A stretch of 46,095 nt of DNA, taken from positions 1-46,095 of the forward strand of contig NZ_JACJJP010000026.1 in the NCBI RefSeq assembly GCF_016900095.1, read 5' to 3'. Made by a program: the position numbers and the translations under genes. Source of the DNA: Gemmiger formicilis (GTDB lineage Bacteria > Bacillota > Clostridia > Oscillospirales > Ruminococcaceae). Position 1 is the stretch's first letter; every line of letters starts with the position of its first letter. The notes below the pieces were generated by a model. That model saw only the letters and a program-made list of their open reading frames with translations, made no database searches and was not told the DNA's origin. Shown one piece after another: positions 1 through 46,095 of the stretch.

Positions 1-129
1 CCGCTTACGCTTCGCCAGTCCTGTTAAGGTCCCCACTACACGAGGGTCTTTTTATTCATGTCTACTAATTCTGGGGCAGTTCACTTCCCTGCCGGGGCGG
101 CGTTTTTTGTTTGTTTCAGGCCAAAACCG

Positions 130-966
130 TTACAGGACCTGGTGTTCGGGCACCGGAGCGTCCACCGAGGTGGGTTTTCCTTCCACCCAATGGATGACCT
201 TCTTCGGGCACTTGGTCACGCAGGTACCGCAGCCGTTGCACTTGGTGTAGTCGATGACGGCCACGTTGTTCTTGAGGAAGATGGCCTGCTGCGGGCAGTT
301 CTTGACGCACAGGCCGCAGGCAATGCAGCCCACCTTGCAGGTCTTGTTGACAATGGCACCACGGTCGGTGTTGGAGCATTCCACCACAGGCTGGGGCGCG
401 ATGGGCTTCATGTCGATGACATGGCGCGGGCAGACGTTCATGCAGGCGGAACAGCCGGTGCACTTGGTGCGGTCCACCACGGCCACGCCGTTCTTCACAT
501 GGATGGCGTCGAACATGCAGGCGCGGGTGCAGTCACCCAGGCCCAGGCAGCCGAAGGCGCAGGCGCTGGGGCCACCGGCCACAGAAGCCGCCGCGGCGCA
601 GGTCTGGATGCCCTGGTAGCTGAACCGCTGGCCGCAGTTTTCGCCGCCGTTGCACAGGACAACCGCCTTCAGGCTGGGGCGGTCGCTGGTTTCGCTGCCC
701 ATGATGGTGTTGATGGCATCGGCCACCTTGTCGCCGCCGGGGGCGCACTTGAAGGTGGGCGCACCGTCCTCCACAATGGCCTTGGCGTAGTCGGCACAGC
801 CAGCGTAGCCGCAGCCGCCGCAGTTGGCGCCTGCCAGGCAGGCGGTGATTTCCGCAATGCGCGGGTCTTCGTACACGGCCATAAACTTGGAAGCCAGCAC
901 CAGAACGATACTGCCCACCAGGCCCAGCACAGCCAGGACGGCGACCGCAAGAATGATCGGATTCAT
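130..966 (-). CDS. rnfB: Rnf complex subunit B, iron-sulfur electron-input subunit
   Basis: 278 aa. RnfB takes electrons from ferredoxin at the cytoplasmic face and passes them into the Rnf complex (ferredoxin:NAD+ oxidoreductase, ion pumping). Visible: an N-terminal membrane helix (about residues 4-26), then the 4Fe-4S domain with CxxCxxxxC spacing in ANCGGCGYAGC, then a row of ferredoxin-type motifs (CTGCSACMNVCP, CIACGLCVKNCP, CNGCGTCVTKCP plus a less regular GLGDCTRACMF). This domain order is diagnostic. It is the last gene of the operon, 20 nt after rnfA, with GGAGG before ATG. No convincing terminator is visible in the 129 bases that remain before the window edge. Confidence 0.96.
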   Translation of the reverse strand: MNPIILAVAVLAVLGLVGSIVLVLASKFMAVYEDPRIAEITACLAGANCGGCGYAGCADYAKAIVEDGAPTFKCAPGGDKVADAINTIMGSETSDRPSLKAVVLCNGGENCGQRFSYQGIQTCAAAASVAGGPSACAFGCLGLGDCTRACMFDAIHVKNGVAVVDRTKCTGCSACMNVCPRHVIDMKPIAPQPVVECSNTDRGAIVNKTCKVGCIACGLCVKNCPQQAIFLKNNVAVIDYTKCNGCGTCVTKCPKKVIHWVEGKPTSVDAPVPEHQVL

Positions 967-986
967 ACTTAGTCCCCCTCCTTCTG

Positions 987-1625
987 TTACAGCAGTGCGT
1001 TGATGATGTTTTCAACCAGGCCGCCGAAGCCCATGAAACTCATCGAGGTGATGGCCGCCGACACCAGGGTGATGGGCAGGCCCTTGAAGCTTTCCGGCGG
1101 GTTGGAGGATTCCACACGCTGGCGCACGCCGCAGAACAGCAGCATGGCCACCAGGAAGCCCACACCGGCGCCGGCCGCGCAGATCAGCGCTTCGGCGTAA
1201 GCCATGCCGAAGCCCTGGGCGGTGACGATCTCAGAGTAGTCCTGCACGGCCAGGATGGTGACGCCCAGCACGCAGCAGTTGGTGGTGATCAGGGGCAGGT
1301 ACACGCCCAGGGCGGTGTACAGGGCGGGCACGTACTTCTTCAGGGTGATCTCGATGAGCTGAACCAGCACGGCGATGACCAGAATGAAGACGACGGTCTG
1401 CATGTAGCCCAGATCATAGGCGTCCAGCAGGAAGATCTGCAGCGGGAAGGTCACCGCCGTGGCGATGACCATGACGAAGATGACCGCCAGGCCCATGCCG
1501 GTGGAGGAGTCCACCTTTTTGGAGACACCCAGGAAGGGGCAGATGCCCAGGAACTGAACCAGAACGTAGTTGTTGACCAGAATCAGGTTGAAGAAGATGG
1601 TTGCAAACACGGCAAGGTTATTCAT
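987..1625 (-). CDS. rnfA: Rnf complex subunit A, membrane subunit
   Basis: 212 aa, about six membrane helices. With RnfE it forms the inverted-repeat pair that holds a [2Fe-2S] cluster in the middle of the membrane in Rnf/Nqr complexes. The expected cysteines are present: Cys29 in FLGICPFLGVSKK and Cys117 in TTNCCVLG. The C-terminal half carries the conserved PESFKGLPITLVSAAI stretch. Its start codon overlaps the stop of rnfE as ATGA, which suggests translational coupling. Length and motifs are typical. It is the canonical reference for the divergent paralogue at 16200-16850. Confidence 0.96.
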   Translation of the reverse strand: MNNLAVFATIFFNLILVNNYVLVQFLGICPFLGVSKKVDSSTGMGLAVIFVMVIATAVTFPLQIFLLDAYDLGYMQTVVFILVIAVLVQLIEITLKKYVPALYTALGVYLPLITTNCCVLGVTILAVQDYSEIVTAQGFGMAYAEALICAAGAGVGFLVAMLLFCGVRQRVESSNPPESFKGLPITLVSAAITSMSFMGFGGLVENIINALL

Positions 1626-2308
1626 GCCTGGTCACCCCCTTCGGATTTGGCGGCGTCGATCTCGTCCAGCATGACTTCGCCGCAGGTCTTGCGCTCAATG
1701 GGATGGTTGGTCTTCTTTTCGATGAAGACGCACAGGGCCATCAGGCAGCCGAAGACGAAGAAGCCGCCGGGAGCCTGGTTCATCAGGCCCATGCGATCCA
1801 CACTTTCGGGGATGATGGTGATGCCCATCCAGGAACCGTTGCCGATGATCTCACGCACGCTGGACATGAGCAGCATGGTGATGATGTAGCCCAGGCCCAT
1901 GCCCACGCCGTCCACAGCGGATTCCACCACCGTGTGCTTGCAGGCGAACATTTCGGCGCGGCCCAGGATGATGCAGTTGACCACGATCAGGGCCAGGAAG
2001 ACACCCAGGGAGTCATACAGATCCTGGGCGTAGGCTTCCAGCACCATCTGAACGACGGTCACGAAGGTTGCGATGATGACGATGTAGCAGGGCAGATGCA
2101 CCTTGTCCGGAATGGCCTTGCGCAGGGCGGAAATGACGATGTTGGAGCAGACCAGAACGAAGGTCATGGACAGGCCCATGCCCAGAGCGCCGGACACGGT
2201 GGTGGTCACGGCCAGGGCCGAGCAGCAGCCCAGCACCAGGCGCAGAACCGGGTTTTCACGGATAATACCGGCGGTGAAGATCTTCCACAGGCTTTGTTTT
2301 TCGCTCAT
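1622..2308 (-). CDS. rnfE: Rnf complex subunit E, membrane subunit
   Basis: 228 aa from the ATG at 2308. A TTG six bases upstream is in frame, but the GGGGG ribosome binding site is better placed for the ATG. RnfE pairs with RnfA in the membrane. The cluster ligands are Cys29 (in LGCCSALAV, where the family usually reads LGLCPxLAV) and Cys112 (VNCIILGR). NPVLRLVLG at the first half-helix and the MLLMSSVREIIG stretch are family hallmarks. The start lies 2 nt after the rnfG stop, and the stop overlaps the rnfA start. Confidence 0.95.
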   Translation of the reverse strand: MSEKQSLWKIFTAGIIRENPVLRLVLGCCSALAVTTTVSGALGMGLSMTFVLVCSNIVISALRKAIPDKVHLPCYIVIIATFVTVVQMVLEAYAQDLYDSLGVFLALIVVNCIILGRAEMFACKHTVVESAVDGVGMGLGYIITMLLMSSVREIIGNGSWMGITIIPESVDRMGLMNQAPGGFFVFGCLMALCVFIEKKTNHPIERKTCGEVMLDEIDAAKSEGGDQA

Positions 2309-2310
2309 GG

Positions 2311-2895
2311 TCAAGCCACCCCCTTGATCTCATTGTTGTAGCAGTCGATGGCACTGTTGTAGGCCGAGATGACTGCGTTGGAAGAAATGGTGGCACCCGC
2401 GATGGTATCCACGGGGTTGCCGGCGGACACATGCTGGGAGGCATCCCAGCCCAGGAAGCCGGACCAGAAACTTTCGTTCTGGGTCTTGGAACCGATGCCG
2501 GTGGTCTGGGTGGAAGCGTCCACGCTGGTGGCCAGAATCTTGCCGGAAGCGTCAAAGGAAACATAGACAACCACTTCCTTGCCGCTGTAGCCGGAGCCGG
2601 AAGCCTTGATGGCCACCAGACCGTCGGCGGTGGTCACGGCGCCCTGCACACCGGGGGTCTGCAGGTTTTCCACCGTGGTCAGGGCGGAAGGATCGGTCAC
2701 GCCGGGCAGAACGCCCATGTAGGCTTCCTGGGTGGCGATTTCCTGGTTGGTCTTGATGATGGGTTTGGTCACATCGTTCAGTGCTGCCAGGGCCGCGCTG
2801 CACACCACACAGATCACCACCAGAATGATGACCGGGTAGATCATGGTCTTGAAAGCGGACTCCTGCGCGGGGGTCTTTGCATTCTTCTCAGCCAT
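2311..2895 (-). CDS. rnfG: Rnf complex subunit G, FMN-binding periplasmic-facing subunit
   Basis: 194 aa with one N-terminal membrane helix (about residues 18-38) and an outside FMN-binding domain. RnfG carries FMN attached covalently to a threonine by ApbE. The motif here is DTIAGATISSNAV, so Thr169 is the expected attachment residue; the serine usual at the start of the SGAT motif is alanine. The FWSGFLGWDASQ stretch before it also fits an FMN-binding domain. No apbE lies in this window. The start codon overlaps the rnfD stop by one base (TGATG). Confidence 0.94.
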   Translation of the reverse strand: MAEKNAKTPAQESAFKTMIYPVIILVVICVVCSAALAALNDVTKPIIKTNQEIATQEAYMGVLPGVTDPSALTTVENLQTPGVQGAVTTADGLVAIKASGSGYSGKEVVVYVSFDASGKILATSVDASTQTTGIGSKTQNESFWSGFLGWDASQHVSAGNPVDTIAGATISSNAVISAYNSAIDCYNNEIKGVA

Positions 2896-3875
2896 CAGGC
2901 GTTGCCCCCTTCCTTGGCCGCGGCTTTGGCGGCCTTTTTCTTTTTGGGTTTGGTGTAGCCCAGCGGGATCTGGTGGCTCCAGGCGTTGAACCAGGGCACC
3001 AGCAGGTTGCCCAGCAGGATGGCGAAACTCATACCTTCGTTCATGCTGCCGAAGTAACGGATGGCGAAGGTCACCAGGCCGATGAAGATGCCGTACATCA
3101 GCTTGCCCTTGGTGGTGAAGGGACTGGTGACGTAGTCGGTGGCCATGAAGACGGCACCGAACAGCAGGCCGCCGGCCATGATCTCGGCCACGGCAGCGTG
3201 CAGGCTGCCGGTGGCGATCCAGGAGAGCACGAACACGGTGCCCACAATGCTGCCCGGAATGGCAAAGCCGATGGTGCCGGTGGCCAGCAGGTAGACCAGG
3301 CCCAGCAGGATGGCCAGGATGCAGGTCTCACCCATCATGCCGCCGTGCAGGCCCAGGAACAGATCCACCAGACTGACGGTGGTCTTGTCCACGCTGTCGG
3401 CCAGCGGGGTGGCGGAAGCCAGGGCATCCACCGCCATGTCGGGGTAGACGTACGCGGTCATGCGGGCGGTAAAGCTGAGGAACAGCACGATACGGCCCAC
3501 CAGTGCCGGGTTGGCAAAGTTGAAGCCGATGCCGCCGAACAGCTGCTTGACCACCACAATGGACACAAAGGCGCCCACCACGCAGATCCACAGAGGCAGA
3601 CCCACGGGGAAGTTCAGCGCCAGGATCACGCCGGTGACGCAGGCGGAAAGGTCGCCCACCGGGTTGGGTTTCTTCATGATCAGGCAGTACAGATACTCAA
3701 AAGCCACACAGGCCAGCGTGGTGACGACCACGCTGATGAGGGCCTCGTAGCCGAAGATCAGCGCCGCCGCGACAACGCAGGGCACCAGCGCCTTGAGCAC
3801 GTTGCCCATCAGGCCGCGGGTGCTGGAGTCGTCCCGGATGTGGGGCGAGGCAGTTACGAGCAAAACCTGGTCCAT
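2895..3875 (-). CDS. rnfD: Rnf complex subunit D, covalent-flavin membrane subunit
   Basis: 326 aa, polytopic, NqrB/RnfD family. Family markers: FGGIGFNFANPALVGR (about residues 113-128) and the flavinylation motif ASATPL with Thr156 as the likely FMN attachment residue. Near the C-terminus ATDYVTSPFTTKGK and RYFGSMNEGMSFAILLGN are typical. A GGGAGG ribosome binding site precedes the ATG and overlaps the end of rnfC. It ends in a lysine-rich cytoplasmic tail. It is the template for recognising the paralogue at 17732-18757. Confidence 0.96.
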   Translation of the reverse strand: MDQVLLVTASPHIRDDSSTRGLMGNVLKALVPCVVAAALIFGYEALISVVVTTLACVAFEYLYCLIMKKPNPVGDLSACVTGVILALNFPVGLPLWICVVGAFVSIVVVKQLFGGIGFNFANPALVGRIVLFLSFTARMTAYVYPDMAVDALASATPLADSVDKTTVSLVDLFLGLHGGMMGETCILAILLGLVYLLATGTIGFAIPGSIVGTVFVLSWIATGSLHAAVAEIMAGGLLFGAVFMATDYVTSPFTTKGKLMYGIFIGLVTFAIRYFGSMNEGMSFAILLGNLLVPWFNAWSHQIPLGYTKPKKKKAAKAAAKEGGNA

Positions 3876-3877
3876 CG

Positions 3878-5212
3878 TTACTTACCTCCCTTACGCATTT
3901 CGCTGAGATACCACGCCTTGGCCTGGGTGACAGCCTGGGACACGGGGCGTTTGGCCGGGCAGACATAGGTGCAGCTGCCGCAGGCCACGCACAGATCCAC
4001 GCACAGGCTCTTCAGGGCCGCGGTATCCTTCTTGTTGTGATTTTCCACAATGACCACCGGTTCCAGACCCATGGGGCAGGCGCTGATGCACCGGCCGCAG
4101 CGGATGCAGGGCTGGGCGGCGGGCAGCTGGGCGGCCTTGCGGCTGAACAGCAGCAGGCCGTTGTTCTGCTTGAGCACCGGGAAATCGGCGCTGGGCGAAG
4201 CGCCGCCCATCATGGGGCCGCCGAAGATGATCTTGCCCAGTTCCACGTCCGGCTTGATGCCGCCGCAGGCTTCGATGACATCCCGGTACAGGGTGCCGAT
4301 GGGCACTTCGATGTTCTGGGGCTTGGCAATGGCGTCGCCGTCCACGGTGACACGCTTACTGACCAGAGGAATACCCGTTTTGAGGTACTTGCCCAGGGTG
4401 GACACAGAGGTCACGTTCATGACGATGCAGCCGCAGTCCGCCGGCAGGCCCGCCTTGCCGGAAGGTCCGATCTGGGGCACTTCCCGGCCGGTGCAGGTTT
4501 CCACCAGGGTTTTCTCGGCGCCCTGGGGATAGCGCATGGGCAGCGGCTTGACCGAAACGCCCTTCATATCCCGGGTCAGGGAGCACATCAGATCGATGCA
4601 GGCCGGCTTGTTGCGCTCAATGCCGATGATGCAGTTGGGGATTTCGCAGTACTTCATGACCGCCTGGATGCCGGACAGGATGGTATCGCTGCATTCCAGC
4701 ATTTCCCGGGCGTCGGTGGTCAGGTAGGGCTCACACTCGGCCGCATTGATGAGCAGGGTGTCCACCTTGGCCATGAGCTTGACGTGGGTCGGGAAACCCG
4801 CACCGCCCACGCCCACCAGGCCGCAGGCCTGGATGGCTGCCAGCAGAGAGTCCTTGTCGGTGACCGTGGGCGGCACACAGGCCGGGTCAACGGTCTGGTT
4901 GCCGTCGCACTGGATGGCCACGGCCTGGCACACCGGGCCGTTGACCATGCGCATGGGCGCCACGTCAACCACCGTGCCGGACACGCTGGAGTGGATATTG
5001 GCACTGACAAAACCGCCGGCTTTGCCGATCAGGGTGCCAACGAACACCTGATCGCCCTTTTTGACGACGGGTTCCGCCGGGGCGCCGATGTGCATCGACA
5101 TGGGAATGACGACGTTCTTGGGCACCGGCATGCGTACGGTGGGCATGTCGGCCGTCGATTTCTCATGCGGAACACGGGCACCCTTGGCGGAGCGCTTCAG
5201 GATTTTGAACAT
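3878..5212 (-). CDS. rnfC: Rnf complex subunit C, NADH/FMN and iron-sulfur subunit
   Basis: 444 aa from the ATG at 5212, chosen because a GGGGG-type ribosome binding site precedes it; an in-frame ATG at 5257 has a poorer site and would add 15 residues. RnfC is the cytoplasmic subunit that reduces NAD+. Visible: barrel-sandwich N-terminus, the nucleotide/FMN region GLVGVGGAGFPTHVKL, ECEPYLTTDARE, and two C-terminal 4Fe-4S motifs (CIRCGRCISACPMG and CVACGSCTYVCPAKRP). It is the first gene of the operon; the order C-D-G-E-A-B is the usual clostridial one. Confidence 0.96.
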   Translation of the reverse strand: MFKILKRSAKGARVPHEKSTADMPTVRMPVPKNVVIPMSMHIGAPAEPVVKKGDQVFVGTLIGKAGGFVSANIHSSVSGTVVDVAPMRMVNGPVCQAVAIQCDGNQTVDPACVPPTVTDKDSLLAAIQACGLVGVGGAGFPTHVKLMAKVDTLLINAAECEPYLTTDAREMLECSDTILSGIQAVMKYCEIPNCIIGIERNKPACIDLMCSLTRDMKGVSVKPLPMRYPQGAEKTLVETCTGREVPQIGPSGKAGLPADCGCIVMNVTSVSTLGKYLKTGIPLVSKRVTVDGDAIAKPQNIEVPIGTLYRDVIEACGGIKPDVELGKIIFGGPMMGGASPSADFPVLKQNNGLLLFSRKAAQLPAAQPCIRCGRCISACPMGLEPVVIVENHNKKDTAALKSLCVDLCVACGSCTYVCPAKRPVSQAVTQAKAWYLSEMRKGGK

Positions 5213-5290
5213 GGATCCTGTTCCCCCATTCCTTTGTTTCTCTTTCTGACGGGCCATTTACCGCCAAAAAGACAAAATAATACATGGTTT

Positions 5291-5319
5291 ATTTTAATCC
5301 GCTTGCCCGGACAAGTCAA
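5291..5319 (-). promoter_or_regulatory. Sigma-A promoter of the rnf operon
   Basis: On the minus strand, TTGACT (5314-5319) and TAAAAT (5291-5296) are separated by exactly 17 nt, about 80 nt upstream of rnfC. This is a near-consensus promoter. Confidence 0.8.
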
Positions 5320-5406
5320 GGCCGCTCCGGGCGACACTTTTTACATATTGACCATATTTCTTTTACCTTTTTTGTACAGTTTCTTTGGCTCCGGAGGGGG
5401 TTTTCG

Positions 5407-5435
5407 TTGCCATTTTTCCCTTGGTATGGTATACT
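5407..5435 (+). promoter_or_regulatory. Extended -10 promoter of the 47-aa membrane peptide gene
   Basis: TTGCCA (5407-5412), 17-nt spacer, TATACT (5430-5435), with an extended -10 TG at 5427-5428. It lies 58 nt before the small ATG at 5493 and is divergent from the rnf promoter. Confidence 0.8.
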
Positions 5436-5492
5436 GTACGCAAGCATACTGTATCGTTACGCACCCATTGCCGGGGTATGGAGGTATGACAG

Positions 5493-5636
5493 ATGAAAAC
5501 CTTTCTCAAAATGATCGCTTTCCTGGCCGTCGCAGCCGGTATTCTGGCTTTGGTCGCCGCCCTTTTCTGCAAAGGAAAGTCTGAGCCGGTACACTATATC
5601 ACCCTGTATGGCGGCCCGGAGGATGAGCGGGAATAA
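5493..5636 (+). CDS. Small single-pass membrane protein, 47 aa
   Basis: 47 residues starting MKTFLKMIAF. The support is structural: GGAGGT at 5480-5485 placed 7 nt before ATG, an extended -10 promoter upstream and a 19-bp terminator hairpin downstream, so this is a complete independent transcription unit. Residues about 6-26 form one strongly hydrophobic helix; the tail KGKSEPVHYITLYGGPEDERE is polar and acidic. A cysteine (Cys26) sits at the end of the helix. I do not recognise a family. It sits between rnf and glgB but shares no transcript with either. It could be a membrane-complex accessory peptide or a toxin-like peptide; neither can be shown. Confidence 0.72.
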   Translation: MKTFLKMIAFLAVAAGILALVAALFCKGKSEPVHYITLYGGPEDERE

Positions 5637-5709
5637 TTTCCTCCTTCCGCCTTGCCCTGCCCGTATTTGGGCAATATACGCAAGATTGCCGCTGCAAGAT
5701 TTGCAAAGT

Positions 5710-5755
5710 TAAGCGCGCCCTTTCCGGTTAAGGAACCGGAAAGGGCGCGCTTTTC
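5710..5755. terminator. Intrinsic terminator between the 47-aa gene and glgB
   Basis: A perfect 19-bp stem (5710-5728 with 5733-5751) around the loop AAGG, followed on the plus strand by TTTT. It lies between convergent genes; the tract on the minus side is weaker, so it mainly ends the plus-strand transcript. Confidence 0.85.
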
Positions 5756-5771
5756 CGTTGTATTTCTGTCT

Positions 5772-7538
5772 TCACTCCAACCGCAGCAGCACGGCGGAGA
5801 AGGGTGCCAGCGTCCCGGACAGTTTTCCTTCCGCCACGGTGCAGGGGGAGGCGCCTTCCGGCGTCATGCCGCCGTAGGGCTGCCAGTCGCTGTACAGCAG
5901 CGCCCGGGCGCCCTGGGCCTGCACCGGCACCCCGAAGGGCTGGGCCCTATCACTGAAGTTGAAGGCCGCCGCCACCCGGCGGTTCCCGGCCCGGCGCTCA
6001 AACACATAGACGCACTGGCTTTCCAGATGGCAGTCCAGCCAGGCAAAGCCGTCGGGGGTCTCGTCGGCCTCCCACAAGGCCGGTTCCGCCAGATAAATCC
6101 GGTTCAGGGCCTGGATATAATGGTAAAAGCCGTCGTGGTTGGGATAGCTGCGCAGGCACCAGTCCTGTTCCCGGTCCTGGTCCCACTCCCGCAGCTGGCC
6201 GATCTCGCTGCCCATGAAGTTCAGCTTTTTGCCCGGGTGGGTCATCATATACAGGTACAGCGCCCGGCCCTGGGGGAACTTGCCGTCGTAGCCGCCGTTC
6301 ATTTTCTGCAGGATGGTGGCCTTGCCGTGCACCACCTCGTCGTGGGAGAAGGGCAGCAGATACCGTTCCTTATAATAGTACATCATAGAGAAGGTCAGCT
6401 TGTGGTAGTTGTCCGGGCGGCAGGCGGGATCGGTCTGCAGGAAGGAGAGGGTGTCGTGCATCCAGCCCAGATCCCACTTGTAATCGAAGCCCAGTCCCCC
6501 CTGCTCCGCCGGGCGGGTGACCCCTTCAAAGCTGGTGGAGTCCTCCGCCGCCAGCAGACAGCCGGGATGCCGCTGCTTGAGGCCCTTGTTCATGGTGCGC
6601 AGGAATTCCACCCCGTTGCCGTTCACACCCCGGCGCTCGTCCCCCTGCCAGTAGATGATCCGGCTGATGGCGTCGTACCGCAGGCCGTCGAAGTGGAATT
6701 TTTCCAGCCAGTAATGCCCGGCCGACTGCAGAAAGCTGCGCACCTCCCCCCGGGAATGCATGAAGTTGCAGCTGCCCCACTCGCTGACGCCCACATCCTG
6801 GTGGGGATACTCATACAGGGCGGTGCCGTCGTACTGGGCCAGGCCGTAGGGGTCCAGGGCAAAGTGGGCGGGCACAAAGTCCATAATCACCCCGATGCCC
6901 CGGTTGTGCAGGGTGTCCACCAGGGCCATGAGCTGCGCCGCCGTGCCGTACCGGCTGGTGGGGGCAAAAAAGCCGGTGACCTGGTAGCCCCAGCTCTCGT
7001 CACAGGGGTGCTCGGTCAGGGGCAGGAACTCCACATAGTTGTAGCCGCTTTCGCAGAGATAGTCGGCCAGGGGTTCGGCCAGTTCGTCATAGGTGTAGAA
7101 CTCGCCATCCGGCTTGCGCCGCCAGGAACCCAGGTGCATCTCGTAGATGTTCAGCGGTCCGGTTCGCCGGTCGGTGCGGGTGCGCATCCAGCGGGCATCG
7201 GTGAAGGTATACGCCCCCAGGTCCCGCACCACCGACCGGTGGGCCGGGCGCAGTTCCATACCGAAGCCGTAGGGGTCGCAGTGGTCGGTCCATCCCCCGT
7301 TCCGGGTATGGATGCGGTATTCGTAGGGGGTGCCGGGCGGGGCGTCGGGCACGGTGAGTTCATAGAAATTGCCGTCCGCCATCTTCTGCATGGGCCGGGG
7401 TTGGCCGTCCAGCAGCAGCTCCACCGCCGTGGCTCCCGGTGCAAAGGTGCGGAACACCGTGCCGCCCGGCTGCAGGTGCGCGCCGAGAAATTCATGGGCA
7501 TCAAAGATCTGCCCGGTGTAAAATCCGTAAAAATCCAT
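5772..7538 (-). CDS. glgB: 1,4-alpha-glucan branching enzyme (GH13)
   Basis: 588 aa. Makes alpha-1,6 branches in glycogen by cutting and transferring alpha-1,4 chains. N-terminal CBM48-like domain (about 1-110), GH13 barrel, C-terminal beta domain. The four GH13 regions are visible: DFVPAHF (220-226), FDGLRYDAIS with nucleophile Asp289, LLAAEDST with acid/base Glu332, and LPFSHDEVVHG with Asp400. It is slightly shorter than the common 630-730 aa because the N-terminal part is short. GGAGG precedes the ATG. No glgA, glgC or glgP lies nearby, so glycogen genes must be elsewhere if present. A possible promoter on the minus strand is TGCTATATT at 7586-7594. Confidence 0.95.
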   Translation of the reverse strand: MDFYGFYTGQIFDAHEFLGAHLQPGGTVFRTFAPGATAVELLLDGQPRPMQKMADGNFYELTVPDAPPGTPYEYRIHTRNGGWTDHCDPYGFGMELRPAHRSVVRDLGAYTFTDARWMRTRTDRRTGPLNIYEMHLGSWRRKPDGEFYTYDELAEPLADYLCESGYNYVEFLPLTEHPCDESWGYQVTGFFAPTSRYGTAAQLMALVDTLHNRGIGVIMDFVPAHFALDPYGLAQYDGTALYEYPHQDVGVSEWGSCNFMHSRGEVRSFLQSAGHYWLEKFHFDGLRYDAISRIIYWQGDERRGVNGNGVEFLRTMNKGLKQRHPGCLLAAEDSTSFEGVTRPAEQGGLGFDYKWDLGWMHDTLSFLQTDPACRPDNYHKLTFSMMYYYKERYLLPFSHDEVVHGKATILQKMNGGYDGKFPQGRALYLYMMTHPGKKLNFMGSEIGQLREWDQDREQDWCLRSYPNHDGFYHYIQALNRIYLAEPALWEADETPDGFAWLDCHLESQCVYVFERRAGNRRVAAAFNFSDRAQPFGVPVQAQGARALLYSDWQPYGGMTPEGASPCTVAEGKLSGTLAPFSAVLLRLE

Positions 7539-7555
7539 GGGTGCCTCCGTTTTAT

Positions 7556-7584
7556 TTGACTACCGTCCAATAATTTACTATAAT
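7556..7584 (+). promoter_or_regulatory. Sigma-A promoter of the TetR-family gene
   Basis: TTGACT (7556-7561), 17-nt spacer, TATAAT (7579-7584). The spacer contains one copy of the probable operator (7565-7578). Confidence 0.85.
7565..7578 (+). promoter_or_regulatory. Probable TetR-family operator, copy 1
   Basis: GTCCAATAATTTAC within the longer element ACCGTCCAnTAnTnTAC. It is imperfectly palindromic and occupies the spacer of the tetR promoter. It also lies just downstream of a candidate glgB -10 (7586-7594, minus), so binding could affect both directions. The second copy is at 7634-7647 on the opposite strand. Confidence 0.55.
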
Positions 7585-7633
7585 CAATATAGCAGACCCG
7601 CCCGGGCGGCACCATCCGCAAATTTGACAAAGG

Positions 7634-7647
7634 GTACAATACTGGAC
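7634..7647 (-). promoter_or_regulatory. Probable TetR-family operator, copy 2
   Basis: On the minus strand GTCCAGTATTGTAC, part of ACCGTCCAGTATTGTAC, which matches copy 1 at 14 of 17 positions. It sits in the 5' untranslated region of the TetR gene, 69 bp centre to centre from copy 1 and in inverted orientation. Confidence 0.5.
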
Positions 7648-7679
7648 GGTTTTGAAAAATCGACAAGGGAGGCCGGGCC

Positions 7680-8219
7680 ATGGACCTGCGAGAGAAAAAA
7701 ACACGGCAGAACATCCGCAATGCCTTTTTGCAGCTGCGCGCCCACAAGCCGCTGGAGCGCATCACCGTGAAGGAGCTGGCCGAGCTGGCCCAGATCAGCA
7801 AAGCCACCTTTTATCTGCACTACCATGACATTTACGATCTTTCGGAACAGATGCAGGACGAGGTCATCCGGATGATGCTGGACAGCCTGGAACAGCCGGA
7901 CAGCTTCCTCACCGACCGCAAGCGGTTCACCCGGGAACTGTTTGCCGCCTTTTCCGCCCATGAAAACCTGACCAACATCCTGTTTTCCGGCACCCAGGCG
8001 GCGGTGCTGCCCATCCGCATCGAGCGGGGCATCAAGGAACACATCTTTTCCATCCTGCCCGAAACCCGCAGCGACGCCCGGTTCAACATCCTGCTGACCT
8101 ACCAGGTCCAGGGTGCCTACTACACCTACATGGAAAACCGGGAAAAGTTCGGTACCGAGCAGGTGCTGGCCGCCCTGGACGAGGTGACCGACCGCATCAC
8201 CGCCAAACCGGGCGCATGA
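7680..8219 (+). CDS. TetR/AcrR-family transcriptional regulator
   Basis: 179 aa. The N-terminal helix-turn-helix is clear (about residues 28-54: ITVKELAELAQISKATFYLHY). The C-terminal ligand/dimer domain resembles the group found with DhaS-type regulators, but the ligand cannot be read. GGGAGG precedes ATG. It has its own promoter with an operator-like element in the spacer, so autoregulation is likely. The divergent neighbour is glgB; whether glgB is a target is inference. It ends at a strong terminator. Confidence 0.9.
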   Translation: MDLREKKTRQNIRNAFLQLRAHKPLERITVKELAELAQISKATFYLHYHDIYDLSEQMQDEVIRMMLDSLEQPDSFLTDRKRFTRELFAAFSAHENLTNILFSGTQAAVLPIRIERGIKEHIFSILPETRSDARFNILLTYQVQGAYYTYMENREKFGTEQVLAALDEVTDRITAKPGA

Positions 8220-8221
8220 CA

Positions 8222-8257
8222 AAAACCGCCGACCCCTTTGCAGGGGCCGGCGGTTTT
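8222..8257. terminator. Bidirectional terminator between tetR and the ECF S component
   Basis: Stem 8222-8231 with 8248-8257 (10 bp), one A-C mismatch, then CCCC/GGGG and a 6-nt loop. A-rich on one side and T-rich on the other, between convergent genes. Confidence 0.85.
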
Positions 8258-8272
8258 GTTTGGTTTGTGAGT

Positions 8273-8953
8273 TCAGGCGTGCTGGCGGCGGGTGCCGGGC
8301 AGCAGGCGGGCCTTTTCCAGGGCGGGACGCAGGGCCAGGTAGAGCACCACGGCGCAGACGGTGGATAGCAGCGAGTTGACCAGGGTCACCCCGCTGGCCA
8401 CCTTGGCCATGGTGGCGGCCAGGTCCACTTCCTGGCCGAAGATGTACCGGTTGCGGAAGTAGCCGATGAACGGATCGGTGAAGACGTTGACCAGCAGGCC
8501 GCTGAAGGCGCTGCCCACCACCATGGACAGGTATTTCAGGTCTGCGCCCACCTTGCGGGTGGGGTGACGGTCGGCCAGGCGGAACAGGCGGTGGCTGGTG
8601 GCCCCGCAGACCAGGCCGATGATGAACTTGAGCAGGAAGGTGGTGATGGCGTACCCCGGGTCACCGGCCACGATGTCCGCCAGGGACAGGCCGATGGCAC
8701 CGGCCAGGCCGCCGGAAACGCCGTCCAGCAGCATGGCGGTGAGGGCGGTGAAGGTGTTGCCCAGGTGGAAGGAAGAACCGGTGCCCAGAATGTTGGGAAT
8801 CCGGAAGAATTCATAGGCCACAAAGCTGAGGGCGGCCATCACACCGATGAGCGCGATCTTCTGCACCGTGAACTTGGTGCGGGACAGGGCCGCGAACACC
8901 AGGACCAGAACGACTACCAAAAAGAACAAAAGCCAGATCATTGCAGGCTGCAT
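8273..8953 (-). CDS. ECF transporter S component, probably for vitamin B6
   Basis: 226 aa, about six membrane helices, with the alanine/glycine-rich pattern of ECF substrate-binding subunits (GNTFTALTAMLLDGVSGGLAGAIGLSLADI; FLLKFIIGLVCGA). Such proteins capture a vitamin and use a shared energising module (EcfA, EcfA', EcfT) encoded elsewhere. The substrate is inferred from the neighbour: a PdxR-type regulator is transcribed divergently from an overlapping promoter, and PdxR regulons in Firmicutes include ECF pyridoxine transporters (PdxU type). The protein alone does not prove the substrate; riboflavin or a pyrimidine precursor are alternatives. A GAGGGGAG site precedes ATG. Confidence 0.82.
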   Translation of the reverse strand: MQPAMIWLLFFLVVVLVLVFAALSRTKFTVQKIALIGVMAALSFVAYEFFRIPNILGTGSSFHLGNTFTALTAMLLDGVSGGLAGAIGLSLADIVAGDPGYAITTFLLKFIIGLVCGATSHRLFRLADRHPTRKVGADLKYLSMVVGSAFSGLLVNVFTDPFIGYFRNRYIFGQEVDLAATMAKVASGVTLVNSLLSTVCAVVLYLALRPALEKARLLPGTRRQHA

Positions 8954-9022
8954 ACAAAACTCTCCCCTCGTGCCGGTGGGACGGGGCGCCTGCCGTCCTT
9001 TCGGCTTCTGATTCCCGACGGC

Positions 9023-9051
9023 TTGACTTTTGGGTCCCGTCGGGGTATGCT
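9023..9051 (+). promoter_or_regulatory. Promoter of the PdxR-type regulator
   Basis: TTGACT (9023-9028), 17-nt spacer, TATGCT (9046-9051). The -35 and most of the spacer lie inside an inverted repeat CCCGACGG (9014-9021) / CCGTCGGG (9037-9044), a candidate binding site. Confidence 0.6.
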
Positions 9052-9054
9052 CTC

Positions 9055-9082
9055 ATTATAGTCGTTTCTGGCCTTGTGTGAA
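9055..9082 (-). promoter_or_regulatory. Promoter of the ECF S component gene
   Basis: On the minus strand TTCACA (9077-9082), 16-nt spacer, TATAAT (9055-9060). Its -10 is only 3 nt from the -10 of the divergent regulator promoter, so the two cannot easily be used at once. Confidence 0.65.
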
Positions 9083-9141
9083 TATCCAGTATTTGATTTT
9101 TTCATGGGGCCAGTTTTCCTTGACCGGAGGGGAGGCAACCT

Positions 9142-10581
9142 ATGATCACACTGTCCGCCCAAAGCAGCACCCCCATGTACGAACAGCTGTATACCCAGCT
9201 GGCCGCCGAGATCCGCAGCGGTGCCAGGGCGCCGGGCAGTCCCTTGCCGGGGCGGCGCACCATGGCCAACCAGCTGGGGGTCAGCGTGAACACGGTGGAT
9301 GCCGCCTACCAGATGCTGGCCGCCGAGGGCCTGGCCGAGTCCCGGCCCCGCAGCGGGTTCTATGTGCAGGACACGGGGGGCATGCTCTGCCCTGCCCCAA
9401 CGGCGCCCTTGCCGGAAACGGTGCCCGATGGTCCCGCCGTCAGGGAACCGGCGCCCCGGTACGACCTGTCCACCGGCAGCATCGACACCGCCCTGTTCCC
9501 CGCCCGCAGCTGGGGACGCATCCAGAAGGAACTGCTGTACCAGGCCCCGGAACTGCTGCAGCGCGGCCCCATGCAGGGGGACGAGGACCTGCGCCGGGAG
9601 ATTGCCCGGTATCTGGCCAGCTACCGGGGGGTGGTGTGCACCCCCGAACAGGTGGTGGTGGGCGCGGGCATCGAGTATCTGCTGGGCTGCGTGGCCCATC
9701 TGTTTGCCGGGTCCTGCGCCGCGGTGGAAAACCCGGGCTACACCCGGTCCCGCACCATCCTGGAGAACAACGGCATTTCCTGTCGGCTGGTGGACATCGA
9801 CCGCCACGGTCTGCCCGCCGAAGGGCTGGAAGCCTGCGGGGCCAACCTGTGTTATGTCACCCCCAGCCACCATTTTCCCACCGGGGTGACCATGCCCGCC
9901 TGGCGCCGGGCCCAGCTGCTGGCCTGGGCCGCCGCCCGGCCGGGGCGGTACATTCTGGAGGATGACTACGACTCGGAATTCCGGTTCAGTACCCGTCCCC
10001 TGCCCAGTCTGCAGGGCATGGCGGGGGCGGACGGGCCGGTGGTGTATCTGACCACCTTTTCCAAAAGCCTGGCCCCGGGCATCCGTATTGCCTGCATGGT
10101 GCTGCCGCCCCATCTGCTGAAGCGGTACCGGCAGGACTTTGCGGTGTACTCCAACACGGTGAGCCGGTTTGAGCAGGAAACCCTCTGCCGGTTTATGGCC
10201 CAGGGCCACTTTACCCGGCACATTGCCCGCATGCGCCTGGCCTACAAGCGGCGGATGGAAACCTTTGCCGACGCCCTGCGGGCCCGGCTGGGGCCGCAGC
10301 TGACCCTGGACGGCACCCGGTCCGGGCTGCATTTTCTGCTGACCCTGCCGGGGGCGGGCGGCGAGCGTGCCATGGTGCAGTCCGCCCGGGCCCAGGGGGT
10401 CCAGCTGCGGGGGCTGAGCGAATACTACATGGCCCGGCCCGAAGCCTGCCGCCCCGACACGGTGGTGGCCGGGTATGCTGCCCTGCGCAGCGAGGACATC
10501 CCCGCCGTGGCCGACGCTCTGGGCAGGGCCTGGCGGCCTCAGACTCACTCCACCTGTGTGCCCCCTGCCAGCATGGTCTGA
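9142..10581 (+). CDS. pdxR: MocR/PdxR-type regulator (GntR HTH fused to aminotransferase fold)
   Basis: 479 aa. Residues about 8-75 form a GntR-type winged helix (PMYEQLYTQLAAEI; LPGRRTMANQLGVSVNTVDAAYQML). The rest is a class I aminotransferase fold that binds PLP as effector: EDDYDSEFR (273-281) supplies the Asp that contacts the pyridine nitrogen, and Lys308 in TTFSKSLAPGIRIA is the Schiff-base lysine. PLP-lysine and DNA-binding domain are both intact. Proteins of this type sense PLP and control B6 synthesis or uptake; the divergent ECF gene fits uptake. The subfamily call is inferred; other MocR regulators control different pathways. GGAGGGGAGG precedes ATG. The end overlaps the convergent gene by 37 bp. 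Confidence 0.88.
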   Translation: MITLSAQSSTPMYEQLYTQLAAEIRSGARAPGSPLPGRRTMANQLGVSVNTVDAAYQMLAAEGLAESRPRSGFYVQDTGGMLCPAPTAPLPETVPDGPAVREPAPRYDLSTGSIDTALFPARSWGRIQKELLYQAPELLQRGPMQGDEDLRREIARYLASYRGVVCTPEQVVVGAGIEYLLGCVAHLFAGSCAAVENPGYTRSRTILENNGISCRLVDIDRHGLPAEGLEACGANLCYVTPSHHFPTGVTMPAWRRAQLLAWAAARPGRYILEDDYDSEFRFSTRPLPSLQGMAGADGPVVYLTTFSKSLAPGIRIACMVLPPHLLKRYRQDFAVYSNTVSRFEQETLCRFMAQGHFTRHIARMRLAYKRRMETFADALRARLGPQLTLDGTRSGLHFLLTLPGAGGERAMVQSARAQGVQLRGLSEYYMARPEACRPDTVVAGYAALRSEDIPAVADALGRAWRPQTHSTCVPPASMV

Positions 10582-11423
10582 ATCATCTGTTGGTCCTCCT
10601 CGGTGAGCTGCCAGCCCCCTGCTCCCTGCTGCAGAGCCAGGGACTGATAATCCACATGGTAGCCCGTGGCCCCCGACAGCCAGCTTAGAGTCTCTTCCAG
10701 CTCATACAGGTCCTGGGCCCGCAGGTCGGTGAGGGTCTGGGTACCGGCGTCGCGGACAGCGTCGGCCAGAGCGGCCAGCCGCTGGGGATATTGCCGGAAA
10801 AAGGCCGACCACAACGCCCCCCGGGTGCGGGCCAGGGCGGCGGGGGTCTGTTCCGGCAGGGCCGCGGCCCGGGTGAGGAAGTCGGCGGACTGTTCCGCCG
10901 TCAGCTCCACCACCGTTTCGTCTGCCAGATGCAGCGCTTCCCGCTCGTCTTCTGAAAGGACGGCGGCGGTATCGAACCGGACGGCATCCTCCCCCCAGAT
11001 GGAAGCAAAGGTGCCGGCGGTGGCGGCCAGATAGGCGTCCGGGGCAATGCCCAGGGTCTGGCCCAGCAGCTCGGCGGCCCGGGCGGGCCCGGCGGCCAGG
11101 TAACACTCGGACAGGGTGGTGGTGCCCGCCGGGGCCTGCAGCAGCAGTTCCCCCGGCAGGGCACAGAAAAGCACTGCCTGTTCGGGGCCGTCCAGCCGAA
11201 GCAGCAGAAAGGCCGGGTCGTTGGCCTGCACCGCCAGCAGCAGCCGATGGGTGTTGCGCGCCCCCGCCGGTTCACTTACCTGGGTCTGCCCGGCTGCCGC
11301 CTGCCGCAGTTGTTGCTGCTCGGTGCGCTGGGAGGCAAAAAAGACCACCGTGCCCATCATGGGCAGGACCAGCAACAGGGTCAGAACCAGGCTCTGGAAA
11401 AAAAGTCCGCGCCGTTTGTGCAT
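10545..11423 (-). CDS. Membrane-anchored LCP-like protein lacking key residues
   Basis: 292 aa from the ATG at 11423 (GAGGTG site upstream; an in-frame start 22 codons earlier has none). One N-terminal membrane helix (about 9-30), then an outside domain. Residues 61-150 resemble the LytR-CpsA-Psr fold in order: DPAFLLLRLDGPEQAVLFCALPG, then YLAAGPARAAELLGQTLGIAPDAYLAATAGTFASI. In LCP enzymes the corresponding sites read RSDT and SIPRD and hold the arginines and aspartate that bind the polyprenyl pyrophosphate; here they read ANDP and ALPGE. It is therefore either a non-catalytic LCP relative or a distant look-alike. Convergent with the PdxR-type gene (37-bp overlap) and divergent from the 75-aa acidic gene. 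Confidence 0.7.
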   Translation of the reverse strand: MHKRRGLFFQSLVLTLLLVLPMMGTVVFFASQRTEQQQLRQAAAGQTQVSEPAGARNTHRLLLAVQANDPAFLLLRLDGPEQAVLFCALPGELLLQAPAGTTTLSECYLAAGPARAAELLGQTLGIAPDAYLAATAGTFASIWGEDAVRFDTAAVLSEDEREALHLADETVVELTAEQSADFLTRAAALPEQTPAALARTRGALWSAFFRQYPQRLAALADAVRDAGTQTLTDLRAQDLYELEETLSWLSGATGYHVDYQSLALQQGAGGWQLTEEDQQMIQTMLAGGTQVE

Positions 11424-11505
11424 AAAGGACACCTCTTTGTTGCAAAATGTAGTCATAGCTTGGGCCGATTGGCCCGGCCTTATGCACAAAAGGAGGCAAA
11501 CGTTT

Positions 11506-11733
11506 ATGTATCATGCACCTTACGGTCCCCGCGGCGCCGAGAGCGAACAGGATGATTTCTGGACCGATATCGTGGAGGGCGGCGACATGCTGCCCGGTAT
11601 GGTTCCCGGCATGATGCCCGGCCAACCCAACCAGAAAACCACCGACGAGGAAGAGGAAGAGCAGCAGCCTTCCACCGCCGAAAACCGGGAATGGTTTGAG
11701 ATGACCGAGCAGCCGGAGGACAACGACCTCTGA
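11506..11733 (+). CDS. Small acidic protein, 75 aa, unknown function
   Basis: Starts MYHAPYGPRG with AGGAGG 9 nt upstream, and is followed by a strong terminator. It has no membrane helix. The middle is methionine/proline/glycine-rich (GGDMLPGMVPGMMPGQ), followed by a run of six glutamates and a strongly acidic tail ending EQPEDNDL. Codon use matches the neighbours. I recognise no family. It is transcribed divergently from the LCP-like gene across an 82-bp gap in which I could not fix a promoter. Probably a disordered cytoplasmic protein. Confidence 0.65.
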   Translation: MYHAPYGPRGAESEQDDFWTDIVEGGDMLPGMVPGMMPGQPNQKTTDEEEEEQQPSTAENREWFEMTEQPEDNDL

Positions 11734-11748
11734 TTTTCCCCGCAGCGC

Positions 11749-11793
11749 AAAAAACGGCGGAAGGCACCCAAGAAAGGGCCTTCCGCCGTTTTT
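11749..11793. terminator. Bidirectional terminator between the acidic gene and cls
   Basis: 16-bp stem AAAAACGGCGGAAGGC with its complement at 11778-11793, A-tract one side and T-tract the other, between convergent genes. Confidence 0.88.
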
Positions 11794-11803
11794 ATGTATT
11801 TCC

Positions 11804-13357
11804 TTACATCAGGGGGCTGAACAACCGCAGCAGGCAGTCCACCCCGCGCACCGCCGCCGAGCGCACCTTGTACTGGTCGGTGACCTCCCGGCACTGGGGG
11901 AAAAGCGCTTCAAAGTCCTTTCGCACATCCTTCACCGCGCCGCAGCCGGTAAACCAGCAGGCATTTTCAAAATGCAGGTACAGGCTGCGGTAGTCCAGGT
12001 TGATGGTTCCCACCACCGCGGCCCGGTCGTCGGCCACCGCCTGTTTGGCGTGGATGAAGCCGGGGCTGTACTCAAAGATGCGCACCCCGTGGGCCGCCAA
12101 CCGGGCATAATGGCTGCGGGTGACCCGGAACACCATCTTCTTGTCCGGAATGCCCGGGGTGATAATGCGCACATCCACCCCGCGGCGGGCCGCCAGGGTC
12201 AAGGCCCGCTGCATCTCGTCGCTGATGATCAGATACGGGGTGGTCAGCCAGGCATACCGGTCCGCATGGGTGACCAGATTGATGTACACGTTCTCCCCCA
12301 CCGGCTCTTCGTCCAGGGGGGTATCGGCATAGGGTACCACCACCCCGTCCGAGGAAACCGGCCGTTCCATGGGCGGCAGGAAGGGGGCCGGGTCGATGGG
12401 CTCCTTCTGGGTGGCCCCCCACATCTGCAAAAAGGTCAGGGTCAGACCCCGGACAGCCTCCCCTTCCAGCCGCAGGCCGCTGTCCTTCCAGACGCCGTAG
12501 GGATGGGTCAGGTTGAAGTATTCGTCCGCCAGGTTGTACCCGCCGGTAAAGCCGATCTGCCCGTCCACCACCGTGATCTTGCGGTGGTCCCGGTTGTTCA
12601 TGATGATGTTCATGGCCGGCACCAGGGGGTTGAACACCCGGCACTGGATGCCCTTGGCCCGCAGGCGCTGGGCAAAGGGCGGGCTGATGAAGCCCATACT
12701 GCCCACGTCGTCATAAAACACCCGCACATCCACCCCGGCGGCGGCCCGCTGGGCCAGAATCTCCTCCAGCCCCTGCCAGGCGGTGGAATCCTCGATGGCG
12801 TGGTATTCCATGAAAATGAAGTGCCGGGCACCGCGCAGGGCTTCCTGCTGGGCTTCCAGAGCCTGGTTGGTATCCCCGTAGAATCGCACCTCGGTGTTGC
12901 GGTAGACCGGGAAACCGGCGGTGTTCTGCAGGTAGGCCGCCTGCCCCGCCAGGTCCGGCGCCCGGTCGTGCAATGCCCGGGTGACCTGGGTTCCCTGTTC
13001 CACTTCCCGGCGACGGGCGGGGTCCAGGGCTTCATCGGCGGCGCGGAAACGGCGGCGCAGCGGCCAGAGGGCCACCGGTCTGCCGAAGAGCAGATACAGA
13101 CAGGCTCCCAGCACCGGGAACAACAGGATGAGGATGATCCAGCTGAGTCGGAATGCCGAGTTCATGCTGCGCCCATACACCGAGAAGACCAGCAGGAGCG
13201 CCAGCAGGCTGGAGGCCAGCTGCACCACCGCATAATACCGGGTGAGATACAGGGCAAAACCCAGAATCCACCCCACCTGCAGCAAAAAAGACAGGGCCAC
13301 AAACACGGCCCGGCCGATGCTGTTGGGAATCTGTTGTCGTTTTTCTTCGGTCTGCAT
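11804..13357 (-). CDS. cls: Cardiolipin synthase (phospholipase D family)
   Basis: 517 aa. Joins two phosphatidylglycerols to cardiolipin at the membrane. Two N-terminal membrane helices (about 17-60 and 70-92) are followed by two HKD motifs: His258-x-Lys260-x4-Asp265 in NNRDHRKITVVDG and His436-x-Lys438-x4-Asp443 in FIHAKQAVADD, each followed by a GG/GT-N element. The start at 13357 is chosen because AAAGGATG precedes it and the promoter at 13400-13428 would place an earlier in-frame start (13417) upstream of the transcript start. Length is normal for the family. Confidence 0.94.
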   Translation of the reverse strand: MQTEEKRQQIPNSIGRAVFVALSFLLQVGWILGFALYLTRYYAVVQLASSLLALLLVFSVYGRSMNSAFRLSWIILILLFPVLGACLYLLFGRPVALWPLRRRFRAADEALDPARRREVEQGTQVTRALHDRAPDLAGQAAYLQNTAGFPVYRNTEVRFYGDTNQALEAQQEALRGARHFIFMEYHAIEDSTAWQGLEEILAQRAAAGVDVRVFYDDVGSMGFISPPFAQRLRAKGIQCRVFNPLVPAMNIIMNNRDHRKITVVDGQIGFTGGYNLADEYFNLTHPYGVWKDSGLRLEGEAVRGLTLTFLQMWGATQKEPIDPAPFLPPMERPVSSDGVVVPYADTPLDEEPVGENVYINLVTHADRYAWLTTPYLIISDEMQRALTLAARRGVDVRIITPGIPDKKMVFRVTRSHYARLAAHGVRIFEYSPGFIHAKQAVADDRAAVVGTINLDYRSLYLHFENACWFTGCGAVKDVRKDFEALFPQCREVTDQYKVRSAAVRGVDCLLRLFSPLM

Positions 13358-13399
13358 GGGAACACATCCTTTCGGCCCGATGTACGGGCTCTTGCTGCC

Positions 13400-13428
13400 A
13401 TTGTAGCCGAAATCCACCGCTTTGTAAA
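13400..13428 (-). promoter_or_regulatory. Promoter of cls
   Basis: Minus strand TTTACA (13423-13428), 17-nt spacer, TACAAT (13400-13405), about 45 nt upstream of the chosen cls start. Confidence 0.75.
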
Positions 13429-13441
13429 CGGGTATGCGGGC

Positions 13442-13469
13442 AAAACAAAAAGCCCCCGGAACGGGGGCT
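13442..13469 (-). terminator. Terminator after rlmA
   Basis: Stem AGCCCCCG (13451-13458) with CGGGGGCT (13462-13469), followed on the minus strand by TTTTTGTTTTG. It ends the unit that comes down from rpe. Confidence 0.85.
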
Positions 13470-13480
13470 GTAAGAAAAGC

Positions 13481-14317
13481 TTATTCGGCGCGGCGGTACA
13501 AAAGAAACCGGAAGCCGATCTCGGTGGTCAGGCCGGGGCATGCCGCCAGCCGGTCCGCCCCTTCGGGGGGCGTGTTGAAGTAATAGGGGGTCATGGCAAA
13601 CAGGGCCTGGGCCATGGCGTTGTCCAGGGTGATGGTGTCGGTGACGGTGCGCTCCCCCGCCGGGACAAAACCGGGATACTCGGTGCGGATGGCCGGGTTC
13701 TCGTAAGGCTGGTCGTACAGCACCTGTTTCAGCCCGAAAAGATGCCGCGGGGTGGGCACCGCGTAGATCAGCCACCCGCCGGGACGCAGCATGCGGGAAA
13801 ATTCCGCCGCCGCAAAGGGTGAAAACACGTTGAGCAGGATATCGGCCCAGCCGTCGGCCACCGGGGCGCAGAAACTGCCCCCCACCGCAAAGGCGCCTTC
13901 CGGCACCAGCTTGGCCGCCAGGCGCACCGCCAGTTTGGACAGATCAAACCCGATGAGCCGGGGTTCCGCCCCGGCCGCCGTCAGCGTATCCACCACGGTA
14001 CGGTCGTAACTGCCCTCGCCGCAGCCCGCGTCCACAATATTCGGCGTCTTGTACCCCGCCTGCAGGCAGAGTTCCCCCAGGGCACGGCGGAAGGGATCAT
14101 AGGCACCGCTTTGCAGGAATGTCCGCCGGGCCGCCACCATGGCTTTGCCGTCGCCGGGGTCGGCGGCGTGGCGTTTCTGGATGGGCAGCAGGTTCACATA
14201 CCCTTCCCTGGCCATGTCAAAGCTGTGGTTTTTGGCGCAGCGCAGTGCCCGGCCCCAGATGCCCAGCCCGCCGCCGCACACCGGGCAGCGCAGCCCGGCC
14301 GCCTGTGCGGCGTTCAT
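13481..14317 (-). CDS. rlmA: 23S rRNA (guanine-N1)-methyltransferase, RlmA type
   Basis: 278 aa. Methylates a guanine in helix 35 of 23S rRNA (G745 or G748 by E. coli numbering, depending on subtype). The N-terminal zinc site is Cys11, Cys14, Cys27, His31 (CPVCGG ... CAKNHSFD), followed by the family marker AREGYVNLLP. The SAM-binding motif is IVDAGCGEGSYD (about 94-105). The Gram-positive subtype (RlmAII) can affect tylosin-type macrolides; the subtype cannot be fixed by eye. Its start overlaps the stop of the disordered-protein gene as ATGA, so the two are probably translated together. Confidence 0.92.
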   Translation of the reverse strand: MNAAQAAGLRCPVCGGGLGIWGRALRCAKNHSFDMAREGYVNLLPIQKRHAADPGDGKAMVAARRTFLQSGAYDPFRRALGELCLQAGYKTPNIVDAGCGEGSYDRTVVDTLTAAGAEPRLIGFDLSKLAVRLAAKLVPEGAFAVGGSFCAPVADGWADILLNVFSPFAAAEFSRMLRPGGWLIYAVPTPRHLFGLKQVLYDQPYENPAIRTEYPGFVPAGERTVTDTITLDNAMAQALFAMTPYYFNTPPEGADRLAACPGLTTEIGFRFLLYRRAE

Positions 14318-14850
14318 TCGGCGTCCGCCGGGGTTTCGGGAGCGGGATCCCCTTGCACCGGCACGGTCACACCGCCATGGGCGGCAATGTACTCTTCAAA
14401 GTTGGCAAACTTCTGCTTGGGCGGACGGCGGGTGATCAGCAGCAGACCCAGATCCTCGGTCTGGGGTTCCTTGCGGCCCCGGGATGCATTGTTGGCGCGG
14501 CGGCCGGGCTGGGATTCCGCCTGGCGGGCCGGGCGCTGCTCCTGGGGACGGCGCTGGGCTTTCGGCTGCTGGGGCTGCTGGGCCTGGCGGCGGGCATTGC
14601 CGTTCTGGGCATTGCCCTGGCCGCCGTTCTGGCCGCCCCGGCCTTTGTTGCGGGGCTGGCTGTTTTTCTCCGCCGGCGCATTTTTGCCCTGCTGGGGCTG
14701 CTGGGCCGCCTTGGCCTGGGCCTGCCCCTGCTGGGACGCCCCCTGCCCGCCGCGGGAACGGCGGCGACGGCGGCGGTGCTGCTCCTGCTCGCCGGAGGCT
14801 TTTTCCTTATTCTGATTCTGCTGGGGTTGGGCGGGTTTGTTGTTCGGCAT
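14314..14850 (-). CDS. Arg/Gln/Gly/Asn-rich disordered protein coupled to rlmA
   Basis: 178 aa from the ATG at 14850 (GAGAGAAGAGGAA upstream). Residues 1-130 are low complexity: Gln, Asn, Gly, Ala, Pro with many Arg, including a run of six Arg (26-31), SRGGQG and KGRGGQNGGQG. This composition is typical of disordered RNA-binding segments. Residues about 132-160 look foldable (EDLGLLLITRRPPKQKFANFEEYIAAHGG). No known domain is recognised. ATGA overlap with rlmA and 38-nt spacing from the DUF1015 gene place it in one transcript. An RNA- or ribosome-related role is inferred from composition and partner only. The repeats invite slippage, but the frame is intact. Confidence 0.72.
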   Translation of the reverse strand: MPNNKPAQPQQNQNKEKASGEQEQHRRRRRRSRGGQGASQQGQAQAKAAQQPQQGKNAPAEKNSQPRNKGRGGQNGGQGNAQNGNARRQAQQPQQPKAQRRPQEQRPARQAESQPGRRANNASRGRKEPQTEDLGLLLITRRPPKQKFANFEEYIAAHGGVTVPVQGDPAPETPADAE

Positions 14851-14888
14851 GCTTATTCCTCTTCTCTCGGGTATCCAGGCCGCGGCCC

Positions 14889-16163
14889 TTATACCAGGGC
14901 CCGGCATTCATTGTAGTAACGTTTTTCCTCGGCATGGCCCATGCTGAAGGTCTTGCGGGGCAGCACGCCCCCCAGTACCACGCCCCGGAACAGGTCCGCT
15001 TTCTCGAAGGGCGGCAGCAGGATGGCGGCGGCCTTTTCCCCCGCCAGGCTGCGCACGGCGTCCTCGCCGTGGATGTAGTCCACCCGGCATTCCGGATTCG
15101 CGGCGCACAGATCGGTGAGGAAGGCTTCCACCGTGCCCACCGCCAGCGGCTGCCGGGCATGGGTCAGATGATAGGTTCTGTTCAGGTCCGGGCCGTATAC
15201 CGTGAAGGTCTGTTCCGGGGTTTGCTCCGCTCCGGCATGGGTCTTCTCCCAGGCATCCAGAGCACGGCAGAGTTCCGCGGCCCCCATGCCGAACACCACC
15301 CGGTGGATGGGTTCGATCTCGATGGCCGGGGAATGGACGTTGCACACCTCGGCCAGGCAATACCGGGCGGGATGCACCGCCCGCTGCTCCGGCGTCAGGG
15401 TGGGTTTCAGTTCCTCCCAGTAGGCTTTGGCGGTGGCCAGGGAATGGTTGCCGTCCCCCACCGCCAGCACCATGGGCGGCTGGCCGGCGGCTGCGGGCCA
15501 CCGGGCGGCAAAAGCCTCCGTATTGCCCAGGGCGGACAGGGCCGCATCGATCTGCGCGATCAGTGCCGAGTCCTCCACGGCCCAGCCGGTCAGATGGCCG
15601 CCGCCCAGCATCAGGTCCCCGTCATACAGCCGGGGCAGCCGGTCCTTGCAGCGGCCGATGGGCTCGATGAGGCTGCATCCTTCGTCGTCGGCCAGCATCA
15701 TCACATGGGGTGTTTCCAGCTCGGCGCCCCGGCGGATGGCCAGGCGGGGCGGAATGCGCTCCACCACCGTCTTTTCACTGGGACGGATGGCCGTTTTGGC
15801 CCCCGGTTCATAGCGGTAGGCTTCCAGATCCACCATGCCCACCAGTCCCTGGCGGACACTGCCGTCCATCTGGGTGCGCTCCACATACACATACCCGTGT
15901 ACGGTGCGGGTGAGCACGCTGCGGCGGTATTCTGCCATGGCGGCGCGGATCTCTTCCAGCCGCCGGGGTTCCTCCGGTGTGCCCAGATAGGCTTCGGGCA
16001 GAACGATGTGCAGGGTGCTGGGCTGACCGGCAGCCCGCGCCTCGGCGCGCTGCCAGTATTCCGGCTGGGATGTGAACTGATCCACCGCAATGCAGGCCCA
16101 CGGGTCCAGCGGCACCGAAGAGTCCGGCAGCAGGATCTGCGCCGGCAAGAAGCAATTGGACAT
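14889..16163 (-). CDS. DUF1015 family protein
   Basis: 424 aa from the ATG at 16163, 8 nt after GGAGG; an ATG six codons earlier overlaps that site and is rejected. Family marks: the N-terminal PWACIAVDQFTSQPEYW, the central VGDGNHSLATAKAYWE (236-250; other members often read DGHHR), and the C-terminal LPRKTFSMGHAEEKRYYNECR. Cytoplasmic, no membrane helix. The family is widespread but I know of no settled biochemical role, so I give none. It is 36 nt downstream of the RnfA-like gene and 38 nt upstream of the disordered-protein gene. Confidence 0.88.
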   Translation of the reverse strand: MSNCFLPAQILLPDSSVPLDPWACIAVDQFTSQPEYWQRAEARAAGQPSTLHIVLPEAYLGTPEEPRRLEEIRAAMAEYRRSVLTRTVHGYVYVERTQMDGSVRQGLVGMVDLEAYRYEPGAKTAIRPSEKTVVERIPPRLAIRRGAELETPHVMMLADDEGCSLIEPIGRCKDRLPRLYDGDLMLGGGHLTGWAVEDSALIAQIDAALSALGNTEAFAARWPAAAGQPPMVLAVGDGNHSLATAKAYWEELKPTLTPEQRAVHPARYCLAEVCNVHSPAIEIEPIHRVVFGMGAAELCRALDAWEKTHAGAEQTPEQTFTVYGPDLNRTYHLTHARQPLAVGTVEAFLTDLCAANPECRVDYIHGEDAVRSLAGEKAAAILLPPFEKADLFRGVVLGGVLPRKTFSMGHAEEKRYYNECRALV

Positions 16164-16199
16164 TGGTATCAACCTCCCCATACAGGTTGGCGGGGCGGG

Positions 16200-16850
16200 T
16201 CAGCGCGCCACGCCGTGGCCCACCAGGCCGTAGATGGCCAGCGACAGAATGCCGATATAAATCAGATAACTGGGCAGACCGCGGAAGATGGCGGGCACGT
16301 CCTTGCTGCCCAGACGGCGGCGGCCTTCGTCCACCACCAGCACGGCAAACAGATACCCTAGCCCGCTGCCGAACCCGAAGGCTATGCACTGCAGCAGGTT
16401 ATAGTTCTGGTTGGAGCAAAGCAGCAAGGTGCCCAGCACACTGCAGGTGCAGGTGGCCAGAGGCAGCTGCTCCCGGCAGGCCGTGCGGTGAACGGCGGGC
16501 AGAAGTCCCAGCAACACCCACACCACCGCCATGGCAATGACCGCACAGGTCAGGTACAGGATGGGGCGCAGGGAGGCAATGGGCAGCCATTCGGGAAGAT
16601 ACAGCCGCAGCTGGGGGGAAACATAGGTCATGCAGGCCCAGCCCAGAGGGGCGCTGAACAGCTGCACCAGGATAACCGGAATGCAATACTGCCAGGTGCT
16701 CACGTCCGGGTCGCTGACCAGCTTGATCAGGCGGGAAACACCCATAGCGCGGGAAAACACCACGTTTTCGGCAAAGACGGCCAGGATCGCGTAGGAGACG
16801 AACTGCGCCACGCCCTGCAAAACCGTCAGTTCAGTGCTTGCGGTCCACAT
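16200..16850 (-). CDS. Divergent RnfA/RsxA/NqrE-like membrane protein
   Basis: 216 aa from ATG at 16850; reading further upstream in this frame gives sequence unlike the family, since it overlaps the RnfE-like gene. Six hydrophobic segments. It aligns with RnfA at both half-helix motifs: ENVVFSRAMGVSRL against NNYVLVQFLGICPF, and LATCTCSVLG against ITTNCCVLG; the tail IFRGLPSYLIYIGILSLAIYGL matches the SFKGLPITLVSAAI region. The first cluster cysteine is Ser39; the second is kept as Cys136. The last gene of the Rnf-like trio, overlapping the E-like gene by 20 nt. Probably a membrane partner of the E- and D-like proteins; function unknown. Confidence 0.82.
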   Translation of the reverse strand: MWTASTELTVLQGVAQFVSYAILAVFAENVVFSRAMGVSRLIKLVSDPDVSTWQYCIPVILVQLFSAPLGWACMTYVSPQLRLYLPEWLPIASLRPILYLTCAVIAMAVVWVLLGLLPAVHRTACREQLPLATCTCSVLGTLLLCSNQNYNLLQCIAFGFGSGLGYLFAVLVVDEGRRRLGSKDVPAIFRGLPSYLIYIGILSLAIYGLVGHGVAR

Positions 16851-17763
16851 ACAGGTGACGCACCTCCTCCTGTTTGTAATGCACGTAGGCGCCGCCCACG
16901 GCGGTCCAGACCGCGGCCACCAGGCCCAGCAGCAGGAACCCGCCCGCCGGCTGGGCTGCCAGCGGCAGCAGCCCCACTTCCAGCACCGGATGCTCGTACA
17001 CAGTGCCGTAGGCCAGCAGCTCCCGCAAGGTACCCATGAGCAGAATGGCCACACACAGGCCGATGGTGTTGTTGATGCCGCGGCGGAAGGCTTCCCCGAT
17101 GGATTCCAGCTCGGTGGCTTCCATCCGCTTGACGATGACCGGCTCCACCACCATCATGGGCAGGTAAATGCCCATGATGGACAGGTCGGTGCCGAAGATA
17201 TAATACATGAGAATATACACCGGGATATAGATGAGGGCCGCCGAATAGGCGTACACCACCGGGCGGAAGCGGTTGCCGGTGATATGGCAGACAGCCACCG
17301 CCAGCATACGGGTGGCGGTGAGCAGCAGAATGGACAGCACGCACAGCATCAGCGCACGGTCCACGTCGCTGGCCATGGCCACAATGGGGGCCAGGCCCAA
17401 GCCGCGGACCATCACCGGGTTGTTCAGCCACAGATGGTCGTCGTGGATGCTCTGGGCCAGTTCGGCCTCGGCCTCGGCCCGGGTTTTGCGGGCGGGACGG
17501 CTGGGCTTGGGCTGGGCGGTCTGCCGGGGCAGTTCGGCCTGCGGTGCCTTGGCCGCCTGGGCGGTCTGGGCCGCGGCGGCGTCCAGAGCTTCCTGTTCTA
17601 CCTGCTGGGCCGTCTTGCCTTCGGCAGCGGCACGGCGGGCACGTTCCAGAACCTCGGGGGAAAGCTGGGGGATGATGACAGTCTGGGAATGTTCCGGCTG
17701 GTTCTTTTTGCGCACCGGGCGGGACGCGGGTTTAGAGGATTTCCGGTTTTGCTCGTTTTGCAA
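16831..17763 (-). CDS. Divergent RnfE/RsxE/NqrD-like membrane protein with long N-terminal extension
   Basis: 310 aa, TTG start at 17763 with AAGGAGG 9 nt upstream. Residues 1-105 are an added charged segment rich in Ala, Gln, Lys, Arg and Glu, partly helical (SPEVLERARRAAAEGKTAQQVEQEAL), absent from normal RnfE (about 200-230 aa). Residues 110-300 match RnfE: NNPVMVRGLGLAPIVAMASDV against ENPVLRLVLGCCSALAVTTTV, and MMVVEPVIVKR against LIVVNCIILGR, then ILLMGTLRELLAYG. Both cluster cysteines are gone (Ala125 and Pro208). It overlaps the D-like gene by 32 nt. Part of the Rnf-like trio; it cannot hold the intramembrane [2Fe-2S] cluster in the known way. Confidence 0.85.
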   Translation of the reverse strand: MQNEQNRKSSKPASRPVRKKNQPEHSQTVIIPQLSPEVLERARRAAAEGKTAQQVEQEALDAAAAQTAQAAKAPQAELPRQTAQPKPSRPARKTRAEAEAELAQSIHDDHLWLNNPVMVRGLGLAPIVAMASDVDRALMLCVLSILLLTATRMLAVAVCHITGNRFRPVVYAYSAALIYIPVYILMYYIFGTDLSIMGIYLPMMVVEPVIVKRMEATELESIGEAFRRGINNTIGLCVAILLMGTLRELLAYGTVYEHPVLEVGLLPLAAQPAGGFLLLGLVAAVWTAVGGAYVHYKQEEVRHLYVDRKH

Positions 17764-18757
17764 GCCGTTTCGCCTCCTTCTTCATAAACTTCATGCGCTC
17801 GGCGCGGCGGGACACGCGGTCCAGCCATTCGGGCACGGCGCCGACGATGAGAAGTGCAAAGCAGACGCCGGTTTCGTACACGGTGTTGTAGCGGAAAACG
17901 GTGGTGGCCACCCCCAGCAGCAGGCCGTAGATCAGCCGGCTGGTAAAACGGTTGGGCTGGGTGACCGGCTCACAGATCAGAAACACACCACCGAAAGCCA
18001 TACCGCCGGTAAGAAGGATATACTTTTCCAGGTACACCCGCTGGCGGATATACTCCCAGGGCAGGCTGAAGGCGGGCAGATCGTTCAGGTTGGGCAGCAG
18101 CCAGGGCACCGCCACGCACACAATGAGATACGGCAGCAGGGTGGACAGCTGCAGATGACCCCGGCAGAGCAGGAACAGCCCGCAGGCCACAATGACCAGG
18201 AACGCCCCGGTACCCAGCGGTCCGGTGACGTTGCCGGTGAGCAGGTTCATGGTGGTGGCCGAGGGCAGACCGCCTCCGGACAGGGTGGTGTTCATGCCGA
18301 CGGCGGTGGAGATGGTATCGTTGCCCCACAAAGGCAGCACAGTGCCGGGGGTGGGATAGCGGGTCATCTGGTTGGGCCAGGAAAGCGCCGCCACCGCCAC
18401 GCCCACCGCCGCCGGGTGGAAGGGATAGTGGCCTTCACCGCCGAAGGCTTCCTTGATCAGCACCGCCATGATCACCGCGGCCACCACCATGAAGTAGGAC
18501 ACGGAGGCCGGCATCATCAGCACGATCAGGGCGGCAAAGCACTCGCTGGAAGGTTCGTGGGGACGATACCCCGCCCCGTGCAGCGGCGTGACCAGGCAAT
18601 CGCAGACATAGGCCGTGAACAGCCCCACCAGCATCAGCAGAATCGGCCGGGGACCATAGTAGAACCAGGACATGGCCATAAGCGGCACGCAGCACCACAA
18701 TACGTCTGCATAGTAGTCATAGTTGGCGCTGCGCTCAATCTTGTTTCGGTTTGGCAT
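17732..18757 (-). CDS. Divergent RnfD/NqrB-like membrane protein with probable flavinylation site
   Basis: 341 aa, about ten hydrophobic segments. RnfD/NqrB marks: FGGEGHYPFHPAAVG (105-119) against FGGIGFNFANPALVG in the rnfD above, and LPSATTM (164-170) against LASATPL, so Thr168 is the likely FMN-attachment residue. GGMAFGGVFLICEPVTQPN and TVFRYNTVYETGVCFALLIVG match the C-terminal region ATDYVTSPF ... GSMNEGMSFAILLGN. GGAGAG precedes ATG. It is 39 nt after rpe. No B-, C- or G-type partner lies next to it, so electron donor and acceptor are unknown. Ends in a basic cytoplasmic tail. Confidence 0.86.
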   Translation of the reverse strand: MPNRNKIERSANYDYYADVLWCCVPLMAMSWFYYGPRPILLMLVGLFTAYVCDCLVTPLHGAGYRPHEPSSECFAALIVLMMPASVSYFMVVAAVIMAVLIKEAFGGEGHYPFHPAAVGVAVAALSWPNQMTRYPTPGTVLPLWGNDTISTAVGMNTTLSGGGLPSATTMNLLTGNVTGPLGTGAFLVIVACGLFLLCRGHLQLSTLLPYLIVCVAVPWLLPNLNDLPAFSLPWEYIRQRVYLEKYILLTGGMAFGGVFLICEPVTQPNRFTSRLIYGLLLGVATTVFRYNTVYETGVCFALLIVGAVPEWLDRVSRRAERMKFMKKEAKRLAKRAKPEIL

Positions 18758-18796
18758 AAGCTCTCCTTTGCGGCCCGCCCTGCGGGCGTCGGTTGC

Positions 18797-19459
18797 TTAT
18801 AAGGCGTGGATGCCCGCCGCCATGGCGGACATATCGGGTGCATTGTAAAAAGCACTGCCCACCACCAGGACATCGGCCCCGGCTTGGGTGCACAGTGGTG
18901 CGGTCTGGGTGTTGACGCCGCCGTCCACCTGCACCATGACCGAAAGGCCGCGGCGTTCCAGTTCGGCGCGCACGGCCGCCAGGCGCTGGGACGTCTGGGG
19001 CAGGAAGGACTGGCCGCCGAAACCGGGTTCCACGCTCATGATGAGCACCAGTTCCACCTGGTCCAGGTAGGGAAACAGTTCTTCCACCGGGGTGCCGGGG
19101 CGGACGCTGAGCCCGGCCTTGCAGCCCAGGTCGTGGATGGCCTGCAGCACCGCCTTGGGGTCCTTGCGGACGCCTTCGGCTTCCAGATGCACGGTGATCA
19201 GATCAGCCCCCGCCGCAGCAAAGTCCTTGGCGTAGAAGGCCGGGTCCTCGATCATCAGGTGCACGTCGTAAAAGGCGTCGGGCAGAGCCTTGTGCAGGCA
19301 CTTGAGCACCGGGGCGCCATAGCTGATGTTGGGCACAAAGTGACCATCCATCACGTCAATGTGCAGCATGTCCGCACCGGCATCCAGGGCGGCCCGGCTC
19401 TGTGCGGCCAGATTGGCCAGGTCGGCCGAAAGGACCGACACACTCAGTTTTGTTTGCAT
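18797..19459 (-). CDS. rpe: Ribulose-phosphate 3-epimerase
   Basis: 220 aa, TIM barrel. Interconverts ribulose-5-phosphate and xylulose-5-phosphate in the pentose phosphate pathway. Metal and catalytic residues are in place: His33 and Asp35 in LHIDVMDGHFVPNISYG, His67 in YDVHLMIEDP, Asp179 in VQVDGGVNTQTA; the glycine-rich phosphate loop is EPGFGGQSF. AAAGGAA precedes ATG. It has a good promoter (19527-19555) and a leader hairpin, and is probably the first gene of the unit that continues through the Rnf-like trio to rlmA. In many Firmicutes rpe follows rsgA (engC); that gene is not here. Confidence 0.95.
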   Translation of the reverse strand: MQTKLSVSVLSADLANLAAQSRAALDAGADMLHIDVMDGHFVPNISYGAPVLKCLHKALPDAFYDVHLMIEDPAFYAKDFAAAGADLITVHLEAEGVRKDPKAVLQAIHDLGCKAGLSVRPGTPVEELFPYLDQVELVLIMSVEPGFGGQSFLPQTSQRLAAVRAELERRGLSVMVQVDGGVNTQTAPLCTQAGADVLVVGSAFYNAPDMSAMAAGIHAL

Positions 19460-19491
19460 GGCAAAATTCCTTTTCCTTTATACTCTTTCCC

Positions 19492-19509
19492 GCGCGGGCA
19501 TCCCCGCGC
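19492..19509 (-). promoter_or_regulatory. Hairpin in the rpe leader
   Basis: Seven-base-pair G+C stem GCGCGGG/CCCGCGC around a 4-nt loop, in the untranslated leader between the promoter and rpe. No T-tract follows, so it is not a terminator; it may affect RNA stability or be without function. Confidence 0.5.
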
Positions 19510-19526
19510 ATACTCATACATGTTTT

Positions 19527-19555
19527 ATTGTACCGTAACACAGCCCAAAAATCAA
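19527..19555 (-). promoter_or_regulatory. Promoter of the rpe / Rnf-like unit
   Basis: Minus strand TTGATT (19550-19555), 17-nt spacer, TACAAT (19527-19532), about 70 nt upstream of the rpe ATG. Confidence 0.8.
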
Positions 19556-19582
19556 ATCTTTATCCCCTTTTCCCACCGGAAA

Positions 19583-19624
19583 AAACAGGCGGCAGCCCCA
19601 TGAGCACAGGGCTGCCGCCTGTTT
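19583..19624 (-). terminator. Terminator after glf
   Basis: 16-bp stem (19583-19598 with 19609-19624) around a 10-nt loop, followed on the minus strand by a T-tract. It separates the polysaccharide genes from the rpe unit. Confidence 0.88.
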
Positions 19625-19644
19625 GTGAAAATTTTCAAAACAGA

Positions 19645-20781
19645 TTATTTGTCGTACTGGTTGATCTTGTCCAGCTGCACATGCACACAGTCCAAAGCAC
19701 TCTCGATGACCTTGTCCATGTCATAGTACCGGTACTCGCCCAGACGGCCGCCGAACACCACATGGGGTTCCGCGTCGGCCATAGCCTTGTAGCGGGCGTA
19801 CAGGGCGTTGTTCTGCTCGTCGTTCACCGGGTAGTAGGGCTCGTCGCCGGGCTTCCACTCGGCGGAATATTCCCGGCTGATGACCGTCTTGGTGCCGGGT
19901 TCGGTGGAGCCGAACTCAAAGTGCTTGTGCTCGATGATGCGGGTGTAGGGCGTTTCGGCGTCGGTGTAGTTGATGACCGCGTTGCCCTGGTAGTTGGGGC
20001 AATTCAGCACTTCGGTCTCAAACCGCACGCTGCGGTACTGCAGGGTGCCCAGGGCATAATCAAAGTAGGCGTCGATAGGACCGGTGTAGATCACCCGGCC
20101 GGCCAGAGCATCCAGCTCAGCCTTGTCTTTCAGGTAGTTGACACCCAGGCGCACCTCGATGCCGTGGAGCATCTTTTCCACCATGGCGGTGTAGCCGCCG
20201 TTGGGAATGCCCTGGTACAGGGCGTTGAAATAGTTGTTGTCGAAGATAAAGCGCACCGGCAGCCGCTTGATGATGAAGGCGGGCAGCTGATCGCAGGGGC
20301 GGCCCCACTGCTTCTCGGTATAGCCCTTGATGAGCTTTTCATAGATGTCGATGCCCACCAGGTTGATGGCCTGCTCTTCCAGATTCTTGGGCTCGGCGGT
20401 GAAATGGGCGGCCCGCTGCTCGGCAATCTTGGCGGCGGCCTCGGCGGGGGTGACAACGCCCCACATCTTGTTGAAGGTGTTCATGTTGAAGGGCATGTTG
20501 TACAGCTCGCCCTTGTAGTTGGCCACCGGCGAGTTGGTGTACCGGTTGAACACCGCAAACTGGTTCACATAGTCCCACACCTGCTTGTTGTTGGTGTGGA
20601 AGATGTGGGCGCCGTATTTGTGGACGTTGATGCCCTCCACCTTTTCGGTATAGATGTTGCCGGCGATGTGGTCGCGCTTGTCGATCACCAGGCAGGTGCG
20701 CCCGGCCTTGGTGGCTTCGTGGGCAAACACCGCGCCGAACAGTCCGGCGCCGACGATCAGATAATCATATTGTTTTGCCAT
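19645..20781 (-). CDS. glf: UDP-galactopyranose mutase
   Basis: 378 aa from ATG at 20781, preceded by GAGGAGGTAAG; an in-frame start 28 codons upstream overlaps the neighbour and has no family sequence. FAD-dependent enzyme that turns UDP-galactopyranose into UDP-galactofuranose, the donor for galactofuranose in surface glycans. N-terminal FAD motif GAGLFG (11-16), then IDKRDHIAGNIYTE and YGAHIFHTNNKQVWDYV; later YTGPIDAYFDYALGTLQYRS, and the flavin/ribose region GGRLGEYRYYDMDKVI at the end. All are family marks. Last gene of the polysaccharide cluster. The cell surface probably carries Galf. Confidence 0.95.
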   Translation of the reverse strand: MAKQYDYLIVGAGLFGAVFAHEATKAGRTCLVIDKRDHIAGNIYTEKVEGINVHKYGAHIFHTNNKQVWDYVNQFAVFNRYTNSPVANYKGELYNMPFNMNTFNKMWGVVTPAEAAAKIAEQRAAHFTAEPKNLEEQAINLVGIDIYEKLIKGYTEKQWGRPCDQLPAFIIKRLPVRFIFDNNYFNALYQGIPNGGYTAMVEKMLHGIEVRLGVNYLKDKAELDALAGRVIYTGPIDAYFDYALGTLQYRSVRFETEVLNCPNYQGNAVINYTDAETPYTRIIEHKHFEFGSTEPGTKTVISREYSAEWKPGDEPYYPVNDEQNNALYARYKAMADAEPHVVFGGRLGEYRYYDMDKVIESALDCVHVQLDKINQYDK

Positions 20782-20851
20782 GGTACTCTTACCTCCTCGT
20801 GACAAAAAGGCGTCCGTTCCATCACGGTCCCGGACACCGCACAGACTGATT

Positions 20852-21904
20852 TTACTGGGCGGCAAAGCGGCGGATCTCTTCCAGCCAGAAAGCCGCTGTC
20901 ACCGGCCAGCTGTATTTTTGCAGAATCTTCTGGGGCGGCGCCACCGGGCGGGACATCAGCTCATCCAGGTCCACGTCGTAATCGTAAGGATCAAAATACC
21001 GCACCGTGTCGCCGTACAGTTCCGGCAGGCAGGACGCGTTGGACACAGCCACCTGCGCCCCCAGGCTCAGCGCTTCCAGCGGCGGAATGCCGAAGCCCTC
21101 AAAGACGGCCGGGTGCAAAAACGCCCGGCAGTTCTGCATCAGGGCCTTGTTCTCCCCGTCGGAGACATAGCCGGGATAGTGCAGGTTGCCCCTGCTCACC
21201 GCCTGTTCGTCGTCCCCGAAGGCGGCCAGGTCCTTGCCGCCGGCCACCACAAAGGTCTTGTCCGGGTTGCGGGCAGCCACTTCCCGGATCCACTTGTAGT
21301 TCTTGTGCCCAGCCAGGCTGCCCAGGGCGTAAAAGTAGGTGCCCTTTTCCACACCGGGCAGTTTTTCGAACACCGATTCGTCCGGCTGCACCGGCTGCAG
21401 GTGTTCCCAGCCGTTGTAGGTCAGCCCGATGCGGGCCACCGGAATGTGCAGCCGTTTGGCGATGAGCTGCCGCTGGTCGTCGCTGACCGTGTACACCCGC
21501 TGGGCAAAGGCCCGGATGCTCAGGCAGTGCACCCAGAACTTGAACCGGAAAAAGGCCCGGTCGGTGTTCATGACCAGGGGGCGGATGTCGTGCAGCACCA
21601 CCGCACTGGGGCGGCCCATGAGCATATCGCTGGCCAGGCCCAGGTAAAAAGCATCGTGTTTGCGCACATAATGGGGCAGCACAAACAGGTTGTAGCTGTA
21701 TTTGACCGCCTTGAGAGGCACGATCTGAATGTTTTTCAGCGGCGGCAGATGCAGGGGACGGCCGTCGTCACGGTAGCACAGCCGCACATCCAGTCCGGTA
21801 CCGGTGAGCAGCTCGTCCAGCCGGGTCACCACCTCATAGACATACCGCGGGATGCCGGTGATGGGGTCACACAGCACCGTGCCGTTGATCACGATGGGTC
21901 TCAA
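20852..21904 (-). CDS. GT4-type glycosyltransferase
   Basis: 350 aa, TTG start at 21904 overlapping the stop of the upstream gene (TTGA), with AAGGAGG 7 nt upstream. GT-B fold: an N-terminal ITGIPRYVYEVVTRL acceptor-side loop, VVLHDIRPLV, and the donor-side motif AVFEGFGIPPLEALSLGAQVAVS with the two glutamates of the EX7E motif. Adds a sugar to the lipid-linked repeat of a surface polysaccharide at the cytoplasmic face; sugar and linkage unknown. It lies 70 nt before glf, so Galf transfer is possible but unproven, and known Galf transferases are usually GT2. Confidence 0.88.
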   Translation of the reverse strand: MRPIVINGTVLCDPITGIPRYVYEVVTRLDELLTGTGLDVRLCYRDDGRPLHLPPLKNIQIVPLKAVKYSYNLFVLPHYVRKHDAFYLGLASDMLMGRPSAVVLHDIRPLVMNTDRAFFRFKFWVHCLSIRAFAQRVYTVSDDQRQLIAKRLHIPVARIGLTYNGWEHLQPVQPDESVFEKLPGVEKGTYFYALGSLAGHKNYKWIREVAARNPDKTFVVAGGKDLAAFGDDEQAVSRGNLHYPGYVSDGENKALMQNCRAFLHPAVFEGFGIPPLEALSLGAQVAVSNASCLPELYGDTVRYFDPYDYDVDLDELMSRPVAPPQKILQKYSWPVTAAFWLEEIRRFAAQ

Positions 21905-23055
21905 AATGTTTCCTCCTTCGGCATATGGGCACAGTTTTGCAGTTCCCGGCGCCAGTCCTCCACCCGGCGCGCACAGTACGCCCGCAGCTGCGCTTCAAAC
22001 CGTTCCTCACTGAAGCGCAGGCTGTGGGCCCGGATCTCCTCCTTGGTGCAGGCCACGCCTTCCGCCTCAAACTTTTCGATGCACTCGGCCAGGCTGTCCA
22101 CCGTCTGGGCGTGGAAGAGCAGGCCGGTACGGCCGTCCTCCACCGTCTCGCAGGCGCCGCCCCTTCCATACGCCAGCACCGGGGTGCCGGCACTCTGGGC
22201 TTCCACCGGGGTGATGCCGAAATCCTCTTCCCCGGGGAAAAGAAAGGCCTTGGCACGCAGGTAGTAGTCCCGGACTTCCTCATCCGAGAGACCGCCGCCC
22301 TTGAACTCCACCGTGGGGCCGGCGATGGCCCGCAGACGGCTTTCCTCGTCACCGGAACCGATGACCACCAGCCGGCGGCCCAGCTTGGTGCAGGCAGCCA
22401 CCGCCAGGTCGATGCGCTTGTACCAGGTAAAGCGCCCCACCACCAGGTAGAAGTCCTCCTTTTCTACAAAGGGGCTCTGGTTGATGTGAACACAGGGATA
22501 GATCACATCGCTGTCCCGGCGGTAGTACTTTTTGATACGCTGGGCGATATAGCGGGAATTGGCAATAAAGTAATCCACCCGGTCGGCGGCACACTTGTCC
22601 CACTGGCGAAGCTTGTGCATCTGGCCGGGCATGACCGCCCGCACCAGCGGGTTGGCATTGGCACGGTAGGTATAATAGAAATCCCACACATACCGGATGG
22701 GGGTGTGGCAGTAGCAGATGTGCACCGCATCCGGCCGGGTGATGACCCCCTTGCTGCAGGACGAGGAGGAGGACAGCACCAGATCATACTCCGAAAGGTC
22801 CAGGGCTTCAAAGGCGCTGGGCATAAGGGGCAGCAACTTCTTGTACAGCTTGGTGGCAAAGGGAAGTTTCTGTATCCAGGTGGTGCGGATGTCGTAGTCC
22901 CGGAACCAGGCGGGCATTTTATCTTTGTCATACACAAGGGTGTAGATGGGGGCGTCCGGAAAGACGTGGTGCATGCAATCCACCACGCGGTCCGCGCCCG
23001 CGTACGACACGAGCCAGTCATGCACAATGGCGACCTTGAGTTTGTTGTTTTGCAT
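21901..23055 (-). CDS. GT4-type glycosyltransferase (mannosyl/rhamnosyl-transferase-like)
   Basis: 384 aa. GT-B fold: N-terminal KVAIVHDWLVSYAGADRVV, middle ICYCHTPIRYVWDFYY, donor side FYLVVGRFTWYKRIDLAVAAC and LFPGEEDFGITPVEAQSAGTPVLAYGRGGACETV with the EX7E glutamates. This pattern resembles WbaZ-like mannosyltransferases, but donor specificity cannot be read. It is 38 nt downstream of the lipid-linked sugar transferase and overlaps the next glycosyltransferase by 4 nt, so it probably adds the second sugar of the repeat. Confidence 0.9.
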   Translation of the reverse strand: MQNNKLKVAIVHDWLVSYAGADRVVDCMHHVFPDAPIYTLVYDKDKMPAWFRDYDIRTTWIQKLPFATKLYKKLLPLMPSAFEALDLSEYDLVLSSSSSCSKGVITRPDAVHICYCHTPIRYVWDFYYTYRANANPLVRAVMPGQMHKLRQWDKCAADRVDYFIANSRYIAQRIKKYYRRDSDVIYPCVHINQSPFVEKEDFYLVVGRFTWYKRIDLAVAACTKLGRRLVVIGSGDEESRLRAIAGPTVEFKGGGLSDEEVRDYYLRAKAFLFPGEEDFGITPVEAQSAGTPVLAYGRGGACETVEDGRTGLLFHAQTVDSLAECIEKFEAEGVACTKEEIRAHSLRFSEERFEAQLRAYCARRVEDWRRELQNCAHMPKEETF

Positions 23056-23093
23056 TAGCTGCCTCCTTGGTGGGATGCGACGAAACGGGCAGC

Positions 23094-24500
23094 TCAGACG
23101 AGCTTTTCGTCGTTGATCATCTTGCCGCCGAAAGCCGTGCGGAAGATGATTTTGATGTCCAGGGCGAGGGTCCAGTTTTCGATATACCAGATATCGTACC
23201 GGATGCGCTCGGCGATGTCGGTGTCCCCCCGCAGGCCGTTGATCTGGGCCCAGCCGGTCACACCGGGGCGCACCTGCTGGCGCACCAGATAGCGGGGAAT
23301 TTCCTCCTTGAAATGCTCCACATGGTAGGGCACTTCGGGGCGGGGGCCCACCAGGCTCATGTCCCCTTTCAGCACATTGAAGAACTGGGGCAGTTCGTCC
23401 AGGCTGAATTTGCGGATAAAGCTGCCGAAGCGGGTCTTGCGCGGGTCGGTGTTGGTGCTCCAGCCGGTCTTTTCATCTCCGTTGGTGCGCATGGAGCGGA
23501 ATTTATACATCATAAATTCCTTTTTGTTCAGCCCCACCCGCTTCTGCCGGAAGATCACCGGACCGGGGCTGGACAGCTTGACCCCGATGGCCACCGCCAG
23601 CATGACCGGGCTGGTGAGCACGATCAGCACCAGACTGCCCAGAATGTCAAACAGCCGCTTGGCAAAGGCGTTGAGGATGTTGTCAAAGGGGGTCTGCCGC
23701 ACGTTGATCAGCTTGCAGCTGCCCACCACGTCGATGGTGGGCCGGGCGGGCAGATAGTCGTTGTAGAAGGGCACCATGGTGATGCGCAGCCCCTGCTTGT
23801 CGCAGGCGGCCAGGGCCCGGGGGATCATTTCCATCTCGTCCGCGTCCAGGGCGATGACCACTTCCTCGATGTCGGGGGAGGCCAGGACCTTGTCCAGCTG
23901 ATGATAAGACCCCAGATACCGGGCTTTCAGGGATTCGTTGGGGGTGTTGGCCAGGTATCCGTCCACATAGTAGCCGTAATAGGGGTTGTGTTCCAGAGCC
24001 AGCAGGTACTGGGCGGCCATCTTTCCGCCACCCACCAGCAGCACGTGGTGGAAGTCTTCCCCGTGGCGGTGGCGCCAGCGGTCATAGAACCGGCGCACCA
24101 GCCGCTTGAAGATCAGCAGCCCGGTGCCGAAGAGGTAGAACATGCCCACCACCAGGCGGGAAAAGTTGACCACCCGGAACTGGTAGAGCAACGCCTCGAA
24201 GCCCAGGATGCAGGCGGCGTTGACCCAAAGGATCAGCCGGCAGCGGCGCCAGAACCCCCGCAGGCGGGAAGCATCGTACAATCCGCACAGCCAGAACACC
24301 GCCACCGCCACAACGGCGTACAGGGCACCGGCGTACACCGTATCCTGGGCAATGTCCAGGGCGGGGCCGGCGCCGCCGGGCTGGAAGTAGCGCACATAGT
24401 TGAACCGCAGATGGTTGGCCAGAAGATACGCAGCAAACAGAAGCACCGCGTCCAGCAGGCTGCTGGCCCAGGCACGGATGCGTTTGTTCTTTTCAATCAT
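23094..24500 (-). CDS. Undecaprenyl-phosphate sugar-1-phosphate transferase (WbaP/CpsE type)
   Basis: 468 aa. Starts polysaccharide synthesis by moving a sugar-1-phosphate from a UDP-sugar to undecaprenyl phosphate. Four N-terminal membrane helices (about 10-130), a Rossmann-like CoA-binding-type domain (VLLVGGGKMAAQYLLAL), a membrane-associated helix at FDILGSLVLIVLTSPVMLAVAIGVKL, and the bacterial sugar transferase domain: SSPGPVIFRQKRVGLN, MYKFRSM, SLDELPQFFNVLKGDMSLVGPRPE with the catalytic Asp-Glu pair, RPGVTGWAQINGLRG. First gene of the cluster behind a good promoter. Glucose, galactose or GlcNAc-type substrate is not decided. Confidence 0.94.
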   Translation of the reverse strand: MIEKNKRIRAWASSLLDAVLLFAAYLLANHLRFNYVRYFQPGGAGPALDIAQDTVYAGALYAVVAVAVFWLCGLYDASRLRGFWRRCRLILWVNAACILGFEALLYQFRVVNFSRLVVGMFYLFGTGLLIFKRLVRRFYDRWRHRHGEDFHHVLLVGGGKMAAQYLLALEHNPYYGYYVDGYLANTPNESLKARYLGSYHQLDKVLASPDIEEVVIALDADEMEMIPRALAACDKQGLRITMVPFYNDYLPARPTIDVVGSCKLINVRQTPFDNILNAFAKRLFDILGSLVLIVLTSPVMLAVAIGVKLSSPGPVIFRQKRVGLNKKEFMMYKFRSMRTNGDEKTGWSTNTDPRKTRFGSFIRKFSLDELPQFFNVLKGDMSLVGPRPEVPYHVEHFKEEIPRYLVRQQVRPGVTGWAQINGLRGDTDIAERIRYDIWYIENWTLALDIKIIFRTAFGGKMINDEKLV

Positions 24501-24557
24501 GCTGCGGGCTCCCCTTTCTTGTTAAGATCGTAACTGCGCAATAAAAGGCATCTATAT

Positions 24558-24586
24558 AGAATACCACACTCCCGGCATGGTTGCAA
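24558..24586 (-). promoter_or_regulatory. Promoter of the polysaccharide cluster
   Basis: Minus strand TTGCAA (24581-24586), 17-nt spacer, TATTCT (24558-24563), between the GT-C-like gene and the sugar transferase gene. No clear terminator precedes it, so the aromatic operon may also read through. Confidence 0.75.
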
Positions 24587-24607
24587 GGCAGACGCCCCGT
24601 TGCCGGT

Positions 24608-26677
24608 TTACTCAAAGAAGTATTCCCAGTCGAAATAGGTGGCTTCCACCGCGGCACTGTCCACGGTCACGCTGGCGGCATCCTGGGGCAGGGCTTCCAG
24701 GGTGATGACCCCCGTCCCGTCCGAGATGGTCACCGGCACGTTGTAGGTGCCCCGGTCGGTGGGCAGGAAGAAATTGCCCTGGTCGGGGTCGCGGCCGGCG
24801 GCTTCGCACAGCTGGTTTTCGGTCACCGGGGTGCAGAACAGGAAGCTGTGCAGCCCGCCCCGCAGGGCAAAGCCGCTGTCCACGGCGAAGGTATAGTTCA
24901 GGGTCACGTCCGCCACCCCGCAGAAGGTGGGATCGTCGGCGGTGACGGTGATGGTCACCGTCTTGCCGTCCTGGGCCAGGTCCACGGTACAGGGCTGGGC
25001 CAGGTCATTGCAGACGCCGGTGCGTTCCCAGAACAGGTGCATACCGCCGCTGTTGAAGGTGTTGGCCACCGGGGCCCACCAGCGGTACAGTTCCCGGTAG
25101 AACCACCAGTTGGCGTTGCGGCTCCACCGTTCGGACAGAGCCACCTTGGCGCTGGGGGTCACCACCCGGTCAAAACTGCCGGTCTGGAAGGCGGTGAGAT
25201 ACGCCAGCCGCTGCCGGTCCCCCATGGCGTGGATGATGTAATCCACCCCGGTGGGCTGCAGCTGGCCGGTCATGGCTTCCAGCGCGCTGGAATAGGTGCC
25301 GAAGAGGGTCTTGCCCTCGTTCATGGACTTTTCGGTGGCCAGCTTGTCCGCCTGGTCCCCGAACCAGCCGCCCAGTTCCGGCACATAGGTCAGGTCGCCG
25401 TGGCCGCCCAGGCGGCTTTGCACCTGTGTGGCCAGACCCACGGCCAGCACCCCGCAGGCCAGCAGAGCGCACAGGCCCTGTGCCCCCAGGGCTGCCAGGC
25501 GGCCGTATTTCCGGCGGCTGTTCAGCGGACGCCGGGCCAGGTCCAGCAGCACACGCAGCACAAACAGCGGCACCATCACGGCCAGCAGTGCCTGGGCGCC
25601 GCCGGTGGGGCCCCCTTCCCGGGAACCGGAAAGGATACAATACAGAAGATTCCACAAAGGCATACCCAGACACAGGGCAAACCCGGCCGCAGCCAGCACG
25701 GCGGAGCGGGCTGTGCGGCAGCGGAAGATGCCCACCGCAAACAGCACGGCCAGCACCAGGCAGACAGCCCCCGCGGGCTGGGGAATATAGTCGGTGAGAT
25801 AGCAGAGCTTGCCCTGGGCGGAGGTGCCGTAATACCACCCCTGGAAGGCACTGACCCCCCGGGTCTGCTGCAGCCAGGCGATGGGATGCCCATAGCTGAT
25901 GAGCAGCACTGACACACCCAGCGCCACACAGCTGATGAGGATGTACTGCCCCACCCGCAGCAGCACCTGTTTCCAGGCAGTGCCGTACTGCCGCAGCAGA
26001 AACAGGCCGTACCCCAGGGCCACCGAAAGATACATGGCGGCGCCCATATCGTTGCTCCAGGGCACCAGGAATCCCGCCACCGCGGGCACCAATACCCAGG
26101 GCGGCACCGCCCGGCCCCGGCCGGTGTGACAGCGGCGGGCAAACAGCCACAGACCCAGCAATATCAGCAGCACCACCAGGGTGAGCGCCGCGCCGCGCAT
26201 CATGCGGGCGCTGTTGCCGTTTCGGGCGGCGTATTCGATCAGGGGACGCACCTGAGTGTACAGGGGTACCTTCACATCGTGGGCGATGAGCAGGAACCAG
26301 GCGCACAGCGCCGGGCAGACCGCCGCGGCGCGGCGACCCCGGCCCAGCACCACCAGGCAAGCGGCCAGCACCAGCAGTTCAAAATAGAACCAGGTACAGA
26401 AGTTGGTGGCGAAAATGCTGCGGCCGAAGCTGTTGCCCAGCACCAGCAGCAGGGTTCCCACGCTGTACAGTTCCCCGGCTCCCAGGTACACCGCAAAATC
26501 CTGGTAGGGCGCCTGGCCGGCCAGCAGATGCCGCACCGGGTTGTAGTTCTGGAAATCGCCGTTCATGATCTCGTAGCTGGAATCGAAGTTGGCGTCCAGC
26601 CCATGGACGGCCGCCAGACCCGCCAGAATCACCAGCACAAAGGCCCAGGGTGCCAGGCGTTTCAGGGTTTGTTTCAA
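24608..26677 (-). CDS. Large polytopic membrane protein, GT-C glycosyltransferase-like
   Basis: 689 aa, TTG start at 26677 with AGGGAGAG upstream. About eleven to twelve hydrophobic segments in residues 10-430, then a non-membrane C-terminal domain of about 260 residues, probably outside. The first loop (DANFDSSYEIMNGDFQNYNP ... LLAGQAPYQDFAVYLGAGE) has the acidic residues and G-x-x-PYxD pattern seen in GT-C enzymes that use lipid-linked sugars. The C-terminal part contains WWFYRELYRWWAPVAN and beta-rich sequence. I infer a sugar transferase or polymerase acting outside. It lies 16 nt after the WYL gene and just before the polysaccharide promoter, linking both regions. Confidence 0.62.
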   Translation of the reverse strand: MKQTLKRLAPWAFVLVILAGLAAVHGLDANFDSSYEIMNGDFQNYNPVRHLLAGQAPYQDFAVYLGAGELYSVGTLLLVLGNSFGRSIFATNFCTWFYFELLVLAACLVVLGRGRRAAAVCPALCAWFLLIAHDVKVPLYTQVRPLIEYAARNGNSARMMRGAALTLVVLLILLGLWLFARRCHTGRGRAVPPWVLVPAVAGFLVPWSNDMGAAMYLSVALGYGLFLLRQYGTAWKQVLLRVGQYILISCVALGVSVLLISYGHPIAWLQQTRGVSAFQGWYYGTSAQGKLCYLTDYIPQPAGAVCLVLAVLFAVGIFRCRTARSAVLAAAGFALCLGMPLWNLLYCILSGSREGGPTGGAQALLAVMVPLFVLRVLLDLARRPLNSRRKYGRLAALGAQGLCALLACGVLAVGLATQVQSRLGGHGDLTYVPELGGWFGDQADKLATEKSMNEGKTLFGTYSSALEAMTGQLQPTGVDYIIHAMGDRQRLAYLTAFQTGSFDRVVTPSAKVALSERWSRNANWWFYRELYRWWAPVANTFNSGGMHLFWERTGVCNDLAQPCTVDLAQDGKTVTITVTADDPTFCGVADVTLNYTFAVDSGFALRGGLHSFLFCTPVTENQLCEAAGRDPDQGNFFLPTDRGTYNVPVTISDGTGVITLEALPQDAASVTVDSAAVEATYFDWEYFFE

Positions 26678-26693
26678 GATGCAGGCTCTCCCT

Positions 26694-27689
26694 TCAGCGG
26701 TAAATCGTTTGCAGGGTGTCCAGGGTCTTGCGCATTTCGGCGCGCACTTCCGGCGGGGAGAGGATCTCCACCCCGGTGCCGAACCCGGCCACCCAGCCGA
26801 AAAACTGCGGGCTGATCTGCACGTCCACCGTCAGGGTAAAGTGCTCCCCGCCGGTGAAGGGCACCAGGGTTGGCCCGGTGCCGAAACGGTCGATCATTGC
26901 CCCCGCAAACCGGTTTTCGCATTTCAGCGTCACCTTTTTCAGCGGACCGTTGAACATGCCGAACATCTGCTGGGTGTAGGCGTTCACGTCAAAGTTGGCG
27001 TACTCGTCGGCTCCTTCCCGGGGTACGTCGGGGATGGGTTCCACCTTCTGCATCTTGTCCACCCGGTAATGGCGCAGGTGGCCTTCGGTGTAGGCGATGA
27101 GATAATAGTTTCCGTTTTCCCACACCAGCGCCCAGGGACTGACCCGGTACAGCATACCGCCGTGGCGGGGCACCATCTGTTTTTGCAGATTCCAGTCGCA
27201 ATAGCGGAACTGCACCTGCACCCCGGTGGTAATGGCGGTGTGCAAAGCATCCACACTGTACAGGATCTTTTCGTCCTGGCTTTTCACCCGGCCGGAAACC
27301 AGCACCGTACGGTCCAGCTCCGCCTGACGGTAACGGGAGGTAAAGCGGCCCAGCTTTTCAATGAGAGTGCGGCTCTTGCGGGCGGTGATGAACTTGCTGG
27401 CATACACGGCGTCCACCAGCAGCTTGAGTTCGGCGAACTCAAAGGGGGTGTCGGTCATGTAGTACCCGCCGCCGCGGCCGCGCTGCTGCACGATCTCAAA
27501 GGGTGCACCGGGCATGGAATTGATGGTCTGGATGTCGTCGTACACACTCTTGCGCTCGGCATCCACACCCCGCTCCCGCAGCAGCTCCACCAGATGGGGC
27601 ACACTCAGGGGGTGTTGTTCGTCCGTCTCACGGGAGAGGATTTCCAGCAGAGTCAACAGTTTGAGTTTTTGTCCTTCTTTGCGGGGCAT
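26694..27689 (-). CDS. WYL-domain transcriptional regulator
   Basis: 331 aa. N-terminal winged helix (about 8-65; SVPHLVELLRERGVDAERKSVYDDIQTIN), central WYL domain (about 145-225: RVSPWALVWENGNYYLIAYTEGHLRHYRVDKM) and C-terminal WCX domain (about 250-325). Such proteins bind DNA and are thought to sense nucleotides or nucleic acid through WYL. Targets are unknown. It lies 18 nt after tyrA and 16 nt before the GT-C-like gene on the same strand, so it is probably transcribed with the aromatic operon. Confidence 0.9.
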   Translation of the reverse strand: MPRKEGQKLKLLTLLEILSRETDEQHPLSVPHLVELLRERGVDAERKSVYDDIQTINSMPGAPFEIVQQRGRGGGYYMTDTPFEFAELKLLVDAVYASKFITARKSRTLIEKLGRFTSRYRQAELDRTVLVSGRVKSQDEKILYSVDALHTAITTGVQVQFRYCDWNLQKQMVPRHGGMLYRVSPWALVWENGNYYLIAYTEGHLRHYRVDKMQKVEPIPDVPREGADEYANFDVNAYTQQMFGMFNGPLKKVTLKCENRFAGAMIDRFGTGPTLVPFTGGEHFTLTVDVQISPQFFGWVAGFGTGVEILSPPEVRAEMRKTLDTLQTIYR

Positions 27690-27707
27690 AGCGGTTTCCT
27701 CCTCGCG

Positions 27708-28559
27708 TTATTTTTTGTCGAAGGCTTCACGGCGCTTGGTGGAAAGGCGGAACATCTCTTCCAGGCCTTCCCGGTCTCCGGCGGCCAGGCGGTCACGCAG
27801 ACGATCCAGCGCGGCGGAGAACATGTCGATCTCGCCGATGAGGTTGTCCTTGTTCCACAAGAACAGTTCCGCCCACATCTTGTCGTTGATGCGTGCAATC
27901 CGGGTCAGATCCCGGAAGGAATCCCCGGTGTAGCAGGCCAGTTCGGAGTTGTCCGAAGCACACATCAGGCAGACGGCAATGGCATGGCACAGCTGGCTCA
28001 CATAGCCGATCATCCGGTCGTGCTCGGCGGGGGTCAGGGTGGTGATGCGGGCAAAGCCCAGCACCCCGGCCAGGTCTTTGCACCATTGGATGGCTTCGGG
28101 AGTGTTCCTGTCGGTGGGGGTGATGATGAAGTTGGCGGGGGCAAAATCCACCTCGGCACTGTGGGTGATGCCGCTGGTTTCCCGACCGGCCATGGGATGG
28201 CTGGAGATGAACTCCACGCCCTCGGGCATCATGGCCTGTACCGGGCCCACCACCCCGCGCTTGACTCCGGACACATCGGTGACCAGGGTGCCGGGGCGCA
28301 GCAGGTGGCCGTACTGCCGCACCCAATCCAGGAAGGCGGTGGGGTACAGCCCGAAGATGACCCGGTCCGCCCCGGTGACCAGCGCTTCAAAGTCATGGTC
28401 GGCACCGGCGCAGATATATTCCTTTTCCAGGGCCCAGGCCACGGCGGCGGGGTCCTTGTCGATGCCGGTGACCCGGTATCCCTTGCCGGAAAGAACCTGG
28501 GCGTATTTGCCGCCCAGCAGACCCAGGCCTACAATGAGATAGGTATGACTGTGATCCAT
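27708..28559 (-). CDS. tyrA: Prephenate dehydrogenase
   Basis: 283 aa from ATG at 28559. A GTG at 28574 is also in frame and overlaps the aroA stop; neither start has a strong binding site, so the start is uncertain by five codons. Converts prephenate to 4-hydroxyphenylpyruvate for tyrosine. NAD-binding motif VGLGLLGG (10-17), acidic residue after the second strand in TGIDKDP, and catalytic His121 in SSHPMAGRE. It is a monofunctional enzyme with no chorismate mutase or ACT domain, so feedback by tyrosine through ACT is not expected. Confidence 0.93.
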   Translation of the reverse strand: MDHSHTYLIVGLGLLGGKYAQVLSGKGYRVTGIDKDPAAVAWALEKEYICAGADHDFEALVTGADRVIFGLYPTAFLDWVRQYGHLLRPGTLVTDVSGVKRGVVGPVQAMMPEGVEFISSHPMAGRETSGITHSAEVDFAPANFIITPTDRNTPEAIQWCKDLAGVLGFARITTLTPAEHDRMIGYVSQLCHAIAVCLMCASDNSELACYTGDSFRDLTRIARINDKMWAELFLWNKDNLIGEIDMFSAALDRLRDRLAAGDREGLEEMFRLSTKRREAFDKK

Positions 28560-28566
28560 CCAAACG

Positions 28567-29856
28567 TCACTCACTTTCCACCAGATCGATCTTGGCGCCC
28601 AGAGAGCGCATAACCGTAAAGAAATCCGGCCAGCTCTTGCGCACGGCCTCGGCCCCCCGGATGGTGGCCGGTACCCCGGCGGCCAGCGCCGCCACCGTCA
28701 GCGCCATGACGATGCGGTGGTCGTTGTGGCCGGACAGGGGTTCGGCGGGGGCATGCAGCGCCCCGCCCGTCATGGTCAGGGTATCCCCCTCCACCTGCAC
28801 CTGGCCGCCCATCTTGGCCAGTTCCAGCTGCATGGAAGCAATGCGGTCGGATTCCTTGATGCGCAGACGTCCGGCGTTACGGATGGTGGTGGTGCCGCCG
28901 CACAGGCAGCCCAGGGCGATGAGCACCGGGCCCAGGTCGGGGCAGTCGGCCAGGTCGATCTCCCCGGCCTTCAGCAGGCCGCGGGAGAAGCGCAGCCCGC
29001 CGTTGACGTTGGCGATCTTGCCGCCGAAACTTTTGAGGATGTCCAGGATGACCCGGTCCCCCTGGCGGCTGGCCGGGTCCAGGCCGGACACGGTGATGCC
29101 GCCCAGCAGCACCCCCAGCACGGCCAGAAAGGCCGCCTGGCTGTAGTCCCCTTCCACCGCCATATCGCAGGGCAGGTAGCGCTGGGGCGCGGCAATGCGG
29201 TAGATGACCCCGCCGTTTTTCTTGGCTCGCTGGGTCACCTTGACCCCGAACCGCTGCATGGCGGCGATGGTCAGATCCACATAGCTGCGGCTCTCGTAGG
29301 GGGGCAGCACCTCGATGGTGGTCTCGGATTCCAGCAGCGGCGCCGCAAACAGCAAGCCGCTGATGAACTGGCTGGACACGTCCCCGGGCAGGGTGAGCCC
29401 GCCGGGGCGCAGCCGCCCGAAGACGGTGATCCCCTCGCCGGACTGCTCAAACCGCAGTCCCTGGCGGTTGAACAGCATGCGGTAGACTTCCTGGGGACGG
29501 TCCATGAGCCGTCCCGCCCCGGTAAACCGGATTTTCTGCCCGGTGAGGCTGAACACCGGGATCAGGAACCGCAGGGTGCTGCCGCTTTCATTGCAGAAAA
29601 CCGGGCGGGTGACGGTGGGAAAACCGTCCGTTCCCAGCCCCTTGATGACCACAGCGTGCTTATCCTGTTCCACGCGGGCGCCCAGCTGGCACACCGCTCC
29701 CAGGGTGGCACGGATGTCGTCGGAATATTCGATATTGTCAATGCGGCTGGTGCCGCCGGCCAACGCCGCGCACAGCACCGCCCGGTGCGCCGCGCTCTTG
29801 CTGGGGGGTACACAGGCCGTGCCGGACAACCGGCTGGCATGCAGGATTGCGTCCAA
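28567..29856 (-). CDS. aroA: 5-enolpyruvylshikimate-3-phosphate synthase
   Basis: 429 aa from a TTG at 29856, 7 nt after AGGTGG. Upstream in-frame codons give no family sequence, and 429 aa is the normal length. Joins PEP to shikimate-3-phosphate. Substrate motifs: PPSKSAAHRAVL with Lys20 and Ser21, NESGSTLRFL, GRLMDRPQ, DVSSQFISGLL, the VEGDYSQAAF region, and the late RLRIKESDR and NDHRIVMAL with the catalytic acids and arginines. The phosphoenolpyruvate loop reads NESGSTLRF rather than NAGTAxR, as in class II (glyphosate-tolerant type) enzymes; that subclass call is tentative. Confidence 0.94.
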   Translation of the reverse strand: MDAILHASRLSGTACVPPSKSAAHRAVLCAALAGGTSRIDNIEYSDDIRATLGAVCQLGARVEQDKHAVVIKGLGTDGFPTVTRPVFCNESGSTLRFLIPVFSLTGQKIRFTGAGRLMDRPQEVYRMLFNRQGLRFEQSGEGITVFGRLRPGGLTLPGDVSSQFISGLLFAAPLLESETTIEVLPPYESRSYVDLTIAAMQRFGVKVTQRAKKNGGVIYRIAAPQRYLPCDMAVEGDYSQAAFLAVLGVLLGGITVSGLDPASRQGDRVILDILKSFGGKIANVNGGLRFSRGLLKAGEIDLADCPDLGPVLIALGCLCGGTTTIRNAGRLRIKESDRIASMQLELAKMGGQVQVEGDTLTMTGGALHAPAEPLSGHNDHRIVMALTVAALAAGVPATIRGAEAVRKSWPDFFTVMRSLGAKIDLVESE

Positions 29857-29899
29857 ACTGACACCACCTTCTGTACAGGATTTTTTCTGCCGATCAGCC

Positions 29900-30916
29900 T
29901 TACATATCCCGGCCGATGGCGGCGGCCACCTTGCGGCACTTGGCCACGGTCTCGGCAAACTTGTCCGGCTTCAGGCACTGGGCGCCGTCGCTCCAGGCGC
30001 ACTGCGGGTTGTCGTGCACTTCGATCTCCAGACCGTCGGCACCGGCAGCCACCGCCGCCAGGGCCATGCTTTCCACGTACTTGTAGTCGCCGGTGGCATG
30101 GCTGGGGTCCACGATGACGGGCAGGTGGGTCTTTTCCTTGATGACCGGCACAGCGGACAGGTCCAGGGTGTTGCGGGTGTACTTTTCGAAGGAGCGGATG
30201 CCGCGCTCGCAGAGGATGACCTTCTCGTTGCCGCCGGCCATGATGTACTCGGCGGACATGATCCACTCTTCGATGGTGTTGGCAAAGCCGCGCTTGAGCA
30301 GGATGGGCTTGGTCATCTTGCCCACTGCCTTGAGCAGCTGGAAGTTCTGCATGTTGCGGGCGCCGATCTGCACGATGTCCACGTATTCCTCGAACTCGTC
30401 GATGTGGGTTTCGTCCATCAGCTCACTGACGATGGGCAGGCCGGTGACTTCCCGGGCCTTGACCATGTCCATAATACCCTCGGTGCCCAGGCCCTGGAAG
30501 GAATAGGGGCTGGTGCGGGGCTTGTAGGCGCCGCCGCGCAGGAAGTTGGCGCCGCCCTCCTTGACCAGCTTGGCCATCTTGATGATATGGTCCTCCCCTT
30601 CCACGCTGCAGGGGCCGGCCATGACCACCACCGGGGATTTGCCGCCGATCTTGATGCCGTTCACATCAATGACGGTGTCGTCGGGGTGGAACAGGCGGTT
30701 GGCCCGCTTGTAGGGGGCGGACACACGGGTAACGTTCTCCACCCAGGGGTTGGCCAGCACGTCCTTCTCGGCGATCTTGGTGGTGTCGCCCACCAGGCCG
30801 AAGACGTTGTAGTCGGTACCACGGATCAGGGTGACCGAAAGGCCCTGCTTCTCGAAGCTGTCAATGATGCGGTCCAGTTCGACCTGGGGCGTGCCCTTTT
30901 TGGTAGAAATAATCAT
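29900..30916 (-). CDS. aroF: 3-deoxy-7-phosphoheptulonate (DAHP) synthase, class I-beta
   Basis: 338 aa. First step of the shikimate pathway, from PEP and erythrose-4-phosphate. N-terminal ferredoxin-like regulatory domain (1-70, IISTKKGTPQVELDRIID ... FGLVGD) as in the Thermotoga-type enzyme, where it mediates feedback by Tyr/Phe. Catalytic barrel: VMAGPCSVEG (98-107), FLRGGAYKPRTSPYSFQG, QIGARNMQNF, LLKRGF, CERGIRSFEKYTRNT, VDPSHATGDYKYV, LEIEVH. All active-site and metal residues seem present. The electron-dense context (pheA, aroB and others) confirms the role. Confidence 0.95.
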   Translation of the reverse strand: MIISTKKGTPQVELDRIIDSFEKQGLSVTLIRGTDYNVFGLVGDTTKIAEKDVLANPWVENVTRVSAPYKRANRLFHPDDTVIDVNGIKIGGKSPVVVMAGPCSVEGEDHIIKMAKLVKEGGANFLRGGAYKPRTSPYSFQGLGTEGIMDMVKAREVTGLPIVSELMDETHIDEFEEYVDIVQIGARNMQNFQLLKAVGKMTKPILLKRGFANTIEEWIMSAEYIMAGGNEKVILCERGIRSFEKYTRNTLDLSAVPVIKEKTHLPVIVDPSHATGDYKYVESMALAAVAAGADGLEIEVHDNPQCAWSDGAQCLKPDKFAETVAKCRKVAAAIGRDM

Positions 30917-30963
30917 GATACATGTCCCTCTCTCTATATTTTTGGTTTGGCGACGGTACGGCG

Positions 30964-32220
30964 TCAGCGGGTATAATCAAAGGTTTTTTCAAAAGCGGCC
31001 CGGGCGGCGTTCACCGCGTTGGTCAGGGTGGAGGTGTTGTCCACCACGGCGTCGGCAGCGGCACGGTAGGCAGGTTCCCGCTCGGCTTCCATCTTGCGCA
31101 GAGCTTCCCGGCCGGTGGACAAAGGACGGCCGCCCATGGCCAGGAATTCCACCGGGCGGCGCACCCACAGCACCGGGCCGTTCTGGCGCAGCATCCGGGT
31201 GTTGCCGGGGGTCTTGACCACGCCGCCGCCGCAGGCGATGACCTGGCCGCCCCGCTTGGAGACTTCCGCCAGGGCGTCCGCTTCATACCGGCGGAAAGCC
31301 GCCTCCCCTTCCCGGGCAAAGATGTCGGGAATGGGCATACCGGCGTGCTGCTCGATCCATTCGTCCAGGTCCACGTAGGGCTTGTTCAACGCCCTGGCCA
31401 GGCCTTCGCCCACCGTGCTCTTGCCGCAGCCCGGCATACCGATGAGGGAAACATTGCTCAGGTCCCGCTTCAGATCCCGGCTGGTGGTGCGGATGAAGGC
31501 TTCCTTGTCCATCTTGGTGCCGGTGAACAGCTCGGAGGCGTAGGCCGCCTGGGCCACCAGCATCTCAAAGCCGCAGTAGGCCGGAATGCCCCGGTCCTCC
31601 GCCCGCAGCAGCAACTCGGTGCGGAAGGGGTTGTACACCACATCCAGCACCGCCTTCAGCTTGGGCAGGCCGCTGATGTCCAGCAGGCACTCCCCCACGT
31701 TGGGGAACATGCCCGCCGGGCTGGTGTTGACGATGATCTCGGCGTCCTTGCACTGGGCCGCCTGGTCATAGGTCAGGGTGCCTTTGCCGCCCCGGCGGCT
31801 GACCGGCAGCACCGCCTTGGCGCCGGCGTCCTTGCAGACGGCGGTGACGGTGGCGCAGGTGCCGCCGGTGCCCAGCACCAGCACGGTGCGCCCGGCGAAA
31901 TCGATGCCGTGGCGGCGGGCCAACCAGGCAAAACCGGCATAGTCGGTGTTGTAGCCGTAGAGGCGGCCGTCCCGCTGCACCACGGTGTTCACCGCCCCGA
32001 TGGCCTTGGCCGCCGGGTCGATGACGTCGCAGTATTCCATGACCAGCTTTTTGTACGGGATGGTCACGTTGATGGCCTTGAAGGCCCGGGCCTGCAGAAA
32101 GGCGCGGGCGTCGGCCTCGGTGGGCAGTGCCTTGAGCTCATAGGCGTAGCCCCCCGCCTTGTTGTGGATCTGCCGGGAATAGCTGTGCCCCAGCTTGGCC
32201 CCGATCAAACCGTATTCCAT
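30964..32220 (-). CDS. aroE-aroK: Shikimate dehydrogenase - shikimate kinase fusion
   Basis: 418 aa from ATG at 32220, GGGGAG 9 nt upstream. Two enzymes in one chain. Residues 1-245 are AroE: GHSYSRQIHN, NVTIPYKK with Lys57, GAVNTVV, GYNTDYAGF with Asp93, NADP motif VLGTGGTCAT. Residues about 252-418 are AroK: Walker A GMPGCGKST (261-269), VDLDEWIE, FAREGEAAFRRYE, ACGGGVV, WVRRPVEFLAMGGRPL. The chain would make shikimate from 3-dehydroshikimate and phosphorylate it. AroE-AroK in this order is known in some Clostridia but is not the common arrangement. Active residues of both halves are intact. Confidence 0.93.
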   Translation of the reverse strand: MEYGLIGAKLGHSYSRQIHNKAGGYAYELKALPTEADARAFLQARAFKAINVTIPYKKLVMEYCDVIDPAAKAIGAVNTVVQRDGRLYGYNTDYAGFAWLARRHGIDFAGRTVLVLGTGGTCATVTAVCKDAGAKAVLPVSRRGGKGTLTYDQAAQCKDAEIIVNTSPAGMFPNVGECLLDISGLPKLKAVLDVVYNPFRTELLLRAEDRGIPAYCGFEMLVAQAAYASELFTGTKMDKEAFIRTTSRDLKRDLSNVSLIGMPGCGKSTVGEGLARALNKPYVDLDEWIEQHAGMPIPDIFAREGEAAFRRYEADALAEVSKRGGQVIACGGGVVKTPGNTRMLRQNGPVLWVRRPVEFLAMGGRPLSTGREALRKMEAEREPAYRAAADAVVDNTSTLTNAVNAARAAFEKTFDYTR

Positions 32221-32251
32221 GCGCAAATTCTCCCCTTTCCCTGCCGATGGT

Positions 32252-33364
32252 TTATACTTGCGGCAGGCCGTGCTTCTGTGCCAGCGTGCCGTAACGAATG
32301 CTGAGTAGATCCAGGATGCCGAAGGCCGTCAGGCTGTTCTGCACCACCGCCGCCCGGGGCACGATGCAGGGATCGTGCCGGCCCTTGATCTGGATTTCGG
32401 CGTCCTGCCGGGCGGGATAGTCCACCGTGTCCTGGGCACGGTAGATGCTGGGGGTGGGCTTGACCACCGTGCGCAGCACGATGGGCATGCCGTTGGTGAT
32501 GCCCCCGTTGATGCCCCCGTTGCGGTTGGTGGCGGTGATGATTTTTCCGTCCCGCATGCGGAAGGCGTCGTTGGCCTGGCTGCCCCGCAGGTCGGCAAAG
32601 CCGAACCCGGCGCCGAACTCGATGCCCTTGACGGCGGGCACCGCAAACAGCAGGTGGGCCAGGGTGCTCTCCACGCTATCGAACCAGGGTTCGCCGATCC
32701 CGGCCGGGAGGCCGGTAACCACCGTTTCCAGAATGCCGCCCACGCTGTCACCCTCGGCCCCGGCGGCACGGATGGCCGCCTGCATGGGGGCTTCCTTATC
32801 GGGGTCCAGCAGGGCGAAATGCCCCGGTTCCGGTTCGGGCATGACCAGCCCGGCGGCGCTGGACAGAGGGGCGTCTTCCACCCCCGCACAGGCGGCGATG
32901 TGGGTGTACACCCGGATGCCCAGGCCCTGCAGGGCCTGTTCGCAGATGGCCCCGGCGGCCACAGCGGCCGCGGTGATCCGGCCGGAGAAATGTCCCCCAC
33001 CCCGGGCGTCCTGGTAGCCTTCGTACTTTTCGAAGGCGGTGTAATCCGCATGGCCGGGACGCAGCAGGGCGGCGGTTCTGGCATAGTCGCCGCTGCGGGT
33101 ATTGGTGTTGCGCACCATCAGAGTCAGAGCGGTGCCGGTGGTGTGACCGTCCAGCACGCCGGACAGAAACTCCACCTCATCCGGCTCGGTGCGGGCGGTG
33201 GAAAGGCCGTCTCCCCGGGCCCGGCGGCGGTCCATGCGGGTATTGATGAAGTCGGTGTCCACCGGCAGACCGGCGGCCAGGCCGTCCAGCACGGCGCCGA
33301 TGGCCGGGCCGTGGCTTTCGCCGAAGATGGTCAGGGACACCGCACTGCCAAAGGTATTTTTCAT
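32252..33364 (-). CDS. aroC: Chorismate synthase
   Basis: 370 aa. Makes chorismate from EPSP with reduced FMN. Family marks: NTFGSAVSLTIFGESHGPAIGAVLDG at the start, MDRRRARGDGLSTARTEPDEVEFLSGV, LRPGHADYTAFEKYEGYQDARGGGHFSGR, VKGIEFGAGF, NRNGGINGGITNGMPIVLR and GRHDPCIVPRA. It begins 16 nt after aroB. Full length, with no visible flavin reductase domain, so it depends on FMNH2 from the cell. Confidence 0.97.
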   Translation of the reverse strand: MKNTFGSAVSLTIFGESHGPAIGAVLDGLAAGLPVDTDFINTRMDRRRARGDGLSTARTEPDEVEFLSGVLDGHTTGTALTLMVRNTNTRSGDYARTAALLRPGHADYTAFEKYEGYQDARGGGHFSGRITAAAVAAGAICEQALQGLGIRVYTHIAACAGVEDAPLSSAAGLVMPEPEPGHFALLDPDKEAPMQAAIRAAGAEGDSVGGILETVVTGLPAGIGEPWFDSVESTLAHLLFAVPAVKGIEFGAGFGFADLRGSQANDAFRMRDGKIITATNRNGGINGGITNGMPIVLRTVVKPTPSIYRAQDTVDYPARQDAEIQIKGRHDPCIVPRAAVVQNSLTAFGILDLLSIRYGTLAQKHGLPQV

Positions 33365-33380
33365 CGGTGGTCAGGCCCCC

Positions 33381-34412
33381 TTATTCCTCTTCCAGGCCCA
33401 GCAGGGCGGGCAGCTGGGTCATGGGCAGGGTATCGGCCCGCCAGCAGCCCAGCCCCGGCACCCGGATGACCGTGATGCTCTTGCCGCCGCTCTTCTTGTC
33501 GTGGCGCATATATTCCAGCACCTTGTGCTTGTCCACCCCAGTGCGCACCGGCAGGCCCAGCTTGCGCAGCACCGCCCGGGTGCGCTTTTGCAGGCTCTTG
33601 TCCTCAATCATGGGCAGCATGCCCAGGGCCACGCACTCGCCGTGGTACAAACCGTTGGTGCGGCGGCCCCGCACCCCTTTGACGGCCTCGATGCCGTGGC
33701 CGATGGTGTGGCCGAAGTTCAGCGCCTTGCGGGCGCCGGATTCCCGCTCGTCCTGCTCCACGATCTTCTTTTTCACCAGCAGGCTGCGGTAGATGATGGT
33801 CTCAATCTCCTTGTCCACATCCCCGTTTTCGAAGATGCCGAACAGTTCCGGGTCGGCGATGAGCCCGGCTTTCACCGCCTCGGCCAGGCCGTTGATATAC
33901 TGGCGGCGGGGCAGGGTGGCCAGGGTGTCCGGGTCCACCAGCACCACCTGGGGCTGCCAGAAAGCGCCCACAATATTCTTGGCACTGCCCAGGTCAATGG
34001 CGGTCTTGCCGCCGATGGAAGAATCGATCTGGGCCAGGGTGGTGGTGGGGCAGTTGACGAAATCGATGCCCCGCATATAGCTGGCGGCACAGAACCCGCC
34101 CAGGTCCCCCACCACGCCGCCGCCCACGGCCACCAGCAGGTCCCGGCGGTCCATGCCGAATTCCAGCATGGCGTTGAGCACCTGACCGTAGACTTTCAGG
34201 CACTTGCTGCCTTCGCCCTGGGGGATGGTGCAGACGGTGCCGTTGGCGCATTGGTCGGCCACGGTTTTGGCGTATTCGGCAGGCACACCGGAATCGGTGA
34301 GCACAAAGACCCGGCGATGGGTCAGATCGGCAAACTGATGCAGGTTGGAAAGGCAGCCGCGCTTGAGGATGATGTCATAGCTGCGGGTGCCGAGATTCAT
34401 CGTCATTTTCAT
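33381..34412 (-). CDS. aroB: 3-dehydroquinate synthase
   Basis: 343 aa from ATG at 34412 with AGGAGG upstream; in-frame sequence before it is not family-like. Second step of the pathway, NAD- and metal-dependent. NAD region AVGGGVVGDLGGFCAASYMRGIDFVNCPTTTLAQIDSSIGGKTAIDL; metal ligands in GLAEAVKAGLI, FGHTIGHGIE and YHGECVALGM; GEGSK in the N-terminal half. Lies 34 nt after pheA and 16 nt before aroC. Confidence 0.96.
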   Translation of the reverse strand: MKMTMNLGTRSYDIILKRGCLSNLHQFADLTHRRVFVLTDSGVPAEYAKTVADQCANGTVCTIPQGEGSKCLKVYGQVLNAMLEFGMDRRDLLVAVGGGVVGDLGGFCAASYMRGIDFVNCPTTTLAQIDSSIGGKTAIDLGSAKNIVGAFWQPQVVLVDPDTLATLPRRQYINGLAEAVKAGLIADPELFGIFENGDVDKEIETIIYRSLLVKKKIVEQDERESGARKALNFGHTIGHGIEAVKGVRGRRTNGLYHGECVALGMLPMIEDKSLQKRTRAVLRKLGLPVRTGVDKHKVLEYMRHDKKSGGKSITVIRVPGLGCWRADTLPMTQLPALLGLEEE

Positions 34413-34446
34413 GGGAGGGCCCTCCTGTTCTTTATCATGACCTTGG

Positions 34447-35562
34447 TTACTGCATTTCATCGGCCGGGCCGGTGGCAAATACCCCCAGCACCCGCACGGT
34501 GCGGCAGACCTTCTGCATGGCCTGTACCAGCGCATCACAGGTTTCGGGGGCGTTGGTGTCGGGGCAGACCAGCTGCACGTAGAAGTAATATTCAAAAGAG
34601 ACATGGGGAAGCGGGCGGCTCTTGATGTTTTCCATGTTGAAGCCCTGTTCCCCGATGAGGCGGATCACATCGGCCAGCTTGCCCGGCTTGTGGTCCACCG
34701 TGAACAGCATGGCCATGCGGCGGCCGGGGGCCGGGGGCACCGGCGCGGCGGCGTCGGTGCGGGTGATGACGATGAACCGGGTGGTGTTGTCCCCGTCCTC
34801 GTTGACACCCGGGGCCAGAATTTGCAGTCCGTAGAGCTCCGCCGTCTGGGCCGAGGCAATGGCTGCCAGGGACTTGTCCCCGCTTTCGGCCACATACCGG
34901 GCGGCGTCGGCTGTGTTGCCCCACACCCGGGTGGCCAGGCCGTGGCTCTTGATGTACACGCTGCTCTGGGCCAGGGCCTGCTGGTGGCTGACCACCGTGC
35001 GGATGTCCGACAGCTGCGCCCCGGGCAGGGCCAGCAGGTCCTGCCGGATGGGAAGGTCACACATGCGGGCCACGCTCAGTTCCGGATGGGCATACAACAG
35101 ATCCAGCACGGTGGAAACATCCCCGGCGTTGGAGTTTTCAAAGGGCAGCACCCCGAAGCTGGCATCCCCCGCCGCCACGGCGTCGAACACCTCGGCCCAG
35201 GTATCGAAGGCTTTGGCCTTGGCAAAGGGGAACAGCCGGGTGAGGGCAATGTGACTCCACGCCCCCTGCACCCCCTGGTAGGCGGCCACATCCCGCCCCA
35301 GCAGCCTGCGCTGGTACGCCCGGGATACCGCCATCATCCCCTGCAAAACCTGCCGGTAGTAGGGGGCCAGCTCCTGATTGTGCAGCCGCGCCGTGTTCTT
35401 GGCCAGCACCGCGTCTTCCCGGGCGGCGTCAAACACCGGCTTGCCGGTGGCCGCCTTGTACTGTGCCACCTGCCCCACGGCTTCCATCCGCCGTTCAAAC
35501 AGCGCCGCCATCTGCCCGTCGATCTCATCAATGGCTGCGCGAGCCTGCTGCAGCTGATCCAT
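34447..35562 (-). CDS. pheA: Bifunctional chorismate mutase / prephenate dehydratase
   Basis: 371 aa from the second of two adjacent ATGs (35562), best spaced from AGGGGG; starts at 35565 or 35580 are possible. Residues 1-85 are an AroQ-type chorismate mutase (RAAIDEIDGQMAALFERRMEAV ... KPVFDAARE). Residues about 92-270 are prephenate dehydratase with FENSNAGDVSTVLDLL and the catalytic NTTRFIVI (Thr261). Residues about 283-360 are an ACT domain (FTVDHKPGKLADVIRLIGEQGFNMENIKSRP) that usually gives phenylalanine feedback. First gene of the operon, about 30 nt behind its promoter. Confidence 0.95.
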   Translation of the reverse strand: MDQLQQARAAIDEIDGQMAALFERRMEAVGQVAQYKAATGKPVFDAAREDAVLAKNTARLHNQELAPYYRQVLQGMMAVSRAYQRRLLGRDVAAYQGVQGAWSHIALTRLFPFAKAKAFDTWAEVFDAVAAGDASFGVLPFENSNAGDVSTVLDLLYAHPELSVARMCDLPIRQDLLALPGAQLSDIRTVVSHQQALAQSSVYIKSHGLATRVWGNTADAARYVAESGDKSLAAIASAQTAELYGLQILAPGVNEDGDNTTRFIVITRTDAAAPVPPAPGRRMAMLFTVDHKPGKLADVIRLIGEQGFNMENIKSRPLPHVSFEYYFYVQLVCPDTNAPETCDALVQAMQKVCRTVRVLGVFATGPADEMQ

Positions 35563-35590
35563 CATGATACCCCCTGCCATTATCAAACAT

Positions 35591-35629
35591 ATACAGATTC
35601 AATATACCATAAATCGGTCTGTATCACAA
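35591..35629 (-). promoter_or_regulatory. Promoter of the aromatic operon with a possible operator
   Basis: Minus strand TTGTGA (35624-35629), 17-nt spacer, TATATT (35601-35606). A perfect 7-bp inverted repeat, ATACAGA (35591-35597) and TCTGTAT (35618-35624), brackets the -10 and most of the spacer, the usual place for a repressor site. No T-box or attenuator is seen in the short leader. Confidence 0.72.
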
Positions 35630-35738
35630 GTAAAAACCGTGAAAAATGTCCGCAGTTTTTACACGGCGTATACAATCCGAACAATTTGTTTTGATGGTAC
35701 GGACTGTACTTTTTTATGGTCGAAGATACGTAAACAAG

Positions 35739-35768
35739 CAGGGCGGCCGCCTGTCGGCGGCCGCCCTG
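35739..35768 (-). terminator. Terminator downstream of the 54-aa gene
   Basis: Perfect 13-bp G+C-rich stem (35739-35751 with 35756-35768) and a 4-nt loop, followed on the minus strand by CTTGTTT. Between it and the aromatic promoter lie about 110 nt of A+T-rich DNA with no gene that I can support. Confidence 0.75.
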
Positions 35769-35776
35769 GGGCAGGC

Positions 35777-35941
35777 TCATTTTTTCTCCGGTTCTGCGGG
35801 GTGGCCCTTGCTGCGGCGCACCAGCTCTTCGAAGGTGGGGGTGCGGGTGTAAAAACGGCGGTAGGGATTTTCCGGCAGGGGCGGGGTGCGGGCCGGTTCC
35901 GGGGCCGGCGATGTCGGCCGGGCGATGGGACGCCAGCGCAT
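35777..35941 (-). CDS. Small proline-rich basic protein, 54 aa
   Basis: 54 residues starting MRWRPIARPT. The start codon shares one base with the stop of the upstream gene (TGATG), which suggests coupled translation. The N-terminal half is proline- and arginine-rich (PIARPTSPAPEPARTPPLPENPYRRFY); the second half is TPTFEELVRRSKGHPAEPEKK. No membrane helix, no family recognised. Support comes from coupling, matching codon use and a terminator immediately downstream. It might be a cytoplasmic partner of the membrane protein encoded upstream. Confidence 0.55.
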   Translation of the reverse strand: MRWRPIARPTSPAPEPARTPPLPENPYRRFYTRTPTFEELVRRSKGHPAEPEKK

Positions 35942-36705
35942 CAGTTCTGCCCCGCGGTGGACACCGCCCCGGCGGTCAGGGTCTGCCACAGGGTCTCGTC
36001 TTCGGCGTAGGCTTCCTGGAAGCTGTCACTCCAGACACCCCGGCAGCCGATGTACAGGTTGCTCATCACGTCCTGGTTGCTGCCGGTCTGGTCATCCATC
36101 AGGGTATAGCCGGTGTACGTGCCCAGGTCCAGACCTGCCAGCACCGGGCAGTCGGTCCAGCGGTAGACCATGTTCTGCCAGTCGGTGGGAGTGGCGTTTT
36201 CCTCCGGCACGGTGCCGTCCAGATACCGCAGGGCCGAGGTGTAGGATTCAAAGCTTTCCGGGTCTTCCAGAATAAAGATATAGCTGCCCTCGGTGCTGGA
36301 AAGATCGGCGCTGAGTTTGGTGACGCCGGCCATCTGCATGTAGGCGTCCACCTCTTCCCCGCTGTTGGTGCTGCTGTTCAGGTCCAGGGTATACTGGTTC
36401 AGCTGCACCAGTACCTGGCCGTCCCCGTTGCGGTCGTCGCAGTAGGCCTGCAGGGCCGCAGTCAGGGCCTCGCCGGTATCCACGGGCAGTTCCTGCTTGC
36501 CCACATAGGCGATCTGGTAGTCCGGCTCGGTGCGGAAGAAGGTTTCCTTGACGATGCTGGCCACAATACACACCAGCACAATCACGGCTACCACATACCA
36601 TTTGTTGTAATGCCACCAGTTGCCCGCTTTCTCGCTTTTGGTGTATTCGCGGACGGGTTCGTTGTTTTCATAGGTTTCCTGGCTGTCTTTTGTGACCCAA
36701 GCCAT
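35941..36705 (-). CDS. Single-pass membrane protein with extracellular domain, unknown function
   Basis: 254 aa from ATG at 36705 (AAAGGGGAA upstream); in-frame codons further upstream fall in the promoter region. A cytoplasmic N-terminus of about 35 residues with many charged and Trp/Asn residues (EKAGNWWHYNKWY), one helix (about 37-53), then a soluble outside domain of 200 residues with alternating hydrophobic pattern and few cysteines. I recognise no named family. It is divergent from the membrane protein gene at 36869 across 163 nt and coupled to a 54-aa gene. Confidence 0.78.
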   Translation of the reverse strand: MAWVTKDSQETYENNEPVREYTKSEKAGNWWHYNKWYVVAVIVLVCIVASIVKETFFRTEPDYQIAYVGKQELPVDTGEALTAALQAYCDDRNGDGQVLVQLNQYTLDLNSSTNSGEEVDAYMQMAGVTKLSADLSSTEGSYIFILEDPESFESYTSALRYLDGTVPEENATPTDWQNMVYRWTDCPVLAGLDLGTYTGYTLMDDQTGSNQDVMSNLYIGCRGVWSDSFQEAYAEDETLWQTLTAGAVSTAGQN

Positions 36706-36801
36706 GGGCAGGTTCCCCTTTCCTAATCTGAATTCCTTATGATTGTAACACAAAACCGTGTTCAATTTGTAAAAATATTCTGACCTTTTTCTGCCCGCGC
36801 C

Positions 36802-36830
36802 TTGCACGTACCGACAAAAAAGGGTATGAT
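36802..36830 (+). promoter_or_regulatory. Promoter of the 36869-39158 gene pair
   Basis: TTGCAC (36802-36807), 17-nt spacer, TATGAT (36825-36830), 38 nt before the ATG. A minus-strand promoter for the divergent gene is less clear (TACAAT-like -10 near 36740). Confidence 0.72.
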
Positions 36831-36868
36831 GAAAATGTATTATTATATCCATAGATGGGAGAAACACC

Positions 36869-37702
36869 ATGACTGATCAAGAAAACACGCAGCAGCCGGC
36901 CCCCGCCGCCGAGGAAGAACCCCGTTCTGCCGGGCAGAACACCCCGCGCAAGGTGGGCGTGGCACGCTTTTTTGAGTTGGTGGGCCGGGACCTGTGGCCT
37001 TTTTACAAAGCCAGCATTCTGTGCTGTCTGGGTTTTGTGCCTGTATTTCTGGTGATCATGTTCGGCATTCTGGCCAAAGCGGTCTGGATCAGCGTGCTGG
37101 GCGGCCTGGTGGGCGGCATGATCGCGGCGCCGTTTCTGTGCGGTATCTTCGACACCGTGCTGCGGGCACTGCGGGATGAGCCCGGCTACTGGTGGCACAC
37201 CTACCGCAACGCCTGGAAACAGAACTGGCGGGACGCCATGGCCCCCGGCGCCCTGGGCGGCGCTGCCATGGGGCTGTGGAGCTGGGCGCTCATGACCCTG
37301 CCGGACATGGACAACGTGCCCACCTCGGTGTGGGTATGCATGATTGTCAGCGGCGTGGTTCTGGTGGGCTTTTTCACCTATGTGTTTGCCCAGATTGTTC
37401 TGGTCAGCCTGCCCCTGCGCAAGCTGTACAGCAACAGCGCCCGCTTTTTCCTGGGATTTTTCCCCCAGACGCTGGCCGCCACCCTGGTGCAGTGTGTGTA
37501 CTGGGTGCCGGTGCTGATGTATATGCCCTATACCCTGCCGGTGCTGCTGGTCACCGGATTCTGGCTGCCGGTGACCATCGCCCTGCAGATTCTGTACCCG
37601 GCCCTGGACCGGGTCTTTGCCCTGGAGAAGACCATCCGGGAGCGGCGGGACGCCGAACTGCGGGACCTGATGGCCCGGCAGGACGACCAAGACGAAACCT
37701 AA
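36869..37702 (+). CDS. Polytopic membrane protein, DUF624/YesL-like
   Basis: 277 aa. A disordered, acidic N-terminus (1-28), then FFELVGRDLWPFYKASILCCLGFVPVFLVIMFGI and five further hydrophobic segments. The first helix, the small-residue loop GGLVGGMIAAPFLCGIFDTVLRALRDEP and the following YWWHTYRNAWKQNWRDAMAPGAL resemble YesL/DUF624 proteins, which have no settled function. The C-terminus is charged and cytoplasmic. GGGAGA precedes ATG. The next gene starts 16 nt downstream, so the two form an operon. Confidence 0.75.
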   Translation: MTDQENTQQPAPAAEEEPRSAGQNTPRKVGVARFFELVGRDLWPFYKASILCCLGFVPVFLVIMFGILAKAVWISVLGGLVGGMIAAPFLCGIFDTVLRALRDEPGYWWHTYRNAWKQNWRDAMAPGALGGAAMGLWSWALMTLPDMDNVPTSVWVCMIVSGVVLVGFFTYVFAQIVLVSLPLRKLYSNSARFFLGFFPQTLAATLVQCVYWVPVLMYMPYTLPVLLVTGFWLPVTIALQILYPALDRVFALEKTIRERRDAELRDLMARQDDQDET

Positions 37703-37718
37703 GGCGGTGAGGCTTTGA

Positions 37719-39158
37719 ATGGATAGCAAAAACACCTTTTTGTTGCAGGACACCGAAATGTTCATGCGCGGCGAGCTGGACAACGTGACCGTGGCCGGCG
37801 GCTGCATCCTGCTGGACATGGTGCAGGGCGGGCATGTGCCCTACGGCTGCTACACCAGCCCGGCCATCTCTCTGCCCGCCTTTGACGCGGTGCGGGTGAG
37901 CTGGAACGCCGGTACCCCGCCGGACACCGCCGTGGAGGCCCAGGCCCGGGTACTGGTGGACGGCAACTGGACGGCCTGGTCCAGCTTCGGGCGGTGGAGC
38001 CCTTATCTGGACCGGGAAGGCGCCCGTTCCACCACCCGCGGACCGCTGGTGCTTTCCTCCGACCATCTGACCCTGGATTCCAAGGTGGGTATGCAGGTAC
38101 AGCTGCGCATTTATCTGTACACCAAAGATGAAAAGAAGACCCCCTCGGTGAGTCTTCTGGGGGTGAGCGTCCACGCCGTGGATGTGATTCCCGCCGGGGG
38201 ACGGCCGGTGAACGCCAAGCTGAACCTGATGCCTTACACCGTGGCCAACCGGGCTCCCGCCCTGCACGATGTGATGGACCTGGCCATCTGCCTGACCAGC
38301 CTGACCAACCGCTGGGGCGCCGACATCCTGCCCGAGGAGTTCGCCCTGGCCATGCGGGATTTTCAGCCCGGACAGGACCCCCGCAACCTGAGTTTTGCGG
38401 CGGCGGTGGCCGGGTGCTGGGGATTTCCCGCCTGGGCCTGCTGGGCCGACCTGGCCCTGCTGCGCGCCGAGGTGCGGGCCGGATACGGTGTGGTGGTGGC
38501 GCTGAGCCGCCGGGCGGTGGAGGTTGATGCCGGTATGCCGCCGGTTCGCTTTGCGGCGCTGCGAGGGTTCAGCAACATGGATGGTGCCCCCTGTGCCCTG
38601 CTCATCGACCCCTGGGCGGGGCTGAGCAACTTTGACGCCGAAACCCAGATGCCGCTGGATGAATTTCTGGTGGCCTGGAACAACCTGGCCCTGTGCATGC
38701 GTCAGCGCCGGAAGATTCTGCCCGAAGGCCGTCCGGAGCGGTCCTCCGTATGGCTGCGCCACGAAAAAGACAGCCCCGAAGGGCTGTACCAGATGTATCT
38801 GGGCGGCACACCCCACCCCCTGCCGGATGATTTCTGCGGGGAGGAGCCCACCCCAGCCCCGGCGGAGCCGGTTTCCGAAGGCGAAGCGGCCGTCCCCGAC
38901 ACGGCCCCCGCATCCGAGGCGGAAAAGGCTGTTCCCGCACCGGTGCACCCGCCTCGCGCCGGCGGTGTGCTGGCCTGGTCGGTGCCGGATGAGCGGCCCC
39001 ACGCCACCACCGCCCACCGCACCCTGCATTTCACCCGGCCGATGAACGGCGGCATTCATCTGGGCACCCGGACAGCCCCCGATGAGCCCCCCACCAAATA
39101 TACGGTGTATGCCATCGACCCCGCCGGTCGGATGCTGGTGGGCGACGTGATGGTATAA
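37719..39158 (+). CDS. C39-like peptidase fold protein, probably inactive
   Basis: 479 aa. Residues about 1-155 look like a beta-sandwich with the pattern VEAQARVLVDGNWTAWSSFGRWSPY. Residues about 168-345 follow the C39-like peptidase layout: MPYTVANRAPALHDVMDLAICLTSLTNRWG, an AAVAGCWGFPAWACW middle, and RFAALRGFSNMDGAPCALLIDPWA. At the places where the family has the catalytic Cys (CSPTS) and His (GH-VVVxGF) the sequence has Asp187 and Arg277, so catalysis is not expected. Residues 380-435 are a Pro/Glu/Ala linker, followed by a short C-terminal domain. No signal peptide is visible, odd for such a fold. Function unknown. Confidence 0.65.
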   Translation: MDSKNTFLLQDTEMFMRGELDNVTVAGGCILLDMVQGGHVPYGCYTSPAISLPAFDAVRVSWNAGTPPDTAVEAQARVLVDGNWTAWSSFGRWSPYLDREGARSTTRGPLVLSSDHLTLDSKVGMQVQLRIYLYTKDEKKTPSVSLLGVSVHAVDVIPAGGRPVNAKLNLMPYTVANRAPALHDVMDLAICLTSLTNRWGADILPEEFALAMRDFQPGQDPRNLSFAAAVAGCWGFPAWACWADLALLRAEVRAGYGVVVALSRRAVEVDAGMPPVRFAALRGFSNMDGAPCALLIDPWAGLSNFDAETQMPLDEFLVAWNNLALCMRQRRKILPEGRPERSSVWLRHEKDSPEGLYQMYLGGTPHPLPDDFCGEEPTPAPAEPVSEGEAAVPDTAPASEAEKAVPAPVHPPRAGGVLAWSVPDERPHATTAHRTLHFTRPMNGGIHLGTRTAPDEPPTKYTVYAIDPAGRMLVGDVMV

Positions 39159-39164
39159 AAAGAT

Positions 39165-39195
39165 CAGGCGGAGCGTTCAGCGTTCGCTCCGCCTG
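39165..39195. terminator. Hairpin after the C39-like gene
   Basis: 11-bp stem CAGGCGGAGCG (39165-39175) with CGCTCCGCCTG (39185-39195). On the plus strand it is not followed by T residues; on the minus strand it is followed by ATCTTTTTA, so it fits a minus-strand terminator better, though it starts 7 nt after a plus-strand stop codon. Confidence 0.55.
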
Positions 39196-39210
39196 TGAGA
39201 AGGAGAAAAA

Positions 39211-39283
39211 CAGAGCGTCCCGTTTGCACAGTTTCGCCTGGCAAACCCACCCCTCTGGGTCTGCGAAACCCCAGGGCGCTCTG
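39211..39283. other. Long structured hairpin with two alternative folds
   Basis: Outer stem CAGAGCG-CCC with GGG-CGCTCTG (39211-39221 with 39274-39283, one bulged T), then inner GTTTCGC (39231-39237) with GCGAAAC (39263-39269) and ACCCA/TGGGT near the tip. An alternative stem GTTTGC (39222-39227) with GCAAAC (39241-39246) competes with the inner one. T-rich tracts follow on both strands. It may be a bidirectional terminator or a small structured RNA. Confidence 0.55.
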
Positions 39284-39324
39284 GTTTTCTTCTTATCAAT
39301 ATAAAAAAATAAGAAGAAAAAACA

Positions 39325-39358
39325 AAAGGCACTTTGAGCCATAGCTCAAAGCGCCTTT
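39325..39358 (-). terminator. Terminator after the SGNH gene
   Basis: 15-bp stem (39325-39339 with 39344-39358) with one mismatch and a 4-nt loop, followed on the minus strand by TGTTTTTTCTTC. It ends the acylation operon. Confidence 0.85.
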
Positions 39359-39440
39359 GCTTTATGTCTGTATTATAGCGCATTCCCTGCGGCTGCGCAA
39401 GGGGTCACTGTGCACAACTTGCACAAACGAGACCCGGCAG

Positions 39441-40460
39441 TTATGAGGCAGATTGCTCAAGAACCGAGAGCTGGTATTCCGCGGCTTCCCGGTTCTGGGC
39501 CGCCGCCTGGGTGATGGTATCGGTGTAGGTTGCCATGTCCCGGTCCCAGCTTTCAAAGCCCGGCTGTCCCCGGTGGTCTTCCAGGGAATAATGTTCGGTG
39601 AGGTAGCTGCCCAGGGCGGTGGTCAGCTTTTGCGCCCCCAGCACGTTGAGGTGGGCCCCGCCGTCCGGGGTGTCGGTTTTCCAGTCGATGCCGGGATTCA
39701 GGTCCGCCATGTTGAAATCCAGGTAGGTCAGGCCGTATTCATCGGCAAAGCTCTGGATACCGTTGTGCCGCGCCAGGTTCCAGCTGGCAGAGGCCGGTAC
39801 CGTGATGAGCAGCAGCTGGCTGTCGTGGTCCTCACACAGCCGGACAATCCGTTCCATGTACAGGCGCACCAGCAGCGGGATGGGTGCCCGGACACCGTCG
39901 TCGTACATGTAATCCCCGCGCATACTGGCTCCCACCGTGGTGACAGGGGTGAACCCTTTGTTGGTATCCCGCCAGCTGTAGTCGTGTTCCTCCAGCAGAT
40001 TGGCAAAGGTCAGGTCCTTCCAGTTGTCGTGGAACCGCACCAGCGGAATCAGCTCATCGGTGATGTCCCCGATGGCCGCCTGCAGCTCGGTCTCGTCACT
40101 CATCTTGCTGTACACCACGCCGGTGCACAGCACCACCACTTTGGGGCTCTGCTCCTCATAGATGGAGCGCAGACGGTAATAGATGTTGTACACCGACAGC
40201 CAGCCGGACCCGTAGGTATATCCGGTCACACCGCTGTCACAGTACCACTGCATGGGGGAAATGCCCTGGGCCGCGTTGGAATCCCCCATGATCAGCACGT
40301 CGATGGTGTCGAAATCCTCGCCCAGAATGCCGCCGGCAGTGTAGCCGGACAGATACCGGTTGGAGTGGGGCATCAGATAATGCCCCGCCAGAAACACCGC
40401 CACGGACAGCACCAGCAGAAATGCGGCCACATGCAGAATGTGTTTGATGCAGGCTTTCAT
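39441..40460 (-). CDS. Membrane-anchored SGNH-type protein (DltD/AlgJ-like role)
   Basis: 339 aa. One N-terminal helix (about 7-30), then an outside SGNH-hydrolase-like domain: block I VLIMGDSNAAQGISP with Ser61 as the nucleophile and a late DGGAHLN with His270 as the catalytic histidine. Proteins of this type work with MBOAT enzymes to place acyl groups on glycans or teichoic acid (DltD in the dlt system, AlgJ/AlgX in alginate). It is 9 nt downstream of the MBOAT gene. Sequence does not look like standard DltD, so the acceptor is open. Confidence 0.82.
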   Translation of the reverse strand: MKACIKHILHVAAFLLVLSVAVFLAGHYLMPHSNRYLSGYTAGGILGEDFDTIDVLIMGDSNAAQGISPMQWYCDSGVTGYTYGSGWLSVYNIYYRLRSIYEEQSPKVVVLCTGVVYSKMSDETELQAAIGDITDELIPLVRFHDNWKDLTFANLLEEHDYSWRDTNKGFTPVTTVGASMRGDYMYDDGVRAPIPLLVRLYMERIVRLCEDHDSQLLLITVPASASWNLARHNGIQSFADEYGLTYLDFNMADLNPGIDWKTDTPDGGAHLNVLGAQKLTTALGSYLTEHYSLEDHRGQPGFESWDRDMATYTDTITQAAAQNREAAEYQLSVLEQSAS

Positions 40461-40469
40461 AATACTCCC

Positions 40470-42038
40470 TTAGAATTGTGCGTAGATAAAAGCGGCGGGG
40501 TCATAATTGTCGCCGTAGGCGCCGAAGATCATCACCGACAGCACCGCACCGATGTACACGGCCCAGCGCAACGCCAACGGACGCATGGCCAGTTCGGCCC
40601 GCAGCCGGTGGCCCCGATGGTGCAGCCAGTCCACCCCGAACAAGAGCAAAGCCCCCGCAGCCAGCACCGCCATATCCCGGGCATCCACCTTGATGAGCAG
40701 CGAGCCCTGGTAGGGCACCGCCAGCGCCCGAAGCATGTCCAGGGCGGCGTGCACACCGTTGGCGCGGAAGATCAGCATACCGAAGTTGACCAGCACAAAG
40801 GTGCGCAGCACCTGCCACAGGCGATAGGGCCTGGTTTTGCGCCAGGCAGGCAGAGCGGGCAGAATCCGCAGAAGAGCCGGTTCGGCCAGTTCACCCAGCC
40901 ACTGCAGGGCAAAGTAATACAGGCCGTACAGCAGGTACAGCCAGCCGGCCCCGTGCCACAGCCCGATGAGCGCCCAGGTGATGCCCAGCCCCGCCCACAC
41001 CGGCCACTGCCGGGCGGCGGCGGGACTGACCTTGTCCCGGCACAGTCTGGCAAACCGCTGCATGGGTTTGCTGAGGATCAAAGGCTGGAAGACGTATTCC
41101 CGCAGCCAGGCCCCCAGCGTGATGTGCCAGCGGCGCCAGAATTCGCCCACACTGGCGGAGAAGAAGGGCTGACGGAAGTTTTCGGCCAGGGGAACGCCGA
41201 ACAGCTCGGCGGAACCGCAGACCATATCCATACAGCCGGAAAATTCCGCATACAGCTGCAGGGTGTACAGCAGCACACCCAGGGCGGTGGCCGCCCCGCT
41301 GTACTGGGTCCAGTCGTCGAACACCGCCTTCACGTACATGTTGGCACGGTCGGCAATGACCATCTTTTTGAACAGGCCCCAGACAATGCGCTGGATGCCG
41401 AAGGTCAGGTTGCGGTAATCGGGCCGGGGCGGATCCAGCAGCGCGGGCGAAAGAGCTCCGTACCGGTCAAAAGGACCCTCCACCACATGGGGCCAGAAGC
41501 TCAGGAACAGCAGCACCTGCCAGTAATGTGAGGCGGGCTTGCAGCTGCCCCGGTACACGTCCACCATGTAGCTGACGGCCATGAGGGTGAAAAAGCTCAG
41601 CCCCATGGGCTGCACCAGGGCCGGCACCGTAAACACCGGCGACCCGGGCAGGGCTTCCATCAACTGGGAGAGCACCCGCGCCCCGAAAGGCAGATACTTG
41701 ACAAAAAGCAGAATGCCCACCATGGCCGCCACGCCCCCGGTGACGGCCATCTTTTTCAGCACAGCCACCTTCTTTTTGAAGGGCTTCCGGTCGGCCGCGG
41801 GCAGGGCGGGGCGTGTTTCGGCCAGAAGTTCGTCCATCCGGCCCAGCAGCAGCCCCACACCCCAGGCAATGGCCGCCGCCAGAAGAATGTACACGATATA
41901 CCGCTTGGTGCTGGCAAAATAGAACACCAGGCTGGCGCCCAGCAGCACGCCGGGCCGCCATTTCTGGGGCGCAAAGGCCCACAGCAGCCAGGCGACAACC
42001 AAAAAGACGAACAGATAAATAAAAGAATTGTAAGACAT
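40470..42038 (-). CDS. MBOAT-family O-acyltransferase (DltB/AlgI-like)
   Basis: 522 aa, about eleven membrane helices. MBOAT marks: SFFTLMAVSYMVDVYRG, FWPHVVEGPFDRYG, YAEFSGCMDMVCGSAELFGVPLAENFRQPFFSASVGEFWRRWHITLGAWLREYVFQPL (His305) and IGLWHGAGW with the catalytic His362. It takes an acyl or aminoacyl group from the carrier protein inside and passes it across the membrane. It follows the carrier-protein gene by 9 nt. Confidence 0.93.
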   Translation of the reverse strand: MSYNSFIYLFVFLVVAWLLWAFAPQKWRPGVLLGASLVFYFASTKRYIVYILLAAAIAWGVGLLLGRMDELLAETRPALPAADRKPFKKKVAVLKKMAVTGGVAAMVGILLFVKYLPFGARVLSQLMEALPGSPVFTVPALVQPMGLSFFTLMAVSYMVDVYRGSCKPASHYWQVLLFLSFWPHVVEGPFDRYGALSPALLDPPRPDYRNLTFGIQRIVWGLFKKMVIADRANMYVKAVFDDWTQYSGAATALGVLLYTLQLYAEFSGCMDMVCGSAELFGVPLAENFRQPFFSASVGEFWRRWHITLGAWLREYVFQPLILSKPMQRFARLCRDKVSPAAARQWPVWAGLGITWALIGLWHGAGWLYLLYGLYYFALQWLGELAEPALLRILPALPAWRKTRPYRLWQVLRTFVLVNFGMLIFRANGVHAALDMLRALAVPYQGSLLIKVDARDMAVLAAGALLLFGVDWLHHRGHRLRAELAMRPLALRWAVYIGAVLSVMIFGAYGDNYDPAAFIYAQF

Positions 42039-42047
42039 ACCTGCCCC

Positions 42048-42284
42048 TTACTCTTCTTCCAGGCGCTCCACCATAGCCAGAATCGCCTGGGGCGTGCGGA
42101 AGTTCTCTTCCTTCAGATCCAGCGGCGTGATCTCGATGTCAAACTCTCCGGTCAGGGCCATGACCAGGGACATGATATCCACCGAGTCCAGCTTGCCGCT
42201 CTTGACCAGCTCTTCCTCCGGCGCGGGATGCAGGCCGGGCTTGACTTCCTCGATCATTCCAATAATTTCTTCGATGGTATGCAT
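42048..42284 (-). CDS. Acyl carrier protein, DltC-like
   Basis: 78 aa, four-helix carrier fold. The phosphopantetheine attachment is Ser34 in GKLDSVDIMSLVMAL; in DltC and other carriers this is D-S-(V/L/I). Acidic as usual. AAGGAG precedes ATG. Lies between the ligase and the MBOAT gene, so it most likely carries the group activated by the ligase. A phosphopantetheinyl transferase must come from elsewhere. Confidence 0.93.
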   Translation of the reverse strand: MHTIEEIIGMIEEVKPGLHPAPEEELVKSGKLDSVDIMSLVMALTGEFDIEITPLDLKEENFRTPQAILAMVERLEEE

Positions 42285-42302
42285 ATGGATTCTCCTTTTG
42301 GT

Positions 42303-43808
42303 TCAAAGCATGGCGGCCAGGGCTTTGCGATCCACCTTGCCGTTGGCGTTGTGGGGCATCTGCCGCAGGCGCCGGTATTCGGCGGGCTGCATGTAGGGCG
42401 GCAGCCGTTCAGCCAGACGGGCGCGCAGTTCCTCGGTCACGTCCCGCTTGGCCTGGAAAAACAGCACCAGCTTGTCCCGGGCGGCGTCGTACAGGCAGGC
42501 ACAGTCGTCCAGCTTGTCCTGCCCGAAGGCCGCCGTCTCGATGTCGCCGGGCTCGATGCGGTAGCCCATGTGCTTGATCTGGTTGTCCAGCCGGCCACAG
42601 TAGACCAGCTCTCCCCTGTCGTTGGTGCGCACCAGGTCTCCGGTGCGGTAGATGATTTCGGGATAGGCCCCCTGCACCGGGTTGGGCACAAACCGCTCCG
42701 CCGTTTTTTCCGGCTGACGATAGTACCCCGCCGCCACAAAGCTGCCCCGCACACACAGTTCCCCCGCCTCGTCGGGGGCGGCGGGGCGATCTCCGCAAAG
42801 GATCAGCAGCCCGCAGTTGCGGCAGGCCCGGCCGATGGGCAGACTCTCGTCGTCCGCGAAGGCCCGGTCCAGTTCGTAGTAGGCACAGATGTCGGTGGTT
42901 TCGGTGGGACCGTACAGGTTGGCAAACCGGGCGCCGGGATAGTGCGCCCGCCAGTAGTTCAGCTTGGCCGTGGGCATAACCTCCCCCGCAAAGAGGATGG
43001 TGTGCAGCGCCGGGGCCGCGGTGTAGTCCAGGGCCTTCCAGTTGGCCACAATCCCCAGGGCCGAGGGCACCCAGTACAGGGTGTTCACCCGGCGGGCACA
43101 CAGGTATTCCAGCAGCTGCACCGGAAAGCTGAACAGCCGTTTGGGAAGCACCTGCACGCAGGCGCCGCTGCGCAGGGCGCCGTACAGGTCGGTCACCGAC
43201 ATGGAAAAGTAGAAGGGCGTCTGGTTGCCCAGCACCGTCCGGGGGCCGAAGCCGAAGGTATCCGCCACCCACTCGCTGTAGGCCAGCACGTTCCGGTGGG
43301 TGACGGCCACCCCCTTGGGCAGGCCGGTGGACCCGGAGGTGAACAACACATAGGCCAGGTCGGTGTCAATCATCCCGGCCCGCACCGCCTCCAGCGTCCC
43401 GGAATCAGGAGGTGTGGCGGCGGCGGTTTCATAGGACAGTACCGGGCATTGTCCCGCCAGCGACTTTGCCCCGTCGGCGTGGGCGGCGTCGGTGAGCAGG
43501 GCGGCCGGTTCCAGCTGATCCAGAATGGCCCGCACCCGCTCGGGGGGTTGGGCGGTATCCAGCACGGTATAAAACCCGCCGGCGGCCAGTCCCCCCAGCA
43601 TGGCATGAACCGCCCCGGCACAGCGCTCCATATAGATGGCCACCGGTTTGCGCTGCACGCCCCCGGGCAGACCGGCCAGGGCCGTGCCCACGGCCTGCAC
43701 TGCCCGGGCGGTCTGCGCCCAGGTGTTTGATTCGGTTTCGTCGCAAAAGCTGTAGCCCTGAGGGCAGGCTGCTGCCGTGCGGTCCAGCAGTTCCAGGATA
43801 TGACGCAT
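42303..43808 (-). CDS. AMP-forming ligase (DltA / adenylation-domain-like)
   Basis: 501 aa from ATG at 43808 (AAAGGAG upstream). Activates a carboxylic or amino acid with ATP and loads it on the carrier protein. Core motifs: YVLFTSGSTGLPKGVAVTHRN (A3, 153-172), NLYGPTETTD (A5), YRTGDLVRTNDRGELVYCGRLDNQIKHMGYRIE (A7-A8) and NANGKVDRKAL with Lys491 (A10). Length and layout resemble DltA (D-alanine), but the substrate is not certain; an amino acid other than D-Ala is possible. First gene behind the promoter at 43848. Confidence 0.88.
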   Translation of the reverse strand: MRHILELLDRTAAACPQGYSFCDETESNTWAQTARAVQAVGTALAGLPGGVQRKPVAIYMERCAGAVHAMLGGLAAGGFYTVLDTAQPPERVRAILDQLEPAALLTDAAHADGAKSLAGQCPVLSYETAAATPPDSGTLEAVRAGMIDTDLAYVLFTSGSTGLPKGVAVTHRNVLAYSEWVADTFGFGPRTVLGNQTPFYFSMSVTDLYGALRSGACVQVLPKRLFSFPVQLLEYLCARRVNTLYWVPSALGIVANWKALDYTAAPALHTILFAGEVMPTAKLNYWRAHYPGARFANLYGPTETTDICAYYELDRAFADDESLPIGRACRNCGLLILCGDRPAAPDEAGELCVRGSFVAAGYYRQPEKTAERFVPNPVQGAYPEIIYRTGDLVRTNDRGELVYCGRLDNQIKHMGYRIEPGDIETAAFGQDKLDDCACLYDAARDKLVLFFQAKRDVTEELRARLAERLPPYMQPAEYRRLRQMPHNANGKVDRKALAAML

Positions 43809-43847
43809 CCGGACCCACTCCTTTCCTACAATTCCGATGTGCCCCCT

Positions 43848-43856
43848 ATTATAGCA
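43848..43856 (-). promoter_or_regulatory. Extended -10 promoter of the acylation operon
   Basis: Minus strand TGCTATAAT: consensus TATAAT at 43848-43853 with an extended TG. No good -35 is seen at the usual distance. About 40 nt before the ligase ATG. Confidence 0.65.
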
Positions 43857-43916
43857 CGCACCCCTGCGCAAAACCGGCAAAGAAATGGCAAAGACGCCTT
43901 TGCCCGGTTGGAAAAC

Positions 43917-43958
43917 AAAAAGCACGCAGCCCGTTTTATACGGTTCTGCGCGCTTTTT
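43917..43958 (-). terminator. Terminator after ilvE
   Basis: 13-bp stem (43917-43929 with 43946-43958) with one mismatch and an inner CCG/CGG, followed on the minus strand by GCTTTTTGTTTTCC. Confidence 0.85.
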
Positions 43959-44004
43959 GCAACTTGTTTTCAATTGTAAAAGTTTTGCGAAGGCCCTGTT
44001 TCCA

Positions 44005-45084
44005 TCAATACTTGGGTTCCACCTTGACGGTCCAGCCCTTGGTGTCGGGCAGCTTGCCCCACTGGATGCCGGTGAGGGTATCGTACAGCTTCTGGGTCAG
44101 GGGGCCGATCTTGCCGTCGCTGATGTTGGCGACCTTGCCTTCCCAATCCAGTTCCTTGACCGGGCTGACCACAGCGGCGGTGCCGGTGCCGAAGACCTCT
44201 TCCAGCTTGCCTTCATCGGCAGCCTTCATGACGTCGGCGATGGCCAGCTTGCCTTCGACGACCTCATAGCCCCAATCCTTCAGCAATTCGATGATGGAAC
44301 GACGGGTCACGCCGGGCAGGACGGTGCCGGTGCAGGCGGCGGTATAAATCTTGCCGTCGATCTTGAACATGATGTTCATGGAACCGACTTCCTCGACGTA
44401 CTTCTTCTCCACGCCGTCCAGCCACAGAACCTGGCTGAAGCCCTTTTCCTCGGCCAGCTCGCCGGCCTTGATGGAAGCGGCGTAGTTGCCGCCGCACTTG
44501 GTGAAGCCGGTCAGGCCCGGAGCCGCGCGGATATATTCATCCTCCACGTAGATGCGAACGGGGTCCAGGCCCTCGGCGTAATACGCGCCGGAGGGAGAGC
44601 AGATGATCACGAACAGATAATGCCGGGATGCATGCACACCCAGGCCCACATCGGTGGCAAAGGCAAAGGGACGGATGTACAGCGAAGCACCGTCGCTGTG
44701 AGGCACCCAATCGCGGTCAATGTCCACCAGAGCTTCCACGGCCTGGATGAAGTCCTCCACCGGGATGGGAGGCATGCACAGACGGTCGGCGGAATCCTGG
44801 AAACGCTTGGCGTTGCAGTCCGGGCGGAACAGCTGAATGGTGTTGTCGGCGGTACGGTAAGCCTTCATGCCTTCAAAGATTTCCTGGGCATAGTGGAAAA
44901 CCGTGGTGGCCGGGTCCATGGGCAGCGTCCCGTAGGGCACAATACGGGCGTCGTGCCAGCCTTCACCGGCCGTATAGTCCATCAGGAACATATGATCGGT
45001 AAAAATCTTACCGAACCCGAGCTTGCTCTCGTCCTGAGGTTTTTCTTTGGGCGTTTGTGTACGCGTGACCTTGATGTCCAACAT
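44005..45084 (-). CDS. ilvE: Branched-chain amino acid aminotransferase
   Basis: 359 aa from ATG at 45084 (AAGGAGAGAAGG upstream); in-frame sequence further upstream is leader. Last step of Leu/Ile/Val synthesis, PLP-dependent, fold type IV. Marks: FHYAQEIFEGMKAYRT, LYIRPFAFATDVGLGV, FTKCGGNYAAS with Schiff-base Lys196, QVLWLDGVEKKYVEEVGSMNIMFKIDG and the phosphate-binding TGTAAVVSPV. It is of the longer (about 350 aa) bacterial/eukaryotic subgroup, not the 300-aa E. coli type. It is a single-gene transcript between promoter 45198-45226 and a terminator. Confidence 0.96.
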   Translation of the reverse strand: MLDIKVTRTQTPKEKPQDESKLGFGKIFTDHMFLMDYTAGEGWHDARIVPYGTLPMDPATTVFHYAQEIFEGMKAYRTADNTIQLFRPDCNAKRFQDSADRLCMPPIPVEDFIQAVEALVDIDRDWVPHSDGASLYIRPFAFATDVGLGVHASRHYLFVIICSPSGAYYAEGLDPVRIYVEDEYIRAAPGLTGFTKCGGNYAASIKAGELAEEKGFSQVLWLDGVEKKYVEEVGSMNIMFKIDGKIYTAACTGTVLPGVTRRSIIELLKDWGYEVVEGKLAIADVMKAADEGKLEEVFGTGTAAVVSPVKELDWEGKVANISDGKIGPLTQKLYDTLTGIQWGKLPDTKGWTVKVEPKY

Positions 45085-45101
45085 TTTCCTTCTCTCCTTA
45101 C

Positions 45102-45139
45102 TATCGCACAAAATATTCGCACAAAATATTTGCACAAAA
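45102..45139 (-). repeat. Three tandem 12-13-nt repeats in the ilvE leader
   Basis: On the minus strand TTTTGTGCAAATA, TTTTGTGCGAATA and TTTTGTGCGATA lie head to tail, 18 nt upstream of the ATG. They fall after the predicted transcript start. They could bind a protein on DNA or RNA, or be replication slippage. Confidence 0.6.
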
Positions 45140-45197
45140 CAGCATACGAAGCCGTCTGGCGCCACACCGCGAGGGGCGGTCCGTATAGCTATGCCTT

Positions 45198-45226
45198 ATT
45201 ATAGCGCTCTAAAGTGGTGAATACAA
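45198..45226 (-). promoter_or_regulatory. Promoter of ilvE
   Basis: Minus strand TTGTAT (45221-45226), 17-nt spacer, consensus TATAAT (45198-45203). The leader is about 107 nt and can form a hairpin with ACCGC/GCGGT and ATACG/CGTAT pairs before the triple repeat. Confidence 0.78.
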
Positions 45227-45246
45227 GCCCCATATTTCAACTTTTG

Positions 45247-45275
45247 TTGCAAGGAAAAGGGTTTTGCGGTACAAT
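45247..45275 (+). promoter_or_regulatory. Promoter of the HAD phosphatase gene
   Basis: TTGCAA (45247-45252), 17-nt spacer, TACAAT (45270-45275), divergent from the ilvE promoter. Confidence 0.8.
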
Positions 45276-45310
45276 AAGGGCGCGAAATTGCCATGAAAAG
45301 GAGAAACAAT

Positions 45311-45964
45311 ATGGTCAAGGGCGTTATTTTTGATATGGACGGGTTGATGTTTGACACCGAACGTCTTTGGGATACCTTGTGGGAACCCTGCTGCCGTAAG
45401 CTGGGGCTGCCACTGCCCCGCCCGGAATTTCTGGCCAGCGGCCGGGGGCTGGCCGGGGACAATCTGCTGCGGCATCTGGCGGAATATTACCCCCAGATCG
45501 ATCCCCATATCATGCTCAAGGAGGTGTACGGCCTGGCCGAAGAGCGGTTCCGCCAGGGGGTGCCCTGCAAGCCGGGTCTGCATGAACTGCTGGACTGGCT
45601 GAAGGACCATGACCTGCCCTGCATTGTGGCCAGTTCCAGTCCCCGGGATATGATTGAAAACAACCTGAAAAACAACCATGTGGAAAGTTATTTCCGGGGT
45701 GTGGTCTGCGGCGCGGACGTGGAGCGGTCCAAGCCGGCACCAGATATCTTCCTGCTGGCGGCCCGGAAGCTGGGTCTGCCCGCCACCGATTGTCTGGTGC
45801 TGGAGGACAGCTTCAACGGGGTTCGCGCCGGACATGCGGCCGGTGCTGTCACCGTGATGGTGCCCGACCTGGCCCAGCCGGACGAGGAAATCAAACAGCT
45901 TTACACCTGTTGCTGCCACGATTTGCTGGAAGTACGGCAATTGCTGGAGGACGGCAAGCTGTAA
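45311..45964 (+). CDS. HAD-superfamily hydrolase (beta-phosphoglucomutase-like subfamily)
   Basis: 217 aa from ATG at 45311, 7 nt after GGAGA; an ATG at 45293 has no such site. HAD motifs: FDMDGLMFDTE with nucleophile Asp8 and acid Asp10, motif II VASSSPRDMIE, motif III Lys in ERSKPAPDIFLLAARKLG, motif IV VLEDSFNGVRAGHAAG. The helical cap fits subclass IA enzymes such as phosphoglycolate phosphatase, beta-phosphoglucomutase or 2-deoxyglucose-6-phosphatase; the substrate cannot be read. Single gene behind its own promoter. Confidence 0.92.
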   Translation: MVKGVIFDMDGLMFDTERLWDTLWEPCCRKLGLPLPRPEFLASGRGLAGDNLLRHLAEYYPQIDPHIMLKEVYGLAEERFRQGVPCKPGLHELLDWLKDHDLPCIVASSSPRDMIENNLKNNHVESYFRGVVCGADVERSKPAPDIFLLAARKLGLPATDCLVLEDSFNGVRAGHAAGAVTVMVPDLAQPDEEIKQLYTCCCHDLLEVRQLLEDGKL

Positions 45965-46014
45965 AGCACCTTCCCTTCCCTGCTTTGTTTCGCCGCAAAA
46001 AGACAACATAATCA

Positions 46015-46089
46015 AAACCACCCGTTGAACGGGTGGTTTGAACAGGCCCTATAAGGGCCTATCTCCTGTGGTCGCTCCCTAAAGGGAGC
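46015..46089. repeat. Three consecutive hairpins at the right edge, possible IS200/IS605-type end
   Basis: AAACCACCCGT/ACGGGTGGTTT (46015-46039), AGGCCCT/AGGGCCT (46044-46060) and GCTCCCT/AGGGAGC (46074-46089). Rows of short subterminal palindromes are typical of IS200/IS605-family ends or derived elements. The element itself would lie beyond the window. The first hairpin could also act as the terminator of the HAD gene. Confidence 0.4.
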
Positions 46090-46095
46090 CCCGAA

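Follow-up and report, generated by a model that had tools for sequence, protein, structure and literature searches.

The locus studied here raised the question of what the membrane core of an Rnf complex can still do after losing most of the residues that bind its redox cofactors. It lies in a 46,095-nucleotide stretch of Gemmiger formicilis DNA (the window) and comprises three genes on the minus strand, designated D', E' and A'. D' (17,732–18,757) encodes an RnfD/NqrB-like protein of 341 aa (PF03116, 1.9e-48), E' (16,831–17,763) an RnfE/NqrD-like protein with an N-terminal extension of about 100 residues (PF02508, 1.1e-25), and A' (16,200–16,850) an RnfA/NqrE-like protein of 216 aa (PF02508, 9.2e-20 for the frame from 16,844). 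A' starts at the ATG at 16,850 and overlaps the end of E'. These coordinates and the Rnf/Nqr family matches agreed with the first-pass annotation, which had described three overlapping genes.

The trio belongs to a longer run on the minus strand. The gene for ribulose-phosphate 3-epimerase, rpe (18,797–19,459, minus strand; TIGR01163 over the cut-off), lies upstream of D', and a gene for a DUF1015 protein (14,889–16,163, minus strand; PF06245, 2.3e-56) lies directly downstream of A'. Throughout this run, rpe-D'-E'-A'-DUF1015, neighbors overlap or stand about 40 bases apart.

The matches of D' (165.8 bits; cut-off 27.7), E' (91.2 bits; cut-off 23.8) and A' (71.8 bits; cut-off 23.8) placed D' in NQR2_RnfD_RnfE (PF03116) and E' and A' in Rnf-Nqr (PF02508), within the Rnf/Nqr superfamily. 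All three missed the NCBIfam cut-offs for rnfD (107.6 against 207.05 bits), rnfE (64.5 against 213.4) and rnfA (73.5 against 229.3), which the three canonical proteins of the window passed. Judged by its sequence, D'E'A' is descended from Rnf.

The canonical rnf operon, placed correctly by the first-pass annotation at 11 kb from the trio, occupies 130–5,257. Its RnfD, RnfE and RnfA were identified by their matches, and its RnfC, RnfG and RnfB were assigned from gene order; used as queries, the latter three recovered six-gene operons in relatives. The genome contained two matches to PF03116 and four to PF02508, i.e. those of the canonical operon and the trio.

To compare gene order, 40 loci, each in a different genome of the window's family, were hand-picked from A' matches, mostly the strongest with some weak ones, and shares among them are not population frequencies. 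The order D'-E'-A' with rpe upstream was found in all 40, a gene on the opposite strand intervening in a few. No RnfB or RnfG was found at any of the 40 loci, either by single sequence or by profile. Of 18 canonical operons, the RnfG profile recognized 16; its silence alone is therefore not proof, but D' directly adjoins E', and E' adjoins A'. At 15 of the loci an RnfC-like gene, designated C', stood directly before D'. The earlier statement that no B, C or G partner is adjacent thus held for the window but not for these relatives.

Both four-Cys [4Fe-4S] motifs were present in all 15 C' proteins. The GxGGAGFP motif was lost in all 15, and no FMN or NADH motif was seen. Two C' proteins were scanned and both gave a weak match to Complex1_51K, one of them above the cut-off, so C' may still hold a flavin. 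A search for C' elsewhere in 26 C'-less genomes found none, the best score being at most 197 bits, compared with 413–525 bits in three C'-bearing controls. The strong matches inspected (in the window, L158, L159, L173 and L220–L223) proved to be canonical-type RnfC, and a hidden C' in these C'-less genomes was rejected.

A gene for a DUF4015-like membrane-anchored protein followed A' in 31 of the 40 loci by clustering and in 32 by profile; three examples matched PF13200. A further set of 80 named loci, found by A' search and in several cases partial, contained prime A' in 80, E' in 79, D' in 78, rpe in 77 and C' in 2. The DUF4015-like gene was present in 47 of these, and 52 had a DUF1015 gene near the trio. 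No DUF4015-like gene was found in the window's genome at E 0.01, in a search that lacked a positive control. The named loci included Faecalibacterium prausnitzii, Gemmiger, Fournierella, Anaerofilum, Ruthenibacterium, Pygmaiobacter and Soleaferrea; the closest named relatives were Gemmiger and Faecalibacterium records, with A' 84–92% identical.

Among 393 genomes of the class, the A' matches over 160 bits, among the matches listed (those above about 120 bits), all came from the family of the window, where 7 of 10 sampled genomes gave one. Of the loci fetched from outside the family, either high-scoring or from the same taxonomic order, six were canonical, four of them with RnfB and RnfG (L197–L200; the other two were L195 and L196). 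The remaining three (L192–L194), in the sister family f5, had the gene order rpe-C'-D'-E'-A', representing three of the eight f5 genomes listed by C' score, and no DUF4015-like gene was detected in these three. Within the class searched, the module was thus seen in these two families.

Joint alignments were made with 19 canonical rows, 20 rows with C' and 33 C'-less rows, the last two making up 53 prime rows. L169, first taken as canonical, was found to be prime and counted as such. Three pairs of prime rows were identical (L143/L052, L155/L059 and L107/L043), and the 20 C' rows represent 18 distinct ones and the 33 C'-less rows 32. The D' alignment (A3) used 37 of 41 proteins, leaving out L039, L060, L061 and L068, and the C' alignment (A5) used 14 of 15, leaving out L067. 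For the 78 named loci that are C'-less, counts were based on 75 D', 77 E' and 78 A' sequences.

The positions of the four cysteines that hold the [2Fe-2S] cluster were taken from published structures. In the window these are replaced by Ser39 of A' and by Ala125 and Pro208 of E', and only Cys136 of A' is retained, exactly as first described. The family alignment extended this loss to the whole clade. All four cysteines were present in 19 of 19 canonical rows. Neither of the two in E', nor the first in A', was present in any of the 53 prime rows, and the second in A' was kept in 34. Loss of the cluster cysteines is a trait of the clade. Homologues with intact ligands in ordinary rnf or nqr operons, named beforehand as evidence to the contrary, were absent among the loci fetched, where all ordinary operons examined carried canonical-type genes. 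A structure model of A' had its lowest confidence near the lost cysteine (pLDDT 57–67 at residues 21–40).

The flavin sites of D' were also altered. The FMN threonine of NqrB, which we take to be T236 in agreement with the title of 9ud3, is Thr in all 19 canonical rows but in only 5 of the 53 prime rows (2 of 20 with C' and 3 of 33 without), and the window has Gly154 there; of all the columns compared this one is the least certain, because the loop lengths differ. The motif PSATTM, from which the first-pass annotation had concluded that the flavin threonine was kept, occurred at this place in 1 of 41 D' proteins, the two genus-mates having PTASTL and PTATTL instead. A kept flavin threonine in D' was rejected on these two counts, the loop alignment being uncertain.

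The available text of PMC9325719 and PMC10643135 gives T162, N200, N203 and D346 as the riboflavin ligands of NqrB. In Acetobacterium woodii RnfD, according to that of PMC11889175, riboflavin is bound by N123 and D249 and FMN by T156, and N123A or D249A killed the A. woodii Rnf. The NqrB positions were mapped onto our rows through a HMMER alignment to 7xk3_B.

T162, N200 and N203 were each kept in all 19 canonical and all 20 C' rows; among the 33 C'-less rows they were kept in 6, 3 and 14, respectively. All three together were intact in only two C'-less rows, and all three were absent from 16, including the window, whose D' has Phe74, Tyr111, His114 and Glu263 at the four ligand columns. D346 was kept in 19 of 19 canonical, 16 of 20 C' and 15 of 33 C'-less rows. 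The remainder had mostly Glu, a conservative change that also occurred in 4 of the 20 C' rows. At the N200 column, Tyr was found in 74 of 75 named C'-less loci. D'E'A' may bind another flavin or cofactor through new residues. In the C'-bearing form, a short redox arm on the cytosolic side, running from the C' clusters to the D' riboflavin, has most likely been kept; instead of pumping, it could serve for gating or reporting.

Near the site of the lost cluster, an acidic residue had been gained. In A. woodii RnfE, the available text of PMC11889175 places Na+ beside V106/N107 near the cluster and describes an R67-E115 pair as a gate. The N107 column is Asn in 19 of 19 canonical and 15 of 20 C' rows. 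It is Glu or Asp in 26 of 33 C'-less rows and in 2 of 20 C' rows (both Asp), and in none of the canonical ones. In the window it is Glu207 of E' (codon at 17,143–17,145, minus strand), a carboxylate adjoining the former cluster cysteine. The acid was present in all 77 named C'-less loci, of which 74 had Pro at the old Cys position; 7 of the 33 C'-less rows were without it.

The gate pair was largely retained in the C'-less form. R67 is Arg in 25 of 33 C'-less rows and 72 of 77 named loci (Arg167 of E' in the window), and E115 is Glu in 26 of 33 and 56 of 77 (Glu215), this residue being kept in just 3 of 20 C' rows. In A', N112 of RnfA is Asn in 49 of 53 prime rows and Thr in the window. The other ion-path residues of RnfA (E88, Q85, Y105 and K32) were mostly lost from the prime rows, and those that contact RnfB (K32, R154 and E158) were mostly changed.

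The trait columns were removed from the concatenated proteins, and the tree then obtained by a short search had several long branches, two of which met. The 53 prime rows fell on one side of a branch with SH-aLRT 100, apart from canonical Rnf. The C'-less label required one change on the tree, at weak support (76). The association of C' with the riboflavin ligands is one event, and a sign test cannot reach significance. L057, which branches first within the main C'-less group, lacks C' but kept N200 and N203, and L073 and L201 keep all three ligands. This suggested that loss of C' preceded loss of the ligands.

The trio is under purifying selection. Between the window and its nearest relatives (L095, L077 and L078), dN/dS was 0.061–0.106 for D', 0.147–0.208 for E' and 0.099–0.162 for A', compared with 0.138–0.162 for rpe. 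In comparison with five relatives at a greater distance, the trio gave 0.158–0.552, still below 1.

Six genomes (G092, G066, G069, G038, G110 and G001; completeness 81–94%) contained the module, and in each of them D' was the only gene of RnfD type. No RnfB over the family cut-off was found in these six. The flavin transferase ApbE was not found in G092, G066 and G110 (94, 83 and 81% complete) and was present in the other 11 of 14 genomes tested, G069, G038 and G001 among them. These absences are weakened by the incomplete assemblies, G092 (94%) being the best case. The earlier proposal of a machine using one covalent flavin was not supported, as there is no family-conserved flavin threonine and three module genomes have neither canonical RnfD nor ApbE detected.

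We interpreted these results to mean that an Rnf shed its redox centers stepwise, and that the Gemmiger/Faecalibacterium form would be a redox-free carrier for a cation or solute. As a whole, this explanation is given slightly less than an even chance; the loss of redox function, taken by itself, is very probable. D'E'A' would be the membrane core of an old Rnf duplicate. The clade's ancestor would have lost RnfB and RnfG, together with the FMN-binding threonine and all but one of the four [2Fe-2S] cysteines, leaving C' with its two [4Fe-4S] motifs beside a D' with an intact riboflavin site, i.e. the cytosolic arm only. In Gemmiger/Faecalibacterium-type lineages, C' and afterwards the riboflavin ligands would have followed.

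In the redox-free carrier so proposed, the scaffold of Rnf would persist in A'E', along with the greater part of the Arg-Glu gate pair, and with a Glu or Asp gained by the former cluster cysteine. This fixed carboxylate might stand in for the charge of the reduced cluster, holding a cation where the cluster attracted Na+. A'E' held by D' might then act as an alternating-access carrier or a regulated leak for Na+ or H+, perhaps together with a solute. An electron-free ion or solute transporter of this kind, made from Rnf by putting a carboxylate in place of the reduced [2Fe-2S] cluster and dropping all redox centers, with intermediates alive in sister lineages, is put forward tentatively. The first-pass annotation had raised a use other than electron transfer, for example transport. 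That idea was strengthened by the additional loss of the FMN threonine and three riboflavin ligands in the window's lineage; transport itself, like complex formation and the identity and direction of the ion, we infer from the sequences. Several observations speak against the carrier reading: most of the other RnfA ion-path residues have disappeared, the window has Thr at N112, E115 is rare and N107 mostly not acidic in the C' form, and seven C'-less rows are without the new acid.

On the other hand, electron transfer might persist, with C' and D', or D' alone, connecting a donor in the cytosol to an acceptor in the membrane or at the surface by way of a non-covalently bound flavin. In C'-less species another protein would replace C', and Tyr111, His114 and Glu263 would bind the flavin. 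The two [4Fe-4S] motifs in 15 of 15 C' proteins and the riboflavin site in 20 of 20 C' rows are as expected from this, the conserved Tyr at N200 suggests a specific new role, and the available text of PMC10979944 describes a proposal, for other Nqr/Rnf-like systems, of an NqrB-like subunit that is not flavinylated and binds its flavin non-covalently. However, the window's lineage has none of the known redox ligand sets and no adjacent RnfG or FMN-binding partner, and in the C' form, which is without the membrane cluster and outer flavins, the Rnf route across the membrane would be closed to electrons. We consider persisting electron transfer rather unlikely. An ordinary Rnf in which D'E'A' serves as an alternative core, working with canonical RnfB, RnfC and RnfG, would fit the canonical operon found in most of the genomes, the window's included. 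This is quite improbable, since the six draft genomes without canonical RnfD or RnfB over the cut-off contain the module, and the RnfB contacts of RnfA are mostly changed.

The frequent DUF4015-like gene after A' could point to a sensor, anchor or wall-linked complex in which the trio positions the DUF4015 protein at the surface or regulates it; C' would be a redox switch, and transport would be secondary or absent. The layout of that protein, an N-terminal membrane anchor with an outside domain, would resemble that of RnfG. Its gene was, however, detected neither in the window's genome nor in the three f5 loci, and adjacency is not interaction; such a role appears improbable. The loss of ligands and partners would also be expected of a decaying pseudo-operon. 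This reading was rejected on dN/dS, which against the three nearest relatives was 0.06–0.21, with D' below rpe, and 0.16–0.55 against distant ones. The open frames, the newly conserved acid and the prime A' in all 80 named loci (found by A' search) also speak against it, and its chance is negligible.

An RnfD-RnfE-RnfA core has been maintained by selection though the residues that hold its cofactors are gone. The ion carrier of these complexes is disputed, being RnfA/E in the available text of PMC11889175 and NqrB in that of PMC10643135. The trio bears on this dispute, as a natural version free of cofactor sites in which ion movement could be measured in liposomes without an electron donor. 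In F. prausnitzii and Gemmiger records, annotation by family name could mistake the module for a second Rnf. No earlier account of the module was found in the literature, in a search that reached few subscription papers.

Compared with the Rnf complex RnfABCDGE (e.g. 9ERI of A. woodii), the trio is without RnfB and RnfG partners, the FMN threonine and most of the [2Fe-2S] cysteines, and in the window's lineage also without the riboflavin ligands; C' differs from RnfC in lacking GxGGAGFP. With Na+-NQR (NqrABCDEF) it shares the folds of NqrB, NqrD and NqrE and some sequence features, but it has no NqrA, NqrC or NqrF neighbor and the cofactor ligands are gone. D' matched no Amt or urea-channel Pfam family. 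Unlike the Amt/Rh and urea channels, its sequence and best fold match are those of RnfD, and it is accompanied by E' and A'.

Partial Rnf/Nqr systems are also known from Meheust et al. (2021) and Huang et al. (2024), and for these NQR/RNF-like systems the available text of PMC8238504 and PMC10979944 describes an NqrB/RnfD homologue without a flavinylation site, in a two-subunit arrangement with an NqrC/RnfG partner and a fused NAD-binding PF00175 domain. The RnfD homologue of the trio is likewise without the flavinylation site. However, no FMN-binding NqrC/RnfG-type neighbor was found at the trio (the RnfG profile may miss some), and D' has no C-terminal PF00175 domain, Pfam giving PF03116 only. 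Unlike those systems, the trio has E' and A'.

The A' gene, which encodes the RnfA-like member of the D'-E'-A' trio, is directly followed in the window by a gene for a DUF1015 protein (14889-16163, minus strand), and a DUF1015 match was present in 52 of the 80 loci from named records. Further downstream on the same strand, at 13481-14317, lies a gene for an RlmA-like 23S rRNA guanine methyltransferase; the protein contains the RlmA zinc ribbon (PF21302). It matched named NCBIfam families without reaching their cut-offs and is therefore probably an ordinary relative.

In the E' of the window, the RnfE-like domain is preceded by an N-terminal extension of approximately 100 residues rich in Lys, Pro and Ala (17450-17763, minus strand). 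Comparison of the frames across loci showed that E' was mostly approximately 220-260 aa elsewhere, but longer in the window and in L037 and L038, the loci of the two genus-mates, whose open frames were similar in length to that of the window.

The module was split in the small genome G092 (approximately 1.0 Mb; loci L206 and L034), in which A' adjoins rpe, and C'-D'-E' (C' being RnfC-like) lie on a different contig. Neither a canonical RnfD nor the flavin transferase ApbE was found in this genome.

Additional RnfC-RnfD-RnfG genes of the canonical type were seen at L220 (genome G028) and L221 (genome G013), apart from the main canonical match of each genome. This suggested that some family members may also carry a second ordinary Rnf.

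Of the canonical proteins of the window, RnfE has His at the position of Arg67 (A. woodii numbering; half of the Arg67-Glu115 gate pair), where 18 of the 19 canonical rows have Arg. Relative to A. woodii RnfA, the RnfA of the window (987-1625, minus strand) contains an insertion of approximately 10 residues, which follows the second of the cluster Cys.
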